Source: Bifidobacterium actinocoloniiforme DSM 22766 | Lineage (GTDB): Bacteria > Actinomycetota > Actinomycetes > Actinomycetales > Bifidobacteriaceae | NCBI RefSeq assembly: GCF_001263395.1 | Contig: NZ_CP011786.1 | Coordinates: forward strand, 930,001 to 994,000 | Direction: 5' to 3' | DNA: 64,000 nucleotides | Shown: one piece after another, positions 1-64,000 of the stretch | Numbering within the stretch: the stretch's first letter is position 1 | How the letters are laid out: each line of letters opens with the position of its first letter | Notes under the pieces: model-generated | Databases searched by the model: none | What the model was told of the DNA's origin: nothing | Seen by the model: only the letters and a program-made list of their open reading frames with translations | Made by a program: the position numbers and the translations under genes

Positions 1-970
1 TTCACCAGCGTCAGCGCAGGCAACGAGTTCAGCCTGGCCATCGGCAGCGACGGCCACGCCTACAGCTGGGGATACAACGGCTCCGGCCAGCTCGGCAACG
101 ACACCTCCACCTACCATAGAACACCCGAGCAGGTCCACGCGCCCACCAACGGCGACAACCCCGCCAACACATGGAAAACCATCAGCGCAGGCTACTGGCA
201 CAGCCTGGCCATCGGCAGCGACGGCCACGCCTACAGCTGGGGAGCCAACGGCTACGGCCAGCTCGGCGACGGCAGCAACGACGTGAGCGACAGGCCCGAG
301 CAGGTCCACGCGCCCACCAACGGCGGCAACCCCGCCAACACATGGAAAACCATCAGCGCGGGCGACCAGTTCAGCCTGGCCATCGGCAGCGACGGCCACG
401 CCTACAGCTGGGGAGCCAACGACTACGGCCAGCTCGGCAACGGCACCAACACCAGGAGCAACAGGCCCGAGCAGGTCCACGCGCCCGACAGCGGCAACCC
501 CGCCAACACATGGAAAACCATCAGCACAGGCGGCTCACGCAGCCTGGCCATCGGCAGCGATGACCACGCCTACAGCTGGGGAGCCAACTACTGTGGCCAG
601 CTCGGCAACGGCAGCAGCGACGACAACCCCCACAGCACGCCCGAGCAGGTCCACGCGCCCACCAACGGCGACAACCCCGCCAACACATGGAAAACCATCA
701 GCGCAGGCGGCGATCACAGCCTGGCCATCGGCAGCGACGGCCACGCCTACAGCTGGGGAGCCAACGACTACGGCCAGCTCGGCGACGGCAGCAACACCAG
801 GAGCAACAGGCCCGAGCAGGTCCACGCGCCCACCAACGGCGGCAACCCCGCCAACACATGGAAAACCATCAGCGCAGGCGGCTACCACAGCCTGGCCACC
901 GGCAGCGACGGCCACGCCTACAGCTGGGGATGGAACTGGCACGGCGAGCTCGGCGACGGCAGCATCTACG
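1..970 (+). repeat. Tandem coding repeats of the RCC1 propeller, unit about 168-177 bp
   Basis: The string ACATGGAAAACCATCAGC recurs near positions 169, 340, 508, 685 and 856, so the period is 171, 168, 177 and 171 bp, and a further unit lies at the window edge. Units are nearly identical at DNA level including third positions, which indicates recent duplication or gene conversion. Copy number could therefore vary between strains and assembly collapse is possible. Confidence 0.85.
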
Positions 971-1344
971 GCCGCAGCACGCCCGCGCTTATAGGGCACA
1001 AGATCACCGTCACCGGCGCCACCTTCGAGCCCACCAACGCCCCCACACCCACCTGGAACCCCACCACCCACACCTGGGACACCACCAGCCCAACCCACCC
1101 CGAAGGACAAGCCACCGTCACCATCCACTGGACCCTCGACGGCGTCACCCAAACCGACTACCCCATCAACCCCTACGAGTACTACCACCTCTACACCCTG
1201 CCCAAAGCAGGCGGCGCCCCCACCCAACAACTCGCGGGAGCCACCCTCCTCACCCTCACCACCCTCACCGCACTCACCCTCACCAGCCACCACATCACCC
1301 GCAAACACCACCACACCCACCAACCCACCACAACCAGCAAATAA
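1..1344 (+). CDS. RCC1-repeat, LPXTG-like wall-anchored surface protein (5' end outside window)
   Basis: The open frame runs in from the window edge, so the N-terminus is missing; at least 447 residues are visible. The body is a tandem array of RCC1 (regulator of chromosome condensation, beta-propeller) repeats recognised by SLAIGSDGHAYSWG and YGQLG in each unit. It is followed by a beta-rich linker that looks Ig-like (ITVTGATFEPTNAP, ATVTIHWTLDG). The C-terminus is a sortase signal: LPKAGG (a variant of LPXTG), a hydrophobic helix rich in L, T and A, and a basic tail with HITRKHHH. This predicts covalent anchoring to peptidoglycan, with the propeller displayed outside the cell. RCC1 propellers bind proteins or carbohydrates in other systems; the ligand here is unknown. 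An adhesin role is inference. Confidence 0.88.
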   Translation, partial: FTSVSAGNEFSLAIGSDGHAYSWGYNGSGQLGNDTSTYHRTPEQVHAPTNGDNPANTWKTISAGYWHSLAIGSDGHAYSWGANGYGQLGDGSNDVSDRPEQVHAPTNGGNPANTWKTISAGDQFSLAIGSDGHAYSWGANDYGQLGNGTNTRSNRPEQVHAPDSGNPANTWKTISTGGSRSLAIGSDDHAYSWGANYCGQLGNGSSDDNPHSTPEQVHAPTNGDNPANTWKTISAGGDHSLAIGSDGHAYSWGANDYGQLGDGSNTRSNRPEQVHAPTNGGNPANTWKTISAGGYHSLATGSDGHAYSWGWNWHGELGDGSIYGRSTPALIGHKITVTGATFEPTNAPTPTWNPTTHTWDTTSPTHPEGQATVTIHWTLDGVTQTDYPINPYEYYHLYTLPKAGGAPTQQLAGATLLTLTTLTALTLTSHHITRKHHHTHQPTTTSK

Positions 1345-1364
1345 CCAACCAACCCAAGGCCTGC

Positions 1365-1398
1365 GGTGCGGCCCACCCCAACCCACCCGGGCCGCACC
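1365..1398 (+). terminator. Hairpin terminator after the RCC1 gene
   Basis: A perfect 10-bp stem (GGTGCGGCCC, GGGCCGCACC) with a 14-nt loop lies 20 bp past the RCC1 stop codon and is followed by TTAAA. It sits between convergent genes and may act in both directions. The rest of 1345-1507 shows no gene. Confidence 0.6.
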
Positions 1399-1507
1399 TT
1401 AAACACACGAGCGCCGCACGATACCCCTCGATCCTACCGCTCCGCGGCCCGACACTATCCCCAGTAGACAGGCCGCCAGTCCGCAAGCGCTAGGAAACGG
1501 TCCCAGC

Positions 1508-2356
1508 TCAAAGACAGAGGGGGACTCGTGATTGGAAGCGCATGGGTTGGCCGGTTATGGGATCGGTGAAGGAGAGGGAGCGGGCTACCAGCTGGAGGGG
1601 GTGGCTGAAGTCATCGTAAGGGCGGTTGATGACGATTGGGTAGAGGTCGTCGCCCAGGATAGGCAAGCCCAGGCTGGCCATGTGCACGCGCAGTTGGTGG
1701 GTCTTGCCGGTGTATGGGTGGAGACGGTATGCGCGGTAAGGGGTGGAGGCCCTGCCGGTCGTCCCCTCCCCCGGTAGGCAGCCGCCGGACGAGTCGAGCG
1801 CGAAGGTTGGGCCGGAGGAAGTAGCGTTTCCGCGCCCACCGGCAAGGTTGAAGGCGGGAAGCTCCCCAGCCAGGTCGATCAAGGTGGAGGCATTGGGCTG
1901 GGCGCGCAGCTCCCTGGCCTGCATGTGGCCGGGGTGCTTGTCTATATAGGAACGGCGCAGGAGGGGGAAGGGGGCCGGTGGGGCCAGGCGGGCGATGGTG
2001 CCGGTGGCGGGCGTGGTCAGCGGGCGGGCCGGAGCCAGGCATTCATAGACTTTGTCAACTTGTCTCCTCTGGAAGAGCATCTGGTAGGCGGCCCGTACGG
2101 AGGGGTCGCGCACGAAGACCAGCACTCCGGCGGTGGCTCGGTCCAGGCGGTGGGCGGGGGTGATTTGCGGCTCGCCCAACCGCTCGCGTAGGCGCATCAG
2201 GGCCGAGCTGCGGTACCACATGCCGCGAGGAGTGGTAGGCAGAAAGTGGGGTTTATCCACTACTATGATCCGCTCGTCCTCGTAGAGCACGCCCAACTCG
2301 AAGGGAATCTCGGGCTCGCTGGTCACCCACCGGTGCCGTTCGAAAGGACCAGCCAT
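1508..2356 (-). CDS. RluA-family pseudouridine synthase
   Basis: Predicted to isomerise uridine to pseudouridine in rRNA or tRNA. The family signature HRLDRATAG, with the catalytic Asp, is at about residue 92, preceded by VVDKPHFLPTTP, and the C-terminal part has the expected HPYTGKTHQLRVHMASLG motif. About 282 residues, without an obvious N-terminal S4 domain, which fits the RluA/RluC/RluD-like single-domain group. A GTG lies one codon upstream of the chosen ATG. It follows glmS by about 30 bp on the same strand and may be cotranscribed. The exact target nucleotide cannot be told from sequence. Confidence 0.86.
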   Translation of the reverse strand: MAGPFERHRWVTSEPEIPFELGVLYEDERIIVVDKPHFLPTTPRGMWYRSSALMRLRERLGEPQITPAHRLDRATAGVLVFVRDPSVRAAYQMLFQRRQVDKVYECLAPARPLTTPATGTIARLAPPAPFPLLRRSYIDKHPGHMQARELRAQPNASTLIDLAGELPAFNLAGGRGNATSSGPTFALDSSGGCLPGEGTTGRASTPYRAYRLHPYTGKTHQLRVHMASLGLPILGDDLYPIVINRPYDDFSHPLQLVARSLSFTDPITGQPMRFQSRVPLCL

Positions 2357-2388
2357 CACAGCGCCACCGTCATGTCGCTAGCGAACCG

Positions 2389-4281
2389 TCACTCGACGGT
2401 GACCGACTTGGCCAGGTTGCGCGGCTTGTCCACATCCAAGTCCTTGGACTTGGCCATGTCGAGCGCGAACAGTTGGAGGGGCACCACGTCGACCAGAGGG
2501 CTCAGGAGCGTGGGGCAGGCGGGGCGCCAGAACACCACGTCCGCGTACTCCTCGGCGTCCGGGTCCCCCTGTTCGGCCACGGCGATGACGAACGCCCCCC
2601 GGGCCTTGACCTCCTCGATGGCGGAGACGACCTTCTTGTGGAGTGTGCCGCGGCCACGGGCGGAGGGCACGATCACGACGATCGGCTCGCCGGGCTCGAC
2701 CAATGCGATTGGCCCGTGTTTGAGCTCGCCCGCCGCGAAGCCCTCGGTGAAGGTGTAGGCGATCTCCTTGAGCTTGAGCGCGCCCTCCATGGCCACCGGG
2801 TAGCCTACGTGGCGGCCCAGGAAGAGGAAGGACTTGGCGTCGACCAGACTGCTTGCGGTCCGCTCCACGGTATCGGCCTGGGTGTCAAGCACCCACTCGA
2901 TCTTGGAGGGCATGGCGCGCAGGCTGTCCACGGTCTGGTGGATTTCGTCGCGGAAGAGCGTGCCCTTGACCTGCGCCAGGTACAGGCCCAGCAGGTAGGC
3001 GGCCACAATCTGGGCCACGAACGCCTTGGTGGAAGCCACAGCGATCTCAGGACCGGCGTGGGTGTAGAGCACGGCATCGGATTCGCGCGGGATGGTGGAG
3101 CCTTGCGTGTTGCAGATGGCAAGCACGCGCGAGCCCTGCTCGCGGGCATGGCGCAAGGCCATCAGGGTGTCCATGGTCTCTCCGGACTGGGAGATGGCGA
3201 CCACCAGCGTGCGCGAGGTGAGGATGGGGTCTCGGTAGCGGAACTCGTGGGCCAGCTCCACCTCCACCGGGATGCGCACCCAGTGCTCGATGGCGTACTT
3301 GGCGACCATTCCTGCGTAGGATGCGGTGCCGCAGGCCACGATGATGATTTTGTCCACCTGGCGGATGTCCTCGGGATCGATGCGCAGCTCGTCCAGGTTC
3401 AGTTCGCCTTCCGGGCCGAAACGGCCCAGCAGGGTGTCGGCCACGGCCTTGGGATCCTCGTGAATCTCCTTATCCATGTAGGAGTCCCAGCCGCCTTTCT
3501 GCGCGGCGGAGGCGTCCCAGTTGACGGTGAAGCGCTTGGAGTCCGTGACAGGGTTGCCGTCGAAGTCGGTGACTTCCACTGCATCGCCGCTGACGCACAC
3601 GGCCTGATCCTGGCCCAATTCCATGGCCTCTTTGGTGTAAGCCACGAAAGCGGCCACGTCCGATCCCAGGAAGTTCTCGCCCTCGCTCAACCCCACGACC
3701 AGCGGGGAATCGTGCCGGGCGCCGACGACGATGCCGGGCTGGCGGCTATCCACGGCCAGGAGGGTGAAGGCGCCTTCCAACATGCGGGCGGTGCGACGCA
3801 TGGCCTCGAACAGGTCAGGCTGGCCGGTGCGCTCGATGATCTCATTGGCGACCTTGCCCAGCAGCTTGGCCACCACTTCGGAGTCGGTGGAGGAGACGAA
3901 CGAGTAACCCTCGGTTTGCAGGTCGAACTTGAGTTGGGCGGCGTTCTCGATGATCCCGTTGTGGATCAGCCCGATCTTGCCGTCCTGGCTCATATGCGGG
4001 TGCGCGTTCACATCCGAAGGCTCGCCGTTCGTGGCCCAGCGAGTGTGACCGATACCGGCCGTGGCTTCAGGCAGGGGGTGCGCTTCCAAGCTTTCAACTA
4101 AATTGCTGAGGCGTCCGGCGCGCTTGCGCCAGGCCACGGTGTCCAAACCAGGGGCCACCAGGGCCACGCCGGCTGAATCATAACCCCGGTACTCCAAGCG
4201 CTCCAAACCCTGCAGGCAGACCTCCAATGGCTTACCGCAAGCGGTTAACGTAGATGAGGCATATCCAACTATTCCACACAT
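2389..4281 (-). CDS. glmS: Glutamine--fructose-6-phosphate aminotransferase (isomerizing)
   Basis: Makes glucosamine-6-phosphate from fructose-6-phosphate and glutamine, the first step to UDP-GlcNAc for peptidoglycan. The protein starts MCGIVGYAS, so Cys2 becomes the N-terminal nucleophile of the class II glutaminase domain. Two SIS sugar-isomerase domains follow (VACGTASYAGM and ISQSGETMDT; then FLGRHVGYPVAMEGALKLKE), ending in the canonical DKPRNLAKSVTVE. At 630 residues it is slightly longer than the roughly 609 of E. coli GlmS. The start is fixed by the required Met-Cys. No glmS ribozyme core is evident in the short upstream gap, which instead holds a hairpin. Confidence 0.97.
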   Translation of the reverse strand: MCGIVGYASSTLTACGKPLEVCLQGLERLEYRGYDSAGVALVAPGLDTVAWRKRAGRLSNLVESLEAHPLPEATAGIGHTRWATNGEPSDVNAHPHMSQDGKIGLIHNGIIENAAQLKFDLQTEGYSFVSSTDSEVVAKLLGKVANEIIERTGQPDLFEAMRRTARMLEGAFTLLAVDSRQPGIVVGARHDSPLVVGLSEGENFLGSDVAAFVAYTKEAMELGQDQAVCVSGDAVEVTDFDGNPVTDSKRFTVNWDASAAQKGGWDSYMDKEIHEDPKAVADTLLGRFGPEGELNLDELRIDPEDIRQVDKIIIVACGTASYAGMVAKYAIEHWVRIPVEVELAHEFRYRDPILTSRTLVVAISQSGETMDTLMALRHAREQGSRVLAICNTQGSTIPRESDAVLYTHAGPEIAVASTKAFVAQIVAAYLLGLYLAQVKGTLFRDEIHQTVDSLRAMPSKIEWVLDTQADTVERTASSLVDAKSFLFLGRHVGYPVAMEGALKLKEIAYTFTEGFAAGELKHGPIALVEPGEPIVVIVPSARGRGTLHKKVVSAIEEVKARGAFVIAVAEQGDPDAEEYADVVFWRPACPTLLSPLVDVVPLQLFALDMAKSKDLDVDKPRNLAKSVTVE

Positions 4282-4296
4282 GACTCACCAGTCTAG

Positions 4297-4325
4297 GCCC
4301 AGGGCGGGGCCGTTACGCCCTGGGC
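4297..4325 (-). terminator. Perfect GC hairpin between the ABC transporter operon and glmS
   Basis: Ten-bp stem GCCCAGGGCG/CGCCCTGGGC with a 9-nt loop, only 15 bp ahead of the glmS start. No T-run follows. It may terminate the upstream amino-acid transporter operon or shape the glmS leader. Confidence 0.45.
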
Positions 4326-4383
4326 GGGTCTTCCCTAGCGCTATGTCCACATGAATCCATCGATACGCCCCCTGCCCGGCGCC

Positions 4384-5208
4384 TTAAAGCACGGTCCGCA
4401 GGAACTCCTGGAAGCGCCGGCTCTCCGGGTGATCGATGATGTCAGGGCCGCCGCTTTCCACCACGACGCCGCCATCCATGAAGACGACCTGCCCGGCGAC
4501 CTCCCGGGCGAAGCCTATCTCGTGGGTCACGACGACCATGGTCATGCCCTCAGCCGCCACCTGCTTGATGACAGCCAGCACCTCCCCGACCAGCTCCGGG
4601 TCAAGGGCAGAGGTGGGTTCATCAAAGAGCATGATCTCAGGATGCATGGCAAGGGCACGGGCTATCGCCACCCGCTGCTGTTGGCCGCCGGAGAGCTGGG
4701 AGGGGTAGTAGTCCAGCCGATCGCCCAGACCTACGCGCTCCAGCTGCTTGATCGCCTCCTCCTTGGCCTGCGCTTTGGGCACATGCCCCACGTGGACCGG
4801 AGCCTCCATCACGTTGCCCAGAGCCGTCATGTGCGGGAAGAGGTTGAAACGTTGGAAGACCATGCCGATGCGGGCGCGCTGTCGGGCGATGGCCTTATCG
4901 TCCAGACGTTGCAAGCCCTGGCCGTCGGGGCCGATGCGCTTGTAGCCGGTCAGCTCGCCGCCTACGATGATCTCGCCCGCGGTGCGGTCCTCCAACTGGT
5001 TGATCAGACGCAAGAGGGTGGATTTGCCCGAGCCGGAAGGACCCAGAATGGCGGTGACGGTGCCCGGCATGACTTCCAAATCAATGCCTTTGAGCACGTG
5101 CAGGTCGCCGAAGGCCTTGTGCACGCCCCGGATAATGATGGCCGGCTCCTGGCCAGTCGCCTCCTTTTCCGCGTTCGTATCAGCGCTCATGTTCATTTGC
5201 CCGCTCAT
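4384..5208 (-). CDS. Polar amino-acid ABC transporter, ATP-binding protein
   Basis: ATPase that powers amino-acid import together with the permease and binding protein upstream. It has Walker [10 protein letters not shown] (about residue 55), Q-loop [11 protein letters not shown], signature [14 protein letters not shown], Walker [12 protein letters not shown] and the switch His in [10 protein letters not shown], all typical of the GlnQ/HisP family. A ~22-residue N-terminal extension precedes the fold. The ATG overlaps the permease stop (ATGA), so translation is probably coupled. Substrate is not determined by this subunit. Confidence 0.92.
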
Positions 5209-6179
5209 GCGTTCAACCCCGCCATCATCACTTGATTGACCTTATCCGTCTCCTGCTTGGCCGCCGGATCGACGGCCTCCTTAGCGTCCGGGCCCTTGCG
5301 CCCGGCCAACGGCCGCGCGTCGAAGCCCTTGCCGTAGTGCTTCTCCAACTGGGCTTGGATGACCATCAGCACGGAGGTGATCAGCAGGTACCAGATGCAG
5401 GCCACGATCAGGAGCGGGATGGTCTTGTAGATGCGGTTGGCGATCGCGTTGGTCGCGAACTGGAGTTCGAGCGTGAACGGCACGGCCAGGGCCAGAGAGG
5501 TGGTCTTGAGCATGCCGATGGTCTCGTTGCCGGTGGGCGGCACGATGATGCGCATGGCCTGGGGCAGAACGACCCGCCGCATGATCATCGAACGGGGCAT
5601 GCCCAGGGCTTGGGCGGCCTCGGTCTGCCCGGTGTCGACCGCCTCGATGCCAGCGCGCACGATTTCGGAGAGGTAAGCGGCTTCGTTAAGACCCAGGCCT
5701 AGCACGGTGGCGATCGTGGCGTTGAGCACATCCTGGGTGTTGAAGGAGAGGAACTCCGGGCCGAAAGGGATGCCGATGGCCAGCCTGGGCACCAGAACCG
5801 CGAACAGTCCCCAGAAGACCAGCTGGGTGTACACAGGGGTGCCACGGAAGAACCAGATGAAGAACCAGGACACCCAGCGCAGGACAGGGTTGGCCGACTT
5901 ACGCATGACCGCCAGGATCACGGCAAGGATGGTGGCCAGGACCATCGCGTAGACCGTGAGCAGGAGGGTCCACTTGATCCCATCGAGCACGTGCTCGTTG
6001 AACAGGTACTTCCAGACCGTGGGCCAGTCGAAGTTAGGGTTGGTCACCATCCCGTGGATCAGCATGGCCACGAAAACGGCCACGATGACCGCCGCGATGA
6101 CCGGTCCCGGCCTCCTGACCGGCTTGGCGTGGATCCTCCCTGGAATATCCAGCCTGTCGCCCTTGTCCCGTCCCAACAT
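5205..6179 (-). CDS. Polar amino-acid ABC transporter, permease
   Basis: Membrane subunit of the HisM/GlnP family. After a polar N-terminus come several hydrophobic segments ([35 protein letters not shown] and others), the [20 protein letters not shown]-type motif and the EAA-loop equivalent [11 protein letters not shown] that contacts the ATPase. The C-terminus is a hydrophilic tail of about 50 residues. An AAGGAGC Shine-Dalgarno sequence precedes the ATG. It may form a homodimeric channel because only one permease gene is present. Confidence 0.92.
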
Positions 6180-6267
6180 GCTCGCTCCTTAGCCTCGCAT
6201 TCGGATCACCGCCGCACGGACCCGGGCGGGCCCACCCCCAGGCCCGCTCGAATCCACGTGGCTCGAA

Positions 6268-7209
6268 TCAGTCCGCCACCTCGGGGTTGACCTCGGCCTT
6301 ATCCACGGCACCGGACTTGACGCCCCAGTGGTCCATGATCTTGCCGTAGGTGCCATCATCAATCAGCTTCTGCATGGCTTTTTGCGTGGCCTCCACCATC
6401 TGCGTATCGCCCTTCTTGAGAGCGATGCCCTGCACGACCACGTCCGAGTCCTTGCCCAGCTGCTCCAGATTGCGGCCGGTCTGCTTAATGGCGTAGCCGG
6501 TCACCTGCGAATCGGCGTAGAACACGTCGATCTTGCCGGTCATCACCGCCGTGGCCGCGTCGGTCTGCAACTTAAAGGACTGCACATCGATGGCCTTCTT
6601 GCCTTTGGCGGTGCATTCCTTGGAGAGCTTGTCCGCGCCCTGCTCCTCCATCGTGCCCGTCTGCACGCCCACCTTGGAGCCGCACAGGTCGCTGTCCTGG
6701 AGTTTCTTGGGATTGCCCTTCTTCACCGCGAAGGCGGTGCCGGCTTTGAAGGATGTGACGAAATCGACGGCCTGCTCCCGCTCCTTGGTGATGGTGAACG
6801 AGGAGATGCCAGCGTCGTACTTGGAGCCAATGGAGGGGATGATCGAATCGAAGGAGGCGGAGACCATCTCGGGCTTGAGCCCCATCTCCTGAGCCAGGGC
6901 CTTGGACAGGTCCACATCGTACCCAATCGGAGTCTTGCCGTCCTCGTCCACGAATTCCCCCGGCGCGTAAGTGGTCTCCATACCGACCTTAAACTTGCCG
7001 TCACCGGCTACGGACTGGGGCACCAGGGAAGCGATCGCGTCGTCTTTCTTGATGCCGGACACGTCGTAAGGCGTGGGGTGGGAGAGAGCCGAGGAGTCCT
7101 TGCCGGAACCGCCGGACTTGGAGGGCTCATCGGTGGTGCCGCAGGCGCCCAGGCTGGCCAGGAGCGCCAGGCTGATGACCGCTGCCCCCAAGGCTTTGAT
7201 TGACTTCAT
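6268..7209 (-). CDS. Amino-acid ABC transporter, substrate-binding lipoprotein
   Basis: Captures the amino acid outside the membrane. It has a lipoprotein signal with lipobox LGAC-G around residues 20-23, then a Ser/Gly-rich linker and the family 3 solute-binding fold (KVGMETTYAPGEFVDEDG, GYDVDLSKALAQEMG, DFVTSFKAGTAFAVKKG). The Asp/Arg pair typical for amino-acid ligands is partly recognisable, but the exact ligand cannot be assigned. It is the first gene of the three-gene transporter operon. ArgR-box-like sequence in its promoter favours arginine or another basic amino acid; that is inference. Confidence 0.9.
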   Translation of the reverse strand: MKSIKALGAAVISLALLASLGACGTTDEPSKSGGSGKDSSALSHPTPYDVSGIKKDDAIASLVPQSVAGDGKFKVGMETTYAPGEFVDEDGKTPIGYDVDLSKALAQEMGLKPEMVSASFDSIIPSIGSKYDAGISSFTITKEREQAVDFVTSFKAGTAFAVKKGNPKKLQDSDLCGSKVGVQTGTMEEQGADKLSKECTAKGKKAIDVQSFKLQTDAATAVMTGKIDVFYADSQVTGYAIKQTGRNLEQLGKDSDVVVQGIALKKGDTQMVEATQKAMQKLIDDGTYGKIMDHWGVKSGAVDKAEVNPEVAD

Positions 7210-7261
7210 AATCGCGTCCTTTCTCTCGCCGCGGCGACGCCTCGGCCTTCATCCACTAGTA

Positions 7262-7292
7262 CTATTATGCATCAATTTGTATTTTTATGCAT
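7262..7292 (-). promoter_or_regulatory. Putative ArgR operator pair and promoter of the amino-acid transporter
   Basis: On the minus strand TGCATAAAAATACA (7278-7291) closely resembles the ARG box of bacterial ArgR/AhrC repressors. A second ATGCAT half-site at 7267-7272 lies exactly 20 bp, about two helical turns, from the first. CATAAT at 7264-7269 could be a -10 element overlapped by the box. The segment is strikingly AT-rich for this genome. The site is a pattern match, not a demonstrated operator. Confidence 0.5.
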
Positions 7293-7487
7293 CGTGCCCT
7301 AGCGAACCTTCCACAGCCCACCCGGGCGAGAGCCCCAAAACCCTGGAACCGCAAAGGAACCAGCGCCTGGCGGCGTTCATCGCAGCCCGGACCTCTCCGG
7401 CGTGTCGCGGCTATGTGAATCGCTATGAGCGAGGAGACGGCGCATCCATTGCCGCCGTATGCCATACGAGCAGGCAGACCACGCGGG

Positions 7488-7970
7488 TCAGGCCCGACCC
7501 CTAAGGTTCTTGTAGCGCATGGCCCGCTGAGCCTCGCGTTTGTCTTGCTCCTCGCGCAGAGCCTGGCGCTTGTCGTACTCACGCTTACCGCGCGCCAGGG
7601 CTATTTGCACCTTGACCCGCCCATCCTTGAAATACAGGCTCAAGGGGACGATCGTGTAACCCTTGGCATCGATCTGCCGGCTCAGCTTGGCGATCTGCTT
7701 AGCGTGGAGCAGGAGCTTACGCTTGCGTTTGGGCGCATGATTGTTCCAGGTGCCGTTAAGGTACTCGGGAATGTTCGCCCCCTCCAGCCAGACCTCGCCG
7801 GAGCGGTCAATCGAGACGAAGGCCTCAGCCAAGGAGGCCCTGCCCTCGCGTAGGGACTTGACCTCGGTGCCGGTCAAAGCGATGCCGGCCTCGTACTCGT
7901 CCTCGATTGTGTAGTCGTGCCTGGCACGGCGGTTTTGGGCGATCGTCTGAATGCCCGTCTCTTTGGCCAT
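7488..7970 (-). CDS. smpB: SsrA-binding protein SmpB
   Basis: Small RNA-binding protein that delivers tmRNA to stalled ribosomes for trans-translation. The 160-residue frame beginning MAKETG contains [31 protein letters not shown] and the basic C-terminal tail ([17 protein letters not shown]) that enters the ribosomal mRNA channel. I chose the ATG at 7970 because AAGGGGG sits just upstream and family homology starts there; the frame stays open 30 codons further upstream without similarity. It follows the CHAP gene of the ftsEX cluster. No tmRNA gene is visible alongside. Confidence 0.95.
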
Positions 7971-8049
7971 GCGACCCCCTTCCCGCGCCTCTGCCGGATG
8001 CGCTGCTCCTTGTGGAATGGCCTTCTCGAACTGGCTTCGACCATAGCAC

Positions 8050-8081
8050 GAGGGCGCCACCCCGGTTGGGATGACGCCCTC
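8050..8081 (-). terminator. Hairpin between CHAP hydrolase gene and smpB
   Basis: Seven-bp stem GAGGGCG/CGCCCTC with an inner CCC/GGG pairing and no T-run. It lies about 25 bp after the hydrolase stop and could attenuate read-through into smpB. Confidence 0.4.
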
Positions 8082-8106
8082 GGCTCAGCCAGGCGTACCG
8101 CTTAAC

Positions 8107-9486
8107 TTAATAATGCACGTACTGGTAGGCGCCGGCATTGTAGACGATCTCGGAGGCCGGGAACGTGGCGAATCCCGTGCCGCCCTCGGAGATGAGGACC
8201 GACCCGTCACCATTCACACGCTCCACCACCGCGACATGGCCGTACTGGGGATCAGCGTTCCAGCTACCGACCCGCTGGCCTTGGGCGAAGACCATGGCCG
8301 CTCCCACATGCGGGGTGTTGTTGACCACGTAGCCTAAGCCACGAGCCGTGTTGGCCCAATCCGCGCCATTACCCATATACGAGCCGACGGGCAGGCTCAG
8401 CTGAGAGCGCCGCAGGTAGGCCCACAGGGTGCACTGGCGGGGGGGATAGGCGGAACCACCCACGCTGTTGCCCGTGGGGTGCCCGTAGCAGAAGCCCGAG
8501 CCGGAGGGGCAGGAACCGGGGACGGCGTAGTTCATGCCAAAGGCGCCACCGCCACCGCCGCCACCACCACCACCGACGGAGGGCGCTGCTCCGCCGCCGC
8601 TCTGCTGGGCGCCACCGGAGCCGGGGTTGTACGACCCTGCGCTGGCGTTCTGTATGCTCCACGAGTCAATCTGCGACTGCATGGTCGCGATGTCCGCGGC
8701 CTCCCGAGCGGACTGAGAGCTCAGGCTCCCCTTCTGCGCCTCCAGGCTGGCCCTGGCTTGGGCGCCCTGATCGCGCAGCGCCTTGAGCTGGTCCTGCTTG
8801 GTCTGGGCGTCCTCAGCCGCCTTCTGGGCCGAGGCGGCCTCCTCGTCGGCCTGCTTCTTCAGGGTGGCTATCTGCTTTTCGATGGCCTCCAAACGGTCCT
8901 TGCGGTTCATGGAGGTGTTCATGCTGCCCGCCGCGTCCGAGGCGGCATTCGCCTCGCTTCGGCTGACGGCCGCGTCCGACTGCATTTTGCCCACGAACTC
9001 CTGGGTGTTGGAGGACTTGGTCACCAGGTTCATCACATCCGAGGCGTCGGAACCGTGGAAGCCCTTACGGGCCATCTGCGCCACAGCGTCCTTTGCGTCG
9101 TCGTAGTCGATCCCGGACTGCTTGATCTTCTCCTCCAGGGCTTGCTTGTCTTTCTTAGCGGCCTCCAGTCGCTCACCGGTCGCCTGGGCCTGGCTCTTGG
9201 CCTGCTCGGCGCTCTGCTGGGCCTGGGTCAAGGACTCCTGGGCGGCCGGAATCTCGGTGTTGTTCAGGTTGTTCAAATCCTCAATCTGCTGGGCCAGCTC
9301 GGAGGAGACGCCCGCCAACTTGTTCTTCAGGTACTCGTTGGTGTTCACCTTCTGCTGGTATTCGCTCCAGCTGACCGCCTGGGCTTTGGGCGCGTCCACG
9401 ACCGCGGAGGTCACCGCCCCCGCTAGGAGGGCGCAGCTGGCCAAGGCGAAGCCTACGACCGCCCGCATCCGCTTCATTCGAATCAA
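8107..9486 (-). CDS. Secreted coiled-coil/CHAP peptidoglycan hydrolase, probable FtsEX partner (PcsB-like)
   Basis: Signal peptide (MKRMRAVVGFALASC..., cleavage near AQA-V), then a long heptad-rich coiled coil (about residues 45-250), a Ser/Gly linker with a run of ten glycines, and a C-terminal CHAP domain with the catalytic Cys in RQCTLWAYLR and His in YGHVAVVE. CHAP domains are amidases or endopeptidases of peptidoglycan. Coiled coil plus CHAP directly downstream of ftsE-ftsX matches PcsB of streptococci, whose coiled coil is pulled by FtsX; the analogy is inference. Start: TTG at 9486 has GAAGGG about 9 nt upstream; ATG at 9477 is the alternative. Confidence 0.88.
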   Translation of the reverse strand: MIRMKRMRAVVGFALASCALLAGAVTSAVVDAPKAQAVSWSEYQQKVNTNEYLKNKLAGVSSELAQQIEDLNNLNNTEIPAAQESLTQAQQSAEQAKSQAQATGERLEAAKKDKQALEEKIKQSGIDYDDAKDAVAQMARKGFHGSDASDVMNLVTKSSNTQEFVGKMQSDAAVSRSEANAASDAAGSMNTSMNRKDRLEAIEKQIATLKKQADEEAASAQKAAEDAQTKQDQLKALRDQGAQARASLEAQKGSLSSQSAREAADIATMQSQIDSWSIQNASAGSYNPGSGGAQQSGGGAAPSVGGGGGGGGGGAFGMNYAVPGSCPSGSGFCYGHPTGNSVGGSAYPPRQCTLWAYLRRSQLSLPVGSYMGNGADWANTARGLGYVVNNTPHVGAAMVFAQGQRVGSWNADPQYGHVAVVERVNGDGSVLISEGGTGFATFPASEIVYNAGAYQYVHY

Positions 9487-9621
9487 GCTTTCACACCCTT
9501 CCCTAAACGCGATTCCCTTACTCACTGATAAGCCAACATTCTATGTGAAGACCCTGGAGGGAGCCAGACGGGACCGTGTATTTTCGCGCGACCATCACGT
9601 CCGCTCCCCGGCGAACCCCCG

Positions 9622-10545
9622 TCAAGCCTTCAAATAGCGCCGCAGGGAGACCGTGGAGGCCAGGGCGGAGAGGGCCACCGCGCCAAGAATCAGGGCGGGG
9701 GCCATCAGCCAGACCGTGCTCTGGTTGATGTAAGGCATCCACTGGACCGTCTGGGCCAGCCAATCGGTGACGAAGAGCTTAACAATCGCCGACAGGGCGC
9801 CCACCGCCAGCAAGGAGCCCAACAACGAGGCGACCATGCCCTCCAAGATGAACGGCATGCGAATCGTCATGTTGGAAGCGCCCACCAGGCGCATGATCTC
9901 GGTCTCGTTCCTGCGCGAGGCCGCCGACATGCGGATGGTCGTCCCAGTCAGTAAGATGGCCACCAACACCATGACCGCGGCCAAGACCACGGTCACGACC
10001 GTGGCACGGTTCAATATCTTGAAGACCGGATCGAAGATCTGGCGCTGGTCCTGCACCTCCTCCACGCCGTCACGGCCGGAGAGCACCTCCGAGACCACCT
10101 GATACTTGGTCGGGTCGGTCAACTTGAGCCGCAGGGAGTCCTGCATATCCGCGGCGGTGAGGGTGCGGCCCTGGTAGACGCCATTCGGATACTGCTTGAG
10201 GAAGGTGTCCTTGTAGAAGTCCTCCCGGCTCTCGTAGGAAATCTTGGAGACGGAATCACCCAGCTCGCTGTGGATCGTGTTCTCCATCTGGACGATTTGC
10301 GCCTTGGAGGGAGCCTTGCCAGCCGCGCAGGTGGCGGCCTGGGATGCGCCGTCCGGGCATAGCCAGACCACCACCTCCACCTGGGAATACCAGTCGCCCT
10401 TGGCTTTGGCGATTTGCGCCTGCATCAGGCCCGAAGCGCCGATGAAAAGGAAGGAGATGAAGGTGACGAGCATGACCGACAAGATCATTGAACCGTTGTG
10501 CTTGAGGCTGTCCCAAGTGCCGGACAGTATGAATCGCAGTCTCAT
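9622..10545 (-). CDS. ftsX: Cell-division ABC transporter permease FtsX
   Basis: Membrane partner of FtsE; it transmits ATPase activity to periplasmic-side wall hydrolases during division. It has an N-terminal TM (SVMLVTFISFLFIGASG), a large extracytoplasmic loop of about 150 residues containing two Cys (CPDG...ATCAAG) and three C-terminal TM helices, the standard FtsX topology at 307 residues. The ATG overlaps the ftsE stop by 4 bp, implying coupled translation. The gene immediately downstream encodes the likely hydrolase client. Confidence 0.95.
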   Translation of the reverse strand: MRLRFILSGTWDSLKHNGSMILSVMLVTFISFLFIGASGLMQAQIAKAKGDWYSQVEVVVWLCPDGASQAATCAAGKAPSKAQIVQMENTIHSELGDSVSKISYESREDFYKDTFLKQYPNGVYQGRTLTAADMQDSLRLKLTDPTKYQVVSEVLSGRDGVEEVQDQRQIFDPVFKILNRATVVTVVLAAVMVLVAILLTGTTIRMSAASRRNETEIMRLVGASNMTIRMPFILEGMVASLLGSLLAVGALSAIVKLFVTDWLAQTVQWMPYINQSTVWLMAPALILGAVALSALASTVSLRRYLKA

Positions 10546-11744
10546 GCCTGCTCCCCCTCGCTCTCGGGCCTCTCAGCCGCGGCCCGCGCTTGTTGCTGGA
10601 TGCCATCCGTCCGCTCATCAGTCCCTTGGGGCTTTTGCGGGGGCACCGGTGGCGCGGCCTTACCTTCCTCGGGAGCATCCGAGGGTCGCTGGGCCTCTTC
10701 GGCGGCCTGGGCCTCCTGCGTCGTGGACGCCTCCCCCGCCTCATCGCCTTCAGAGGTTTCCGAAACCTGTGCGGCCTCCACGTCCGCCGCCTGCCCCTGG
10801 GCGATTTGCTCCCGGACGGCCTCCTCGTCCAAGCGGAGCCCCTTACCCCAGGTCAGGGTCTCTTCGACCGGGGCGAAGGCTTCACCGTAGCGGCCGGTGC
10901 GGCCCGAGTGCACTGAAGAGGCCAAGCGCGCTATGCCGGCATCGCTGAATTGACCGTCGGTCGCCATATCCGCAGCCTGCACTTGCCGTTGCTGCGGCTC
11001 CTTGCCGAGCGCGCGCTGGGCCCTGGCCTCCACGTCGGCGTCGGGGAAGAACTTGGCGGAATCGTACGAACCCTGGCGCTCATCGCGTACGATGTGGCCA
11101 CCGTGCAGTTCCACCACCCGCTTGCGCATGGAGTTGACGATCTCCTCATTGTGGGTGGCCATCACGATTGTGGTGCCCGTGCGGTTGATCGCGTCCAAGA
11201 CCTCCATGATGCCTAAGGAAGTGGTCGGGTCCAAGTTACCAGTCGGCTCATCGGCCAGCAGGATGCCCGGGTGGTTCACATAAGCGCGGGCCAGGGCCAC
11301 ACGCTGGGCCTCACCGCCTGAGAGCTCGTGCGGGTAGTTGCCCTCCTTGCCGGTCAGTCCGACCGTCTTCAGGACCTGGGGCACCATGGTCTTAATGGTG
11401 GAGCGCCTCGCGCCGATCACCTCCAGGGTGAAGGCCACATTCTGCCAGACCGTGCGGTTGGTCAGGAGCTTGTAATCCTGGAAAACGAAGCCTATCGAAC
11501 GCCGGTAGAGGGGAATTTGGCGGTTCTTCAGACGACGCAAGTCGTTACCGGCAACGCGGATCTCGCCCTCCGTAGCCTCCTCCTCGCGCAGGAGCAGGCG
11601 CAGCAAAGTGGTCTTGCCGGAGCCCGAAGCGCCCACGAGGAAGACGAAATCGCCCCGGTCTATCTGCAAGTTCACGCTGTCCAAGGCGGGACGGGTGCCC
11701 TTTGGGTAGATCTTGGTCACATCCTTGAGCGAAATCAGCGCCAT
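10542..11744 (-). CDS. ftsE: Cell-division ATP-binding protein FtsE with long acidic C-terminal extension
   Basis: ATPase of the FtsEX complex. The first ~225 residues form a standard FtsE: Walker A GASGSGKTT, Q-loop FVFQDYKLL, signature LSGGEAQRVALARAY, Walker B LLADEPTGNLDP, switch MATHNEEIV. The remaining ~175 residues are Glu/Ala/Gln-rich and low-complexity (EASTTQEAQAAEEAQRP), so the protein is 400 residues against about 225 in most bacteria. Long tails of this kind are, from memory, seen in bifidobacterial FtsE; their role is unknown. Cotranscribed with ftsX. Confidence 0.95.
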   Translation of the reverse strand: MALISLKDVTKIYPKGTRPALDSVNLQIDRGDFVFLVGASGSGKTTLLRLLLREEEATEGEIRVAGNDLRRLKNRQIPLYRRSIGFVFQDYKLLTNRTVWQNVAFTLEVIGARRSTIKTMVPQVLKTVGLTGKEGNYPHELSGGEAQRVALARAYVNHPGILLADEPTGNLDPTTSLGIMEVLDAINRTGTTIVMATHNEEIVNSMRKRVVELHGGHIVRDERQGSYDSAKFFPDADVEARAQRALGKEPQQRQVQAADMATDGQFSDAGIARLASSVHSGRTGRYGEAFAPVEETLTWGKGLRLDEEAVREQIAQGQAADVEAAQVSETSEGDEAGEASTTQEAQAAEEAQRPSDAPEEGKAAPPVPPQKPQGTDERTDGIQQQARAAAERPESEGEQA

Positions 11745-11872
11745 GCGCTCTCCAATCCTTGCAAAGCTCGAACCCCCCGAACAACCAGCCTAGCGGAGAG
11801 GGGCCCAGTCCGCCCCGGACCGCGCCCTTCCTCGCAGAAGCCTCACGCTCCGCCGCCATCTGAAGCCCGGAA

Positions 11873-13006
11873 CTACCTGCCCTCAGCCTCGGCGCGTTCC
11901 TGCTGACGCTGCTGGTGGCGCCAACGGATGCCCGCCTCAATGAAACCGTCAATGTCGCCGTCGAAGACCGATTGGGTCTGCGAGGTCTCGTAGCCAGTGC
12001 GCAGGTCCTTGACCATCTGGTAAGGGTGAAGCACGTAGGAACGCATCTGGTCGCCCCAGGAGGCCTTTATGTCGCCGGCCAGCTCCTTCTTCTTCCTGGC
12101 TTCCTCCTCGTGGCGCAGGACCAGAAGCCGGGATTGGAGCACGGCCATGGCCGCGGCCCGGTTCTGAATCTGACTGCGCTCGTCCTGCATGGTCACCACG
12201 ATGTTGGTGGGCAAGTGGGTGATGCGCACGGCCGAATACGTGGTGTTGACGCCCTGTCCGCCGGGGCCCGAGGAGCAGTAAGTGTCCACCCGGATGTCCG
12301 AGTCGGGGATGTCGATGTGGTCCGTAGGCTCCACGAGCGGGATGACCTCGACCGCGGCGAAGGAGGTTTGCCGGCGGCCCTGGTTGTCGAAGGGCGAGAT
12401 GCGCACCAGGCGGTGGGTGCCGCCCTCCACCGACAGGCGGCCGTATGCGTAGGGCGCGTCCACCTGGAAGGTCGCGGACTTGATGCCCGCCTCCTCGGCG
12501 TAGGACGTGTCCATCACCTTGGTCTTGTAGCCGTGGCGCTCGGCCCAGCGCAGGTACATGCGCATCAGCATCTGGGCCCAGTCGGCCGCGTCCACGCCGC
12601 CGGCGCCGGAGCGAATGGTCACCACGGCCGGACGTTCGTCGTACTCGCCGTCCAACAGGGTCTGGATCTCCATGTCCGCCAGGTCCTTGCCGATGGATTC
12701 AACCTCGTTCTGCGCCTCGATCAGGGTATCGTGGTCGTTCTCCTCGCGCCCCATCTCCTCCAGGGTCGCCACATCATCCAGCCGGCTGCGGGCAGAGTCC
12801 AGCCGTTTCAACTGGCCTTGCAGGGTCGAGAGACGGCTGGTCACCTCCTGGGCGTGCTCCTGGTCGTCCCAAAGCCCGGGGGCGGAAGCCTCCCGCTCCA
12901 GCTCGCCGACCCTCGTTCGCAAGGCGTCAGGGTCCAACGCCTTCTCGATCATGTTGTACTTGGCCTGGGCTTCGCTCAAGGCCTGGGAGAAATCAAACTC
13001 CGCCAT
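11873..13006 (-). CDS. prfB: Peptide chain release factor 2
   Basis: Recognises UAA and UGA stop codons and triggers peptide release. It has the RF2 tripeptide SPF (in [10 protein letters not shown]) and the catalytic GGQ ([14 protein letters not shown]). The frame is uninterrupted over its whole length, so the programmed +1 frameshift that autoregulates prfB in many bacteria is absent. I prefer ATG 13006 (MAEFDFSQ) because the GGAGG abuts the earlier ATG at 13018 and cannot serve it. The order prfB-ftsE-ftsX is common in actinobacteria. About 377 residues. Confidence 0.95.
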
Positions 13007-13156
13007 GCTTACCGTCATCCTCCGCTTCGATGCTGTTTGGCTCCGCCGACTCGAAAACTCCCGCCGGTCGTCAAAGGTCGTGCGTGATGGCGGTGATGCC
13101 TCGTCTCTTGCGCGTATTCATCGTAAGCCCAGTTTACCTGGAGCCCCTCACAAGCA

Positions 13157-13182
13157 CCGGTTCGGCGAAACGGCCGAACCGG
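13157..13182 (-). terminator. Hairpin terminator after map
   Basis: A perfect 10-bp stem CCGGTTCGGC/GCCGAACCGG with a 6-nt loop starts 8 bp beyond the map stop. There is no T-run, as is usual for strong GC hairpins in high-GC actinobacteria. Confidence 0.6.
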
Positions 13183-13189
13183 GCATGCA

Positions 13190-13969
13190 TCACTCGTCCC
13201 TAGCGGTCAGAATGATCGGGTCGCCCTCGGTGATGGCGATTGTGTGCTCGCTGTGGGCACCTCGGGATCCGTCGACGGAGCGCAAGGTCCAACCATCCTT
13301 AGGGTCCTGGAAAATCTCGTCAGTGCCGGCCATGAACCAGGGTTCAATCGCGATCACCAAACCTGGACGCAGTTTGAAGCCGTGGTGGGCGGAGCCGTCG
13401 TTCGGCACAATGGGGTCGCCGTGCATGACGTGACCCACCCCGTGGCCGCCGAACTCCACGTTGACGCTGTAACCATTCTCATGCGCCACGTCGCCGACCG
13501 CAGCGGAGATGTCGCCCAGACGGTTGCCGGCCCTGGCCTGGCTGATGCCGGCCTCCAGGGCGTCCTGCGTAGCCTTGATCAGGCGCAGGTCCTCCGGGTC
13601 CGCGTGCTCGCCGACCACCAGGCTGATGGCTGAATCCCCCACCCAGCCATCCACGCTAATCGCCAAATCCATCGACAGGAGGTCGCCGTCGCGCAGGGAG
13701 TAGTCAAAGGGCACGCCGTGCAGGACCGCGTCGTTGACCGACAGGCAAATGTAGTGGCGGAAGGGGCCGGTGCCGAAATCGGGCGCGTAGTCCACGTAGC
13801 AGGACTCAGCCCCCCGACGCGACTCGATCTGGCGCTTGACATAGTCATCCAGCTCCAGCAAGTTGACGCCAGGCTTGGCCATCGCTCGCAGGTCCTTCAG
13901 GATGGAGCCGACGAACTTGCCAGCGGGCTTCATCTGCTCAATCTCTTGTTTGGTCTTGATCTCAATCAC
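13190..13969 (-). CDS. map: Methionine aminopeptidase, type I
   Basis: Removes the initiator Met from nascent proteins with a di-metal centre. Metal ligands are visible in order: Asp in LSMDLAISVDG, Asp in GWVGDSAIS, His in FGGHGVGHVMHG, Glu in IAIEPWFM and Glu in HSEHTIAITEGD. The 259-residue length fits type Ia enzymes without an N-terminal zinc-finger extension. The start MIEIKTKQEIE is standard. Confidence 0.95.
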   Translation of the reverse strand: MIEIKTKQEIEQMKPAGKFVGSILKDLRAMAKPGVNLLELDDYVKRQIESRRGAESCYVDYAPDFGTGPFRHYICLSVNDAVLHGVPFDYSLRDGDLLSMDLAISVDGWVGDSAISLVVGEHADPEDLRLIKATQDALEAGISQARAGNRLGDISAAVGDVAHENGYSVNVEFGGHGVGHVMHGDPIVPNDGSAHHGFKLRPGLVIAIEPWFMAGTDEIFQDPKDGWTLRSVDGSRGAHSEHTIAITEGDPIILTARDE

Positions 13970-14038
13970 CGTTCATCGGTCCTTTCACAGCGGAGCGTCC
14001 CTCCCCACTCTAAGCCCGGGGCTCCCCGTGCGCCAGAC

Positions 14039-14680
14039 TCAGCGCCGGCGACCGAAGGTGAACGCGCGAATCAGGGAGGCGACACCCAGGACGACGAGCG
14101 CGCAGGCGCCGAAGATGACAAGGACGACGGTAGAGCCCATCGGGTTGATCAAGATGAAAACGCCGGCGATGATCGAGACTACCGCGCTGAAGATGGCCCA
14201 ACCCGAGTGGGGCACGGCCCAGGATTCGGCCAGGGTCATGACGCCTTCCATAATCCAGCCGATGCCGACGATCAAGGTGACCAAAACCAACAGAGTGGAA
14301 GCGGATACGGTCGTGTTCTTCACAATCACAACGCCGCCAATAGCCAGCAGGGCTCCAATCAGTACGCTCAGCACCCGCCAGCCGCCCGGCAACCCCTGGG
14401 CCACGATCGAGGTAATCAGGTGGACAAGGCCGGTGATGATGAAGTAGACGCCCAAGGCCACGGTGAAGACGGTCAGCGTCTTACCTGGCACGATCAGGAG
14501 GGCCAGGCCGATGATCAGAGCCACCGCGCCGACAATGCCGAACACGGCCCTGACCAGGTTCACCGACTTGGACGTCAGATCTTCGACGATTAGCCTGAAG
14601 GGATCTCGGGACCGCTGAGGCCCTCCGGGCATTTGCTGGTACAGGTCAGGCCCGTATGGCCCCTGGCTCTCGTCATTCAT
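14039..14680 (-). CDS. HdeD/DUF308-family membrane protein
   Basis: About 213 residues with a hydrophilic N-terminus followed by six predicted TM helices arranged as repeated hairpins (AVFGIVGAVALIIGLALLIV; LGVYFIITGLVHLI; VLIGALLAIGGVVIV; LVLVTLIVGIGWIMEGV; AVVSIIAGVFILINP; LVIFGACALVVLGVASLI) and a basic end. This is the HdeD-like fold, linked to acid resistance in enterobacteria. Acid tolerance is plausible but unproven here. The start at 14680 is set by GAGGAG upstream. It is divergent from the M13 peptidase; promoters for both must lie in 14681-14856, but I could not pick a clear -35/-10 pair. Confidence 0.8.
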   Translation of the reverse strand: MNDESQGPYGPDLYQQMPGGPQRSRDPFRLIVEDLTSKSVNLVRAVFGIVGAVALIIGLALLIVPGKTLTVFTVALGVYFIITGLVHLITSIVAQGLPGGWRVLSVLIGALLAIGGVVIVKNTTVSASTLLVLVTLIVGIGWIMEGVMTLAESWAVPHSGWAIFSAVVSIIAGVFILINPMGSTVVLVIFGACALVVLGVASLIRAFTFGRRR

Positions 14681-14856
14681 AGTGAATCTCCTCGTACTGT
14701 TCCATGGCTGCGTACCATAATCATTCCTAGTGTATGCGTCCGAAAGAGGCGGCAGAAGACTTACGCCGACATTGCGCATGGCGGTAAATTCACGCGCCAC
14801 AGGCACTTCGAGAGTAAAATGGCCCTCCTTGCAGGCGGCAGGGGCAGGGTTTACGC

Positions 14857-16950
14857 TTGAACGGTATGGATCATACACAGCGCAAGTCCGGGCTCGACCC
14901 GGCATCATTCTCCTCCGTCATCAAGCCCCAGGACGACCTCTTCCGCTTCGTCAACGGCCCCTGGATCGACACCTACGACCTACCCGAGGACCGTTCCCGC
15001 TTCGGCTCCTTCGATCAGCTGGCCGAGGACGCCGAAGGCCAGATCCGCGATATCCTGGAAGACCCGGACAGCCCGGCGACCAAGTCGGCCATCATCTACA
15101 GCAGCTTTCTGGACACCGACGCAATTGAACGCGCCGGACTCGATCCCATCCGCCCCAGCTTGCGGGCCATCGACGAAGTGGCCGACAAACCGGCATTGAC
15201 CGCCCTGTTGGGTTCAATGAGCCCGGCTGGCGGCCCCGACCTGTTCGACATGGGCGTCTACGGAGACCCTGGCGACCCCGAGCATAACGTGATTCACATC
15301 GCCCAGGGCGGCCTGGGCCTGCCCGATGAAGCCTACTACCGCGAGGACCGCTACGAGCCCATCCGCCAGGCTTACCTGGTCATGGTGGGACGGATGCTCC
15401 AACTTGCGGGCTATGCCGCTGACCAGGCGCAGGCGGCCAAGCAGGCGGAGCGTTTCATGGCCTTCGAAACCCGAATCGCAGCGCAGCACTGGGACAATGT
15501 CGCCACCCGCGACGAGGACAAGACCTACAACCCCACCACCTTCGCCGACCTGAAGGCGGCCCTGCCCCAATTGGACATCGAGGCCTGGGCCCACGCCTGG
15601 CAGGACGCTTATTCAGCCGCCGAAGGCGCCGACACCCAACCGGTGGACCTGCTCGGGGCCTTGGAACACACGATCGTGCACGAGCCCAGCTTCCTCACCG
15701 GCCTGGATGCCCTCTGGCGGGACAGCGAACTGGATGACCTGAAGCTATGGGCCCGGGTGCACACGATCATGAGTCAGGCCTCCTACCTGAGCCAGGATTT
15801 CGACCAGACCAGCTTCGACTTCTACGGCAAAGTGCTCTCCGGGGCCCAGCGCATGCGGGACCGCTGGAAGCGCGCCGTCTCTCTGGTCAACTCGATCTGC
15901 GGCGAGGAGGTGGGCATGGAGTACGTTAAGCGCCACTTCCCCGAATCCTCCAAGACGCGCATGGAGGAGCTGGTCGCCAACCTGATCGACGCTTATCGGG
16001 CCTCCATATCCTCTTCCGACTGGCTGGGCGAGCAGACCAAGGCCAAGGCCCTGGATAAGCTCTCCAAATTCGAGCCAAAGATCGGATACACCCGAAAATG
16101 GCGCGATTACAGCGCCTTCCGGCCTTCAGCCGAAGCGAGCCTAGCCGAGAACATGCGCCGGGCGTCCCTGTACGAGACCGGCTACGAGCTAAGCAAGGCC
16201 GGCCAGCCCGTCGACAAGGACGAATGGCTAATGAACCCGCAGACGGTGAACGCCTACTATGAGCCCTCCCTGAACGTGATCGTCTTCCCCGCAGCCATCC
16301 TCCAGCCTCCCTTCTTCGACCCTGAGGCGGATGACGCGGCCAACTACGGCGGCATCGGTTCGGTGATCGGCCACGAGATCGGCCACGGCTTCGACGATCA
16401 GGGAAGCAAGTACGACGGCGATGGCCGCCTCAACGACTGGTGGACCGAGCAGGACCGCGCCAACTTCGAGGAGCGCACGGCCAAGCTGATCGCCCAATAC
16501 AACGGTTACGTCCCCCGCCAGATAGCAGACAAGCACGCGGATGACCCCAGCCAGGCACCACACGTCAACGGCGCCCTGACCATAGGTGAGAACATCGGCG
16601 ACCTGGGCGGAATGAACATCTCGCTCAAAGCCTACGCATTCGCCTTGCAGGAGGCGGAGGGCCAACCTAGGGACGCCAGCCCGGAGGGCATCAGCGCCGC
16701 GCTGGCTGCGGCCCCCCGGATCGATGGCTTCACCGGACTGCAGCGCTTCTTCCTGTCCTACGCCTCGATTTGGCGGTCCAAGGAGCGCGACGAGCTGGCC
16801 GAGCAGTACCTGCAAATCGACCCGCACGCTCCGGCCGAGTTCCGCACCAACGGCATCGCCTCGAACGTCGACAAGTTCTATGAGGCGTTCGGCGTAAGCG
16901 AGGGGGACGGCATGTGGCGCGCCCCTGACCAGCGGGTCAGCATCTGGTGA
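14857..16950 (+). CDS. pepO: M13-family (neprilysin/PepO-type) zinc metallopeptidase
   Basis: Endopeptidase acting on oligopeptides. The zinc site is HEIGH (in VIGHEIGHGFDDQG) with the third ligand Glu in GENIGDLGGM; NAYYEPSLNVIVFPAAILQ is the substrate-binding Asn-Ala-Tyr motif of the family. No signal peptide or TM segment is present, so it is cytoplasmic, as for PepO of lactic acid bacteria and bifidobacteria. Length 697 fits. TTG 14857 is preceded by CAGGG at good spacing; ATG 14866 is three codons later. It stands alone, convergent with ssb. Confidence 0.93.
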   Translation: MNGMDHTQRKSGLDPASFSSVIKPQDDLFRFVNGPWIDTYDLPEDRSRFGSFDQLAEDAEGQIRDILEDPDSPATKSAIIYSSFLDTDAIERAGLDPIRPSLRAIDEVADKPALTALLGSMSPAGGPDLFDMGVYGDPGDPEHNVIHIAQGGLGLPDEAYYREDRYEPIRQAYLVMVGRMLQLAGYAADQAQAAKQAERFMAFETRIAAQHWDNVATRDEDKTYNPTTFADLKAALPQLDIEAWAHAWQDAYSAAEGADTQPVDLLGALEHTIVHEPSFLTGLDALWRDSELDDLKLWARVHTIMSQASYLSQDFDQTSFDFYGKVLSGAQRMRDRWKRAVSLVNSICGEEVGMEYVKRHFPESSKTRMEELVANLIDAYRASISSSDWLGEQTKAKALDKLSKFEPKIGYTRKWRDYSAFRPSAEASLAENMRRASLYETGYELSKAGQPVDKDEWLMNPQTVNAYYEPSLNVIVFPAAILQPPFFDPEADDAANYGGIGSVIGHEIGHGFDDQGSKYDGDGRLNDWWTEQDRANFEERTAKLIAQYNGYVPRQIADKHADDPSQAPHVNGALTIGENIGDLGGMNISLKAYAFALQEAEGQPRDASPEGISAALAAAPRIDGFTGLQRFFLSYASIWRSKERDELAEQYLQIDPHAPAEFRTNGIASNVDKFYEAFGVSEGDGMWRAPDQRVSIW

Positions 16951-17099
16951 CCCAATGACGAATCGGCGCGGGCGGTCCCACTGGCTTGTGGCGGCTGCCT
17001 GCGCACGGTCGTCATGGACGAGCAGGCGACGGTCGACGGGCGACGGCCTAAAAAGGGTCCATGACCAGCGGCGGCGGGCTGTCCACCTGCTCGCCCGGA

Positions 17100-17639
17100 T
17101 CAGCGGACGGGCTTTGCTTGAATGGATCCCCGGGTAGCGAGTTGGATGGCTCCACCGGGGTTCCTTCTATCCCGCTGACCTACCACCGCCGCCACTGCCG
17201 GCGCGCTTGCGCCTGCAGGATGATTGGGCTGGCCTCCCTCCATGCCCCGCGTCCCCCTGGCGGACGACGAACCGACTTTCACCCGCTGGAAGATGGAGAC
17301 CCCCAAGTTCAGGTCGTGCCCCACGCCGTCCGCCTCTAGGACGAGGGACGAGCGCTTCTGCCCGTCCTTGACCCACTCCTCGGTGGACACCGATCCCGTC
17401 ACCAGAACCGGGTCGCCCTTGCGCACCGATTGAAGCACGTTGTTAGCCAGGGATTTAAAAGCCTTGACCGTAATCCACGTAGTGGGAAACTCGCGCCAGG
17501 CTTGGGTCCTGGCATCGTAGAAACCGTCGGTCGACCCCAGGCGGAAGGTGCACACCGGCGTGCCGCCCTCCTGCCCCACCCGCGTGGGGTCCTTGCCCAC
17601 GAATCCCGCTATCGTCATCCTCGTCTGGTGCATGGCCAT
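17100..17639 (-). CDS. ssb: Single-stranded DNA-binding protein
   Basis: OB-fold ssDNA-binding protein. The 179-residue product from ATG 17639 begins MAMHQTRMTIAGFVGKDP and keeps the family landmarks FVGKDP, TPVCTFRLG, TTWITVKAFKSLANNV and KGDPVLVTGSVSTEEW. The C-terminal third is disordered and basic (GNPGGA, KPVR) and lacks the acidic DDxPF tip of the main replicative SSB. It may therefore be an accessory paralogue like SsbB. GGAGG lies 9 nt ahead of the start. Divergent from the exonuclease III gene. Confidence 0.85.
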   Translation of the reverse strand: MAMHQTRMTIAGFVGKDPTRVGQEGGTPVCTFRLGSTDGFYDARTQAWREFPTTWITVKAFKSLANNVLQSVRKGDPVLVTGSVSTEEWVKDGQKRSSLVLEADGVGHDLNLGVSIFQRVKVGSSSARGTRGMEGGQPNHPAGASAPAVAAVVGQRDRRNPGGAIQLATRGSIQAKPVR

Positions 17640-17871
17640 GCCTGCTGCCCTCCTGAATCCTATGGTCGATGGTCCTTCCCCGCCCACCCGAAGCGGCCGA
17701 GTGTGGACCGCAGGCCCTGACCGGTCGACGGACAGCGTCTGCGCTCACCTCCGCCCGACGCCGCCAGCCCCATACGGCCCAAGGCCTGCGGTGCTCCCAT
17801 CATGCTCCGCAGCGTCCGTTCAAGCTGGCGATTCCCGGCCTTGTGGTCGAATGTGGCTCCCGCCAAGCCGA

Positions 17872-17894
17872 TGTGGATAACCGATCGTGGATAA
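17872..17894. promoter_or_regulatory. Two DnaA-box-like sites in the ssb / exonuclease III divergent region
   Basis: TGTGGATAA (17872-17880) is the exact complement of the DnaA box TTATCCACA. CGTGGATAA (17886-17894) differs at one base. Both have the same orientation and are 5 bp apart. A GGCGCAG/CTGCGCC hairpin follows at 17905-17923. The 17640-17973 gap otherwise shows no gene. DnaA control of ssb or the exonuclease is inference. Confidence 0.5.
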
Positions 17895-17973
17895 ATCTTC
17901 TGAAGGCGCAGGTCAGCTGCGCCGCTTAAACTAAGGCTGCATCAGCCGCTCAAGCCAGCAGAGAGGACCTTAC

Positions 17974-18846
17974 ATGGCCTACACGTTCATCTCGTGGAAC
18001 ATCGACTCCTTGAACGCGGCCCTGGCTGGTTCCAGCGAGCGCTCAGCCCTGTCCCGGCAGGTCGTGGAGGGGGTGGAGGCCGCCCAACCCGACGTTTTCG
18101 CCATCCAGGAGACGAAGCTCAACAGCGGTCAGGCCAAGAAGACCGATGCCTTGATCGAGCAGCTCCGCAGCCGCTTCCCCGAGTATGAAGTGGTGTATAA
18201 CACCTCTGAACCTCCGGCGCGCAAAGGCTATGCGGGCACGATGATGCTCTACAAGCGCTCCCTGCCTTCGCCGGACGTGGACCGCCCTCAAATCGGCGCC
18301 CCGGATACGATGGATAGCGAGGGCCGCATACTCACGCTGGAATTCCCTGATTTCTTCGTCGTCACGGTTTACACGCCCAATTCGGGAAACGGCCTGGTAC
18401 GGCTCAAAGCGCGGCAGGTCTGGGACGAGCGCTTCCGCGACTACATCCACCAGCTCGACAAGCGCCTGCCGGTCTTCGTTGGTGGTGACTTCAACGTGGC
18501 CCACGAGGAGATTGACCTGGCCAACCCCCAGACCAACCACCACTCGGCAGGCTTCACCGACGAGGAGCGCGCCGACTTCACCCAGCTCCTGGACGCTGGC
18601 TTCACCGATTCCTTCCGCGAGCTCCACGGCGATGCGGCCCCCACCTTCCGCGACGGCGACTCCGAGCGCTCCATCTACACCTGGTTCGCCCAGCGCGTCC
18701 CCACCGCCAAGGCCCACAACTCGGGCTGGAGAATCGACTACTGGCTGGCCTCCAACCGAGTCGCCGACTCGATCACCGCCTGCCACCCACTGGACACCGG
18801 CACCCGCCAGGACCACCTCCCCCTAGAGCTCACCGTCAATCTCTGA
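17974..18846 (+). CDS. Exonuclease III-family AP endonuclease
   Basis: Mg-dependent exonuclease III/AP endonuclease of the EEP superfamily for base-excision repair. Motifs: ISWNIDSL (Asn), FAIQETKL (catalytic Glu), VYTPNSG (Tyr), GGDFNVAHEEIDLANP (Asp-Asn), WRIDYWLAS (Asp) and the final catalytic His in DHLPLEL. 290 residues, slightly longer than E. coli Xth (268). ATG preceded by GAGAGGACC. The putative DnaA-box pair lies about 80-100 bp upstream. Confidence 0.92.
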   Translation: MAYTFISWNIDSLNAALAGSSERSALSRQVVEGVEAAQPDVFAIQETKLNSGQAKKTDALIEQLRSRFPEYEVVYNTSEPPARKGYAGTMMLYKRSLPSPDVDRPQIGAPDTMDSEGRILTLEFPDFFVVTVYTPNSGNGLVRLKARQVWDERFRDYIHQLDKRLPVFVGGDFNVAHEEIDLANPQTNHHSAGFTDEERADFTQLLDAGFTDSFRELHGDAAPTFRDGDSERSIYTWFAQRVPTAKAHNSGWRIDYWLASNRVADSITACHPLDTGTRQDHLPLELTVNL

Positions 18847-19004
18847 TGCGGCGCGCGACCGCTGCTCCTCTTGAGTGATTCTGACTATGAACAGCACGCG
18901 CCACCGACGAGTCTTGGCATCGTATATGCCCGGGCGCGTCATAGTCTGCGCAACTCGATTCCCGGCGCACAGGGCAAGCGGACCGTGGCGCATGAGAAAA
19001 CAAA

Positions 19005-19036
19005 ATGGCAGACCACTCTCAAGAGCAATCTGCCAT
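19005..19036 (-). terminator. Rho-independent terminator of proS
   Basis: On the minus strand an 8-bp stem ATGGCAGA/TCTGCCAT is followed by TTTTGTTTTC, beginning 25 bp past the proS stop. This is the clearest classical terminator in the window. The rest of 18847-19060 has no convincing gene. Confidence 0.85.
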
Positions 19037-19060
19037 AGGATGGGCTTCCATAACTGGGAA

Positions 19061-20878
19061 CTAGGCTAAAGCGGCTACCCTCTCAGCGATGGTTTGGGCG
19101 GCTTCGGCGGCTGGGACGGCGACTGAGTCGGAGCCGTCGCGGTTGCGGATTTCGACGGTGCCGTTGGACATGGTGTCGCGGCCCACGATGGCGACCAGGG
19201 GGACGCCAATCAACTCGGAGTCCTTGAATTTGACGCCCGGAGAGACCTTGGGCCGGTCATCGTAGAGCACCTCGATGCCTTGCGACTCCAGCTCGGCCAC
19301 CAACCGATCGGCCTTCTCGAAGACCTCGGCCTGCTTACCGGTGGCCAGCACATGCACCTGGGCGGGCGCCACAGCGGCGGGCCATGCCAGGCCGTGCTCG
19401 TCGTGGTGGGATTCGGCAATGCAAGCCAGGGCCCGGGAGACGCCGATGCCGTAGCAGCCCATCCACACCGGGACGGCCTTACCGTTCTGGTCCAGGACCT
19501 TCAGATCCAAGGCGTTCGAATACTTGAGCCCCAGCTGGAAGACCTGGCCAATCTCCACGCCACGCTCAAAGCTCAGTGGGCCGGAACCATCCGGGCTCAT
19601 GTCGCCCTGTCGCACCTCGACCGCCTCAACCGTGCCGTCAGCCTCGAAATCGCGCCCGTACACAGCGTTGAAGACGTGCAAGCCCTCCTGGTCGGCCCCG
19701 GTGATCCAGGCGGAGCCGCGGGCCACATGGGCATCCATCAGGTAGTGCACCGGCTCGGCGATGCCTTCCTTCTCCTCCGCCTGCGGACCCAGCACTCGCG
19801 GACCGATATAGCCCTTGACGAACTCAGGATGCGCTTTCAGGTCGTCCTCGTTGGCTTCCTCGATCTCCGCCGGCGCGAACTGGGCTTCCAAGCGCTTCAT
19901 ATCCACCTGTCGGTCGCCGGGCAGGCCAATGGCCACCAGTTCGCGCCAGGGCCGCTCATGCTCGTCATCCTCGGCGTGCTTGACCGCGATGATGAGGTTC
20001 TTCAAGGTATCGGCGGCGGTCCACTGGCGGCCATCCTGGCGCGGGTGCAGCGCGTTGGCCTGGTCCACCAGCTTTTCAATGGTCTTCGAGTCAGGTGTCT
20101 CCAGGGCCTCCATAGCGGCGGTTGCGGAGCAATCGACATCCTCCACGGCCGGCGTGGTCAATGCTTCCACGTTCCAGGCCTTGCCGGAGGGGGCGAGCGC
20201 GAACGTGTCCTCGCCAATGGCCAGCGGCGCCAGGAACTCCTCGGACTCGGAGCCCCCCATAGGCCCGGAGACCGCGCGGACGATGACGTAGTTAAGACCC
20301 AGCCGCTGGAAGATGCGCTCGTAGGCGGCGCGCTCGTCCTGGTAGGCCTGCTTCAAACCATCCTCGTCAATGGTGAAGGAATATGCGTCCTTCATGATGA
20401 ACTCGCGCCCACGCACCAGACCGGCCCGCGGTCGGAACTCGTCACGGTACTTGGTCTGGATCTGGTAGAGGGTGACGGGCAGGTCCTTGTAGGACGAGTA
20501 CATGTCCTTGACCAGGAGGGTGAACATCTCCTCGTGTGTGGGAGCCAACAGGTAGTCGGCCCCATGCCTGTCCTTCAGCCGGAAGATGTTGTCGCCGTAC
20601 TCCTCCCAGCGATGGGTGGCTTCGTAGGGCTCGCGCGGAAGCAGGGCCGGGAAGTGCACCTCCTGGGCGCCGATGCCGTCGATCTCCTCGCGGACGATGG
20701 CCTCGACCTTGTTCAACACGCGCAGGCCCAACGGGAGCCAGGTCCAGATGCCGGGCGCGGCCTTGCGAATGTAGCCCGCCCTTTGCAGGAGCCGGGCCGA
20801 ATCCACGTCGGCATCCGCCGGATCCTCACGAAGGGTGCGCAAAAAGAGGGTTGACATACGTAATGCAGTGGCTTTCAT
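19061..20878 (-). CDS. proS: Proline--tRNA ligase
   Basis: Class II synthetase charging tRNA-Pro. Motif 2 region [19 protein letters not shown] and motif 3 region [13 protein letters not shown] are present, with the bacterial editing (INS) domain between about residues 220 and 390 and the anticodon-binding domain at the end. The start is ambiguous: ATG 20878 (MKATALRM) has a weak TGAGG upstream, while ATG 20857 ([12 protein letters not shown]) matches the usual homologue start but has no Shine-Dalgarno sequence. About 605 residues. Confidence 0.95.
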
Positions 20879-21311
20879 AAGCCTCAGAATATGCGCTTTC
20901 AGCGACAAGACCGGCGGTCAGACAGGCCGCGGATTTCGATTCCTCCCACCAGGACGGAGGCAGTCCGCTCAGGCCACAAGCGATGCTCTAGGACGGGGAA
21001 GGGAGGGGTGCCCCCATGTCTGTGGCGCGGATGGGCCTAGCGCAGCACCTTGTGCAGGGGACCATCCAATCTCAACTTTCATCCACCTTGGCGCCAGGGT
21101 GGGGGATGCGTGCAGCGTATGAGACCCACCGATTCCGGGCCAAATGCTGATCCGAGACGGACTGAACCGGTAGGGGTCACCGTGTGGGCCCCGCCCCCAA
21201 CCGTCCGTTGAGGACGGCACCACCGCGCGGCTGGACCGATGCGCCCGACCCTGCTATCCCAGACCCCGGAAAACCCCCAGAGAACCAAGGAGAGGAATTG
21301 GGCGAAGCCGT
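20879..21311. other. 433-bp intergenic leader region upstream of proS with several hairpins
   Basis: No convincing gene. It contains CCGTCC/GGACGG with a 5-nt loop at 21201-21217 (a likely terminator of the helicase gene) and a near-palindrome CCACCTTGGCGCCAGGGTGG at 21083-21102. The proS promoter must be here, but I see no clear -35/-10 pair. The length suggests a structured leader. Confidence 0.4.
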
Positions 21312-22718
21312 TTAGAAGAGCGCGTCCTGGCCGAATTCATCCTCCTCTTGGCCTATCGCTTGCTTGGCGAAGGAGCCCGAACCCTCGTCGGCCAGGCGTG
21401 AACAGGCGATTTGGGAGTTGGCTCGCAGCTCGGAATCAAGGATAACGGCCTCGGGCGAAACCAGGAAGGCGTGCTCGTTGATGCCGTCCAGGTAGAGCCC
21501 GTCCAAGGCCTCCACGCGGGAGAGGGCCACGTAACCCATGCCCGGGGCGAAGGTGCGGCGCAGGTCCATGACGGCACGATCCAGGGTCATGCCCTGGGAC
21601 TTGTGGATGGTGATGGCCCAGGCGCAGCGCAGGGGCACCTGGTTGACCGCCGCCAGCACAGTCTCACCGTCCATCATCTCCCAAGCCGCAGGTTTCATCG
21701 TGACGGTATTGCCGTTCTCGAAGGCGACGATCGGCCAGCCGCCCTTGGCCAGGGGCGCGAAACCACAGACCGTGCCGATTGAACCGTTGACATACTGGTG
21801 GTCCTGGTCGTTGCGCAGGGCCATGACGGCAGCGCCTGTTTTGAGCTGGAGCCTTTCGGGGGCCAGCATATTCTTCTTGAGCCGTTCCACCAGTCGGGGC
21901 TCCCCGGTCTGCGTGGAGGCGTATTCGTGGGGTTCCTCGGTGATTTGCGCCAAGCGCAGGTCGTTCAACGTGTCGGCCTGGCGGTTGACGGGGAAAAGGT
22001 GGACGGCCACCTGGCCTGGCTGGGGCTGGATGCCGATGCGGCCGGAGAGCACGTCATGGTCCTCCTGGCTGACCGAACCTTCGCGGATGTCGGTCAGGAC
22101 GGTCAGCAGTTGGCCGTCATCCTGGCGGTGCTGCTCGGTCAGGTAGCAGGTCACAGGCTCCAGCTCATCCCAGACCAAGGATTCCGTCACGAAACCCTCC
22201 GGGTCCTTGCCCGCCTGGGCGTAGGCGGCCCGGGAGGTTTGGAACTCGGGACTGGCAGCGACCAGGTCATTATCGCGCACGGAGCGGGACACTGGCGGTA
22301 ATTGGAAGAAATCGCCCGAAAGCACCACTTGGATGCCGCCGAAGGGCTCAGGGCTGTGGCGCACAGCCCGGCAGGCCTGGTCCACCATGTCGAAAAGCCA
22401 GGCGTGCATCATCGAAACCTCGTCAATGACCAGGATGTCAGCGGAACTGATTTGCCGCTTGCGCCGGCTCCTGATCCGCTTGAGCAAGCCGTCGGTCATG
22501 ACCTTGGATATGCCCACGCCGGACCAGGAGTGGATGGTTTGCCCATTGATATGCGTCGCGGCGATGCCAGTCGAGGCGGTGACGGCCACCTTGGCCCCCC
22601 GTCGGCGGGCTCGGGCGATGAATTCGTTGAGCACGTAGGTCTTGCCTGCGCCGGGAGCGCCGGTTATGAAGACGTTGGCGCCCGCGTCCAGGATGGTCAG
22701 GGCTTCGGATTGCTGCAT
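21312..22718 (-). CDS. PIF1-like AAA/superfamily 1B helicase
   Basis: ATP-dependent 5'-3' DNA helicase family. Walker A is in FITGAPGAGKTYVLNEF (about residue 19), then TASTGIAATHINGQTIHSW (motif Ia of PIF1), Walker B LVIDEVSMMHAWLFDMV, motif III LSGDFFQLPPV, and the C-terminal AITIHKSQGMTLDRAV and YVALSRVEALDGLYL motifs. 468 residues with no extra nuclease domain. Bacterial PIF1 proteins unwind G-quadruplexes and R-loops; the role here is unknown. It precedes proS on the same strand. Confidence 0.88.
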   Translation of the reverse strand: MQQSEALTILDAGANVFITGAPGAGKTYVLNEFIARARRRGAKVAVTASTGIAATHINGQTIHSWSGVGISKVMTDGLLKRIRSRRKRQISSADILVIDEVSMMHAWLFDMVDQACRAVRHSPEPFGGIQVVLSGDFFQLPPVSRSVRDNDLVAASPEFQTSRAAYAQAGKDPEGFVTESLVWDELEPVTCYLTEQHRQDDGQLLTVLTDIREGSVSQEDHDVLSGRIGIQPQPGQVAVHLFPVNRQADTLNDLRLAQITEEPHEYASTQTGEPRLVERLKKNMLAPERLQLKTGAAVMALRNDQDHQYVNGSIGTVCGFAPLAKGGWPIVAFENGNTVTMKPAAWEMMDGETVLAAVNQVPLRCAWAITIHKSQGMTLDRAVMDLRRTFAPGMGYVALSRVEALDGLYLDGINEHAFLVSPEAVILDSELRANSQIACSRLADEGSGSFAKQAIGQEEDEFGQDALF

Positions 22719-22760
22719 GATTCCATGCTCCCTCGCAGGCGGTACAGGCCGCGCCCGGCT

Positions 22761-23465
22761 CTAATAGTCCTTTTTTTGCGGGGTGGCGGTGTCCTCCACA
22801 GGCTGGCCTTGGGCCTCATAAGCGCGCAGGAGGGAGGTATCCTCCACCCGCCTGGCGCCGACCTTCGCGGCCTGGGCGTCCGGTCCGGGAGCGGGGGCGA
22901 AGAACATGTCCCTGTAGTAGCGCAGCTCGTCGGCCGATTCGATGATGTCGGCCAAGGCACGGTGGCCACCGTGCTTGGCGGGCTTATTCTCGTACACCGC
23001 CGGATACCAGCGACGCGCCAGCTCCTTCAAGGTGGACACATCAATGACCCTGTAATGCAGGAGGTCCATCAGGTCGGGCATGTAGCGGTTCAGGAACTTC
23101 TTGTCCGAACCCACGGAGTTGCCAGCCAAGTGGGCCTTGCCCCGCTTCGGCAGGAAACGCTTGACGTAATCCACGACTTGCCGTTGGGCCTCCTCCAGGC
23201 TCAGGCCTTCACGGTTCCATTCATCAATCAGGCCGGAGGAGGTGTGCATCCGGCGCACGAAATCACCCATGTGGCTCACGGCGGCGTCGGAGGGCTTAAT
23301 CACCAAATCAATGCCTTTGTCCAGCACGTTCAGGTTGAAGTCCGTGGGCACGACCGACACCTCGCACAACTCGTCATGGAAGATGTCCAATCCGGTCATC
23401 TCGCAGTCGATCCAAATCATCCTCGACTCTTCCGGGGTGAAGGTCACATCGCTCGTATCGCTCAT
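22761..23465 (-). CDS. orn: Oligoribonuclease
   Basis: 3'-5' exonuclease that degrades 2-5-nt RNAs and pGpG-type dinucleotides. DEDDh residues are visible: [36 protein letters not shown] and [11 protein letters not shown] with the catalytic His. The core of about 180 residues is followed by a roughly 45-residue tail ([12 protein letters not shown]) beyond the usual end. ATG 23465 is preceded by AAGGAAA; an in-frame upstream ATG adds nine residues without similarity. Confidence 0.94.
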
Positions 23466-23581
23466 CCGTCCGTTTCCTTCCGCTGCTTCCATGGCTCAGG
23501 TCCGGCGCGGGAGGCCAAGCCCCGCGCCGAACCCATCAGCTTACCGTCCAAGGGCGACCGGTCTCAGGCCGCCCGCCGCCC

Positions 23582-26354
<2,773 letters not shown>

Positions 26355-26358
<4 letters not shown>

Positions 26359-27011
26359 CCTCGCCCGCCTTGCCTGCCCATGCCTAGGGCCTCGAAAATC
26401 CGATCGGAGCCGATGGCACCTTGCCTCAGGATGGTCACGCCACCGGGTTGGTCAGGTTGGACCGCGACAACCGTCGAGGGGGTTGGGCCCTTGGTGGATC
26501 CGCCGTCCAAGTAGAGCGCGACCCGGTCCCCCAACTGGTCGTAGGCCTCCTGGACGCTCTGGACGCTGGGATGACCGGAGATGTTAGCCGAGGACGCGGC
26601 AAGGGGCCCAGCCGCGGCGAGGGCAGCCCGGCAGTCGTCGCTGTCGGGCACGCGAACGGCCTGGGTGAGGCCAGCGGCCTCCTGGCGCAAGGTCTTGAGC
26701 CGGCAGTCGGGCCTGGCCAGGCAAATGGGAGAGAAGGCACCAGGCAGGAAACGGCTGGACAGGCGGGCCAAGGAATCAGGCAGGTCCAGCCCCAGCTGGT
26801 CGATGGCGGCCACTGAGGGCAAAAGGACCTGCAGGGACTTGCTCCTGGGCCGCTCCTTGGCGGCGAAGAGGGTGTCGATGGCCGCATCGCTGTATGGGTC
26901 ACAGACGATGCCATAAACCGTGTCGGTGGGGATGACCGCCAGGCCACCGGAACGGATCACCCGCCTGAGTTCAGCCAGGGAATCCTGATTGATGGCCGCT
27001 ATCACGCCCAT
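26355..27011 (-). CDS. tsaC: L-threonylcarbamoyladenylate synthase (YrdC/Sua5 family)
   Basis: Makes threonylcarbamoyl-AMP for t6A37 modification of ANN-decoding tRNAs. The short YrdC fold of 218 residues has VIPTDTVYGIVCD, KERPRSKSLQVLLP (the KxRxxxxP motif), VRVPDSDDC and AASSANISG; no Sua5 C-terminal domain is present. Translationally coupled to the glycosyl-1-phosphate transferase downstream. This pair with prmC or rho nearby is common in actinobacteria; here the upstream neighbour is metQ instead. Confidence 0.92.
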
Positions 27012-27167
27012 GCGCTCCCGCCTCTCCGTCCTCGAACCCGAACACTAGGCGCACCCGGGGGCGCACCATTCACCACCCTATTGTGCCCCAAGGCCTATGC
27101 AAAGGGCGCGCCCTACCCGCGCTCAGGGATCACGTCCAGCAGGGCCCCGCCAGGCGAAGCGGCTCGT

Positions 27168-28046
27168 TCATGCGGTGAAAGCGGGGACCGCCGCCCCTTT
27201 GTAGATGCTGTTGATCGTGTCGGCCACAGCCTTGGTGTGATAGGCGGCGACGACCTTACGCAGGACCGGGTCGTCCTTGCGATCGGCGTTGGCCACGATG
27301 ATATTCACGTAAGGGTGGTTGGCTGGGTCCTTCAAATCGTAGGGCACTTGAAAGATCGCATCGGTCACTTTCATCCCCGCGTCGACCACGAAGTTGGCGT
27401 TGACGACACCGCCGCCGTAGTCAGGCAAGAGGTTGATGATGCCAGCCGGATCGGTCTGTTCGATCGTCAGGTGCTTAGGGTTGTCGCGCACATCCTCGGG
27501 CACCGGCGTTGTGGTGTTGGGGTCGCGTAGGGTAATCAGCCCGGCCCGTTCCAGGACTTTCAGGGCCCGCCCCATGTTCGTGGCGTTGTTGGGAATCGCC
27601 ACCTTGGCGCCTTCAGGTATGTCGCTGACTCGCTTGTACCGCTTGGAGTACAGGTTCATCGGCGAGATGTAGGTGTCGCCCAAGACGGCCAGATGGTAGC
27701 CGTTGGTCTTGGAATCGTTCTCCAGGAAGGCGTAGTGCTGGGCCGCGTTCAGGTCCACTTCGCGGTTGTTCAGGGCCTGGTTTACATAGATGGCGTCTTG
27801 GAAGGGCTTGAGGGTGACGTGAATCTTGTCGCCCCTGCGGTCCATCTCAGCTTGGACGGCCTTCCAAATCTGGTCGTCGGACGACCCGATCACCGCGATC
27901 TTGACCTCGGTCTCGTCCTGGCCGCCCCCGTGCAGGCGGTAGGAGACCCCGCAGACGGCGACCAGGGCCACCACGATCAGGGCCGACAGGACCGCCAGCT
28001 CCACCTTGGCCTTGCGCTTGCCGCGCGCCGACTTGACTGTTCCCAC
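27168..28046 (-). CDS. metQ: Methionine ABC transporter substrate-binding protein (MetQ/NlpA family)
   Basis: Binds D/L-methionine for MetNI. After a basic N-terminus comes a hydrophobic segment (VELAVLSALIVVALVAVCGVSY) and then the NlpA fold (KIAVIGSSDDQIWKAVQAEM, NQALNNREVDLNAAQHYAFLE, LYSKRYKRVSDIPEGAKVAIPNNATNMGRAL). The Cys after VAV is not a canonical lipobox (no Gly/Ala/Ser at -1), so anchoring may be by an uncleaved helix. Third gene of metN-metI-metQ. Specificity for methionine follows from family and neighbours. Confidence 0.9.
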   Translation of the reverse strand: MGTVKSARGKRKAKVELAVLSALIVVALVAVCGVSYRLHGGGQDETEVKIAVIGSSDDQIWKAVQAEMDRRGDKIHVTLKPFQDAIYVNQALNNREVDLNAAQHYAFLENDSKTNGYHLAVLGDTYISPMNLYSKRYKRVSDIPEGAKVAIPNNATNMGRALKVLERAGLITLRDPNTTTPVPEDVRDNPKHLTIEQTDPAGIINLLPDYGGGVVNANFVVDAGMKVTDAIFQVPYDLKDPANHPYVNIIVANADRKDDPVLRKVVAAYHTKAVADTINSIYKGAAVPAFTA

Positions 28047-28100
28047 GATGCTCCCTTTCCGCTCGTTTCCCCGCCTGCCGCACCAGCCCGGCGGGCTCCC

Positions 28101-28781
28101 TCAGTGTTCGATGACCTCGGCCAGCAAGCGGCCGAACAGTTCGATGACCGCGATCAGCACCACCAGGACGATGATCGTGGCCCACGTCACGTCGTACATG
28201 TAACGCTGATAGCCCAGGCGGATCGCGAAGTCCCCCAGACCCCCTCCCCCGACGATGCCGACGGTCGCGGTCTCGCCGATCAGCGATATGAGCGTGATCG
28301 TAGTGACGCGGATGATCGACGGCACGCCCTCACGCAGGTAGACGTGGCGGATGACCTGCCAGGTGGTCATCCCCATGGATTCGGCGGCTTCGACCAGCCC
28401 GGCATCCACCGAGGCGAGCGCGGACTCGATCTGCCGGGAGAAGAAAGGGGTGATGCCCACGACCAGGGGGAAGATGGCGCCCCTAGGGCCTATGGCCGTA
28501 CCCATCATCATGCGGGTGACCGGCACCAGGGCCGCCGCAAGGATGATGAAGGGAATCGAGCGGAAGAGATCGATCAGCTTGTCCAATACATTGAACAGCA
28601 GGCCGTTGCGTTTGATCCCCCCGCGCCGGGTGACCGTCAGACCCACGCCAATCACAATCGAGAGCAGGAAGGAGATCACCCCGGAGACGGAGACCATGAC
28701 CAGGGTCTGCATGAAAGAGTCGAAAAACTCCGGCAGACGGCTGGCCACATTCGGGAACCAGGATTCCAGCAGTTCAGCCAC
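28101..28781 (-). CDS. metI: Methionine ABC transporter permease
   Basis: Five-TM permease of the MetI family with the EAA loop EAAESMGMTTWQVIRHVYL and the conserved GETATVGIVGGGGLGDFAIRLGYQRY. A longer reading is possible, but its first ~40 residues are translated from within metN. GTG at 28781, eight bases overlapping the metN stop and preceded by GAGG, gives a normal 226-residue protein. Tight overlap indicates coupled synthesis with MetN. Confidence 0.92.
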   Translation of the reverse strand: MAELLESWFPNVASRLPEFFDSFMQTLVMVSVSGVISFLLSIVIGVGLTVTRRGGIKRNGLLFNVLDKLIDLFRSIPFIILAAALVPVTRMMMGTAIGPRGAIFPLVVGITPFFSRQIESALASVDAGLVEAAESMGMTTWQVIRHVYLREGVPSIIRVTTITLISLIGETATVGIVGGGGLGDFAIRLGYQRYMYDVTWATIIVLVVLIAVIELFGRLLAEVIEH

Positions 28782-29844
28782 GGTCCAACACCTCGATTCC
28801 GATTTCGTTCGAGCGCATGTATTCCAGGGCCGCGCGTATGTGTTCGCCCGAGCCTTCCAGACGCACCACCAGCCCGCCCAGCTGGGAGCCCTCGACCACG
28901 TCGACATCGCCGAAGATGATGTTGACGTCCAGGTCGAAACGCCGGGAGATGGTGGAGACCATGGCCTCGTCGACGGTCTTGGCGGTGAAGCGCATCCTCA
29001 GGAGAACCTGCCCGGGCTTGAGCTGGATGAGCGGCGAGCCCGCCTCGATCAGGTCGCCCACCTTGTCAAGGTTCGAGGTAGTGGCCACAAAAGACTTGGT
29101 CAGCCAGGCCTGGGGGTTGGCGAACACGTCGAAGACCCGGCCTTCCTCCACGATCCGCCCCTGGTCGATGACGGCTAGGCGATTGCAGATCTGACGGACC
29201 ACAGCCATCTCGTGGGTGATCATGACCACGGTGATGCCCAGCTCGTCGTGCAGGCGGCGCAGGAGCGCCAGGATGGACTTGGTGGTGTTCGGGTCCAGGG
29301 CCGAGGTCGCTTCGTCCGACAGGAGGATGTCGGGGCGGTTGGCCAGCGCGCGCGCGATCGCCACCCGCTGCTGCTGGCCACCGGAGAGCTCGGCCGGATA
29401 GCTCTCCCCCAGCTCGGCCAAGCCGACCAACTCCAGGAGCTCGCGGGCGCGGTCGGTCCGCTCCTTGCGGTTCAGGCCGGAATTGGCTAAGGGAAGCGCC
29501 ACATTGCCTAAGAGAGTGCGTGAAGGCATCAGGTTGAAGCGTTGGAAGATCATGCCGGTGCGTTGGCGCAGGGAGCGCAGTTCGCGCGGGCTCAGATCGG
29601 CCACCTCCTGCCCGCGCACCTTGACCGAACCGCCCTGGTAGGTCTCCAATCCGTTGAGGCAGCGCACCAGCGTGGACTTGCCAGCGCCGCTCAGGCCGAT
29701 GATGCCGAAGATGTCGCCCTTGTCGATCCGCAGGCTCACGTCGGACAGGGCCGTTCGGTCGCCCTCCTCCTCGGAGTGATAGGTCTTGCTGAGGTGGGAC
29801 AGTGCGATGACCGCTCGCCCCTCCTGCATCTCCTGCCTAGCCAC
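28774..29844 (-). CDS. metN: Methionine ABC transporter ATP-binding protein with NIL domain
   Basis: ATPase of the methionine importer: Walker A GLSGAGKST, Q-loop IFQRFNLMPSR, signature [14 protein letters not shown], Walker B LLSDEATSALDP, switch MITHEMAVV. Residues beyond about 270 form the C-terminal NIL (ferredoxin-like) domain that binds methionine and shuts the transporter by trans-inhibition. First gene of the operon. Upstream, 29945-29959 reads ATAGAAGAAATCTAT, a 5-bp inverted repeat that could be an operator. No S-box riboswitch is recognisable. Confidence 0.93.
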   Translation of the reverse strand: MARQEMQEGRAVIALSHLSKTYHSEEEGDRTALSDVSLRIDKGDIFGIIGLSGAGKSTLVRCLNGLETYQGGSVKVRGQEVADLSPRELRSLRQRTGMIFQRFNLMPSRTLLGNVALPLANSGLNRKERTDRARELLELVGLAELGESYPAELSGGQQQRVAIARALANRPDILLSDEATSALDPNTTKSILALLRRLHDELGITVVMITHEMAVVRQICNRLAVIDQGRIVEEGRVFDVFANPQAWLTKSFVATTSNLDKVGDLIEAGSPLIQLKPGQVLLRMRFTAKTVDEAMVSTISRRFDLDVNIIFGDVDVVEGSQLGGLVVRLEGSGEHIRAALEYMRSNEIGIEVLDRG

Positions 29845-30042
29845 GCTCCCTCTTTTCCTTTAGGTTTACGAACCGCCCGGTGGACCGTCCTGTGACTGCC
29901 CGTCAGCTTAGGGCGGAGCGGCGGACAGCGGCAAGCCAGGGGTTATAGAAGAAATCTATGCATCCCTATCGCCGGGCGACGCTGGTCTGGTCCTGGGACC
30001 CTCGCGCCCCGGCTAAGCGTCCACTATGCGGACGCTGCAATC

Positions 30043-32352
30043 TCATTGCGCGGATTTCGCCGCCGGTGGCTGAGCTTCCTGCTCAGCGGATTGAGGCTTG
30101 GCGGCGCCCTCCTGCTGCCGGGCCAGCTGCTGAGCGAGTTGCTGAGCCCGCTTCTGGGCTTGCTGCTGGGCTTTGCGGGCCACGGCTTCATCCCCGGCGC
30201 GGGTCGGCGTAGTCATGAACCCAGTGCCCTTGAGGTATTGCTTGCCAACCATGATGTCGTATTGGATGAGCTGGTAGTCATGCAAGAGTTGCTTGGTGCT
30301 CTCATCGAAACCGCGGGCGTCCATGGGCTTGCCCTGGGCGTCCAGGTAGATCGTCTGCCCCTCCGGGATCCGCTCCCATCCCTGGACCTGGTTGACCACC
30401 GGCGGTTCCATAGCCGACACCTTGCCCCGCAGGCGGGTCAGGAAGGCCTGGTAGGGGGAGACCTTGGCGTCCATATGCTCGGCGGCCTGGGTCGCGAAAA
30501 AGTTCGGCGACGTGTATTGCGAGTCCGACAGGTTGACGTCACGCGCGGGCGACGCCTGGTTGGACCAGATGAAGTAATCGGTCAGGTGCAGGGCCAGGGA
30601 GTTGCTCTGGTCAGCGCCGGCTGTGTTGTAGATGCCGGGCAAATGATCGCCGTAGAAGACGACTGTGACCGGCTTCTTCAACTGGTCAATCGAGTACAGG
30701 AAGCTTCGGGTGGCATGGTCGGTCAGGTTGACCCCCTTGGCGTAGGTGCGGATGGAGTTGGCCTCGTCGTCGCCTAAGGGCAGGGCCCCGTCCGCTGCGG
30801 ACACCTGGAAGGTATTGCCGTTGTACCAGTCGTTGTAGGGCATGTGGTTCTGCATCGTGATGACTTCGACGAACTGGTCGGACTTGGCCGAGCGCATCTC
30901 CTCCAAGGCCGAGTCGTAGGCGGACTTGTCGGAGACGTACTGGGATCTGTCGATCTTGTCTTGGTGGTCGATCACGTCTGGGCCGGCCAGGGAGTAGAAG
31001 CGGGAGAACCCGAAGGTCTTATAGTTCTGGGCCCGCGAGTACATCGAGGGCTCGTAGGGGTGGAAGGCCTGCGAATTCTCCGGCGCGCCCCAGGCCTGGT
31101 TGACCGTCGGCATCCACTTGAGGTCGGGGACCACCTGTTGGTAGGGGCTGGTCAGCGACGGGTCGAAATTGGCCATAGACAGGCCGGAGAGGGCCATGAA
31201 CTCCATGTTGGCCGTGCCGCCGCCGTAGCCGGAGGAAAGCATGTAGCCGGAGGTGGTGTTGCGCTTGATCGAGCGAATCTTCGGCATCGGGTCCATATTC
31301 ACCTGGAGGCCAGGCACACGCGTGGGGTCCGAGAACGATTCAGAGAGGATGTAGACCACCGTGCTCTCGTTCATGTAGGCGGACCGATCGGCGTTGATCG
31401 CGGCCGCGTCCTTGGCGTAGCGGCGCGACAGGGACTTCATCGTGGCTTCGCTGTAATCAGCGGGCCGGTCCATGACTTTGGGGTTCAGCTGGCGGGAGAA
31501 GGAGACAAAGGTGCCGTTGCGTTGGGAATCGTAGACCGAATCCCACATGGAGGGTTGGTCGCCCATCCAACGGGCGAAGGAGTTGGCCCAACTGCCATAC
31601 GTCCCCACGGCCGACATGAACAAGGCCAGGACCAGCACCGGGGCCAGAACCCCGGCCAGGCGCAGGGAGGCGCCCAAGCGCTTGTTGCCACAGGTCACGA
31701 CCCGGCCCTTCCAGCGGTCGGCCCGGCCCAGCAGGATGCAGACAAGGACCACCAGGGCTATGACGATAACGGTCGAGACGATGGTCCATAGGGAGCCAGC
31801 GGGCAGGAAGGTCACGATGTTGCCGGCATCCGCATGGAGGAAGTCCAAGTCGGAGGGGAGCACGGTTTCGTAGCGGGAAACCACCTTGAAGTGCTCGATG
31901 ACGGCGATCAGGGCGGACGCCACCAGCAGGATCGGGGTGGCCGCCCAGAAACGGTTGGTCAGGAAGAGCAGGGCCAGGTAAACCAAACCGATGGCCAACA
32001 GGTTCAGCACGAAGACGAAGCGCCGATCGGTCCACATGGCCGACACGAATCCCCAGAAGCCGATCAGGGGGTTGGACAAGGCCACGCGGGAGGACTCCAG
32101 CGTCACGCCCCATTGGAGCATGGCCACAGCCAAGGCGTCGAAGACCACGAAGAGGAGGGCGTAAGCCCAGGTGGGCAACGCCATCGAACCACGCAGGAGA
32201 AAGCCGACCCTGCTGCGGTGGCGGCTTTGACGGCCGCTTGGCGTACGGGTCCCCCGGTCGCCTAACCCACCGTCGACGGTTGCGCCGGTCAACTCGCGTT
32301 CAGCGTCTCCCATTTCAGATTGGTCTGATATAGCCGCTGGTTTTTCAAGCAT
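30043..32352 (-). CDS. LTA-synthase-family membrane sulfatase/phosphotransferase
   Basis: Polyglycerol-phosphate polymerase or related glycerol-phosphate transferase family. A cytoplasmic N-terminus of about 50 residues is followed by five TM helices (to about residue 270) and an extracellular alkaline-phosphatase-superfamily domain with ILSESFSDPTR (metal Glu), GGGTANMEFMALSG (nucleophile Thr) and VVFYGDHLPG (metal Asp/His). The last ~60 residues are Ala/Gln-rich low complexity. Bifidobacteria make unusual lipoteichoic acids, so the exact product is uncertain. Followed by the met operon. Confidence 0.88.
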   Translation of the reverse strand: MLEKPAAISDQSEMGDAERELTGATVDGGLGDRGTRTPSGRQSRHRSRVGFLLRGSMALPTWAYALLFVVFDALAVAMLQWGVTLESSRVALSNPLIGFWGFVSAMWTDRRFVFVLNLLAIGLVYLALLFLTNRFWAATPILLVASALIAVIEHFKVVSRYETVLPSDLDFLHADAGNIVTFLPAGSLWTIVSTVIVIALVVLVCILLGRADRWKGRVVTCGNKRLGASLRLAGVLAPVLVLALFMSAVGTYGSWANSFARWMGDQPSMWDSVYDSQRNGTFVSFSRQLNPKVMDRPADYSEATMKSLSRRYAKDAAAINADRSAYMNESTVVYILSESFSDPTRVPGLQVNMDPMPKIRSIKRNTTSGYMLSSGYGGGTANMEFMALSGLSMANFDPSLTSPYQQVVPDLKWMPTVNQAWGAPENSQAFHPYEPSMYSRAQNYKTFGFSRFYSLAGPDVIDHQDKIDRSQYVSDKSAYDSALEEMRSAKSDQFVEVITMQNHMPYNDWYNGNTFQVSAADGALPLGDDEANSIRTYAKGVNLTDHATRSFLYSIDQLKKPVTVVFYGDHLPGIYNTAGADQSNSLALHLTDYFIWSNQASPARDVNLSDSQYTSPNFFATQAAEHMDAKVSPYQAFLTRLRGKVSAMEPPVVNQVQGWERIPEGQTIYLDAQGKPMDARGFDESTKQLLHDYQLIQYDIMVGKQYLKGTGFMTTPTRAGDEAVARKAQQQAQKRAQQLAQQLARQQEGAAKPQSAEQEAQPPAAKSAQ

Positions 32353-32420
32353 AATGGCCTATTCTCCCCGTCATCCCCGACAAGGCCCCACTCTCAGCGC
32401 AGCAGGGAACCTGTGCCGCC

Positions 32421-33341
32421 TTAGCCCAAGGCCCTGCCGAACGAATCGGCCAGGTCCCCTATCCAATCCTCCAGGCGCGAGTACTGAGCCGGCATTTGCT
32501 CACTGACCTTCACGACCGGCAACTCGGCCTTGTCGGCTGCGGCGACCAGCCCGCGGCTGACCTCGGTGTCCTCCTGATCGTTGTAAATCAAGAGCTTGAG
32601 CCGACCTGACCCTATGAGGACCTGAAAATCGTGGATGTCGGCCGGAGAGGGCTCGCTTTCGTTAGAGGTGGCCCGCAGGTAACCGATCGGTGTGAGATCA
32701 TTGAGCCCCAGGTCGTAGGCCAGGTAATCCGCAGCCGATTCGGTGGCCGCATACGAGCCGCCGCCAATCTTCTTGGATGCCGCGGCGATGCGCCCTTCGA
32801 GCCGCTGCTCGCGCTCATGCCAGAGCTTATAGGACCGCTCGAAGTGGCCCTTGTCGCCGGGGCGCAGTTCCTTGTAGGCCTGCATTATGACCTGAGCGGC
32901 GTGTTCGCGCGCCTGAGAGGAGAACCACAGGTGGGGGTTGTCGCCCGAGCGTTTGCCGCTGCTAGCGGCCACATCGACCACCCGCCGGCCATTGTCCCGC
33001 GCGGCTTTACCAGCCCAGGTGTCATAGTCCGCCCCATTGACCACAACCAGGTCGGCGCCGCTGATCGCGGCGATGTCCTTGGTGGTGGGCTCATAATCGT
33101 GGGCATCGGCGTTGGGATTGTTGATAACCGCGTGGACCTGTACCTTGTCGCCGCCCAGCTCCAAGGCCAGGGATGACCACTGACCGATGCTGGTTACCAC
33201 TTGGATGAGGCCTCCGGACCCGCCGCCCGCAGGCCCGCAGGCCGACAGCGGCAGGAGCGCGAGAGCCAGCAGCGCGGCCAGTACCGGCCGCAGCGGGCCA
33301 TGCGCGGTCGTGATTCGCTCCATCATGAGATCTGTCAGCAT
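32421..33341 (-). CDS. Metal (Zn/Mn) ABC transporter substrate-binding lipoprotein, cluster A-I
   Basis: ZnuA/TroA-type metal-binding lipoprotein. Lipobox LSAC-G follows the hydrophobic stretch LLALALLPL. Metal ligands of the family are seen: His in ADAHDYEPTTKD, His in DNPHLWFSS and an Asp in the NDQEDTE region. The His-rich loop of many Zn-specific proteins is absent, so Zn or Mn both remain possible. Permease and ATPase genes are not adjacent, which makes this an orphan binding protein. ATG 33341 is chosen because AAGGA precedes it. A palindromic promoter region suggests metal-responsive control. Confidence 0.85.
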   Translation of the reverse strand: MLTDLMMERITTAHGPLRPVLAALLALALLPLSACGPAGGGSGGLIQVVTSIGQWSSLALELGGDKVQVHAVINNPNADAHDYEPTTKDIAAISGADLVVVNGADYDTWAGKAARDNGRRVVDVAASSGKRSGDNPHLWFSSQAREHAAQVIMQAYKELRPGDKGHFERSYKLWHEREQRLEGRIAAASKKIGGGSYAATESAADYLAYDLGLNDLTPIGYLRATSNESEPSPADIHDFQVLIGSGRLKLLIYNDQEDTEVSRGLVAAADKAELPVVKVSEQMPAQYSRLEDWIGDLADSFGRALG

Positions 33342-33406
33342 CACAGACTCGTCCTTCCATGTCGGCAAAGCATCCGACGACCTTCATTATCAGTCGTTAA
33401 TGAGAT

Positions 33407-33454
33407 TAGTTATCATTAACTATAGCATGGCCCGTTCCCATCATGAGATCTCAT
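33407..33454. promoter_or_regulatory. Palindromic operators between the metal-binding lipoprotein and the esterase gene
   Basis: TAGTTA-TCAT-TAACTA (33407-33422) is a perfect 6+4+6 inverted repeat in AT-rich DNA, and ATGAGATCTCAT (33443-33454) is a perfect 12-bp palindrome. The 13-mer CATCATGAGATCT occurs at 33439-33451 and again at 33321-33333 inside the start of the lipoprotein gene. Sites of this kind fit a Fur/Zur/MntR-type repressor; a Fur-family gene is 5 kb away. Assignment is inference. Confidence 0.5.
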
Positions 33455-33510
33455 CGTGAGTGCTATGGCTCGATATACACTAAAGGCACTGATGAGGAAG
33501 AAAGGTATTC

Positions 33511-34899
33511 ATGTTCAAGAGGTTCGGCCGCGTCCATCTGATCGTAGGATGGCTCCCCATCACCGTTTTCACCATAACCGGCTTGGGACTGGTCGCACTG
33601 GCGGTCGGCTACTGCCTGGCCCGTCAATGGAAAGCCCTGGGCCAGCGCCTGGCCGTGGCGCTGATTTCCGCCGCTGCGGGGCTCCTGGCCACCTGGCTGG
33701 TCTCGGACGTTTTCATGCTCTTCGAGGTGAGCCTCGGATGGATGGTCATCCTCACAGTCGCCGCTGGCATCGGCGCCCTGAGCTTCGTCATCGCCTGCCT
33801 GGTCGCGGACCGGGGGTTCAAACGGATCCTGTCATCACTGATGATTGTGCCGGTCATCCTGGCCACGGCCCTGCGCATCGACATGATTTACGGCGAATAC
33901 ACCACGTTCGGTTCCATCTTCTCCGTCCCGATTTACCCGCGTCTTGAGCCAAACAAGACCACCACAGCCCAGATGAGCCTGGAGCAGTGGCGCGATTCCG
34001 CCGCCCAGGGGCACTTACCCAAACACCCAGCAAAAGGCGAGTCCTATTCAGTCCGCATCCCCAACCCCGCCTCGCACTTCAGCGCACGCGCCGCCGATAT
34101 CTACCTTCCGCCAGCGGCCCTGTCCTCCAAACCGCCCGCCCTCCCGGTCTTCGTCCTTCTGGCTGGACAGCCCGGTTCGCCCGACCGGCTCTTCACCGCC
34201 AGCGGCCTCCAGCAGATGATGGACGCATACGCAGCCAATCACGATGGCTTGGCCCCAATCGTCGTCTCCCCCGACCAGAACGGCGCCACCACGCACAACA
34301 GCCTGTGCGTGGATTCGCCGGTCTACGGCAACGCGGAGACCTACTTGACTCGGGATGTGCCGGACTGGATCAAGTCCGAGCTGCCCGTGAGCGAGAGCCC
34401 GAGGATGTGGGCCATCGGCGGCTTCTCCCAAGGCGGCACCTGCGCCACCCAGCTAGCCCCCCGACACCCCCACCTCTTCGGTGCCATACTGCCGGTCGAC
34501 GGCGAGCTGGCACCCCAGCAAGGCTCCCAGGACGACATGATCCGCGACTACTTCCACGGTGACCGCAAGGCCTACCAGGAGCAGGTGCCGACCACCGCGA
34601 TAGCTCGCCACGCCCCCAGCAATCAGGTCCTCTTCACCGGCGCCGGCTCCAGGGACCCCCGCTCCATCCGCAATATGATCACCATTGCCAAGGCAGCGCG
34701 GGAGGCCGGCATGGACGTAGTGGCAGCCACGGCCCAAGGCTCCGGACACGACTGGCACGCTGTCCGCTCCACCTGGGAGCCGGCCCTGGAGTGGCTCGGC
34801 GAACGCATGGGCTTGGGCCCTATGACCAAGAGCATGGACCAGTATACGGCCATCCAACTAATCGACATCAGCCAACAGCAGGGGAAAGAGCAAGCATGA
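33511..34899 (+). CDS. Membrane-anchored alpha/beta-hydrolase esterase, partner of the MprF-like protein
   Basis: Four N-terminal TM helices (to about residue 125) tether an extracytoplasmic esterase domain: oxyanion region VFVLLAGQPGSPD, nucleophile elbow GGFSQGG, and the catalytic His in GSGHDWHAVR. This is the esterase-D-like group. Its last bases overlap the start of the MprF-like gene (ATGA). Hydrolases paired with aminoacyl-lipid synthases that remove amino acids from lipids are known (for example AhyD in Enterococcus faecium). That role is inferred from gene pairing here. Confidence 0.8.
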   Translation: MFKRFGRVHLIVGWLPITVFTITGLGLVALAVGYCLARQWKALGQRLAVALISAAAGLLATWLVSDVFMLFEVSLGWMVILTVAAGIGALSFVIACLVADRGFKRILSSLMIVPVILATALRIDMIYGEYTTFGSIFSVPIYPRLEPNKTTTAQMSLEQWRDSAAQGHLPKHPAKGESYSVRIPNPASHFSARAADIYLPPAALSSKPPALPVFVLLAGQPGSPDRLFTASGLQQMMDAYAANHDGLAPIVVSPDQNGATTHNSLCVDSPVYGNAETYLTRDVPDWIKSELPVSESPRMWAIGGFSQGGTCATQLAPRHPHLFGAILPVDGELAPQQGSQDDMIRDYFHGDRKAYQEQVPTTAIARHAPSNQVLFTGAGSRDPRSIRNMITIAKAAREAGMDVVAATAQGSGHDWHAVRSTWEPALEWLGERMGLGPMTKSMDQYTAIQLIDISQQQGKEQA

Positions 34900-37715
34900 G
34901 CGAGACAGGTAAAGGACCCAGCACGATGGGCAAGTCAGCCTTGGCCGTCCTGGGCGACGATCTGAAGCACTGGTTGCGCATCCATACGCTGGCTGTAACC
35001 TCCACCCTCGTCTTGGTGGTCGTCAACCTATTCGCCTGGCTGGTCTACGCCCTCCTGCGCGTACCCAAGGCCGACCAGGCCGGCATGCCCCTGTCCGACT
35101 TCCTGGCCCACCCCCCGATGGCCGCCCAGCCGAGCACCCCCCTCCAGAGCGATCTCCCGGGCCAATTTGCAAAGCTCCTGCTGACCCTCTTCATCACGTC
35201 CAGCCCCTTCCAACTGATTGTGGACGCAGCCCTGGTCCTGCTGATCCTGTGCATAGCCGAACCCCGCTTGGGCAGGCGGCGCACGGTATTGGCCTCACTG
35301 ATCTCCGCGGTCTCGGGAGCCGCCGTAGGTCTGGCTATCTGCTACGCCATCAATGAGCTCCAGTCCCACTGGACCTGGTTCGTGCGCATTCCCATGGCCC
35401 TGAACCCCGTGATCCTGGTCATCGGCGCTCTGATGGCCGCAAGCTCCTTCAGCAACCTCCTGTGGAGGCGGCGCATCCACCTGATTGGCTACGCCTCACT
35501 GATCCTGCTCGTGCTCTACACCGGCAACCCCGGCAACTACTGCGCCCTGGCGGCGGCCTTGATCGGCCATTTGACCGGGCGCATCTGGCATGGCCCCATC
35601 ACCGACCGCACCCTGCCCGGCCACCGCTCCTACTACGAGACCCGGCACCTGTTGGGCGCCATCTCCGCGGTCCTGGCCCTGGGCCCGATCGTCACCGCCT
35701 CCTCCAAGGTCAAGGCTGGCATTTTCACCCCCTTGGGCATGTTCATGGGCCCTGGGCCCACCGGGGCCGCCCGCCTGCAAGACTGCCTGAGGACCAATAC
35801 GGCCGCCTCCTGCTACACCCAATACGGCCTGTCGCGTCCAGTCACCACCGCAACGTTCATCGGCCTCCTGGTGCCCACAGCAGTCATGCTGGTGGTCTCC
35901 TGGGGCATCTACCACGGCCGGCGCGTGGCGGCGATGACCAGCCTGGTCCTGAACGGCCTGACCGTCGTTCTGGCCCTGGTCTACTACCTTGTCGTGCCGC
36001 TTACCCTGGGCGAAGGCCTGGCCCGGGCCGTACGCCACGGAGCCGTGCCCTCCCTGCTGGCGATCGCCTTGCCGCCCCTGATTTTCGCTTACTTCATATG
36101 CCGTTACATGCGCTACTTCCCCGTGCGCACCAAGGCCGGCCTCCTGCGCGCCGGCAGCTTGGCCATCCTGTTGGACTGGCTGATTACCGCCGGTCTCTAC
36201 CTGGCCGCCGTCACCGTCTCCCCCGGCTCCTTCAAGCCCCGTCCGAATCTGAGCATGGCCCTGGCCGAGTTGCCCGCGCGCTACCTGACCAACGGGGTGG
36301 CCAGCCGTTTCAAGCCCCGTTTCGTGCCACGCACCCTCACCGGTCAGGTAATCAACAACTCCGTCGGCTTCATCTTCTGGCTGGTCGTGCTGGTCGTTCT
36401 TCTTTTGTGGATGCGGAGCTCGGTCCTGCAGAATGAGGACGAACGGCTCAAGGCCAACGCCTTGGTCGAATCCGGAGGCGAGTCCATGTCCTTCATGACC
36501 ACCTGGGAGGGCAACAACTACTGGTTCTCCCCCTCCGGGCGCTCGGCCATCGCCTACAGGGTCCTGCATGGCATCGCCCTGACCACCACCGGCCCCTTCG
36601 GCGACCCACACGAGTACCAGGACGACCTGCATGAGTTCTGGCGCTACTGCACGGAGCACTCCTGGTCACCGGTCTTCTACTCGATCCACAAGCCCCAGCG
36701 CGACGACTTGGTCGCCCACGGTTGGGCCTCGCTGGAGGTGGGCTCCGAGATGGTCGTCATCCCCTCCCAGTGGGAGACCCGAGGCAAGAAGTGGCAGGAC
36801 ATCCGCACCGCCATCAACAAGGCCAAGAAGAGCAACTACCGCGATGAGCTGTCCACCTTTAACGATGCGCCCTGGGACGTGCAGTCGCAAATCGTGGCCA
36901 TCTCCGAGCAGTGGGCCGAGCTTAAGGCCCTGCCCGAGATGAAGTTCACGCTGGGTGGCCTGGACGAACTGCGCGACCCGCGTGTGGCCATCCTCTACGC
37001 CATCGACGCCGAAGGGACTGTCCTGGGCGTCACCTCCTGGATGCCGACCTATCGCGACGGCAAGATCATCGGTTGGACCCTGGACTTCATGCGTCACCGG
37101 ACCGACTCCCCCAACGGAATCATGGAGTTCCTGATCGCCCGCATGGCCGAACGCTTGCGCGACGAGGGCCAGGTGGAGTTCATGAGCCTATCCGCCGCCC
37201 CCTTGGCTGGCATGAACCCGGAGCGGGACAACCAGGGCGAGAACACCCCGCAAATCCTACAGCACGCTCTGCAGCTGGTGGCCGACCTGATGGAGCCCGC
37301 CTACGGTTTCCGCTCCCTCTTCTTCTTCAAGAAGAAGTTCCAGCCCGCCGAGAACCCGGTCTACATCTGCTACCCGGACCCGGCCCAGCTGGTGCAGATA
37401 GGGCTGTCCGTGGTCCAAGCCTATCTGCCCGACCTCAAAGCATCCCAGGCCCTCGACGCGCTCAAATCCCTGCGCCCAGCTAAGAACGAGGCCCCTAGGA
37501 ACGGCAAAGAAGGCAAGGGCGATAAATCTGAAGGCAGCAGCCCTAAGAGCAGCAGTCCTCACGGCAGGACCGCTCAAGAATCCGCCGAGCCGAAGGAGAG
37601 CAAGCCCTCCACCAAGCCAGCGCCGAGCGCACCAGCCGCATCCGCGCCTGAGCCTGCGAAACCGAATCCTGCCGGGCCAGCGAACGAGACGGTGGATAGG
37701 CCTGACGCGAGCTGA
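34896..37715 (+). CDS. MprF-like aminoacyl-phospholipid synthase (DUF2156) with N-terminal membrane domain
   Basis: 939-residue membrane protein. N-terminal helices (residues about 25-240) resemble a rhomboid-like bundle, followed by further TM helices to about residue 510. The cytoplasmic C-terminal DUF2156/GNAT-like domain (ALVESGGESMSFMTTWEGNNYWFS, YRVLHGIALTTTGPFGDPHE, DFMRHRTDSPNGIMEFLI, YGFRSLFFFKKKFQP) would transfer an amino acid from aminoacyl-tRNA to a lipid. The final ~110 residues are Lys/Ser/Pro-rich and disordered. Such lipids lower envelope negative charge and cationic peptide sensitivity. The amino acid used cannot be predicted. I start at 34896, overlapping the esterase stop, rather than at the longer upstream frame. 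Confidence 0.85.
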   Translation: MSETGKGPSTMGKSALAVLGDDLKHWLRIHTLAVTSTLVLVVVNLFAWLVYALLRVPKADQAGMPLSDFLAHPPMAAQPSTPLQSDLPGQFAKLLLTLFITSSPFQLIVDAALVLLILCIAEPRLGRRRTVLASLISAVSGAAVGLAICYAINELQSHWTWFVRIPMALNPVILVIGALMAASSFSNLLWRRRIHLIGYASLILLVLYTGNPGNYCALAAALIGHLTGRIWHGPITDRTLPGHRSYYETRHLLGAISAVLALGPIVTASSKVKAGIFTPLGMFMGPGPTGAARLQDCLRTNTAASCYTQYGLSRPVTTATFIGLLVPTAVMLVVSWGIYHGRRVAAMTSLVLNGLTVVLALVYYLVVPLTLGEGLARAVRHGAVPSLLAIALPPLIFAYFICRYMRYFPVRTKAGLLRAGSLAILLDWLITAGLYLAAVTVSPGSFKPRPNLSMALAELPARYLTNGVASRFKPRFVPRTLTGQVINNSVGFIFWLVVLVVLLLWMRSSVLQNEDERLKANALVESGGESMSFMTTWEGNNYWFSPSGRSAIAYRVLHGIALTTTGPFGDPHEYQDDLHEFWRYCTEHSWSPVFYSIHKPQRDDLVAHGWASLEVGSEMVVIPSQWETRGKKWQDIRTAINKAKKSNYRDELSTFNDAPWDVQSQIVAISEQWAELKALPEMKFTLGGLDELRDPRVAILYAIDAEGTVLGVTSWMPTYRDGKIIGWTLDFMRHRTDSPNGIMEFLIARMAERLRDEGQVEFMSLSAAPLAGMNPERDNQGENTPQILQHALQLVADLMEPAYGFRSLFFFKKKFQPAENPVYICYPDPAQLVQIGLSVVQAYLPDLKASQALDALKSLRPAKNEAPRNGKEGKGDKSEGSSPKSSSPHGRTAQESAEPKESKPSTKPAPSAPAASAPEPAKPNPAGPANETVDRPDAS

Positions 37716-37753
37716 GCTCACGGAATGTCATTAGCCTCAACACGGCGCGAAGC

Positions 37754-37786
37754 GGTGGCCGGGGCCTATCACAGGCCCCGGCCACC
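37754..37786 (+). terminator. Strong hairpin after the MprF-like gene
   Basis: A perfect 14-bp stem (GGTGGCCGGGGCCT and its complement) with loop ATCAC, 38 bp past the stop. There is no T-run; its symmetry allows use by both converging operons. Confidence 0.65.
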
Positions 37787-37945
37787 GGTCGTATATGCGA
37801 TGTCTTGATACCTGAAAAATCGAAACGTACACATGTCACGGCTGCGGTGCCACGAATCAGAGCAAAGCGCATTCGGTTCGTAAACCTCCGCTGGCATCAC
37901 CGCCGAAGAACCGGGACCATCCGAGGTTGACGCCAAGAAGGAATA

Positions 37946-37994
37946 CCCCCCCCCCCAACCCGTTACCGGGCGCGGATGTCCCCCCCCCCCCCCC
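37946..37994. repeat. Two homopolymeric C tracts (11 and 15 nt) in a 475-bp gene-free region
   Basis: C11 at 37946-37956 and C15 at 37980-37994, separated by 23 bp. Long mononucleotide tracts are prone to slippage, and poly-G tracts drive phase variation in bifidobacterial pilus loci. On the minus strand the frames crossing these tracts (e.g. 37769-38062) have no recognisable domain. The surrounding 37787-38260 holds no gene I can support. Confidence 0.7.
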
Positions 37995-38260
37995 TCATTT
38001 TTTGTCACAGACCGCATGGGATGCCGCTTCGCGCGCAGCTCCCCTGCCAACCGCGCCGCCACCCTTCCAGATGACCACCACCCGAATACGCTAGGGCATT
38101 TCCGGGCTTGCGCCGGGCCCGCTCAGTTCGGGCTCCAACCCCTCCCTGCCTATTGGGCATGATGTATTTGTCCGAAACTAGACGAGGCCCCAAATCGTCG
38201 CCGTAAATCGGGGCTTTCGTGCATTGACGCCCTCGTGCTGACAAAGTACGGTTCTGCGAT

Positions 38261-38710
38261 TCACGGTAAAAGGCTCAACGTTTGCGGCGGGCGGCCGCTA
38301 TCCCCTGCCTGCCGTTCCTTGCGCTGGCAATCCGAGCACAGGCCGTATACCTCCAATGTATGGGAGGCGACGGTAAAGCCTTGCGCGGCGGCCACGGCAC
38401 GCAGCCAGTCCTCCCGCGGCGGCTCAATTTCAACGGTTTTGCCGCAGGACTCGCAGACCAGGTGGTGGTGATGCCTGCGCTGGGCGGCGCAGAGGCGGTA
38501 GAGCTGGGAACCCTTGTGCTCGATGGTGTCCACGGAACCGTTCTTCGCCAGGGACGACAGCTGCCGGTAGACAGTGGCCAGGCCCACTGGTTCACCCGCC
38601 TCAACCAGGAGCTCATGCAGCTCTTGGGCGGAGACGAACTCGCTTTGGGCGCGCAGGACCCGGCGGACGGCCTCCTTCTGCCTGGTCTGCCGTGAGTTCC
38701 GCTCTGTCAT
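38261..38710 (-). CDS. Fur-family metal-responsive repressor (probably Zur-type)
   Basis: 149 residues from ATG 38710 (AGGAG upstream). It has an N-terminal winged helix (RQKEAVRRVLRAQSEFVSAQELHELL, GLATVYRQLSSLAKNGSV), the regulatory His cluster HHHHLVCESCGKTVE, and two CxxC pairs (CESC, CSDC) forming the structural zinc site. Zur, Fur and PerR are hard to tell apart by eye; Zur is favoured by the conserved CxxC pairs and the nearby metal lipoprotein. The frame is open further upstream, but only this part resembles the family. Confidence 0.88.
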   Translation of the reverse strand: MTERNSRQTRQKEAVRRVLRAQSEFVSAQELHELLVEAGEPVGLATVYRQLSSLAKNGSVDTIEHKGSQLYRLCAAQRRHHHHLVCESCGKTVEIEPPREDWLRAVAAAQGFTVASHTLEVYGLCSDCQRKERQAGDSGRPPQTLSLLP

Positions 38711-38879
38711 GGTCTCCTCCCCCGTCCGCCCGCCAAGCCCCGACGGGCACGTCGCTCCTACGTTTGCCACCATAGCGCAGGAGTGGCCCCATCCGCCACG
38801 GTAAGGACACGCCCCGTGAGCCCTGGGCGTAAGACTCACGCCCCCCTCTCCCCTCGCGTTCCTCCGCCCTGACTCGCCG

Positions 38880-38907
38880 CTAGCCAACCGCGCGCGCGGT
38901 TGGCTAG
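38880..38907. repeat. Perfect 28-bp palindrome upstream of tRNA-Arg
   Basis: CTAGCCAACCGCGC is followed directly by its exact complement, with no spacer, ending 13 bp before the tRNA. It could form a cruciform, a transcription terminator in either direction or a protein-binding site. Confidence 0.75.
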
Positions 38908-38920
38908 AATAAAGAAGTTC

Positions 38921-38997
38921 GGCCCCGTAGCTCAGCTGGATAGAGCAACTGACTTCTAATCTGTAGGTCGCGAGTTCGAGTCTCGCCGGGGTCACCA
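38921..38997 (+). tRNA. tRNA-Arg (anticodon UCU)
   Basis: A full cloverleaf can be drawn: acceptor 38921-38927/38987-38993 (one G-U pair), D stem GCTC/GAGC, anticodon loop CTTCTAA with TCT at 38955-38957, T arm GCGAG-TTCGAGT-CTCGC, discriminator A and encoded CCA (38995-38997). It decodes AGA. The anticodon stem ACTGA/TCTGT has a U-U mismatch at its middle pair (29-41). The 3' end is the probable prophage integration site. Confidence 0.95.
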
Positions 38998-39000
38998 GAC

Positions 39001-39033
39001 AACCCCCTACTCCCGCAAGAGATGTAGGGGGTT
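39001..39033 (+). terminator. tRNA-Arg terminator hairpin
   Basis: A perfect 10-bp stem AACCCCCTAC/GTAGGGGGTT begins 3 bp after the CCA end, with a 13-nt loop and TCATCT following. Confidence 0.75.
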
Positions 39034-39066
39034 CATCTATCCAGAGGGGCGCCTGTAAGCAAAAAG

Positions 39067-39130
39067 TTTGTGCCCCATTTGTGCCCCATAATTTGCAAAA
39101 CCAAATTCGCAATTTGCAAACCAGATTCGC
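39067..39130. repeat. Direct repeats next to the attachment site (candidate integrase arm-type sites)
   Basis: TTTGTGCCCCA is repeated head-to-tail (39067-39077 and 39078-39088). It is followed by two copies of a 20-21-bp unit, AATTTGCAAAACCAAATTCGC (39090-39110; more than 20 bases only because of one inserted A) and its 20-bp variant (39111-39130). The AT-rich setting and position 70-130 bp from the tRNA end match attP arm regions bound by tyrosine integrases. Confidence 0.6.
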
Positions 39131-39138
39131 AATCGCGC

Positions 39139-39414
39139 TTAGCCCCGCCGCCCATACTTGCGGCGCATCCGGTCGAAGTCCTCCTCGCTGCCCCATACGC
39201 GGATGGAGGCGATGTCGCGCTTGACCTCCTCCTTGGCCGCTTGGAGCCTCTCACGCTCCCCTGGGGTGAGGCGGGGGTCCTGGAGCCGGTCGATGATCTG
39301 GTCCTTGCGGCGCTCCAGGAGGGTCTTGACTTGGAGGTGGCGGGCTGTGGCCTGGTCGACGCTGTCATAGCCATGCCGCCTCATGCTTACATCCTGCGGG
39401 TCATCATATGCCAT
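39139..39414 (-). CDS. Hypothetical charged helical protein at the prophage edge
   Basis: About 91 residues beginning MAYDDPQDVSMRRHGYDS, rich in Arg, Asp, Glu and Gln and predicted mostly helical (LLERRKDQIIDRLQD, GERERLQAAKEEVKRDIAS), with a basic end RRKYGRRG. No family recognised. The start is uncertain: ATG 39384 is possible and neither has a good ribosome site. It follows the Cse1-like gene by about 85 bp and may belong to its transcript. Confidence 0.55.
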   Translation of the reverse strand: MAYDDPQDVSMRRHGYDSVDQATARHLQVKTLLERRKDQIIDRLQDPRLTPGERERLQAAKEEVKRDIASIRVWGSEEDFDRMRRKYGRRG

Positions 39415-39499
39415 GCGATCGAGGCTAGCAGGGGGGTGCAAGGCTTGGCTCACCGCAAAACGCGACACGCCTGGGCGAGGGTCTTCTCGGTGGCATCTA

Positions 39500-41782
39500 T
39501 TACTCCCGCCCGCGTCGGATGATGTTGTAGATGGTTGATACCGACACCCCGTATTGGGTGGAGAGCTCTTTGACGCTGGCTTGCTTGGCGTTGTAGAGGG
39601 ACTGGATCCGCTGGGCTTCCTGCGTGGTGACCCGGGCGCGTCGTTTCCTAGGCCGCGCTTGGGTTTTCTTGTGTTCGGCGGGTTGGCTGTCCGTGTCCTG
39701 CGGGGGGTCGGGGCGTATGTCCCATGTGGCGCTGGGCAGGATCCTCAGCCCGCTCGCGCGGTCGGTGAGGATGCGTGGGTCGCGCGACCATGAGCTCAGG
39801 GTCCGTTCCATCCGGTCTTGCGCCGGCCCCGTTTCCGGCATGGCGGCGAGCACGGCGTGGGCCGTGGCCTTGGGCGTGTGCCGGTCGGCCCAGGTGTCCT
39901 CGGGCATCCAGACCTGCCACAGGCCGTCGTCGGTGTGGCCGCGCCTGCGGTACAGGGTCATTCGGCTGACGCCGGTGGCTTGCTCGATGCTGGCCATGCT
40001 CTTGCCTTGCGCTTCGGCTTGCGCGCATAGGTCCATGAGCAGTTGGGAGAGCGTTTGGATGCGGATCCTGGCGTCCATCATGTCGGGCCTGGGGTCGGGG
40101 CCTGGCGCTGACACGGTGGTGGCGCGCGCGTGGTCGCGGAGGCGTTTGACGCTTGATGCGCTCTTGCCGTAGGCGTGCGCCAGCGCGGTGGATGGCCAGC
40201 CTTGCTCCAGGGCCGTCCTGGCCAGGTGGTCCAGGCTTTCGGTTTCCTGGGCGATGGCCCGCGCCACGTCCGTTAAATACGACATGTCGGGGCCGAGGAC
40301 CGCTGCGGAGAGATCCTCGAGCAAGGCGCGGCGTCGGAGGGCGGGGATGACGCCGTTGTGGGGGGCGAAGGGGGAGGGTTGGTCCGGTGAGGGCCAGGCG
40401 CTGATCTCGCTCGCCGCTTCGGCGGCCGCATGCACGGGGTCCAGCCTCCCGGAGAGGATGCGGCTCATGGCCGTGTCCAAGGTTTGCTCGGCTTCGTCGG
40501 CCGCGTCGGCGCGCAGGGCGTCGGCCCGCGCGCGGTGGCTGTGGGTCATGGAGCCCGCCGCCGTGGCCATGCTCAGCCGGTAGGAGCGCCAGGCGTCGCG
40601 CATGGCGCCCAGCCCCGCGACGGCCTTGTCCAGTACGCGGCCGCCGAGGCCGGTCAGCCAGTCGGGCAGGATCGGCTCGCTGTGGGTCTCCAGGTCGATG
40701 ATGGCGCTGGCTTGCTTGCCGTAGGTCATGGACGCCGTGCACAGGCGCCATCCCAGGTCGATGCCGGTGGCGGGCAGCGCGCGGCGGGCCCAGGACAGCG
40801 CGGAGGGTCCCGGGCCGGCCGAGGGCCCGGGCAGGGCCCGGCCGATCATGGACGGCAGGCCTTGGCGCGAGGGGGATTTACTGGGCACGCACCGGTGGGC
40901 GCGGTCGCGCCGCCAGCAGCCCATCGGCTCCAGGCCGTGCAGGGTCGTGGGGTCGGTGGCGTCCCCGTAGGTGACGGTCGCGCCGGTCACCCCGGCGGGC
41001 CCTCCGGCGAGCAGGACGCGGCGCGAGGGCCAGGCCAGGCAGTCGGCCGGGCCGGTGGCCGCGCGGCCGGACACGGGGTCCGGCGACGGGGGCGCGGTCC
41101 GCTCCCATACGGGCAGGTCGCCGGGGCGGGCGCAGTCGGGCGACCAGCCCAGGATCAGCGTATGGTACAGGTCCGGGCCCTCAAGCCATGCCATGTCCAT
41201 GCTCCCGCACAGGCCCATGACCTGGACGCCGCGCGGCGGGTACTCCTTGCCGCGCTTGGCGGTGGCGCTGCCCAGGGCGGCGGGTTTGATGCCCGCCGTG
41301 TCCCACGCTTGGATGGCGAGCAGCGCCGCCACGGCCCGCGCGGGGTCCACCGGCGCGTCCGATGCGGCCCGCGCGCCGAAAAGCGGCGGGCTTTCCACGG
41401 GGTCCGCCTCGCGCAGGGGGACCGGGCCCGCCGCCGTGGCCAGGCCGGGCGTCTGGAGGAAGGGCCGGTCCTTGTCGAAGAGGTCGAACCGCCCGGCCCA
41501 CCGGTCCAGGTAGGCGTCCACTTGGGCGGGGTCGAACCCGTCCCGCGCGTACAGGCCCAGCCATGCGTCCCGCCCGTCGGCGGACCCGCCGGGCGCCGGG
41601 AGGATCCGGTAGGTCAACGCCAGGAGGAGCCGCAGCGTGGGGATCCGGTATTCGGCCCTGGGCTCGGCCAGCCGCACCCTCCCGGCCTCATGCAATGTTT
41701 GGCGGATGCCCCACTCATGGGACCCGCCCCGCGCGTCGATGACGGGTATCCAAGGCTCTTCGAGCAGATCGTATCCGGGCAT
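39500..41782 (-). CDS. Cse1/CasA-like Cascade large subunit fused to helix-turn-helix domains (solitary, in prophage)
   Basis: 760 residues. Residues 1-495 follow the actinobacterial Cse1 pattern: YDLLEEPWIPVIDARGG at the N-terminus, LRLLLALTYRIL, FDLFDKDRPFLQTPGL (95-114), AIQAWDTAGIKPAALG (156-171), LAWPSRRVLLAGG, VTYGDATDPTTLHGLEPMGCWRR (270-292), SMTYGKQAS (351-359) and a C-terminal helical bundle. In type I-E Cascade, Cse1 reads the PAM and recruits Cas3. Residues 496-760 are extra, with HTH-like segments at about 523-550, 588-614 and 718-757, the last resolvase-like (VKELSTQYGVSVSTIYNII). No cas3, cse2, cas7, cas5, cas6, cas1, cas2 or array is in the window. Its ATG shares one base with the stop of the 139-aa gene (TGATG). 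Function inferred: Cascade interference or hijacking. Confidence 0.8.
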   Translation of the reverse strand: MPGYDLLEEPWIPVIDARGGSHEWGIRQTLHEAGRVRLAEPRAEYRIPTLRLLLALTYRILPAPGGSADGRDAWLGLYARDGFDPAQVDAYLDRWAGRFDLFDKDRPFLQTPGLATAAGPVPLREADPVESPPLFGARAASDAPVDPARAVAALLAIQAWDTAGIKPAALGSATAKRGKEYPPRGVQVMGLCGSMDMAWLEGPDLYHTLILGWSPDCARPGDLPVWERTAPPSPDPVSGRAATGPADCLAWPSRRVLLAGGPAGVTGATVTYGDATDPTTLHGLEPMGCWRRDRAHRCVPSKSPSRQGLPSMIGRALPGPSAGPGPSALSWARRALPATGIDLGWRLCTASMTYGKQASAIIDLETHSEPILPDWLTGLGGRVLDKAVAGLGAMRDAWRSYRLSMATAAGSMTHSHRARADALRADAADEAEQTLDTAMSRILSGRLDPVHAAAEAASEISAWPSPDQPSPFAPHNGVIPALRRRALLEDLSAAVLGPDMSYLTDVARAIAQETESLDHLARTALEQGWPSTALAHAYGKSASSVKRLRDHARATTVSAPGPDPRPDMMDARIRIQTLSQLLMDLCAQAEAQGKSMASIEQATGVSRMTLYRRRGHTDDGLWQVWMPEDTWADRHTPKATAHAVLAAMPETGPAQDRMERTLSSWSRDPRILTDRASGLRILPSATWDIRPDPPQDTDSQPAEHKKTQARPRKRRARVTTQEAQRIQSLYNAKQASVKELSTQYGVSVSTIYNIIRRGRE

Positions 41783-42201
41783 CAGTCCTCCGCCCCGAGG
41801 ATCTCCAGGACGGCGTCCCTGTCCAGGCCCGACGCCTGGGCGAGCTCCCTGACGCTCATGGAGTCCTCGGCCGCGTGGCGCAGGGCCCGCCTCAAATCGG
41901 AGTCGCTGTATATCATCCAGGAGAGGTCGCCGTCCTCGTCGCGCACCCGGTCCACCAGCTTCATGACCTGGGCGGCCGCCGTTTCGATCCGGTCCCGGTC
42001 TTGGTCGAAGAGCGTTTCGTCGGGCTCCGAGATCATGTATTCGATGCAATAGGCCTGGTCGTCGCTGACGTCGGATTCGTCGGCCGTCAGGCCGTCGACG
42101 CGCGCCGCCTGCCGTTGGAACTCCTTTGACATGCTCAGCGCGGCGGATGGCACGAGGTCGTACTTGTCCGCCATGCGCTGGGCCAACTCCTCTATGGTCA
42201 T
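41782..42201 (-). CDS. Very acidic 139-aa phage protein with C-terminal HTH-like segment
   Basis: Unknown function. About 34 of 139 residues are Asp or Glu, concentrated in the middle (ADESDVSDDQ, SEPDETLFDQDRDRIE, RDEDGD). The end, MSVRELAQASGLDRDAVLEIL, looks like a small HTH; the N-terminus MTIEELAQRMADKY is helical. ATG 42201 has GGGGAG upstream. It is coupled by TGATG to the Cse1-like gene, implying related roles or stoichiometry. Strong acidity is common in anti-CRISPR and DNA-mimic proteins but does not prove this. Confidence 0.75.
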   Translation of the reverse strand: MTIEELAQRMADKYDLVPSAALSMSKEFQRQAARVDGLTADESDVSDDQAYCIEYMISEPDETLFDQDRDRIETAAAQVMKLVDRVRDEDGDLSWMIYSDSDLRRALRHAAEDSMSVRELAQASGLDRDAVLEILGAED

Positions 42202-42243
42202 AATGACTCCCCTCTTTGGATGGTCCACTACCCTACATCGACT

Positions 42244-42256
42244 ATTGTACCACAAT
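42244..42256 (-). promoter_or_regulatory. Internal promoter with overlapping inverted repeat, ahead of the 139-aa/Cse1-like pair
   Basis: On the minus strand TGGTACAAT forms an extended -10 (TG-N-TACAAT; -10 hexamer at 42244-42249). The inverted repeat ATTGT-ACC-ACAAT (42244-42256) covers it exactly, as expected of a repressor operator. It lies 43 bp from the 139-aa start codon. The -35 is poor, which is tolerated by extended -10 promoters. Confidence 0.55.
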
Positions 42257-42289
42257 GAGCGCCCAATGTGTGCGGAATTTAGAAAAATG

Positions 42290-42625
42290 TTACCGGTCCC
42301 CGGGCCCATACTCGATGGCCGCCCCGGTCCGCGCGGCGACGCGCTTGGCTATGGCCCGTGACCAGGCGGCGGGCATGCCGTCCTCCCTGGCCATGTCGGT
42401 CCTGGGCACCAGGAGCACGTCGTCGCCCCGGTCCGCGCCGTCTTCGACCAGCAGGTCGGCCTGGGCTTCCAGGGCCTCGAGGTCGGAGGCGATGCCGTCG
42501 GGTATCCTCCGGTCGCCACGCTCCCACCGCTGCACGCTCTGCCTCAGGACGCCCCACCTGTCGGCGAGCCATTCAAGCGGGAGGTGGAGCGACTCCCGCG
42601 TGGCCTTGAACTCAGCTGGCGTCAT
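42290..42625 (-). CDS. Aca2/DUF1870-like HTH regulator
   Basis: 111 residues starting MTPAEFKATRESLHLPLEWLA, an XRE-like HTH with LADRWGVLRQSVQRWERGDRRIPDGI as the helix-turn-helix core. The wording MTpaEFKalRE...vqRWE.G.r.iPd is that of the YdiL/DUF1870 group to which the anti-CRISPR-associated repressor Aca2 belongs. The C-terminal ~50 residues (VPRTDMAREDGMPAAWSRAIAKRV) may dimerise. Aca proteins autorepress anti-CRISPR operons; here the gene sits among acidic genes and a Cse1-like gene, with inverted-repeat operators on both sides. Family placement is by eye. Confidence 0.7.
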   Translation of the reverse strand: MTPAEFKATRESLHLPLEWLADRWGVLRQSVQRWERGDRRIPDGIASDLEALEAQADLLVEDGADRGDDVLLVPRTDMAREDGMPAAWSRAIAKRVAARTGAAIEYGPGDR

Positions 42626-42660
42626 AAGCGCGCCCCTTCCTCCTTGCGTCCTCTTGCGCC

Positions 42661-42696
42661 GGGGGGCGGCTCGGCCCGCGAGCCGACGCCGCCCCC
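42661..42696 (-). terminator. Very stable hairpin between the 102-aa gene and the HTH gene
   Basis: GGGGGCGGC+TCGGC pairs with GCCGA+GCCGCCCCC across a 4-nt loop with one bulged base. No T-run. It is placed as an intra-operon attenuator that would set the first gene higher than the HTH gene. Confidence 0.5.
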
Positions 42697-42707
42697 GCGC
42701 GGCCCGC

Positions 42708-43016
42708 TTACCGCTTGCCGGAGACGTCGTGCCGGGCGAGGACCTCGTAAACGTCCACCCCGCGCGCGGCCTCGGCCACGGCCTCGTCGTCGATCTCCGC
42801 GTCGGCGTCGCAGACGGCGACGCCTGACCTGGACACCGTCAGGCCCAAGGGGTTGACGACCTGGTTGACGCGGTCCATGTAGTCGTCCAGCGCGGCGTCC
42901 AGGTCGTAGTCGCCGGCGTCGGCGCCGGCGGCGTTCTCGAGGATCCAGTCCATCCCCGGGGCCTCGGCGCTGACGATCGAAGCGAAGCCGTCCGTGTACT
43001 CGGTCTTGGTGGTCAT
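42708..43016 (-). CDS. Small acidic phage protein (102 aa), first gene of the candidate counter-defence operon
   Basis: Unknown function. 22 acidic against about 7 Lys/Arg residues, with clusters such as GDYDLDAALDDYMD and CDADAEIDDEAVAEAA. No TM or signal peptide. AGGAAGG precedes the ATG at good spacing and a promoter is visible just upstream. Position directly after the lysis cassette terminator and ahead of an Aca-like HTH gene is typical for an anti-CRISPR locus; the assignment is guilt by association. Confidence 0.72.
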   Translation of the reverse strand: MTTKTEYTDGFASIVSAEAPGMDWILENAAGADAGDYDLDAALDDYMDRVNQVVNPLGLTVSRSGVAVCDADAEIDDEAVAEAARGVDVYEVLARHDVSGKR

Positions 43017-43061
43017 GATCTGAGCCTTCCTCGCTCGGCGGTCGGGCCTTATGCTGACCGC

Positions 43062-43100
43062 TCATGACTACCATGATACCAAACTGGATGCATGACGCAA
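43062..43100 (-). promoter_or_regulatory. Promoter and operator of the acidic/HTH/Cse1-like operon
   Basis: Minus strand: TTGCGT (43095-43100), 16-bp spacer, TATCAT (43073-43078). The inverted repeat TCATG-ACTAC-CATGA (43062-43076) overlaps the -10 and start point. Its position suits autorepression by the HTH protein two genes downstream. Confidence 0.55.
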
Positions 43101-43273
43101 CCGGTATCTATTCCGGGCGTGTCGCAAGGCGGGGAGGGGGGCGCCGCCATCCCCGGAGATCCGTGGCGCGCAAGGAGACCGCTGGCGTCCTATGCGGGCT
43201 GCCGTCTACGGCCCGCCGAGCTCATAAGAGCATCATCTACGATGCAGTCTCCCCACTGTCGCTAAACGCGAAA

Positions 43274-43311
43274 AGCGCCCCCGCTCTCCGATTACCGGAG
43301 GCGGGGGCGCT
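43274..43311 (-). terminator. Terminator after the holin gene
   Basis: An 11-bp stem AGCGCCCCCGC/GCGGGGGCGCT encloses an inner CTCCG/CGGAG hairpin; on the minus strand TTTCGCG follows. It separates the late operon from the Cse1-like operon. Confidence 0.8.
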
Positions 43312-43315
43312 TGGG

Positions 43316-43567
43316 TTATATGGTCGTCTGCTTGCTGTAGCTGGCTTTGGCTTGGCTGGCGCCGATGCAGGCCGCGATGAGCAGGCCAAGCGCGTTGAGC
43401 GTGGTCACGATCGCGTCCACGTGCGGCAGTCCCAGCGCGGGTCCCGCCGTGCCAACGAAGACGGCCAGCGCGGGCAGGAGGACCAGGGCCGCCCATTTGA
43501 GCGTCTGGTACACCTTGCCGGGCAGCAAGTAACCCTTACCTTGGTCGGGTTGCGTCGTGTCGGGCAT
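43316..43567 (-). CDS. Phage holin (two-TM, r1t/LLH-like)
   Basis: 83 residues with two TM helices (WAALVLLPALAVFVGTAG and LNALGLLIAACIGAS) and a short polar tail KASYSKQTTI, typical of small phage holins that permeabilise the membrane to set lysis time. ATG 43567 has GGAGG 8 nt upstream; an upstream GTG is less well placed. Directly downstream of the endolysin. Confidence 0.8.
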   Translation of the reverse strand: MPDTTQPDQGKGYLLPGKVYQTLKWAALVLLPALAVFVGTAGPALGLPHVDAIVTTLNALGLLIAACIGASQAKASYSKQTTI

Positions 43568-43581
43568 GATTATCACCTCCT

Positions 43582-44826
43582 TCAGTACGAGAGGACCTCG
43601 CCCGGGTAGATGAGGCCCGGGTCGCCGGACCGGTAGCCGTGCAACTGGCCCTGCGGTACGCCGAGCCTGGCCGCGATGCCGGAGAGCGTGTCCCCCCGGC
43701 GCACGGTCACGGACCTGCCTCCAGCGCCGCCGCCACCGGTGGAGAGCCTCTGCCCTGGGTGGATCACGTACGGCGCGTGGATGCCGTTGAGCCTGGCCAC
43801 GGTCGGCCAGGAGCCGCCGAACACGGCGCTCAGGCAGTCGCCTGGGCGCACCACGTACACGCCCGACCCCGTGCCGCCGCCCGTATTACCGCGCAGCCGC
43901 TCATTAACCGCGGCCATGACCTCGTTGTAGCGGTTGCCCAGGAGGGCGTGCCGCTGCGGGTCGTTGCCGTAGTCGCCGCGGATGACAGCCGAGGCGATGC
44001 TGGCAGCATCGCCGACCGGCGCGCCCTGCTGGGGCGTGAGCGACGGGGCGACCGGGTTCGGCCGGGTGCCTATAGGCGCGTTCGCGTACTTGGCCCAGGT
44101 GCCCGCGTCCCCGTACCACCAGTTGACGTCCACGGCGGTCCCCACGCCAGGCACATGCCCCGAGGAGGAGTACTGCCAGGCCGCCGCGAACGGCCAGGGG
44201 GCCACCGAGTAGGGTGGGGCGCCCGGGTCGCGCAGCCGCTCCCCCGCGTACCCGCGCGGATACCCGGCCACCCACAGCCCGTAATCCGCGCCCGCCACCG
44301 CGCGCCAATCCCCGGCGCTGATTGTGGACGCGGACATGTAGATGATCGGCTTAACCCCCCAATAGGAGGCCACCCGGTCCAACCAGCGCTTCGCCCACTC
44401 CGTGTCACCACGATGGGATGCGGGCGGCTCCCAATCCAAAAACGGGATCACCCCCGCATGCACCAGACCACGCGCATTCGACTGGGCATTAAAGAAGTCG
44501 GCCTCAGCCTCCGGCGAATTACCGTATTCGGGCCGCGCGTACCCGTAAGCGCCGATACGCAAGCCCGCGGCGCGGTTGGCTTGGAGCTGACAGTCCGCGG
44601 CGGGGTTCACGTAATTGACGCCCTCGGTGATCTTCGTGATCGAGAAAGACGCCCCCGAGTTTTTGGCGGCCTGCGCGTTATAACAACCCTGCCAGCTGGA
44701 ATTGTCGAAGCCGGCGTCCGCGTGGGCGACACCAGGGACAAGCATGGCCACTACCGCCGCCACCCCCACGCCGATACGAGCATACCGGGGCTTGGCGCGC
44801 GCGTGACGCGCATGAGAAAAACGCAT
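43582..44826 (-). CDS. Secreted GH25 lysozyme endolysin with two LysM domains
   Basis: 414 residues from ATG 44826, set by AAGGAGG. It has a signal peptide (YARIGVGVAAVVAMLVPGVAHA-D), then a GH25 muramidase with N-terminal Asp (DAGFDNSSWQGC), FLDWEPP carrying the catalytic DxE, and AWQYSSSG near the domain end. Two C-terminal LysM repeats follow (YVVRPGDCLSAVFGGSWPTVARLNG and VTVRRGDTLSGIAARLG). It cleaves MurNAc-GlcNAc bonds. The signal means export by Sec rather than holin pores alone. Confidence 0.92.
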   Translation of the reverse strand: MRFSHARHARAKPRYARIGVGVAAVVAMLVPGVAHADAGFDNSSWQGCYNAQAAKNSGASFSITKITEGVNYVNPAADCQLQANRAAGLRIGAYGYARPEYGNSPEAEADFFNAQSNARGLVHAGVIPFLDWEPPASHRGDTEWAKRWLDRVASYWGVKPIIYMSASTISAGDWRAVAGADYGLWVAGYPRGYAGERLRDPGAPPYSVAPWPFAAAWQYSSSGHVPGVGTAVDVNWWYGDAGTWAKYANAPIGTRPNPVAPSLTPQQGAPVGDAASIASAVIRGDYGNDPQRHALLGNRYNEVMAAVNERLRGNTGGGTGSGVYVVRPGDCLSAVFGGSWPTVARLNGIHAPYVIHPGQRLSTGGGGAGGRSVTVRRGDTLSGIAARLGVPQGQLHGYRSGDPGLIYPGEVLSY

Positions 44827-44894
44827 ACACCCTCCTTTGTGTAGGCATGAAAAAAGCCACCCGGGATGGGTGGCAAAGGCAATTGACGGGCCGA

Positions 44895-45209
44895 TCAGTC
44901 CACGGATGGCAGGGCTTTTAGCTCCTCGTACAGCTTGGTCCCCGTCCCGTTGCCTCCCAGAAGGTGGTAGGCGCGGTACACGCGTTCGGCCTCCTCCATG
45001 ACCGCCACCGGGATATGGCCGAGCGGCACGTATTCGGCGTGGATCTCCAGCAGCTCGGCCCGCAGGAGCGTACGAAGGCCCGCCTCCATGGCCTGGTCCT
45101 TGGCCTCCTCCTTGCGGTGGCTTTTCAGCAGCCATCCGCACATGCCGCCGATACCGGTCAAGAGCATGGGAATCACGGCCTCTACCAGGGTCATCAGCAC
45201 GTCAGACAC
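44895..45209 (-). CDS. Holin-like small membrane protein
   Basis: About 104 residues: one N-terminal TM helix (LVEAVIPMLLTGIGGMCGWLL), a basic/acidic helical part (KSHRKEEAKDQAMEAGLRTLLRAELLEIH) and the ending KLYEELKALPS, a pattern I recall from holin-associated small proteins in Gram-positive phages. The start is GTG 45209 with a weak site, or a later ATG. Next to the endolysin, so a lysis role is likely. Confidence 0.65.
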   Translation of the reverse strand: MSDVLMTLVEAVIPMLLTGIGGMCGWLLKSHRKEEAKDQAMEAGLRTLLRAELLEIHAEYVPLGHIPVAVMEEAERVYRAYHLLGGNGTGTKLYEELKALPSVD

Positions 45210-45219
45210 TCGGAAGCCC

Positions 45220-46836
45220 CTAGCATTCGGTCAGAAACACGTACCGGGCGAACCACCCGCTGACCTGCGGGTCGGTGTAGCACAAATACACATCACCGCC
45301 GGACACCTGACAGTCGCCGAAATACTTGAAATACACGGTGATCTGATAAACGCCGTCCGGCAGCCAGAACCGGCGCGAAGCCGAATAATTATCCGTCTGC
45401 CCCCCGGGAGTCGCGCTGCTGCTGACCACATGCGTGGCGATGTTTTCACCGTTTTTGCGGATCACGGCGAGCAGGAAACCCTCGCCCGGGCCCGTGATAC
45501 GCTCGCCCATGTCAAGCACATACCAGCGGCCCTGACCGGGGGATCGCACGGTCAAAGACGCAGTGTTCTCCGTATACCAGGTCCCTCCCGGATAGCCTGG
45601 CCTGCCTGTCCAGGAAGACACCCACTGGTAGACGCGACGGTCCGGCGCGTAGATCGACCTGCCATCCAGGGCGACATCCCCTTCAATCCCAACAATCTGA
45701 CGGCCTACGATATCCACCCTGTCGGCCGTCAGGCCGACATTGTTGCGCCCCTGCTGGCCCCTCACGATGGAGATCTCCGGCTGCTGCGTGCTGGTGCCCA
45801 TCATCAGCCGGCTGACCAGCCCGTCCTCGTCATGGTCGCCCCAGATCAGCCAGTACGGGTGCGTCGGGTCATCCCCTATGCCCTGCAGGCCGCCCGTGGT
45901 GGTCCCTTGGATCAGGGTCTGGCTCAACTGGATGCGGTCGCCGCCGCCCGCGGTCTGCAAGCCGCCCACCGCCTGCACACCGTTCCCGGACGCCTTGAAC
46001 AGGGTTTTCCCGTCCACGCCCTTGGACCAGAAACCCGACGAGTCGAAGCCCACCAGCCCATCCGGCGTACTGAACTGGCCCGACCTGATGATGCCCGCGC
46101 AGATCAGGCCAATGACCGCCGCGTCCACCTGCACATCACGAGCCGCCAGCTGATCCAGGTAGACGGCCACCGGGATCGGCACCCACGCATCCCCGTCCCA
46201 CCACCATTCGGCCGCTACGGCGGGACGCTCGCCCTCCCCATAGCGCAGCCACAAATCCCCCCGATGCTTGCCAGCACCCTCAGGGTCGGTGGCCGCCTTG
46301 GTGACCAGGATGCCCAAGCTCTCCGGGTCGATGTCAGCGCCCGACACCGTCACACGCTCCGGCCCCCAGGCCGACGAACCGTTAGGCGCCGGACTGCCAT
46401 CCTGCGCGTGCGCGTCATCCCACGCCACCACCTTCACCTCATGCACGCTGCCCGGCTCATACGGGCCCAACGGGTACACGCCCTTAGCCAGCGCCCTGCC
46501 CGCCTCCAGGCCATCCACGATCAGCGACAAATGGTCGAAGTCCGGGGGCACGCCACCCTCCAACCCCCCATCCCAAGCCACCAGGATCATGCCCGCGCCA
46601 GACCCCACCGTCACACCCGTCGGCCTGCCCGGGGGGGTCGTATCCCCCACCCAATGCACCACACCCTCAGGCCCGGCCCCCGGCCCCTGGATCGTCTTGG
46701 TCCCGTCCACGTTATGCCAGGTGCCGGTCCCGGTCGCCCCGGTCTGCTGCCGGGTCGCGATGTCCAAGGCCGACCCCGCCGCCAGAGCCACGTCCTCAAA
46801 CGCGGTGCGGCGGATGATGCTGGGATGGTATACCAC
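45220..46836 (-). CDS. Tail fibre / receptor-binding protein
   Basis: 538 residues from GTG 46836 (AAGGAGT upstream). The N-terminal third has a fibronectin-III-like segment (PPGRPTGVTVGSGAGMILVAWDGG), then RDVQVDAAVIGLICAGIIRSGQF, the repeated helical/trimerisation motif of siphovirus tail-tip proteins, and a beta-rich C-terminus ending in CYTDPQVSGWFARYVFL. The C-terminal part is the likely host-binding domain. Last of the tail genes before lysis. Confidence 0.75.
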   Translation of the reverse strand: MVYHPSIIRRTAFEDVALAAGSALDIATRQQTGATGTGTWHNVDGTKTIQGPGAGPEGVVHWVGDTTPPGRPTGVTVGSGAGMILVAWDGGLEGGVPPDFDHLSLIVDGLEAGRALAKGVYPLGPYEPGSVHEVKVVAWDDAHAQDGSPAPNGSSAWGPERVTVSGADIDPESLGILVTKAATDPEGAGKHRGDLWLRYGEGERPAVAAEWWWDGDAWVPIPVAVYLDQLAARDVQVDAAVIGLICAGIIRSGQFSTPDGLVGFDSSGFWSKGVDGKTLFKASGNGVQAVGGLQTAGGGDRIQLSQTLIQGTTTGGLQGIGDDPTHPYWLIWGDHDEDGLVSRLMMGTSTQQPEISIVRGQQGRNNVGLTADRVDIVGRQIVGIEGDVALDGRSIYAPDRRVYQWVSSWTGRPGYPGGTWYTENTASLTVRSPGQGRWYVLDMGERITGPGEGFLLAVIRKNGENIATHVVSSSATPGGQTDNYSASRRFWLPDGVYQITVYFKYFGDCQVSGGDVYLCYTDPQVSGWFARYVFLTEC

Positions 46837-46856
46837 GATTAATCACTCCTTAAAAA

Positions 46857-48080
46857 TCATTGGTACGGGTCGGCCATCACGTCCAGCACGACCTGGCCCT
46901 TATCGGTTTGGTCGCCGGACAGGCGCATGATCCGGGTCCCGTACTCACCATCCGGCAAGGTGGGGAAGCCCTGCAAGTGCAGGACGCAGCGACGCCCCGG
47001 CCGCAAGCCGGACGGCGTATGCAAAGGGGCGCCCGACTCGTCATGGTCGTTGAAATGGACGGTGCCGCTGACCTGGATGAGCTTGCGCCTGCCGCCCTCC
47101 AAGCGGGACTGGGCGTGCCGTTTAAGCACGTCCAGATTGTCGGTATCGGTGTCCGAGTAGACGCCCTCGCGCAGGATGGGCGGGTCCATGCCGGACATGA
47201 CCGGCCCCAGGTCCTCGGCCAGCGCGGTCAGCACGCTCTCATCCGACCCGGCGCCGGTCGCGTACCAGCGTTGGATGGGCGAGGCGTGGGACACGCTCAC
47301 GTCTTCCAAATCGCCGCCCCCGGGGAAGCATGACAAGTGGACGGGAGCCGCGTCCTCGTGCAGGTACGCGTCCGCGTCCGAGCCCGCCAAGAAGCGGCAG
47401 CGCACATGCTGCCCGTCCTCCGTCCAGTACGGTTCGAAATCACAATCCGGGCCGCCTTGCAGGTTGCTGATGTCCTCGATCAGCTTGCGGGCGCCCACGT
47501 TCTGCGCGTTCCACGCCTTGTACTCGGTCTTCTGATGGTTTCCGCGCTCCCCCAGGTAGGTCCAGTCTATGGGCAGCGTGCCGCCCTGCTTGCGCTCGGT
47601 GGCCCACGCGCCGATCTCCGACTGGATGCCCCGGTAGGACAACCCCTGCACGCCGATGATGTCGGTGCTGCGCCCGTCCTGGTAGGCGCCGTCGCGGATC
47701 ACGTACCGGTCAGCCAGCAAAGCCATAGGCGACACCAGGCCGAACGTCGTGTCCAGCTGGTGGTCCTCCTGGTCCCCGATCACGCCCCACAGCAATGGGT
47801 CGCCCAAGTCGCTCGGCTCGTCGGAGCCCACCCACGCGGTGCACAAGGCGCGCCGGGTCGGGTCCAGCAGCAGGCTGCGATCAGCCGGCGTGCGCGCCGG
47901 GAGAGCCGACCACGGCAGCGTCAAACCGCTCTCATCACCACTGCCCGCGCCCTTATCCGCCGGCCCCGTCGTCGATAGGCTGAAATCCCCGATCGCCATG
48001 TCCCAGGAGAAGCTGGGGATGTCGATGAGGCAGACGATCCGCCCATCGCGCGCGTCGCAAATCCAATGCCGCCAACTCAC
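46857..48080 (-). CDS. Minor tail protein (tail-hub/Tal-like)
   Basis: 407 residues, no TM or signal. It is predicted beta-rich with a central part resembling siphovirus hub proteins (LLWGVIGDQEDHQ, SNLQGGPDCDFEPYWTEDGQHVRCRFLAG), where a GPDCDFEP-type motif is common in actinophage minor tail proteins. GTG start overlaps the upstream stop (GTGA). Function assigned mainly from position between distal tail and fibre genes. Confidence 0.65.
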   Translation of the reverse strand: MSWRHWICDARDGRIVCLIDIPSFSWDMAIGDFSLSTTGPADKGAGSGDESGLTLPWSALPARTPADRSLLLDPTRRALCTAWVGSDEPSDLGDPLLWGVIGDQEDHQLDTTFGLVSPMALLADRYVIRDGAYQDGRSTDIIGVQGLSYRGIQSEIGAWATERKQGGTLPIDWTYLGERGNHQKTEYKAWNAQNVGARKLIEDISNLQGGPDCDFEPYWTEDGQHVRCRFLAGSDADAYLHEDAAPVHLSCFPGGGDLEDVSVSHASPIQRWYATGAGSDESVLTALAEDLGPVMSGMDPPILREGVYSDTDTDNLDVLKRHAQSRLEGGRRKLIQVSGTVHFNDHDESGAPLHTPSGLRPGRRCVLHLQGFPTLPDGEYGTRIMRLSGDQTDKGQVVLDVMADPYQ

Positions 48081-48943
48081 CGGGCGACCCCCTCGTCAAT
48101 AACCTCCACAGTACGCAGGCCGCGCCAAGTGAACCGTGGCCGCCCCAGATTGGGTTTGGCCATCACATCCACCCTGTGCGGGCGGCCTCCCTCCAGGACC
48201 ATGCGCCACTCCACGGACTGCCTGGCCCACACATGCGCCACCAGGCACTCGTCCAAACCATCACCCATGTCCTGATCGTCAACCACGGGCATTGCATAAA
48301 AGCTGCCCACCTGCTCGCCATCCACGCTCGCCCGCCACGTGAACTTGACCGTGACCAGCCGATCCGTGGCCAGCATCATCGTCTCAGCGGGAGCCTGCGA
48401 CCACCATTTGGTGCTCCAATCCTGCAAGACGCTGGACGTGTTGCTCCCGTAGCCGATCCGCCCCATCTTCGCCCCGTAGGGGATCGCGTAATCCACGCTC
48501 CCCATGGGCGACGCGGAGATCGTGGCGGACGCGCCCGCCGGCATCGTCATGTCCCTCAGCCGCAACCCCCCGGCCGGCACTACCGGGTGCGCAGGCGACG
48601 CGGACGGCGTGCCCTGCGCCACATGCAAGGACACCTGCCCGCCGGCCCGCGTATCCGCCAGCAAATACACCGTGTCGATGCGCGGGTACGCGCCGTCACC
48701 CGCCGTCACCGCCTCCAGGGTCAGCCCGCCGGGCCAGTACGCCTCCACCGACCCGTCCGACCCGCCAGTCGAGCACACCGCCACCCCGGCCGACGCCTGG
48801 TACCGCAAGCCCGCGGCCCCCGACACCTCCAAGCCGGCCACCACGCCCGGGTTCTCCCAATGCGCGCCAATGACGCGCCGGTGGGTCAAAGCGTCCATGC
48901 CCACGCCGTCCGCGTCCTGGGCCACGCCCAAAGCTGTCACCAT
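48077..48943 (-). CDS. Minor tail / baseplate protein
   Basis: 288 residues. The N-terminus (DALTHRRVIGAHWENPGVVAGLEVSG, YRIDTVYLLAD-like region YPRIDTVYLLAD) is typical of short beta-rich baseplate or fibre-adaptor proteins; the C-terminal half is likewise beta-rich, with RGLRTVEVIDEGVAR at the end. No enzyme motif. Translationally coupled to the next minor tail gene by a 4-bp overlap. Confidence 0.6.
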   Translation of the reverse strand: MVTALGVAQDADGVGMDALTHRRVIGAHWENPGVVAGLEVSGAAGLRYQASAGVAVCSTGGSDGSVEAYWPGGLTLEAVTAGDGAYPRIDTVYLLADTRAGGQVSLHVAQGTPSASPAHPVVPAGGLRLRDMTMPAGASATISASPMGSVDYAIPYGAKMGRIGYGSNTSSVLQDWSTKWWSQAPAETMMLATDRLVTVKFTWRASVDGEQVGSFYAMPVVDDQDMGDGLDECLVAHVWARQSVEWRMVLEGGRPHRVDVMAKPNLGRPRFTWRGLRTVEVIDEGVAR

Positions 48944-48971
48944 AAGAGCCTCCTCACAGCCAAATAAGTAA

Positions 48972-49856
48972 TCAGATGTAGGTGTCCCGCGTCTGCGCGT
49001 CCACCCAGCCGCCGCCCGCGCTCAGACAGCGCAGCATGATGTCCCCACCCGGCTCGATCCGGGGGAAGCCACGACGCGTGAGGCCACGGCTCACATCCAC
49101 GCCACCCATGCTCGCGGTCCGCGACCGGCAGTCCAGCACCAGGGGCACGCCAGGCCACACACGGCCACGCCACTCCAAAGACTCGCCACCATCCCACACG
49201 AGCAGCACCCCATCAGGCCAATCACCCGACGCGGTCAACACCGGATACGCACGAGCCGTGCCACGATTACGCAACAGCGCCTGACTCTGATCCACCGACG
49301 CCGCCCCATAATCCAGCGGATACGCCAGCCCCTTGCCGTCAGGGCCGTAAGAGAGGCCGCCAGCCGACACGCTCGGAGCCATGAGCTGCACTGACTGCGC
49401 ATCCCAAGACAAGCGCTCAGGACGCGGGCAGACCAGGGTCAAGGTGCCTTCCAGGAGCTGCCGAGACCAATTCGACCCGTATTCGCTGTGCAGGTATCCC
49501 TCCACATACGTGTCCTGCCCGTCATCAATCACGCGGAATTTGACGATTTTGCCCATCATCGAGTTAAGACGCGAAGCCAAGCCGATGATCGTTGATCGTG
49601 TCATCCCGACCGCGTCAAGATGGATAGTGACTGTCCTGGCTGCGTATGTAATGTCCGGGTTTGACACATCATGGGCGCCGTTCCCCCAAGCCCTTTCCGT
49701 CAGGCTGAGCTTCACCGGAGGCGTGGAGAGCCACCCCTCGACGCCGTCCTTTGCGATCATGATGCCTGTCTTTTCGGGGGGGCTGGCCAATCCGCTGTAG
49801 AAGCGGATGTCGTTGTCATCGCAATACAGGTGCGCTGATGCCTCGAACATGCTCAT
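48972..49856 (-). CDS. Distal tail protein (Dit-like)
   Basis: 294 residues from ATG 49856, whose first bases overlap the tape-measure stop (ATGA); the longer open frame upstream lies inside the tape-measure gene. The N-terminal half (YLHSEYGSNWSRQLLEGTLTLVCPRPERL) resembles the belt domain of siphovirus Dit proteins, which form the hexameric ring joining tail tube to tip. Position right after the tape measure supports this. Confidence 0.75.
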   Translation of the reverse strand: MSMFEASAHLYCDDNDIRFYSGLASPPEKTGIMIAKDGVEGWLSTPPVKLSLTERAWGNGAHDVSNPDITYAARTVTIHLDAVGMTRSTIIGLASRLNSMMGKIVKFRVIDDGQDTYVEGYLHSEYGSNWSRQLLEGTLTLVCPRPERLSWDAQSVQLMAPSVSAGGLSYGPDGKGLAYPLDYGAASVDQSQALLRNRGTARAYPVLTASGDWPDGVLLVWDGGESLEWRGRVWPGVPLVLDCRSRTASMGGVDVSRGLTRRGFPRIEPGGDIMLRCLSAGGGWVDAQTRDTYI

Positions 49857-52800
49857 GCCATCCCCCTCAAAGCCATCCTCGCGGCCGATGCCATCTGCCT
49901 GCCCATGATTGTTCCTTCCACGAACGGGTCTTTGACGCCGTTGTTGGTGATGTTCACGGGCTGGATCACGGTGGGAGACACCACGGTGGACGTTGACTGT
50001 TCCACTTTCCCGGTCCGGTTCATCCTGTCCAAAGCGGCAAGCCCGATCCTCTTCGCCGCCCATGCCCTGACCACATACTCCTGGTCCGACAGCAAAGCCG
50101 GGATCGAATCACTCGTAGTGGTTCCAGGGCCGCGTACCAGACCGTAAGGCCCGCCGCCTGCCGAGAACCCTACAGGGCCACCATTCGCGCGGCTAACAGC
50201 GCCTCCGGCGAATTTCCCTGATGGTTTCCCGGTGAAGTAGGTCACGACTTCCCCAGGGATCCGCTTGAACCAATCCAGGATGTTCTGCACCACGCCACTC
50301 GCATGGTCGTGAGCGTTCAAATCGGTATCCTTTTGCCTCGGCACGCTCTTAATGGCATTATCCACGTCGCCGATGTTCTTGATCGCCCCGGAGTTGAAGG
50401 CGTTCATCACGGTGTCCTTTGTCGCAGGCGTGAGATTGAGAGTATTGAGATACTGCTCGACCTGGCCTTTGCTCAGCGGCGCGTTCTGGCTGATGTTCGT
50501 CCCGACATTCGAGGGTATGAGCCCAAGCTGATCCGCATACTGCTCGGCCTGCTCCTTGCTCATGCCGCACTGCTGGGCCGCGTCCACCATGGCTTGACGT
50601 GCCTGGTAGATGTTGTTCCTGGCATCCTGTGACGCCTGTCCGAGATTGCCGGTCGCTTGTCCCTGTTGCATCACGGCAGCGGCAGTAGCGATGGACTGAT
50701 CCGCCATGTTCTGCATGGCCTGCCGGTTCAGCTGCCCGGACTGGGTGTTGGCGTCAAGGCTACCGCCGTTGGCTTTGACGGTCGTCGATAGTCCCGACAA
50801 TTTGTTGTTGAGGTCCTGCTGTATGCGGCTCAGGTTTTCCGCGCTCCCGGCCATCTGGTTCTGCTGCCAGACTGCGTCGTTGTAAGCGTGGTTCATTTGC
50901 GCGAGCTTGCGTACACCCTCCTCGACTACGCCATTATGCTTACTTCCTTGCCCCGTGCTCTGCTCTAGAGACTGTACATATGAGTCGATGGAGCCTTTGT
51001 CTCCCTCAATGGCCCCTCGGAAGGTCTGCATGCTGACCCCGGCTCCGCTCAGCTCCTCCTTGAAGGAGCCGTACCCGGACCTGAATTTCTGGAACCAGCC
51101 CCAGTCCATGTCTGTGCCCTTGGTCGCTGCGGTGTCGACGAAGTCGGAGTAGGCAGTCTGTCCTTGCTGCAGAGCAGACTCCAAATCCGTTGTCCGATCT
51201 TTCGCTTTTTCCGCGTGGTCCGCCCACAGCATGACCCCGCCGACTGCCGCCGCAATTCCAGCGGCGGCGGCCCAACCACCAGGGCCGAGTCCGCCAAGCG
51301 GGCCAAGCAAGCCGGATACTCCTCCGCCGGCCTTTCCGGCTTTCGACCCCATTTCCTCGGAACTCTTGGCCAGCCCCGAGACATTAGGGGCTGCTAAAGA
51401 GGCAGATTTGCCGATACCGGCGAAGTCCCCTGCCAAGGGTGCCAGGCCAGCGCTGGAAGATACACGCGCCGAGACGAAATCCGAAAGGATGCCGCCTACT
51501 GATTTGACTCCTTTGCCCAGTCCACCGACTGCTTTCAAAGCCAGACCGATCGGGGCCTCTATGGCTTTGATCTGCCTGCCGAAGAACATACTGGCGCCGA
51601 TGGCTCCCTGTATGGGCGCTGGGAGCGAGGAGAAGGCCTTGACAAGGGTCCCCATGATGGTGATGGTCGGTGATAGGGCGTTCAGTGCCAGCGTCACCGA
51701 TTCCACACCCTTGGTAGCCAGGTCAAGACCAGGCTTGGCGCCTTTCATGCCTCCGCCGAACGGGTGCATCTCCTTGGTAGTGCCGGTAATCTGTTCACGG
51801 ACGCGCTTAAGAGCGTCCTGGAAGCGTTCGACGACCTTCGGGTCCATGCCCTTGAAACCGTCGGTGAAGGATTTAGAGATGGTGCCGGACTTGAGGAAGT
51901 CGCCCAGGCCCTTGACGCTGTCGCGGACATGTTTGACCGTGCTCTCTATGCCGTGCCGCGCGGAATCGGGCACATGGAAAGCCTGCGCGAAGGCGCCGGA
52001 CACCCTGCCGTCGCGTAGGAGGGAGACGGTCCCTCCTACGGCATTCGGGAGCCATTTGAAGAAACTGTCAAGCTTGCCGTTGATCTTGTCCACCACGTCG
52101 ATGCCCATATCGCCGAGGGCCCCAATGGCATCGATGAAGCCGCCCCCTATGGTGGTCTTGATGGCGGACAGTTGATGCTGCATGATGATGTACTTGCCGT
52201 ATGGGGTGGCCGCCATCGCTTTGTTCACGCCGCCGAAGTTCTGCTCCAGGACTTTGGCGAGGGTCGCGGCCCTCTCCTCCTGCGAGCCGTGGGCTAGGAG
52301 CTTTTTCTGGTTCTCGTCGAGGGTGACGCCGTACCTGCTCAAGGCGCCGACGTTGCCGGTCATGACCTTGCCTACCAGGTTTGACAGCTGTACGCCGTCC
52401 TCGGTCGTGGCATTGTAGCCCTTCGTGTTGGCGATGAGGTCAGCAAGAGCTGGCGTGAGGGTCTTGACGCTTTGGGAGGAGAGCATGAAAGTACCGAGCT
52501 GGGCCTGTGACGCTTTCAGCGTCCCTGCGCTGATGATGCCCGTCCTGCCGAGCTCCTTGTTGTAAGCGAGTAACGCCTGGGTTTGGTCCTGCGCCCAGTG
52601 GTTGTTGCTTGCGATTTGCTGGAATTTGGCTGTCGTGCCGCTGATTTCGTTGTAGGCGTCTATAGCGGTGCGCCCGTAGTTGACAATCCCCCTCGCACCG
52701 AAAGCCAGGAGAGACCCAATGGCGACCGTGCTGGCCTTGACGTGGCCGACCACTCCCTGATAAGCCGCCCCCAGTCCATTAACGGTGGCACCGGCCTTAT

Positions 52801-53383
52801 CGAGCCTTTGTGCGTTCAATCCCTGGATCGCGGACCTGATGCGGGTCACCGCCGACTCGAACGGGCCGACCTTGGGTGCTTCGATGGTGGCCTGTTTGAC
52901 GTCAGCGACAGCCTTTTTGGCGTCCTTCAGCCGTTTCTCGGCTGCTGTCAGGGAGTCCGAGGTGGACTCTTCTTTGCGTTTGGCGCTGGCAAGCCGTTCC
53001 GACGCGCTGACGGCCTGTACGCTTCCCTCTCCGCTCTTCTTCACGGCTTCGGCGTACTGGGCTTCGGCGACACGCACCTTGCCTGCCGCATCTTGCTGCT
53101 TGAGCCGCGCCGCGCTCATGGCTCTAGCGGCCGAGGCCACCTCGGATTCGAGTTTCCTCAAACCCGGGGTGGCCATGTCCTTGGAGGCGCCCGTGAAGGC
53201 GTTTTTCATGTCCCTGCCCAGACTGGAGCCAGTCTTCGACCCTACCCCGTTGAAGGCCTTGCCGAAGATGCCGGAGCCCTCATGTCCGGCTGCCTGCATC
53301 TCCTTGGAAACGGCCGCTCTGAAGCCCGTCATCACGGGGAAGATGCTGACGTGCCCTGATCCTACTTCCGACCCTCCGGCCAT
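49853..53383 (-). CDS. Tail tape measure protein
   Basis: 1176 residues, the longest gene of the window. N-terminal coiled-coil (about 80-170: ERLASAKRKEESTSDSLTAAEKRLKDAKK), a TP901-type tape-measure core (ISGTTAKFQQIASNNHWAQDQTQALLAYNKELG), Ala/Gly-rich hydrophobic stretches around 700-735 and helical C-terminus. It sets tail length and is ejected with DNA. At the usual ~0.15 nm per residue it predicts a tail near 175 nm, which fits a siphovirus. AGGAGG precedes the ATG. Confidence 0.92.
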   Translation of the reverse strand: MAGGSEVGSGHVSIFPVMTGFRAAVSKEMQAAGHEGSGIFGKAFNGVGSKTGSSLGRDMKNAFTGASKDMATPGLRKLESEVASAARAMSAARLKQQDAAGKVRVAEAQYAEAVKKSGEGSVQAVSASERLASAKRKEESTSDSLTAAEKRLKDAKKAVADVKQATIEAPKVGPFESAVTRIRSAIQGLNAQRLDKAGATVNGLGAAYQGVVGHVKASTVAIGSLLAFGARGIVNYGRTAIDAYNEISGTTAKFQQIASNNHWAQDQTQALLAYNKELGRTGIISAGTLKASQAQLGTFMLSSQSVKTLTPALADLIANTKGYNATTEDGVQLSNLVGKVMTGNVGALSRYGVTLDENQKKLLAHGSQEERAATLAKVLEQNFGGVNKAMAATPYGKYIIMQHQLSAIKTTIGGGFIDAIGALGDMGIDVVDKINGKLDSFFKWLPNAVGGTVSLLRDGRVSGAFAQAFHVPDSARHGIESTVKHVRDSVKGLGDFLKSGTISKSFTDGFKGMDPKVVERFQDALKRVREQITGTTKEMHPFGGGMKGAKPGLDLATKGVESVTLALNALSPTITIMGTLVKAFSSLPAPIQGAIGASMFFGRQIKAIEAPIGLALKAVGGLGKGVKSVGGILSDFVSARVSSSAGLAPLAGDFAGIGKSASLAAPNVSGLAKSSEEMGSKAGKAGGGVSGLLGPLGGLGPGGWAAAAGIAAAVGGVMLWADHAEKAKDRTTDLESALQQGQTAYSDFVDTAATKGTDMDWGWFQKFRSGYGSFKEELSGAGVSMQTFRGAIEGDKGSIDSYVQSLEQSTGQGSKHNGVVEEGVRKLAQMNHAYNDAVWQQNQMAGSAENLSRIQQDLNNKLSGLSTTVKANGGSLDANTQSGQLNRQAMQNMADQSIATAAAVMQQGQATGNLGQASQDARNNIYQARQAMVDAAQQCGMSKEQAEQYADQLGLIPSNVGTNISQNAPLSKGQVEQYLNTLNLTPATKDTVMNAFNSGAIKNIGDVDNAIKSVPRQKDTDLNAHDHASGVVQNILDWFKRIPGEVVTYFTGKPSGKFAGGAVSRANGGPVGFSAGGGPYGLVRGPGTTTSDSIPALLSDQEYVVRAWAAKRIGLAALDRMNRTGKVEQSTSTVVSPTVIQPVNITNNGVKDPFVEGTIMGRQMASAARMALRGMA

Positions 53384-53392
53384 GTGGTCCTC

Positions 53393-54126
53393 CTAGTACA
53401 GGTCCGCGAACAGCGGGTTGACTTTGTTCACTGCCTCCGCGCTCCGATCATCGGGTTCGTGATTCGGCCGGGGGGCTTCTGGTTCCTCTTGCTTGACCGG
53501 TGACATGCCAGGGGCTATGGTTTGCAGGATCGCCAGATCCGTCATTGATGCTGGGTATGTGAGTCCAAGAGCCTGCGCCCCTGTCAGGGTTGCCGGGTCG
53601 GATTCGATGGATGACAGGAGCGCTATGGCGTCCCCGTATCTCAGTCTCCCGCCGAGGTCTGCTGCGAGGCTCCATCCGCATCGTGCGAAGTCGGCGCTGA
53701 TGCTGGTACGCTCCCGTTGGACGCGGGCGCAGAAGGCTCGTATTTTCCCATTGACGCCATATGCACCTCCTCGATCACCTGACCGTACTTGTCCCCGATT
53801 GCAAGGAGGGATGAGGACATCTCATTGTCGATCTGTTGCTTCTTTCCGGGGTTGGCTTTCTGAAGCATGGCGATGATCTGGTCCAGTGGAGACTTGTCGA
53901 GGTCCTTGGACTGTTCGTCAAGCTGTCTTGGGGTGAGGTCGAGCGGCAAAAGATATTGGGTACCCGTGATTGTCCTGATGAAGAGGTTGGGGAACTTGAT
54001 GATGTATTTGTTCGCAAGCTGGCGTCCGGCCTGGCGTATGTCGCGCTGCCAGTCTTGGTCGGTGTACGACTCGAAGTCGAGGTCCATATCGGCTTCTTGC
54101 GCGGTGGTCTTGGTTTCTGCTGCCAT
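53393..54126 (-). CDS. Tail assembly chaperone, -1 frameshift fusion (gpG-T type)
   Basis: Reading in frame zero to 53743 and then shifting -1 gives 128 + 116 = 244 residues. The shifted part reads IRAFCARVQRERTSISADFA...LAADLGGRLRYGDAIALLSSI...DPATLTG...TVAP-like TIAPGMSPVKQEE and ends NPLFADLY, a sensible protein not visible as a separate gene because it has no start codon. Lambda gpG-gpGT style fusion chaperones the tape measure during tail assembly. The gene ends 10 bp before the tape measure. Confidence 0.82.
53641..54126 (-). CDS. Tail assembly chaperone (gpG-like, unshifted product)
   Basis: 161 residues: MDLDFESYTDQDWQRDIRQAGRQLANKYIIKFPNLFIRTITGTQYLLPLDLTPRQLDEQ is a helical, acidic chaperone-type protein, with a low-complexity Ser/Ala/Thr C-terminus after the slip site, as expected for a shifted-frame tail that is not functional. 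Between the major tail protein and the tape measure, the universal position for this gene. Confidence 0.85.
   Translation of the reverse strand: MAAETKTTAQEADMDLDFESYTDQDWQRDIRQAGRQLANKYIIKFPNLFIRTITGTQYLLPLDLTPRQLDEQSKDLDKSPLDQIIAMLQKANPGKKQQIDNEMSSSLLAIGDKYGQVIEEVHMASMGKYEPSAPASNGSVPASAPTSHDADGASQQTSAGD
53743..53749 (-). promoter_or_regulatory. -1 ribosomal slippery heptamer GGGAAAA
   Basis: Codons ATG-GGA-AAA place the heptamer as G-GGA-AAA, the X-XXY-YYZ layout, and it differs from lambda's GGGAAAG only in the last base. The -1 frame is open for 116 codons afterwards. Confidence 0.85.
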
Positions 54127-54234
54127 GCTTGATTTCTCCTACTTTGTGCGGGTGCCTGCTGAGTGGTATGAAGGGGTTCCCCGTGCCGTCAAGCAGGCGA
54201 AACGGCACGGGGAGGTACTGGTGATGCTGATGGG

Positions 54235-54855
54235 TCAGCTCGTCTTGGGGCCGCTGTTGGGGGTCGGGGTTTGGTTCCCACTGTTCGGCTGCTCCCCATA
54301 CACGCAGTCGATCCATGCGTTACCGTCGTAGGCTGGGTCGCGCTGCCAGGTGAAGGTGACAGCTTTGCCTTTCACCGTGCCACGCTCGGCCTGGTCAGGC
54401 TTGTTCTCGGTGACTTGGACGATGCCGGCGCGTCGGTAGACGGTGCCGTTCTTTCGCGGCTCCTCGTAGTAAGCGCACCACTTACGGTCCGGGGTGAGCG
54501 TATCCACATGGTAGACACCGTTCTCGTCCGGCTCCGTCCCGTAGCACAGGAGCCGCGTGTTAGGGTTGTCCTCGGCGAGTGAGACGGCTGTGGTCAGGTC
54601 CGGGCTCTTGGACAGCGAGTAGCCCTCCTGGAAGAACTCAGTAGCATCTCCCTTTCCGGACTCGTCGGCCGGCCCGCCATCCTGCTTAATCAGGCCGCCG
54701 GTGAAATACGCGGCGGGCAGTTGCACTTTCGCCACCTTGATGCCAATGTCCTCGGGTTTGAGAATGTTCCCCGGCGCGTAGGGGGCGAAGCTTATCGCGC
54801 CTCCCTTCGGCACCGGCACTGCATTCAGGTCATTGCCTTGGCTGTCTTTTGCCAT
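54235..54855 (-). CDS. Major tail (tube) protein
   Basis: 206 residues from ATG 54855 (GGAGA upstream). The beta-rich product (ISFAPYAPGNILKPEDIGIKVAKVQLPAAYFTGGLIKQDGG, EFFQEGYSLSKSPDLTTAVSLAEDNPNTRLLCYG, Thr/Pro-rich end) fits a siphovirus tube subunit. Assigned from position just upstream of the tail chaperones plus fold-like pattern; sequence similarity is not obvious by eye. Confidence 0.78.
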   Translation of the reverse strand: MAKDSQGNDLNAVPVPKGGAISFAPYAPGNILKPEDIGIKVAKVQLPAAYFTGGLIKQDGGPADESGKGDATEFFQEGYSLSKSPDLTTAVSLAEDNPNTRLLCYGTEPDENGVYHVDTLTPDRKWCAYYEEPRKNGTVYRRAGIVQVTENKPDQAERGTVKGKAVTFTWQRDPAYDGNAWIDCVYGEQPNSGNQTPTPNSGPKTS

Positions 54856-54921
54856 GCAATCTCTCCTAACTATGGTGAAGGCCACCGTCTGGTGGCCTCT
54901 GGCTTGGTTACTTATCGCCTG

Positions 54922-55335
54922 TCACTGCTGTTCGCCGGTGACGGAGTATTCGATGGTCATGTAGCGTCTTGCCACATCTTGATCGTCCTGCACCGCATAT
55001 GGGCCGTTGCATCCTTCGTCAAGGACCGCTGCTATCGGCGACCCGGGAGCGTCCGTGACGGCGTCATCGGTCAGATGGGCGTACACGAGACGTGCCAGAT
55101 CATTGGCAGGCTTGTCATATGATTTCGACCCAGCCAGGACGCTCACCCCCACGGACCGGTCCCATGTGACCAGGCTGGTCCTGGTGCCGGAGTCGTCGCG
55201 TATGACTACGAGGGGTTTGTCCAGCGGAGCGTGCAGTTCCTGCGGTTCTTTGTTCCTTACACTGATATTAGGGATGCGCTCGCGAAGCCATCCCGTGAGG
55301 AAATCTTCGATATCCGGCGGCAGGTAGATGCTCAT
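54922..55335 (-). CDS. Tail terminator / head-tail joining protein
   Basis: 137 residues: MSIYLPPDIEDFLTGWLRERIPNISV, then VVIRDDSGTRTSLVTWDRSVGVSVLAGSKSYDKPANDLARLVYAHL. This resembles siphovirus tail-terminator (gpU-like) proteins that cap the tail tube. ATGA overlap with the upstream gene. The last ~20 residues precede a short gap to the tube gene. Confidence 0.7.
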   Translation of the reverse strand: MSIYLPPDIEDFLTGWLRERIPNISVRNKEPQELHAPLDKPLVVIRDDSGTRTSLVTWDRSVGVSVLAGSKSYDKPANDLARLVYAHLTDDAVTDAPGSPIAAVLDEGCNGPYAVQDDQDVARRYMTIEYSVTGEQQ

Positions 55336-55655
55336 TTGGCCTTCTTCAGCGCGCGGGCGAGATTCCCCGTCTTGGATTCGACCAGGAGCGTCTTAGGGTC
55401 GCTGCCCACGACCATGTAGGTGTCGCGTGAGGCGTGTGCCACCTTCTCGATGTGTAGTCCCTCCTTGTACTGGCCCGGATGTCTTCCCGGCTTCTTGTAG
55501 ACAGGGTTGGACGGGTCTCCCACTGGCGCTGAGGCTTTAGCTGCGTCAAGGGCCTTCTGCGCTTTCTGCCTGCACATCTCCTCGGCGCCGGCGGAACGCA
55601 TGATGCTCTTGAAGAAATCCTCGTTGAAGTGCATAGTGACGTTGTCTTTGCTCAT
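55332..55655 (-). CDS. HK97 gp10-family head-tail joining protein
   Basis: 107 residues from ATG 55655, with GGAGG in front. MHFNEDFFKSIMRSAGAEEMCRQKAQKALDAAKASAP and the repeat-like YMVVGSDPKTLLVESKTGNLARAL match small gp10-type joining proteins. The longer frame starts inside the preceding gene. Four-bp overlaps both upstream and downstream indicate a tightly coupled set. Confidence 0.75.
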   Translation of the reverse strand: MSKDNVTMHFNEDFFKSIMRSAGAEEMCRQKAQKALDAAKASAPVGDPSNPVYKKPGRHPGQYKEGLHIEKVAHASRDTYMVVGSDPKTLLVESKTGNLARALKKAK

Positions 55656-56053
55656 CCTATGACCTCCTGCAGGTCGCATACGAGTGTCGGTTGCCACCCG
55701 GTGAAGGGGTTCCGGTCGGCATGCGGGTAGCCCTGCACATCCCATATTCTGCCGTCCTCGGCTTTGATACGGTCACCGCGTTGCACGTCGGAGTCCGGGT
55801 CGTCCAGGATCAGCTCTGCCGTGGAGATTGCCTCGTCCCTGACTGGGTCCGGCTGTTCGATGCTTGCTTTTGATGCCAGGGTCCCGTAGACGGCCCTGGT
55901 GTCCGCCTGGCCCCATCCACCGGACACCAGGTGGTCAGGGTCGTAGGGGTCGGGGACGGTTCCGCGTCTCAGCCTGGTGTAGGCCTGCCGGTGGCCCATC
56001 CCGTCCGGACCGCCTCCTGTATAGTCTGCCGCGGTTCCCATCATGCCGTCCAT
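55652..56053 (-). CDS. Head closure protein
   Basis: 133 residues with TAELILDDPDSDVQRGDRIKAEDGRIWDVQGYPHADRNPFTGWQP, a pattern typical of head-tail stopper (gp16-like) proteins: short beta barrel with a DRI...DGRxWxVqG core. ATG 56053 overlaps the end of the connector gene by 13 bp; ATG 56044 is a second possible start. Confidence 0.7.
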   Translation of the reverse strand: MDGMMGTAADYTGGGPDGMGHRQAYTRLRRGTVPDPYDPDHLVSGGWGQADTRAVYGTLASKASIEQPDPVRDEAISTAELILDDPDSDVQRGDRIKAEDGRIWDVQGYPHADRNPFTGWQPTLVCDLQEVIG

Positions 56054-56577
56054 TTCAGCCTGTAGGGTTCCAGCGCGTCTTTCTCGATTTGCAGGAGCGG
56101 AGTGCTCAAGGGCGCCCCGCCTGCCGTCAGGTAGGACACGGACGAGCCGTTGACGCTTTGGCTGGCCACCACCCCTGGCCCTGTGGCCGCCCGGTTAGCG
56201 AGTTTGAGGATAATTGACACCACGTCGGGCACCTCATCCACTTCATACCCGCTGCTCATCGTCACGATGACGGAGCGGAAACGGTCGGGGAAGCTCCCGG
56301 AGCGAAGACTGACCATGCCAGTTTGGCTCCAGTCCACTTCACCGGTCACATCACGGCCGTCCACGGTGATGCGGGACAGGCCGGTGACGTGCAGGGAGGG
56401 GAGCATGAGCGTGCGGCCGCCTTCGGCGTCCAGGGTGAGGGTCTGCTCCACGTTAGGGGCTATATGCCACCCGCAGTACGAGCGGACCGAGGCCTGGGCT
56501 GCTTTCAGCCACAGATTGGGCCCTACCTCGGAATCAGGGCTGACGATGTCGCCTATTCCAGGCTGCCGTGCGTCCAT
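56041..56577 (-). CDS. Head-tail connector (gp6/gp15-like)
   Basis: 178 residues: an N-terminal helix (NLWLKAAQASVRSYCGWHIAP) and then beta sheet ending in VVSIILKLANRA, the all-helical end of the adaptor, in the order expected for HK97 gp6-type ring proteins that dock under the portal. GGTGG precedes the ATG. Next gene after the capsid. Confidence 0.72.
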   Translation of the reverse strand: MDARQPGIGDIVSPDSEVGPNLWLKAAQASVRSYCGWHIAPNVEQTLTLDAEGGRTLMLPSLHVTGLSRITVDGRDVTGEVDWSQTGMVSLRSGSFPDRFRSVIVTMSSGYEVDEVPDVVSIILKLANRAATGPGVVASQSVNGSSVSYLTAGGAPLSTPLLQIEKDALEPYRLKWTA

Positions 56578-56596
56578 GCTCCACCTCGCTTCCCGA

Positions 56597-57835
56597 CTAC
56601 TTGGACCGGGCGGCCTTGCCGAGGGTCACCTTGACGAAGGCCTTGGGGTACTTGACTTGCAAGCCCACCCTCTCCTTGAGGCGAATGGCTTGTTTGTCGT
56701 TGATGAAGAAGTCCGCGTGTGAATCAGTGGACTTGATGTCGATGCCACCTTTGCGCAGCACCTTGCCGCCGGCTTTGAAAGCGCCGACGATGGCGGTTCC
56801 TGGGGTCACAGCCTCGGTGACCACGGTGCGCAAGCCCCAGATGGGCGGGTCCTGCATGACGCCGCCGTTACCGTACTGGCCGGTGAAGTAACCGCCGCCG
56901 AAGTACTGTCCGTTACTGTCCTTGGACAGGCGAATGGCCTCATAGTCGGTAGGGTTGATGACGATGCCGTCCGGGTTGAACCCGGTGTCATGACTGATCA
57001 GCCTACGGCATGCGAACAGTCTGTCTGCATCGGAGTCGTCCCCCTGCCCCAGGGTCTGGATGCCGCGCATGAGCAGACCTTTGAGGTTCGGGTCATTGCC
57101 GTCGCCGTTGAGTAGCTGGTTCTCCTCCTCCAATCCGAGGGAGTATTGGGCGGCGTCGGTAATCTCGCCCTGCAGCCATGGCAGGTCCTCCACCATGTCG
57201 TCGGATACGCCGAACCAGACAGCAATCTCTCCAAGGGAGTCCGTCTGCCAGGTGGGGTCGGGGAAGTGGGCCTGCGCTTTGGTCCCGCCCTCCTTGACGG
57301 TCTTCGCCCCGCCTTCAAGCTCCCCGTACACCGGATACTTGAGGGCGGACCCTGAAAGGGCGCCCTGCGCGAACAGGTCGGCCACCACGAGGGGCCTGCG
57401 GTAAGGGCTGACGCCCTCCTGGTCCACTTGCGTGACGAAAGGCCCGAACGCACCGTCGGAGCCTCCGACCATTTGCGTGTCAGTAGGTGCCTTGAAGGAC
57501 ACCTCCATGCCGGCTTTGAACGCCTGCCGGGCTTTTATGCCCTTAGCCTGCAAGTTCTTAATAAAGAACTCTCCAGGCGTGCGCGACTTAGCCGCAGAGC
57601 CACCGTCGTTGCCTGTTGGCGCCGGGTCGGACGATGACAGCCCGTCGATGCTGTGCAGGAGCTGCGCGCTTTCGTCAGCTTTCTTGATTTGGTGGTCCAG
57701 GTCGGACACCTTTTCGAGGAGGTCCTTGACGGCTTTGGTGCCGTCCTCGTCGAGGGCATCCCCGGTTTTGAGCTGCTGCTGGTAGGCTTTCAGCTTTTCG
57801 ATGGCTTCGGCCCGCTTTTCCTTGAGTGTGGCCAT
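56597..57835 (-). CDS. HK97-type major capsid protein with N-terminal delta domain
   Basis: 412 residues. The first ~100 residues are a helical, coiled-coil scaffold (LKEKRAEAIEKLKAYQQQLK, LEKVSDLDHQIKKADESAQ), normally removed by the prohead protease. The remainder is the HK97 fold (VTQVDQEGVSPYRRPLVVADLF, EIAVWFGVSDDMVEDLPWLQ, GIVINPTDYEAIRLSKDSNGQYFGGG). The stop and start with the protease gene are one base apart in the same operon. Confidence 0.92.
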   Translation of the reverse strand: MATLKEKRAEAIEKLKAYQQQLKTGDALDEDGTKAVKDLLEKVSDLDHQIKKADESAQLLHSIDGLSSSDPAPTGNDGGSAAKSRTPGEFFIKNLQAKGIKARQAFKAGMEVSFKAPTDTQMVGGSDGAFGPFVTQVDQEGVSPYRRPLVVADLFAQGALSGSALKYPVYGELEGGAKTVKEGGTKAQAHFPDPTWQTDSLGEIAVWFGVSDDMVEDLPWLQGEITDAAQYSLGLEEENQLLNGDGNDPNLKGLLMRGIQTLGQGDDSDADRLFACRRLISHDTGFNPDGIVINPTDYEAIRLSKDSNGQYFGGGYFTGQYGNGGVMQDPPIWGLRTVVTEAVTPGTAIVGAFKAGGKVLRKGGIDIKSTDSHADFFINDKQAIRLKERVGLQVKYPKAFVKVTLGKAARSK

Positions 57836-57836
57836 G

Positions 57837-58625
57837 TCAGGCTACCTCGCTTCCTTCGCCCGTCAGGGCGATGTCGATGGCAAGCTTGAGCGCTTGGCTG
57901 TCCGCATCCGGCTTCCGTTCCTCGGCCTTGGCCCTGTGGGGCTCCTCGGTCTTGACCTGGCCAGCGTCCGCTTTCGCGTCTTCGCTTTGGTTGTTACTGT
58001 CCTGGTCAGGAGCGGCCTGAGCCAGGAAATCCTTGATTTTGGTCGCGGACTTGTTCAGCGAGTCGGCGACCTCCTGCAGCATCGAGGCGTTCTTGGCGCT
58101 AAGCACACGCCCCGCTTTCATCCCTGCCGCTTTGATGCCCACGATTGACGTGTCCTGATTGGCTCCCACGGGCACGAAACTGGCTTCGTACACGTCGAGT
58201 TTTCGCAGTTCGTTGGCCTCGGTGCCGTCGTCAAGCTCTACCGTCCCCTCGTCGAGCACGTCGAAGGCGAAACTTAACTGAGACAGGCGGCCATCCTTGA
58301 TGAGCCGGTACACTTGGGCGGCTTTGGGCGAGTCCATGTCGAAGCGGCCTTTGATCCACCAGCCGTGATCGTCCTCCCCCATGTCCTCCACTCCGGCCAC
58401 GTTGTAGTCGGGGTCGTCCATGCGGTGCCCGTACATGACAGGCAAGGTCTTGCCGGAATCCTTCCACGCTTTGATGGTGTCGGCGAAGGCGCCTTTGGCG
58501 ACCACATCCCCATAGGCGTCCGGCATCCGGGTAAAGGTGCTGGGGTAGGCTTTGAATTCGCCTTCCCCCAGCGCCTTATCATCACCGGTGGTTTTCACCT
58601 GGCAGGTTCGTTCTTTAATCTGCAT
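57837..58625 (-). CDS. Prohead (HK97-family) serine protease
   Basis: 262 residues. It has the protease fold with catalytic His in PVMYGHRMDDPDYN and Ser in RLSQLSFAFDVLDEG (roughly the S48-family layout), followed by KLDVYEASFVPVGANQDTSI. The C-terminal ~70 residues are acidic and disordered, likely cleaved. It matures the capsid. Overlaps the portal gene by 11 bp. Confidence 0.9.
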   Translation of the reverse strand: MQIKERTCQVKTTGDDKALGEGEFKAYPSTFTRMPDAYGDVVAKGAFADTIKAWKDSGKTLPVMYGHRMDDPDYNVAGVEDMGEDDHGWWIKGRFDMDSPKAAQVYRLIKDGRLSQLSFAFDVLDEGTVELDDGTEANELRKLDVYEASFVPVGANQDTSIVGIKAAGMKAGRVLSAKNASMLQEVADSLNKSATKIKDFLAQAAPDQDSNNQSEDAKADAGQVKTEEPHRAKAEERKPDADSQALKLAIDIALTGEGSEVA

Positions 58626-60105
58626 AATCGCTCTCCTTGAATTCGCTTTCGGCCTCTCTGGTCCTCCCTAGTGCGGTTATGCCTGCCGTGTACAGGTCAA
58701 GCCCCGCCTTGACGACCAGGTCGGACTGCAGCTCGTCGCTCCACTTGCGCCAGTCGATGTCCCCCAGACTCTTGCCCGCACCTAGCCTGGACTTCACGGA
58801 CTTGCGGAGCCTGTCCTTCCACTCGACGATGACTGCCTTGGCGGGGTCCGACTGGTCAGGCGCCCTTGCCGGCTCCCCGCCATCCTGCGGGCTTGCCTGC
58901 CCTCCCTGAGTGACGTTCAAGGGCACCACAAGGCTGTCTCCGCCCTCCATTCCGGGAAGGTTCTGCGTAGCCCGGGCCTCGTTGGGGGTGATCCAGGGAG
59001 CCCCGACCGATGTGCTTAGGACGCTGGCCTGCTCCTCGAAATCGCCGGAGAGCTTGCTGCGGATGTCGAATTCCACGTAGTTGTCCTCGTCCGTCCCGAC
59101 CATCGGCGCCAGGAAGGTGTTGATTCGGTCCTCGATCATGCGGATCGTCGGCCCCAGTGTCTCCGAGTAGAGCATCTTGCGGAATTCCCTGGTGTTGGAA
59201 AAGTTCGCATTATCAAGCACACCCACCATGACCGGGTTGACGTGGTACACCTGGGCGACGGTCTGCAGGCTGAGCTTGGTCACCTCCACGAACTCGTCCT
59301 CGCGGGCTGAGAAACCGACCTTGTTCATGGTGATGCCGTCTTCAAGCAGTGGGGTGGACCCGGCATTGACGCCCTTGTCCTGGAAGGACTTCCAAGATTC
59401 CTTGAACCGTTTCCGATCCTCTTCCCCCCATTCGGGGGCGTCCTTCGGCCTGGACAGGTAGACGCCGATGCGTCCTCCGCGCTGCCAGCTTTGCGTCCGA
59501 TATGACCAAGCCTGGATTTGCTCGTTGATGACATCCTTAAGTGCCTTCACCGGGCTCACCCCGGCTGAAGGATCGTTGGGGTTCCATCCGTGGAAGGCGA
59601 CCACCGACGCGGCGGGTATGTCCACATGCCCCTGCCCATACCCGGTGCCCACGCGGTAGTATCCGGGTGCGAAGGCGTTTCCCTCGCCTTTGGCCCTTAC
59701 CCATGATGGCGGGATGGGCTGGATGGTCCACGCGCCGAAACGGTCCACATCACGGTTAGGCTCCTGGGTTACTAGCCAGTAGGCGTTGTCGTAGAGGGCC
59801 AGGTCCGAGACCAGCTGTCGGATCAGCTCATACCCTGTCTGTGTGGCGTTCGGCTGCTGGAGCAGGTTGATAAGCACGTCATCCGTCACCCTGGGGCGGT
59901 CCGTGTCCGACGTCCTGTGATACTCCTTCAACCCCACCTGGGCCGTGTTGTCGGCGAGGAAGCTGATGACGGTGCGCAGGTGCGGCTGGGTCTTGTACAG
60001 CTCGGACTCGCTTTGCCCCTGGATATGGGTAAGAGCGTCCTCCAGGTTGAAGGAGATGGAATACTCCGGTTGGAAGATTGACCTGATCTGGCTCCAGATG
60101 GACAC
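58615..60105 (-). CDS. Portal protein
   Basis: 496 residues from GTG 60105 (GGGAGG 6 nt away). HK97-type portal: DALTHIQGQSESELYKTQPHLRTVISFLADNTAQV, LVSDLALYDNAYWLV, HGWNPNDPSAGVSPVKALKDVI, VGVLDNANFSNTREFRKMLYSETLGP. The dodecamer forms the DNA entry channel. The C-terminal ~80 residues (GGEPARAPDQSDPAKA, KDRLRKSVKSRLGAG) are an added polar helical region. Confidence 0.92.
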   Translation of the reverse strand: MSIWSQIRSIFQPEYSISFNLEDALTHIQGQSESELYKTQPHLRTVISFLADNTAQVGLKEYHRTSDTDRPRVTDDVLINLLQQPNATQTGYELIRQLVSDLALYDNAYWLVTQEPNRDVDRFGAWTIQPIPPSWVRAKGEGNAFAPGYYRVGTGYGQGHVDIPAASVVAFHGWNPNDPSAGVSPVKALKDVINEQIQAWSYRTQSWQRGGRIGVYLSRPKDAPEWGEEDRKRFKESWKSFQDKGVNAGSTPLLEDGITMNKVGFSAREDEFVEVTKLSLQTVAQVYHVNPVMVGVLDNANFSNTREFRKMLYSETLGPTIRMIEDRINTFLAPMVGTDEDNYVEFDIRSKLSGDFEEQASVLSTSVGAPWITPNEARATQNLPGMEGGDSLVVPLNVTQGGQASPQDGGEPARAPDQSDPAKAVIVEWKDRLRKSVKSRLGAGKSLGDIDWRKWSDELQSDLVVKAGLDLYTAGITALGRTREAESEFKESDYAD

Positions 60106-60122
60106 TGGTCACCTCCCTCTCG

Positions 60123-61706
60123 TCAAAGGACCATCAGCCCATGGTCCGCGTACGCTGATGCCGTGTTCTTCCCCTGCTCAGCCTCGAACATCTCAAGGCC
60201 GTATAAAGCGTTCGTCTCCGCTATCAGGCCGGAAATGTCAAGCATCGAATTCTTCCGGTCCCAAATATCCACATCACCAAGCTTGCGGGCCACTGCAGCG
60301 CTCACAGCCTGGTCGATTGCCGGCTGCGGGAGATGCCGGAGCTTCTCCTCGCGTGTCCGGTCGCGGAATTGCCCGGCCGAGGCGCCAAGCCTAGGGCCTT
60401 CGATGCGGTCAACCTGCCATCCAGCGTCGGCAAGAGGGTCTATCAGGTCCGAGGCCCTGCACCCCTTCCCCTGGATGGCGACCTCGCTGGCTCCTGTGAC
60501 CGTTCTGATCCGGTCCATGAGTTTGGGCACCCACATCATGCCGTCACGCCTGGCGACCACCTCCACATGAGGGAGCCCATCATCACGGTATCCTGCCGCG
60601 GCTATCCATGTGGTATCGCCGTCCGGCGTGGTGTCCACCCCCAGGACGATGCGCGACCCGTCCGCTATCGCGGATTTCGAATCAGTGCCCTTCTCCCATT
60701 TGGAGGGGTCCAGATAGGTTTCCACGTCTGCGGTCACCCATTGGCACAGCACCTCAGTCCGGTATCCTGCTTCAGTCATCCCCTGCGCCTCCGACGCGAC
60801 CGAATCCACCGTCAGACCCCCGAAACCGATTGACGGATTCGCTTGCAGGATTCCGTCACGGTCATCCAGGGCGCAGCCATCAGGAGCGGACCATTCGAAC
60901 AGGCCGATCGTCGCATCCTCCGGGTGCTCGTCGATATGGGCCGACATGGTCTCGCCAGCCGCCAAAGCGGCATCGCATCGCCTGATCTGCTCCATGCCTG
61001 CTTCACGCTGCTTCTTCAGCACCACAGCCGTGCCGTCACCCGCATTGCTGATACCCCACAGCTGACCGCTCCAGAAGCTTTTCGTCGTCTGGCTCACCGC
61101 GTTCCACGCCGCCCAGGTGGACTGTTCACGTAGCTCATCCATTAATACCCTGGCGGCAGGCTTCCCGCGGGCGCTTTTAGCGGCGCGAATCTCATACACG
61201 GCCAGATCTTTCGCCTTGATGTACTCCTTACCGTTCGTATCGGAGACTTTCAAAGTGTTGTCTTGCAAGGCGGGGACAGCGAGCGTGCCCTCCTCCTCAG
61301 TGTCAGGCTCTGGGTCACTCCAGAGCTTCACCTGGTTCCAAGGTTCGCGTGCGATATCCAAGTTTTGCGCGGTGCCCACGATTTTGAATTTCACTGGAGG
61401 CACCCGTTCCGGGTGACGCTGCGAGTCCACATGGAGCCACCAGTCGGCAAGGACACTGGCCAGCATGGTTTTGCCGTTCTGGCGTGCCACCAGGACAATG
61501 ACGATGCGATAGCGGTAGCTTCCATCCTCCCTGAGCTCCAGCGCGTGGATGAGCAGCCATTGCTGCCAAGGTCTGAGACTGATATGGAGCACCGTTTCGG
61601 CGTAGTCGATGACTTCGTACCCTAGTGAGGTCTTTGGCGTGAGTTCGCGGAGCGGTTTACTCCAGATTCGCGGCTCAGTGGCGCCGAAAACGGCTTTTTC
61701 AGCCAT
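60123..61706 (-). CDS. Terminase large subunit
   Basis: 527 residues. Packaging motor: ATPase with Walker A-like VIVLVARQNGKTML, Walker B in ARVLMDELREQS, and the C-terminal nuclease with acidic residues in VLGVDTTPDGD and VSAAVARKLGDVDIWDR. AGGAGG precedes the ATG. Its start lies 24 bp from the small-subunit stop. Phage packages DNA by cos or pac; HNH beside it favours cos. Confidence 0.93.
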   Translation of the reverse strand: MAEKAVFGATEPRIWSKPLRELTPKTSLGYEVIDYAETVLHISLRPWQQWLLIHALELREDGSYRYRIVIVLVARQNGKTMLASVLADWWLHVDSQRHPERVPPVKFKIVGTAQNLDIAREPWNQVKLWSDPEPDTEEEGTLAVPALQDNTLKVSDTNGKEYIKAKDLAVYEIRAAKSARGKPAARVLMDELREQSTWAAWNAVSQTTKSFWSGQLWGISNAGDGTAVVLKKQREAGMEQIRRCDAALAAGETMSAHIDEHPEDATIGLFEWSAPDGCALDDRDGILQANPSIGFGGLTVDSVASEAQGMTEAGYRTEVLCQWVTADVETYLDPSKWEKGTDSKSAIADGSRIVLGVDTTPDGDTTWIAAAGYRDDGLPHVEVVARRDGMMWVPKLMDRIRTVTGASEVAIQGKGCRASDLIDPLADAGWQVDRIEGPRLGASAGQFRDRTREEKLRHLPQPAIDQAVSAAVARKLGDVDIWDRKNSMLDISGLIAETNALYGLEMFEAEQGKNTASAYADHGLMVL

Positions 61707-61729
61707 TCACGACCTCCTAAGATCGTTGT

Positions 61730-62044
61730 TCATGCCTTATGACGCTGCCGAAAAGCAGTGAGATCATCCACTGAGACCTTCCTTGGCTTTCTTTCCTCCG
61801 CTTTCACCGTTTCTGCGGTCAATCCGAGCGCCTGGAGGTATTTCAGGAAGGTTGGGATGGTCACATTGTCGATTTTTCCGTCCTCGTTTTCGAATCCCGC
61901 TTCGCACAGCATGTCGATTCGCCTGGCCAGCACCCTTGCGGCCGACACTAAGGCAGAGTGCTTCGCGGTAAGTTGCCCGGAGCTGTTCTTGATGGATCTT
62001 TCCAATGCGTCAGACACGTTCAGGAGCTCAAATTTCGCTGCCAT
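61730..62044 (-). CDS. Terminase small subunit
   Basis: 104 residues from ATG 62044, set by AGGAGGGG; the longer open frame upstream has no similarity. Helical protein (AAKFELLNVSDALERSIKNSSGQLTAKHSALVSAARVLARRIDMLCEAGF) with a TIPTFLKYLQALGL segment. Binds the packaging site and feeds the large subunit. Assigned by size, helicity and position. Confidence 0.8.
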   Translation of the reverse strand: MAAKFELLNVSDALERSIKNSSGQLTAKHSALVSAARVLARRIDMLCEAGFENEDGKIDNVTIPTFLKYLQALGLTAETVKAEERKPRKVSVDDLTAFRQRHKA

Positions 62045-62196
62045 GATGCCCCTCCTCTTATACCGCGCGCGACCCCCTGTACAACGCTCGGGGGGAGGGG
62101 AGTATTGGAGCGCGGGAGGTAGGCCGCTCAGGGCGGTTTCCAGCGATTCGAACGCCCCTACCCCCCGTGTCATCTATTACTTGTGTGCATGATTGC
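62045..62196. other. 152-bp gap between HNH and terminase genes, candidate cos region
   Basis: No gene. It contains G/C-run blocks (CCCCCTGTACAACGCTCGGGGGG and GCCCCTACCCCCCGTG) and an imperfect hairpin, the kind of sequence found at cos sites beside HNH-terminase pairs. The cut position cannot be fixed by eye. Confidence 0.4.
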
Positions 62197-62493
62197 TTAG
62201 TACCATGTGCGTGAATGCATGCCTAGGGTGAGTTTGGGTGGGTCGGCTCCTCGTAGGATGTTGCAAATGCGGTGGGCGTGGCGGAAGTTGCCTGGGTCGT
62301 ATTGCAGGCTCGGGTCCACGGAGACCGGCACGTAGTGGTCTAGCTCATGGCTTTCGTCCGTGCTGCCCGGCTTTACGGTGTAGTCGATGGGCAGGTCGCA
62401 CAGCCAGCATGGCGCGTTCTCTTTCTTCCCCTGCTCGAAGAACCGCTGGCGCGCTTTTTGGAAGGCTCGCGTGCTGACTCTTGCTCTTGTCAT
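62197..62493 (-). CDS. HNH endonuclease
   Basis: 98 residues. Zinc pair in PCWLCDLPIDY, the HNH core HELDHYVPVS (His-Asp-His type) and the closing NFRHAHRICN with the metal ligands. In many siphoviruses an HNH nuclease next to the terminase is needed for cos cleavage during packaging, so this is probably a packaging gene rather than a homing element. The 58 bp upstream are shared with the divergent lipoprotein gene. Confidence 0.88.
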   Translation of the reverse strand: MTRARVSTRAFQKARQRFFEQGKKENAPCWLCDLPIDYTVKPGSTDESHELDHYVPVSVDPSLQYDPGNFRHAHRICNILRGADPPKLTLGMHSRTWY

Positions 62494-62551
62494 GCATGGC
62501 CTCCGCTAGTCTGGAATGATGACGCTATGAGGCGTCGGAATGGAGAGAATT

Positions 62552-63034
62552 ATGGGTAAGGGTAGGACGGCCGCTTGTGTGCTCTTGTGTGGCGGTTTGC
62601 TTGGTTTGGGCGGATGTGGCACGGTGCATGACGTGAACACCACTAGCACTGGTGAGGGGTCGTGCTCCACCGCCAACGTGGACATATCGAAGGCTGGCCT
62701 CAACGAGGGCAAGCTTGCCTTCACATCATCCCAGGCGCCTAACTCCTCCATCAAGGTGGATATCGCTACCGACAAGGGGAAGGCCAGCGTCATCGGGTCG
62801 ATACCCACGTCCGACAGCGGAGTGAAAGGCGTCGACGCGAGGGGCGAATCCGTCAGCCTAGACGATGCAACGTCCAGTTCCAAGCCTTTACCGTCTGGCG
62901 GTGCCGTCATGACCACCAAAGCCAATATCAGCAAACTTGGCCTGGCGGGGTCTCTACAGTCACTCACTTTCACAAGGCTCGACGCGAATACAGGATCACC
63001 GACCGGCGAGGGCTGCACCATCCACATCAAGTAA
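62552..63034 (+). CDS. Prophage-encoded lipoprotein of unknown function
   Basis: 160 residues from ATG 62552 (GGAGAG upstream; an in-frame ATG 12 bp earlier lacks a ribosome site). Signal with lipobox LGLGGC-G at about 19-20, then a Ser/Thr-rich secreted domain (NVDISKAGLNEGKLAFTSSQ, ANISKLGLAGSLQSLTF) with two Cys. No family recognised. Opposite orientation to the structural genes and exposed at the cell surface, it could act in lysogenic conversion or superinfection exclusion; that is inference. The GACGC-N6-GCGTC inverted repeat at 62521-62536 lies just upstream. Confidence 0.78.
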   Translation: MGKGRTAACVLLCGGLLGLGGCGTVHDVNTTSTGEGSCSTANVDISKAGLNEGKLAFTSSQAPNSSIKVDIATDKGKASVIGSIPTSDSGVKGVDARGESVSLDDATSSSKPLPSGGAVMTTKANISKLGLAGSLQSLTFTRLDANTGSPTGEGCTIHIK

Positions 63035-63171
63035 ACAGGCCTTCGGTGCGGTCCACTTGCATGCCTTGGCCCGCCATCGTGTCGGCTATGCGCGTGAGCT
63101 GGCGCTCGATGCCTTGCAGTTGGTTGGTTTGCGGTGGCTGCATACGGAGGCCGTCCACGCAAGGATGGGTG

Positions 63172-63206
63172 CCCGCAGGGGAAGAAAGGTTGAAAGACCC
63201 TGCGGG
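63172..63206 (+). terminator. Hairpin downstream of the lipoprotein gene
   Basis: A perfect 9-bp stem CCCGCAGGG/CCCTGCGGG with a 17-nt A/G-rich loop. The surrounding 63035-63332 has no confident gene; a 38-codon minus-strand frame ending at 63027 (GIERQLTRIADTMAG) is possible but lacks a ribosome site. Confidence 0.5.
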
Positions 63207-63332
63207 CGGGTATGGGTGAGGGCCGATGGCATGGAGCCACCGACCCTCGGGTTTATTTATCGTCGGGCCCCGTGCCGGCTGACGACGACCGGCAGGACTC
63301 GAGGCCTTCAGTTTGCGACTATTATTGAGTCC

Positions 63333-63578
63333 ATGTGCCAATATGATCCTGAATGCCCGGTGCATCGTCATCGCCCGGGGACAACGTGCCCGGTGGTGTA
63401 TCGCAAGCGTATGGCTGTCATCCGTGAGCAGGAGCGGCGTGAGCAGCAGAGGCAGGACAGGATCGCGGTGTTGGTGGCCCTTGTCGTGGTGGTGGTGATG
63501 TTTGTGATCGGCTATGTCGTCGCGTCTGTCGTGGCCCCGGATTTTGTGGCACAGGTAAGACAGGCGCTGGGTATCTAA
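63333..63578 (+). CDS. Small single-TM prophage membrane protein
   Basis: 81 residues: a Cys/His-rich N-terminus (MCQYDPECPVHRHRPGTTCPV, three Cys, two His that might bind metal), a charged helix (REQERREQQRQDR) and one TM (IAVLVALVVVVVMFVIGYVVA). The frame is open further upstream; I start at 63333 because similarity of composition begins there. No family recognised. Same strand as the lipoprotein. Confidence 0.6.
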   Translation: MCQYDPECPVHRHRPGTTCPVVYRKRMAVIREQERREQQRQDRIAVLVALVVVVVMFVIGYVVASVVAPDFVAQVRQALGI

Positions 63579-63655
63579 TAGCAGAGCGTCGCTGCTTTCG
63601 GCCAGTACGCGGAAGGCCGGTGGCGGAGCATGCAATTTGCGGGCTTAATCACAAA

Positions 63656-63674
63656 GGGCCGGACCTCTCGGCCC
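63656..63674 (-). terminator. Terminator after the minus-strand HTH gene
   Basis: A 6-bp stem GGGCCG/CGGCCC with a 7-nt loop, then TTTGTGATT on the minus strand. It lies about 60 bp past the HTH stop and may also end the plus-strand membrane-protein transcript. Confidence 0.55.
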
Positions 63675-63732
63675 GACCCTTACACTAAAAGCAACTGTAT
63701 TCAAAATAGCGTGTCATTAGGACATTTGCAAG

Positions 63733-64000
63733 TCAGGAGAGGCGTTTCGGCCCTGGGTGGACGCCTTGCGCGCAGTCCAGCAGCTCGGACAGGTCGCACT
63801 CGTACACGCCACGACCCACCTTGCGCGAGCGGCCGAGCCGTCCACGGCGCAGCCAGTTACGCACATCCTGCCCTTTGACTGGCACGCCTGCGTTGGCTTT
63901 GACCCATGACGCGATCCTGGCGGGCGTGCCGGTGATGGTCCTGCCCTCGAAACGCCGCCTGCGCGCCTCTGTGAGGGCTTTGACGCTCCATGTGGACCCG
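63733..64000 (-). CDS. Phage helix-turn-helix (excisionase-like) protein, 5' end outside window
   Basis: At least 89 codons read in from the edge on the minus strand: VKALTEARRRRFEGRTITGTPARIASWVKANAGVPVKGQDVRNWLRRGRLGRSRKVGRGVYECDLSELLDC. The RNWLRRGRLGRS and VYECDLSELL pattern is a MerR/excisionase-type winged helix that reads DNA, usual in early regions of actinophages. Full length and start cannot be seen. Confidence 0.7.
   Translation of the reverse strand, partial: GSTWSVKALTEARRRRFEGRTITGTPARIASWVKANAGVPVKGQDVRNWLRRGRLGRSRKVGRGVYECDLSELLDCAQGVHPGPKRLS

Follow-up and report, generated by a model that had tools for sequence, protein, structure and literature searches.

A lone Cse1 homologue with HTH-like segments in a Bifidobacterium actinocoloniiforme prophage, a candidate anti-CRISPR

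Background

Type I-E is the structurally best-studied CRISPR subtype, and Cse1, also known as CasA or Cas8e, is the large subunit of its Cascade complex. Homologues of Cascade subunits are also encoded by viruses. AcrIB3 and AcrIB4, solitary viral homologues of Cas5 and Cas8b from the work of Katz et al. 2024 (summary in PMC13131331), are inhibitors of CRISPR whose hosts have the same subtype. Anti-CRISPRs with self-repressing HTHs are likewise known, AcrIF24 being an example (PMC9001735, PMC9638941). In bifidobacteria, a review of January 2026 counts zero experimentally validated anti-CRISPRs (PMC12838274). In Bifidobacterium actinocoloniiforme DSM 22766, self-matches of CRISPR spacers, directed against the strain's own prophage, were recorded by Briner et al. 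2015, who left them unexplained and suspected the CRISPR system of being inactive (PMC4521832).

The stretch of DNA analysed here, hereafter the window, comprises 64,000 nucleotides (positions 930001-994000 of the 1.83-Mb single-contig genome of DSM 22766) and encodes a prophage protein of the Cse1 type. It resembles Cse1 of type I-E Cascade in sequence family, in predicted fold over residues 1-539 and in its L1 Phe, GIK loop and wedge Gln, but it is encoded apart from type I-E genes, carries about 220 extra residues with HTHs and differs in the ARWL motif (Arg and Trp) and in the S..Q.KK loop. AcrIB3 and AcrIB4 belong to type I-B and correspond to Cas5 or to the C-terminal domain of Cas8b, whereas the prophage protein is of type I-E and represents the whole large subunit; they inhibit CRISPR, an activity that is putative for the prophage protein, which has fused HTHs. 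With AcrIF24 and the Aca proteins it shares an HTH in or beside a candidate anti-CRISPR and, in two relatives, palindromic promoter sites; here, in contrast, the partner gene lies upstream, repression is putative, and no similarity of the partner to known Aca proteins was found in the searches made. A literature search outside which the primary paper on viral cas genes fell turned up no account of a lone, HTH-tailed Cse1, and priority is not claimed.

Results

The window stops inside an apparently complete prophage of 43 kb, bounded by a direct repeat and with a tyrosine integrase gene at its right end. In window numbering, the features which place the Cse1-like gene are:

38951-38995 (+), attL core of 45 bp, a direct repeat inside tRNA-Arg (38921-38997)
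39500-41782 (-), lone Cse1/Cas8e homologue of 760 aa (ORF, family profiles, AlphaFold2 model)
64500-67794, type IV-B module (cysH-like, csf3, csf2, cas11, csf1), outside the window in the same prophage
82361-82405, second 45-bp att copy, at the right end of the prophage

On a reading of their translations, the frames resemble, from right to left, terminase, portal, capsid, tail, lysin and holin, followed by small genes at the prophage left end, past which the Cse1-like gene adjoins attL. A related tRNA-Arg prophage in another genome has other genes between the lysis genes and the tRNA, and the site of the Cse1-like gene looks like a cargo position. The first-pass annotation of the window had placed the gene in a prophage, an assignment which the att repeat in tRNA-Arg and the integrase bear out. 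At positions 11-964, the window has 171/345-bp tandem repeats, and the repeat protein they encode reads like RCC1 repeats.

The gene had also been described as standing without any other cas gene or array. The prophage as a whole yielded no CRISPR array, and the absence of other cas genes holds within the window but not for the whole prophage, which carries a complete type IV-B module beginning 0.5 kb and ending 3.8 kb past the window end. Its genes match PADLOC models (E 3e-62 for csf1, 1e-63 for cas11, 2e-79 for csf2 and 3e-37 for csf3), and the cysH-like gene matches PAPS_reduct (E 2e-10). Complete cas genes and an array of the same phage just outside the window had been named as the finding that would make the protein an ordinary Cascade subunit: a cas module is indeed there, of type IV-B, with no array, and type I-E genes are absent from the prophage as a whole and from the surroundings of the lone Cse1, both here and in its two relatives described below. 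Among 189 Bifidobacteriaceae genomes csf2 was found in no other, the genomes of those two relatives included, and among phage records it occurred only in Skermania phage SPI1 (28% identity). A lone host-type repeat in the prophage, which would have made an RNA anti-CRISPR, was rejected as a candidate, the best match having 9/29 mismatches.

The Cse1-like gene is a single uninterrupted frame with zero internal stops, and its product matches Pfam CRISPR_Cse1 (E 2e-55, residues 5-445), NCBIfam casA_cse1 (E 5e-23, exceeding the model cut-off) and PADLOC Cas8e (E 6e-52), as well as T. fusca Cse1 (3WVO) in a sequence search (E 2e-29). By sequence, the protein is a member of the Cse1/Cas8e family, with homology far beyond chance. 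The AlphaFold2 model (mean pLDDT 77.7) aligns 487 residues, all within residues 1-539 and with the C-terminal helical bundle included, to 3WVO with Z 43.0 and rmsd 3.0; the input alignment of the model contained Cse1 proteins, so that the fold match agrees with the sequence match and is not independent of it. Both the full-length Cse1-type region of the first-pass annotation and the Cse1 fold it expected from structure prediction are thus upheld, by the three profile matches and the predicted fold over residues 1-539. The same annotation had counted three HTH-like segments; judged by profile E-values, the C-terminal one is clear, the middle one moderate, and the first, which overlaps the end of the Cse1-like region, weak. 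The parts of the protein are:

40163-41782 (-), Cse1 region and C-terminal helical bundle, residues 1-540 (AlphaFold2 model against T. fusca Cse1)
40085-40213 (-), HTH-like segment 1, residues 524-566 (NCBIfam IS630 transposase model, E 1.8e-5; weak)
39941-40024 (-), HTH-like segment 2, residues about 587-614 (HTH_23 E 2.4e-4 and HTH_7 E 4.5e-4, as an isolated fragment)
39512-39625 (-), C-terminal HTH, residues 720-757 (HTH_23, E 2.9e-9)

In the model, residues 720-757 resemble DeoR and resolvase HTHs (Z about 5.7), and the HTHs of the protein may well serve autoregulation.

Relatives were sought in 189 genomes of the family and, with a pattern scan, among 84,980 species genomes. Two further lone Cse1 genes were found, in B. 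rousetti and B. biavatii, and these were the only 2 of the 80 loci kept by the pattern scan without neighbouring cas matches; other close relatives adjoin cas genes. The annotation had proposed, as a check, to look in related prophages for the gene without cas neighbours; such a gene is seen in two more species. Its mobility is presumed in B. rousetti, whose contig has no clear phage genes, and the B. biavatii operon has a phage-type integrase gene at a distance of about 1 kb or less. In a quick tree, the three lone proteins form one clade apart from host Cse1 (SH-aLRT 99), in which the long branch of the window protein makes its exact place less sure than that value implies. The B. biavatii protein is also modelled with a complete Cse1 fold (pLDDT 85.6, Z 39.7). 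The Cse1 part is common to all members and the C-terminal modules vary: in B. rousetti and B. biavatii this domain has zero Pfam family matches and is, at a guess, NUMOD-like. B. rousetti has a type I-E system, and B. biavatii is listed without a CRISPR system (PMC4521832).

No relatives were found among 50,697 phage genomes. Matches in IMG/VR were limited to a copy of this very prophage and to three distant loci that adjoin cas genes, and single-sequence scans of that database with the B. rousetti and B. biavatii proteins returned nothing. Plasmid matches were nearly all annotated as type I-E casA, and the two examined sit in multi-gene type I-E operons. One 202-kb IMG/VR contig (L071:5071-12554) has cas3, cse1, cas7, cas5 and cas6-like frames, with cse2 not evident, and the B. 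breve megaplasmid pMP7017 (59842-72696) has cas6e, casA, casB, cas7e, cas5e and cas1e, with cas3 unannotated in that stretch.

The conservation of Cse1 residues was assessed over 94 columns, chosen because 75% or more of the other Cse1 proteins agree there. Of these columns, 62 are retained by two or all three of the lone proteins, and the other 32 are altered in two or more; E. coli CasA itself retains only 44%. The L1 Phe and the GIK loop are kept and so, judged by eye, is the wedge Gln; the ARWL motif is altered at its Arg and Trp, as is the S..Q.KK loop. With the Gly loop, L1 Phe and wedge Gln retained, a loss of PAM recognition is not evident from the sequences.

A small partner gene precedes the lone Cse1, and a possible promoter lies upstream of it:

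41782-42201 (-), small upstream partner gene with a C-terminal HTH-like segment, homologous in all three lone-Cse1 loci
42244-42256 (-), ATTGTGGTACAAT, inverted repeat upstream of the partner gene, spanning a possible extended -10 (by eye)

The partner stop overlaps the Cse1 start in all three loci (TGATG or ATGA), in the window as TGA and ATG within TGATG, and because of this overlap the two genes are termed translationally coupled. The HTH similarity of the window partner is weak (PHROG 686, E 0.002) and that of its homologues better. A profile search with the partner gave strong matches only in the three lone-Cse1 genomes and one further genome of the family, which has no lone Cse1 match and in which the homologue (E 3e-18) lies near a contig end (G073:C2:176828-177217). 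The operon promoters of B. rousetti and B. biavatii agree with the consensus at 11/12 positions, which 0 of 300 shuffles equalled, and paired operator-like sites resembling TGTCTATACTATAGACA cover their -35 and -10; the palindrome exceeds chance in B. rousetti (1/300 shuffles) and does not in B. biavatii (29/300). In the window, a sigma-70 consensus scan gave zero sites, the inverted repeat ATTGTGGTACAAT was no better than shuffled sequences, and no good promoter or operator for the Cse1 operon was found.

The host chromosome carries a complete type I-E locus of cas3, cse1, cse2, cas7, cas5, cas6, cas1 and cas2, where cse1 was identified by Pfam (E 4e-92) and the other genes were named from gene order and resemblance. 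Over residues 4-293, the prophage protein and the host Cse1 share 35% identity. The host array has 81 repeats and 80 spacers, its repeat and repeat count matching the listing for DSM 22766 (PMC4521832). Two of its spacers match the prophage:

51095-51127 (+), protospacer of host spacer 26 (31/33 identical, upstream AA)
48338-48370 (+), protospacer of host spacer 53 (31/33 identical, upstream CA)

In two control runs with reversed sequences, the best match had 10 mismatches. Assuming a 29-nt repeat, spacer 26 is mismatched at guide positions 3 and 17 and spacer 53 at positions 7 and 24. Interference is usually weakened by seed mismatches, and because both protospacers have them, self-targeting of the prophage by host spacers is suggestive and does not prove a need for an inhibitor; with these mismatches, and a non-AA flank at one site, the prophage may simply have escaped. 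A spacer that occurs twice in the type I-E array of B. rousetti also matches the prophage of the window, at 56888 (28/33, upstream AA), which suggests that the array of a second species also remembers this phage family. AA is the PAM of S. thermophilus type I-E, in agreement with the AA at the spacer 26 and B. rousetti matches. The host array had zero usable protospacers in phage records, and B. rousetti spacers gave nothing convincing against their own element, where values of 5-7 mismatches include short, loosely cut pieces.

Discussion

We favour, with moderate confidence, the reading that the lone Cse1 is an anti-CRISPR which replaces or competes with host Cse1, as the first-pass annotation had proposed first, its operon being controlled through HTHs in an Aca-like manner. 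During infection or in the lysogen, the protein would occupy the position of host Cse1 on the core of Cas5, Cas7 and crRNA or, alternatively, bind Cas3, and Cascade would then fail at PAM recognition or Cas3 recruitment. The small HTH protein and the HTHs of the Cse1-like protein would repress the operon, like Aca proteins and two-function anti-CRISPRs of which AcrIF24 is one. The support for replacement or competition is circumstantial: an intact-looking host type I-E system, two spacers matching at 31/33, a separate clade and an operon with an HTH-like gene. A mobile element without a type I-E operon of its own was found, as was a host with the matching subtype. Of the traits expected of an acr-aca operon, a coupled small gene, with weak HTH similarity, is present in 3/3 loci, an 11/12 promoter in the two relatives and not in the window, and a palindrome exceeding shuffles in B. 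rousetti alone. The Cse1 homology and fold, the precedent of AcrIB3 and AcrIB4, the independently reported self-matches, the promoter with operator-like sites in the two relatives and the different cargo of the related prophage all count towards this reading. Against it count the listing of B. biavatii as a species without a CRISPR system, the seed mismatches in both protospacers, the retained Gly loop, L1 Phe and wedge Gln, and the lack of a good promoter or operator in the window; moreover, three HTHs and 265 extra residues exceed the needs of a decoy. For the spacers of DSM 22766 that match the prophage, the lone Cse1 offers a concrete, testable alternative to a suspected inactive CRISPR system and, if the reading is true, Cas-subunit mimicry extends to the type I-E large subunit, with a built-in DNA-binding part.

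The persistence of the gene in B. biavatii, without any CRISPR system (PMC4521832), speaks for the second proposal of the first-pass annotation, a DNA-binding repressor, here taken as a regulator that is independent of CRISPR and derived from an old Cse1 fold, whose HTHs and helical bundle would bind phage or host promoters. The HTHs of the protein itself and the HTH-like partner product agree with such a role, but the whole Cse1 fold, bundle included, is kept in both modelled members (window and B. biavatii), the L1 Phe, the GIK loop and the wedge Gln are still in place, and it is the C-terminal modules that differ among members while the Cse1 part is common; on balance we consider a regulator rather unlikely, though a live rival. 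Less probable again is that the protein becomes part of host Cascade and, instead of blocking the complex, uses its fused DNA-binding domains to re-aim it at phage or host operators or at rival phages. A complete Cse1 fold with fused DNA-binding parts, and the retention of motifs thought to contact crRNA and PAM, would suit this role, which however needs a host type I-E system, missing in B. biavatii (PMC4521832).

That the prophage also has a complete type IV-B module (a system type described in PMC8175902) raises the question of whether the lone Cse1 is an extra large subunit of that complex, which we regard as very improbable. The module already has its own large subunit, csf1, and lies more than 20 kb from the lone Cse1; csf2 is missing from the two other lone-Cse1 genomes and from the other Bifidobacteriaceae searched. 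Since the module is absent from the B. rousetti and B. biavatii genomes, the lone Cse1 is unlikely to be a mere part of it. The least credible reading, to which the long branch of the window protein and the 32 of 94 altered columns might point, is that the phage acquired a type I-E operon of which the gene is a decaying remnant; against it stand the intact frames in three species, the same fold, the same overlapping partner gene and the strong promoters in B. rousetti and B. biavatii.

In the cas locus of the host chromosome, the CRISPR repeat recurs as two degenerate copies (10 and 7 mismatches; L003:9117-9145 and 9166-9194), which lie about 20 nt apart between cas3 and cse1, directly before cse1, and may be a regulatory element that the cas operon has derived from the repeat.

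Follow-up and report, generated by a model that had tools for sequence, protein, structure and literature searches.

A solitary Cas8e homologue coupled to an acidic partner in a Bifidobacterium prophage suggests a decoy for host CRISPR immunity

A lone homologue of Cas8e (Cse1/CasA) and its acidic partner, encoded by a prophage of Bifidobacterium actinocoloniiforme DSM 22766, suggest a decoy part that jams host CRISPR immunity. The window, i.e. the stretch of DNA analysed and to which all coordinates refer, is 64,000 nt long (NZ_CP011786.1, positions 930,001 to 994,000). We give roughly an even chance to a two-gene counter-CRISPR module in which the phage Cas8e would replace the host subunit and produce a defective Cascade, while the partner would regulate the pair. 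The first-pass annotation had proposed an anti-CRISPR-type operon; a counter-CRISPR locus is indeed plausible, but the Cas8e-like protein, rather than the small acidic ones, is the best candidate for the inhibitor. If true, this would be a new form of Cas-derived anti-CRISPR, adding the large subunit of type I-E to the Cas proteins known to have given rise to inhibitors and showing how such a Cas8e decoy is controlled. Together, the solitary Cas8e with its coupled partner, the host with an intact type I-E set and the imperfect spacer matches make the question testable in a defined gene pair.

Prophage and gene order

The prophage (~43 kb) is delimited by a 45-bp exact direct repeat, with the left att core at 38951..38995 (+ strand) within tRNA-Arg (38921-38997) and the second copy at 82361-82405 (numbering continued past the window), and has a tyrosine integrase at its far end. 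The genes of interest lie, as first described, between this att site and a lysis cassette composed of a holin (PF16938, 43316-43576) and a GH25/LysM lysin. Four minus-strand genes had been assigned to 41782-43016. Three are there, all real ORFs whose coordinates were confirmed, encoding proteins of 102 aa (42708..43016), 111 aa (42290..42625) and 139 aa (41782..42201), while the fourth, the Cse1-like gene, does exist but is directly downstream (39500..41782, - strand), where it shares 1 nt with the 139-aa gene. The acidity reported for the 102-aa and 139-aa proteins is exact (22/102 and 34/139 D+E residues, pI 4.05 and 4.18).

The Cas8e homologue and its tail

Judged by sequence, the 760-aa protein is a Cas8e homologue in three libraries. 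Pfam Cse1 (PF09481) matches residues 5-445 (40448..41770, - strand) with an E-value of 2.1e-55 (189.1 bits for a cut-off of 24.7), far beyond chance and in line with the identity initially proposed, TIGR02547 gives 81.7 bits (cut-off 70.05) and the PADLOC Cas8e profile 6e-52. Identity to the host's own Cas8e is 28%. In the AF2 model, residues 1-450 are mostly confident and residues 450-720, with which the extension may complete the Cas8e helical bundle, mostly low-confidence. This model matches T. fusca Cse1 (3wvo) with an rmsd of 3.1 over 480 aligned residues and a Z score of 43.0 that is partly imposed by the canonical Cas8e rows in the AF2 input alignment, and the PDB alignment ranges reaching residue 668 depend on the low-confidence region. 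A search of BFVD returned no match at E<=0.001. The conserved N-terminal residues of canonical Cas8e are mostly retained, while C-terminal P300 and W463 are absent from all three solitary proteins discussed here. The stretch YGKQAS stands at what we take to be the Gln-wedge position. Beyond the Cas8e-like body (residues 1-445) there is a basic extension of ~310 residues ending in a helix-turn-helix (HTH), which is matched by HTH_23 (PF13384) at residues 720-757 (39512..39625, - strand; 36.9 bits for a cut-off of 24.6, E=2.9e-9).

The protein is thus like Cas8e of the type I-E Cascade in that PF09481 and TIGR02547 both score above cut-off and in its structural match, but it differs in its basic HTH extension, in the loss of some conserved C-terminal residues, in its coupled acidic HTH partner and in the lack of cas neighbours. 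The prophage pieces searched contained neither cse2, cas7, cas5, cas6 or cas3, the neighbours of cas8e in a type I-E system, nor any further recognizable cas gene. The HTH, the basic tail and a long branch in the trees described below would suit a phage protein for transcription or DNA binding that was derived from a Cas8e fold and has lost contact with Cascade, a reading that we consider a long shot, the conserved residues of the N-terminal body being retained.

Recurrence in other genomes

Two other species, B. rousetti (L047/L120) and B. biavatii (L060/L127), have the same overlapping pair, with gene overlaps of 1, 4 and 4 nt in the three pairs, and no cse2, cas7, cas5, cas6 or cas3 was found in the contigs of these two species. 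In Bifidobacteriaceae, they account for the Cse1 regions without other cas genes (2/47). Within the best 80 of 261 loci in a species-wide scan, these same two had no other cas genes, 77 had at least three others and the remaining one lies on a short contig beside cas3; since this search used a few peptide patterns and the best 80 of 261 relatives, other solitary Cas8e may exist.

The other viral or phage relatives do not count as further demonstrated solitary cases: near-complete I-E sets in L091 and L219, cas7 and cas5 in L093, and cas3 in L092, whose locus is cut at the contig end. That near-complete sets exist on viral contigs (L091, L219) would fit a prophage gene that is now functionless and is all that is left of a formerly complete I-E system of a phage or plasmid. 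This is very improbable because the prophage yielded no further cas gene; moreover, the 760-codon frame is intact, the coupled pair recurs in three elements and no cas remnants were found nearby. As for plasmids, matches were obtained in five Bifidobacterium records, of which the one inspected, pMP7017, carries cas6, casB, cas7, cas5 and cas1. Streptomyces and other plasmids also gave matches.

For phylogeny, 114 rows remained after 12 were left out as too short under the frame-extension rule applied and six duplicates were removed, and trees were computed with 67, and with 51 or 50, of these after removing long or near-identical rows by hand. The solitary Cas8e of the three genomes group together in a clade that joins long branches, with a support of 97/92 in the tree of 51 or 50 rows and down to 74-82 on N-terminal residues alone, but they are not one group in the quick tree of 67 rows. 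Alignment A4 consists of P0001 and 68 of the 79 usable loci, and the translation of P0007 starts one codon too early (a leading P), which touches alignments A2 and A3 and the searches using A3.

The tails differ among the three solitary Cas8e, and a Pfam HTH is found only in the prophage protein. By ORF reading, the neighbours of the B. biavatii pair are AbiE-like, HipA-like and resolvase-like genes, which would be just as compatible with a role in defence. No cas1 match was found in B. biavatii and therefore no sign of a resident adaptive CRISPR system. In B. rousetti, its spacers gave no match to its own pair-bearing element (best, 9 mismatches).

These observations bear on an alternative in which the phage Cas8e would join the host Cascade and redirect it, for instance by sensing PAMs differently or by means of its own DNA-binding tail, so that rival phages or phage genes are repressed. 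The Cas8e-like body with its YGKQAS stretch, presumably the Gln wedge, and the added HTH are in its favour. So is a CasA fusion engineered to activate genes in Streptomyces (PMC12838274), of which the 760-aa protein would be a natural counterpart. We nevertheless deem this unlikely, considering that the three tails differ, with a Pfam HTH in one of them, and that B. biavatii, without a cas1 match, may have no Cascade to redirect. A bolder version, to which we assign a small probability, is that a mobile-element family of solitary Cas8e with fused DNA-binding tails evicts the native large subunit and, in addition, converts the crRNA-loaded Cascade of the host into a DNA-binding complex under the control of the element. 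The acidic HTH partner would tune this complex, which would serve to maintain the prophage or to exclude rival phages.

The acidic partner and the promoter of the pair

The 139-aa protein is predicted by AF2 to have a coiled coil and a C-terminal HTH. With this model, Foldseek found nothing at E<=0.001, the matches listed being mainly HTH segments. Its homologues in B. rousetti and B. biavatii (E=8e-9 and 1e-7) also stand beside a solitary cas8e, and the partners, with a pI of ~4.2, contrast with the tails of the solitary Cas8e (pI 9.4-10.6). Because of the coiled coil, the C-terminal HTH and this recurrence in two other genomes, a role as regulator or partner is likelier than one as a stand-alone Acr. 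A family scan with the partner profile (A1, which includes three of the sequences that it then matched best, whose E-values are therefore non-independent whereas that of G073 is independent) revealed one further member, G073, whose neighbouring cas8e cannot be judged because the contig ends ~410 nt downstream. Over 396 genomes of the order and 394 of the class, a profile of the partner brought up nothing convincing beyond the family, and its weak matches (E 1.4e-5 to 9.6e-5) span the C-terminal part only.

Inspection of the sequence upstream of the 139-aa gene points to ATTGTGGTACAAT, which has a TG-extended -10 (42244..42256, - strand), as a possible promoter/operator for the two genes. The motif CAATAGT (42241-42247) overlapping it matches one upstream of the other two pairs. 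Taken alone, the palindrome upstream of the 139-aa gene is within chance (165/300 shuffles). In B. rousetti, the region preceding the partner gene contains two palindromes with arms of 9 and 7 bp, the longer being reached in 1/300 shuffles, and the corresponding region of B. biavatii contains two ACTATTGACA repeats; in both species these elements lie around TTGACA-N18-TATACT.

Such an arrangement is reminiscent of type II toxin-antitoxin modules, which likewise have an acidic HTH gene first, an overlapping second gene and operator-like repeats. The pair could accordingly have nothing to do with CRISPR and be an autoregulated module, toxin-antitoxin-like or other, with an autorepressed promoter. 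The gene order, the overlap, the acidic/basic contrast and the repeats all fit, as does the one carrier (B. biavatii) without a cas1 match. It is an improbable explanation, however, since the second gene here encodes a recognizable Cas8e that keeps its N-terminal core residues and matches no toxin family in Pfam, PHROG, TIGR and PADLOC profile searches, the YdaS_toxin profile hit (E=0.12) belonging to the 111-aa protein.

Host CRISPR immunity and the proposed mechanism

The prophage, a mobile element with att repeats and an integrase, resides in a host whose type I-E gene set is complete and in order (cas3-cas8e-cse2-cas7-cas5-cas6-cas1-cas2) and which has 80 spacers. Spacers 53 and 26 match the prophage at 48338..48370 and 51095..51127 (both + strand), respectively, with two mismatches each, the best match in one shuffled set of spacers having nine. 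Spacer-target mismatches are subject to an every-sixth-base rule, and the first spacer base originates from the PAM. One mismatch per protospacer is at position 3 or 7, which we take to be seed positions, and the others are at positions 18 and 24. Since each protospacer has one seed mismatch, mutational escape of the phage may be all that is needed to explain its presence. An RNA anti-CRISPR (Racr) was also considered and rejected, the best candidate for a solitary host-type CRISPR repeat in the phage having nine mismatches, the level of shuffled repeats.

In the counter-CRISPR module that we favour, the conserved N-terminal body of the 760-aa protein would take the seat of the host Cas8e on Cas5e/Cas7e/crRNA, whereas normal target engagement or Cas3 recruitment would not be supported by the altered C-terminal part and the basic tail with its HTH. 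The outcome would be a defective Cascade, i.e. a dominant-negative subunit swap. The acidic HTH protein, translated first and coupled, would repress the promoter of the pair and may also mask the basic tail. Binding to host Cascade, its inhibition and repression by the partner are what we infer from these features. Precedents exist in AcrIB3, a Cas5 homologue that displaces Cas5, and AcrIB4, which resembles the C-terminal domain of Cas8b (Katz et al. 2024, as related in the review PMC13131331). As described there, these are also lone homologues of a Cascade subunit on mobile elements, but the present locus differs in being of type I-E, with a large subunit that keeps the greater part of its length, a fused DNA-binding tail and a conserved partner, and in that inhibition is here a candidate function. 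In the literature searched, we found no description of an inhibitor that is a solitary Cas8e.

The upstream neighbours

The 102-aa protein belongs to no family in the profile libraries (best PHROG, E=0.29) and has no relatives outside the prophage in the collections searched. Nothing ties this candidate to CRISPR and an Acr role for it is unsupported. The 111-aa protein does contain the HTH sequence MTPAEFKATRE...VQRWERG singled out by the first-pass annotation, but the Aca2/DUF1870-like identity attributed to it was rejected, the Pfam Aca2_YdiL profile (PF08965) scoring 17.1 bits for a cut-off of 23.8 and Aca2 structures matching with E-values of 0.66-0.75. The locus resembles those of Aca autorepressors (Aca2/YdiL) in having HTH genes within the same gene cluster, but departs from them both in this sub-threshold score and in the coiled-coil and C-terminal HTH architecture of the 139-aa partner. 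Its profile match, of the phage XRE type (phrog_955, E=3.7e-9), makes the 111-aa protein an HTH protein of a kind general in phages, with relatives in 10 phage records annotated as HTH, DNA-binding protein or transcriptional regulator.

Identity of the prophage Cas8e

The Cse1-like gene (39500-41782, minus strand, with a 1-base overlap with the gene of the 139-aa acidic protein) encodes a product of which residues 5-445 are covered by the Pfam family CRISPR_Cse1 (189.1 bits for a cut-off of 24.7), and which also scores 81.7 with NCBIfam casA_cse1 (cut-off 70.05), matches Cas8e in PADLOC (6e-52) and is 28% identical to the Cas8e of the host, B. actinocoloniiforme. Beyond residue 450 follows a basic tail (pI 9.43) and, at the C-terminal end, a helix-turn-helix (HTH_23, E=2.9e-9). 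An AF2 model, built with 68 relatives in the alignment, is mostly of good confidence for residues 1-450 and poor over most of 452-720, and it superposes on T. fusca Cse1 with a Z of 43.0 (rmsd 3.1, 480 residues aligned). Because canonical sequences in this alignment partly impose the fold, it is the sequence scores that provide independent evidence for the Cse1 identity.

A solitary Cas8e and two further solitary cases

No further cas genes were found in the pieces of the prophage. The host has a type I-E operon (ORFs cas3 through cas2) on the chromosome away from the prophage, and its array counts 81 repeats and 80 spacers. Matches to the prophage Cas8e are present in 44 of 189 Bifidobacteriaceae genomes. 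The 47 regions examined comprise all Cse1 rows except two from the window's own genome, with an HTH-only match (G089) excluded; 45 contain other cas genes, which were not found in the remaining two, from B. rousetti (L047, G108:C7) and B. biavatii (L060, G049:C54). These loci recurred without other cas genes in a species-wide scan in which the best 80 of 261 relatives were retained, at least three other cas genes being present at 77 of these 80 and cas3 on the short contig of one more (L186). In an IMG/VR pattern scan, the window prophage, to which a 43-kb contig in that collection corresponds, was the only solitary case found; the other loci carry cas3, cas7, cas5 and cas6 (L091), cas7 and cas5 (L093) or, on a cut contig, cas3 (L092).

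The stretch 65226-72228 of B. breve megaplasmid pMP7017 (NZ_KM406416.1) includes the I-E-like genes cas6, casA (short, 416 aa), casB, cas7, cas5 and cas1; cas3 is not annotated there. A single B. rousetti contig (G108:C5) has two more divergent I-E-like loci, one with a shortened cas8e, near a long array (73 repeat matches).

Measured against 66 canonical Cas8e rows, all three solitary proteins have in common conserved residues such as W11, R51, F99, P107-F108, Q110, D161, G164, T208, W226-E227 and R254. P300 and W463, 98-100% conserved in the canonical rows, are absent from all three, and further conserved positions are altered in one or two of them.

The gene cluster and the acidic partner

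The cluster lies between holin/lysin genes and the left end of the prophage, as the first-pass annotation had it, and its acidic-residue counts for the 102-aa and 139-aa proteins were exact on recount. The annotation had also placed four minus-strand genes in 41782-43016; the strand is right, but the interval holds three (139, 111 and 102 aa), the Cse1-like gene being outside. The prophage is bordered by a 45-bp direct repeat, at a tRNA-Arg (38951-38995) and at 82361-82405, and ORF reading identified a tyrosine integrase at its far end. The 111-aa HTH protein, earlier likened to Aca2, falls under the Aca2_YdiL cut-off and is akin to HTH proteins from phages (phrog_955), among them Mycobacterium, Streptomyces and Thermobifida phages. 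For the 102-aa protein, the collections searched yielded no relative.

It is the 139-aa protein that recurs. A homologue lies directly upstream of the solitary cas8e in both B. rousetti and B. biavatii, with a 4-nt overlap in each (E of 8e-9 and 1e-7 with the window protein, 9e-38 mutually). All three partners are acidic (pI 4.18, 4.26 and 4.17) and the three Cas8e tails basic (pI 9.4, 9.7 and 10.6, the latter two for the final 130 residues only). Each partner has a weak match to the HTH family phrog_686, and the AF2 model of the window protein (pLDDT 80, pTM 0.39) is helical, with residues 62-112 forming one long helix and an HTH-like pair at the C-terminal end. The regions preceding the partner gene in B. 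rousetti and B. biavatii have in common TTGACA-N18-TATACT and repeated ACTATTG-type sites, and two palindromes stand out in B. rousetti (1/300 shuffles). The window has a single CAATAGT site overlapping a TG-extended -10; a consensus scan found no sigma-70 site there, and its palindrome is within chance expectation (165/300 shuffles). This pattern fits a repressor-like role of the partner, without proving it.

A fourth member of the partner family lies ~410 nt from a contig end (L098, G073:C2), too near for its neighbour to be seen. The B. biavatii pair adjoins, by ORF reading, AbiEi/AbiEii-like, serine resolvase, RecQ-like helicase and HipA-like genes (L060, 824-6000), with an integrase (Pfam) on the opposite flank; it thus sits in a mobile island with many defence-like genes.

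A single origin of the three solitary Cas8e is likely, if not secured. They were joined in a 51-row tree with support of 97/92, to be read with the warning that long branches meet there; N-terminal residues alone gave 74, or 82 on omitting either other solitary protein, and in a quick tree of 67 rows, including very divergent ones, they did not form a single group. The shared partner independently supports a single origin.

Possible mechanism and link to CRISPR

Subunit mimicry is the most likely mechanism. The prophage Cas8e would take the large-subunit seat in the host Cascade, which would then become unproductive, while the acidic HTH partner would set dosage and may mask the Cas8e tail. 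According to PMC13131331, AcrIB3 and AcrIB4 are lone Cascade-subunit homologues able to act as inhibitors; the prophage module differs from them in subtype and subunit extent, in the DNA-binding tail fused to it and in having a conserved partner. Blocking of Cascade, its redirection and a departure from CRISPR are readings that the sequence of the prophage Cas8e does not separate.

Host spacers 26 and 53 match the prophage at 51095 and 48338, respectively, with 2 mismatches each (best match of a shuffled set, 9 mismatches), so that relatives of this phage have been targeted by the host. The first base is C in 75 of the 80 host spacers, as if derived from the PAM. Counted after this base, the mismatches fall at positions 3 and 18 in one protospacer and 7 and 24 in the other; by the rules of type I-E targeting, positions 3 and 7 belong to the seed, and mismatches at 18 and 24 are tolerated. 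The prophage may thus have escaped by seed changes, may need an inhibitor, or both. Two results count against a strict CRISPR link: there is no Cas1 match in B. biavatii, and the B. rousetti spacers have no match to their own element. In the head-gene region of the window prophage, two sites (56889 and 59054) are matched with 6 mismatches by three spacers of B. rousetti, of which two are identical. Late-region sites at 45956, 46861 and 46946 match host spacers 27, 17 and 33 with 8-9 mismatches (shuffled best, 9), a hint that related phages have been targeted repeatedly.
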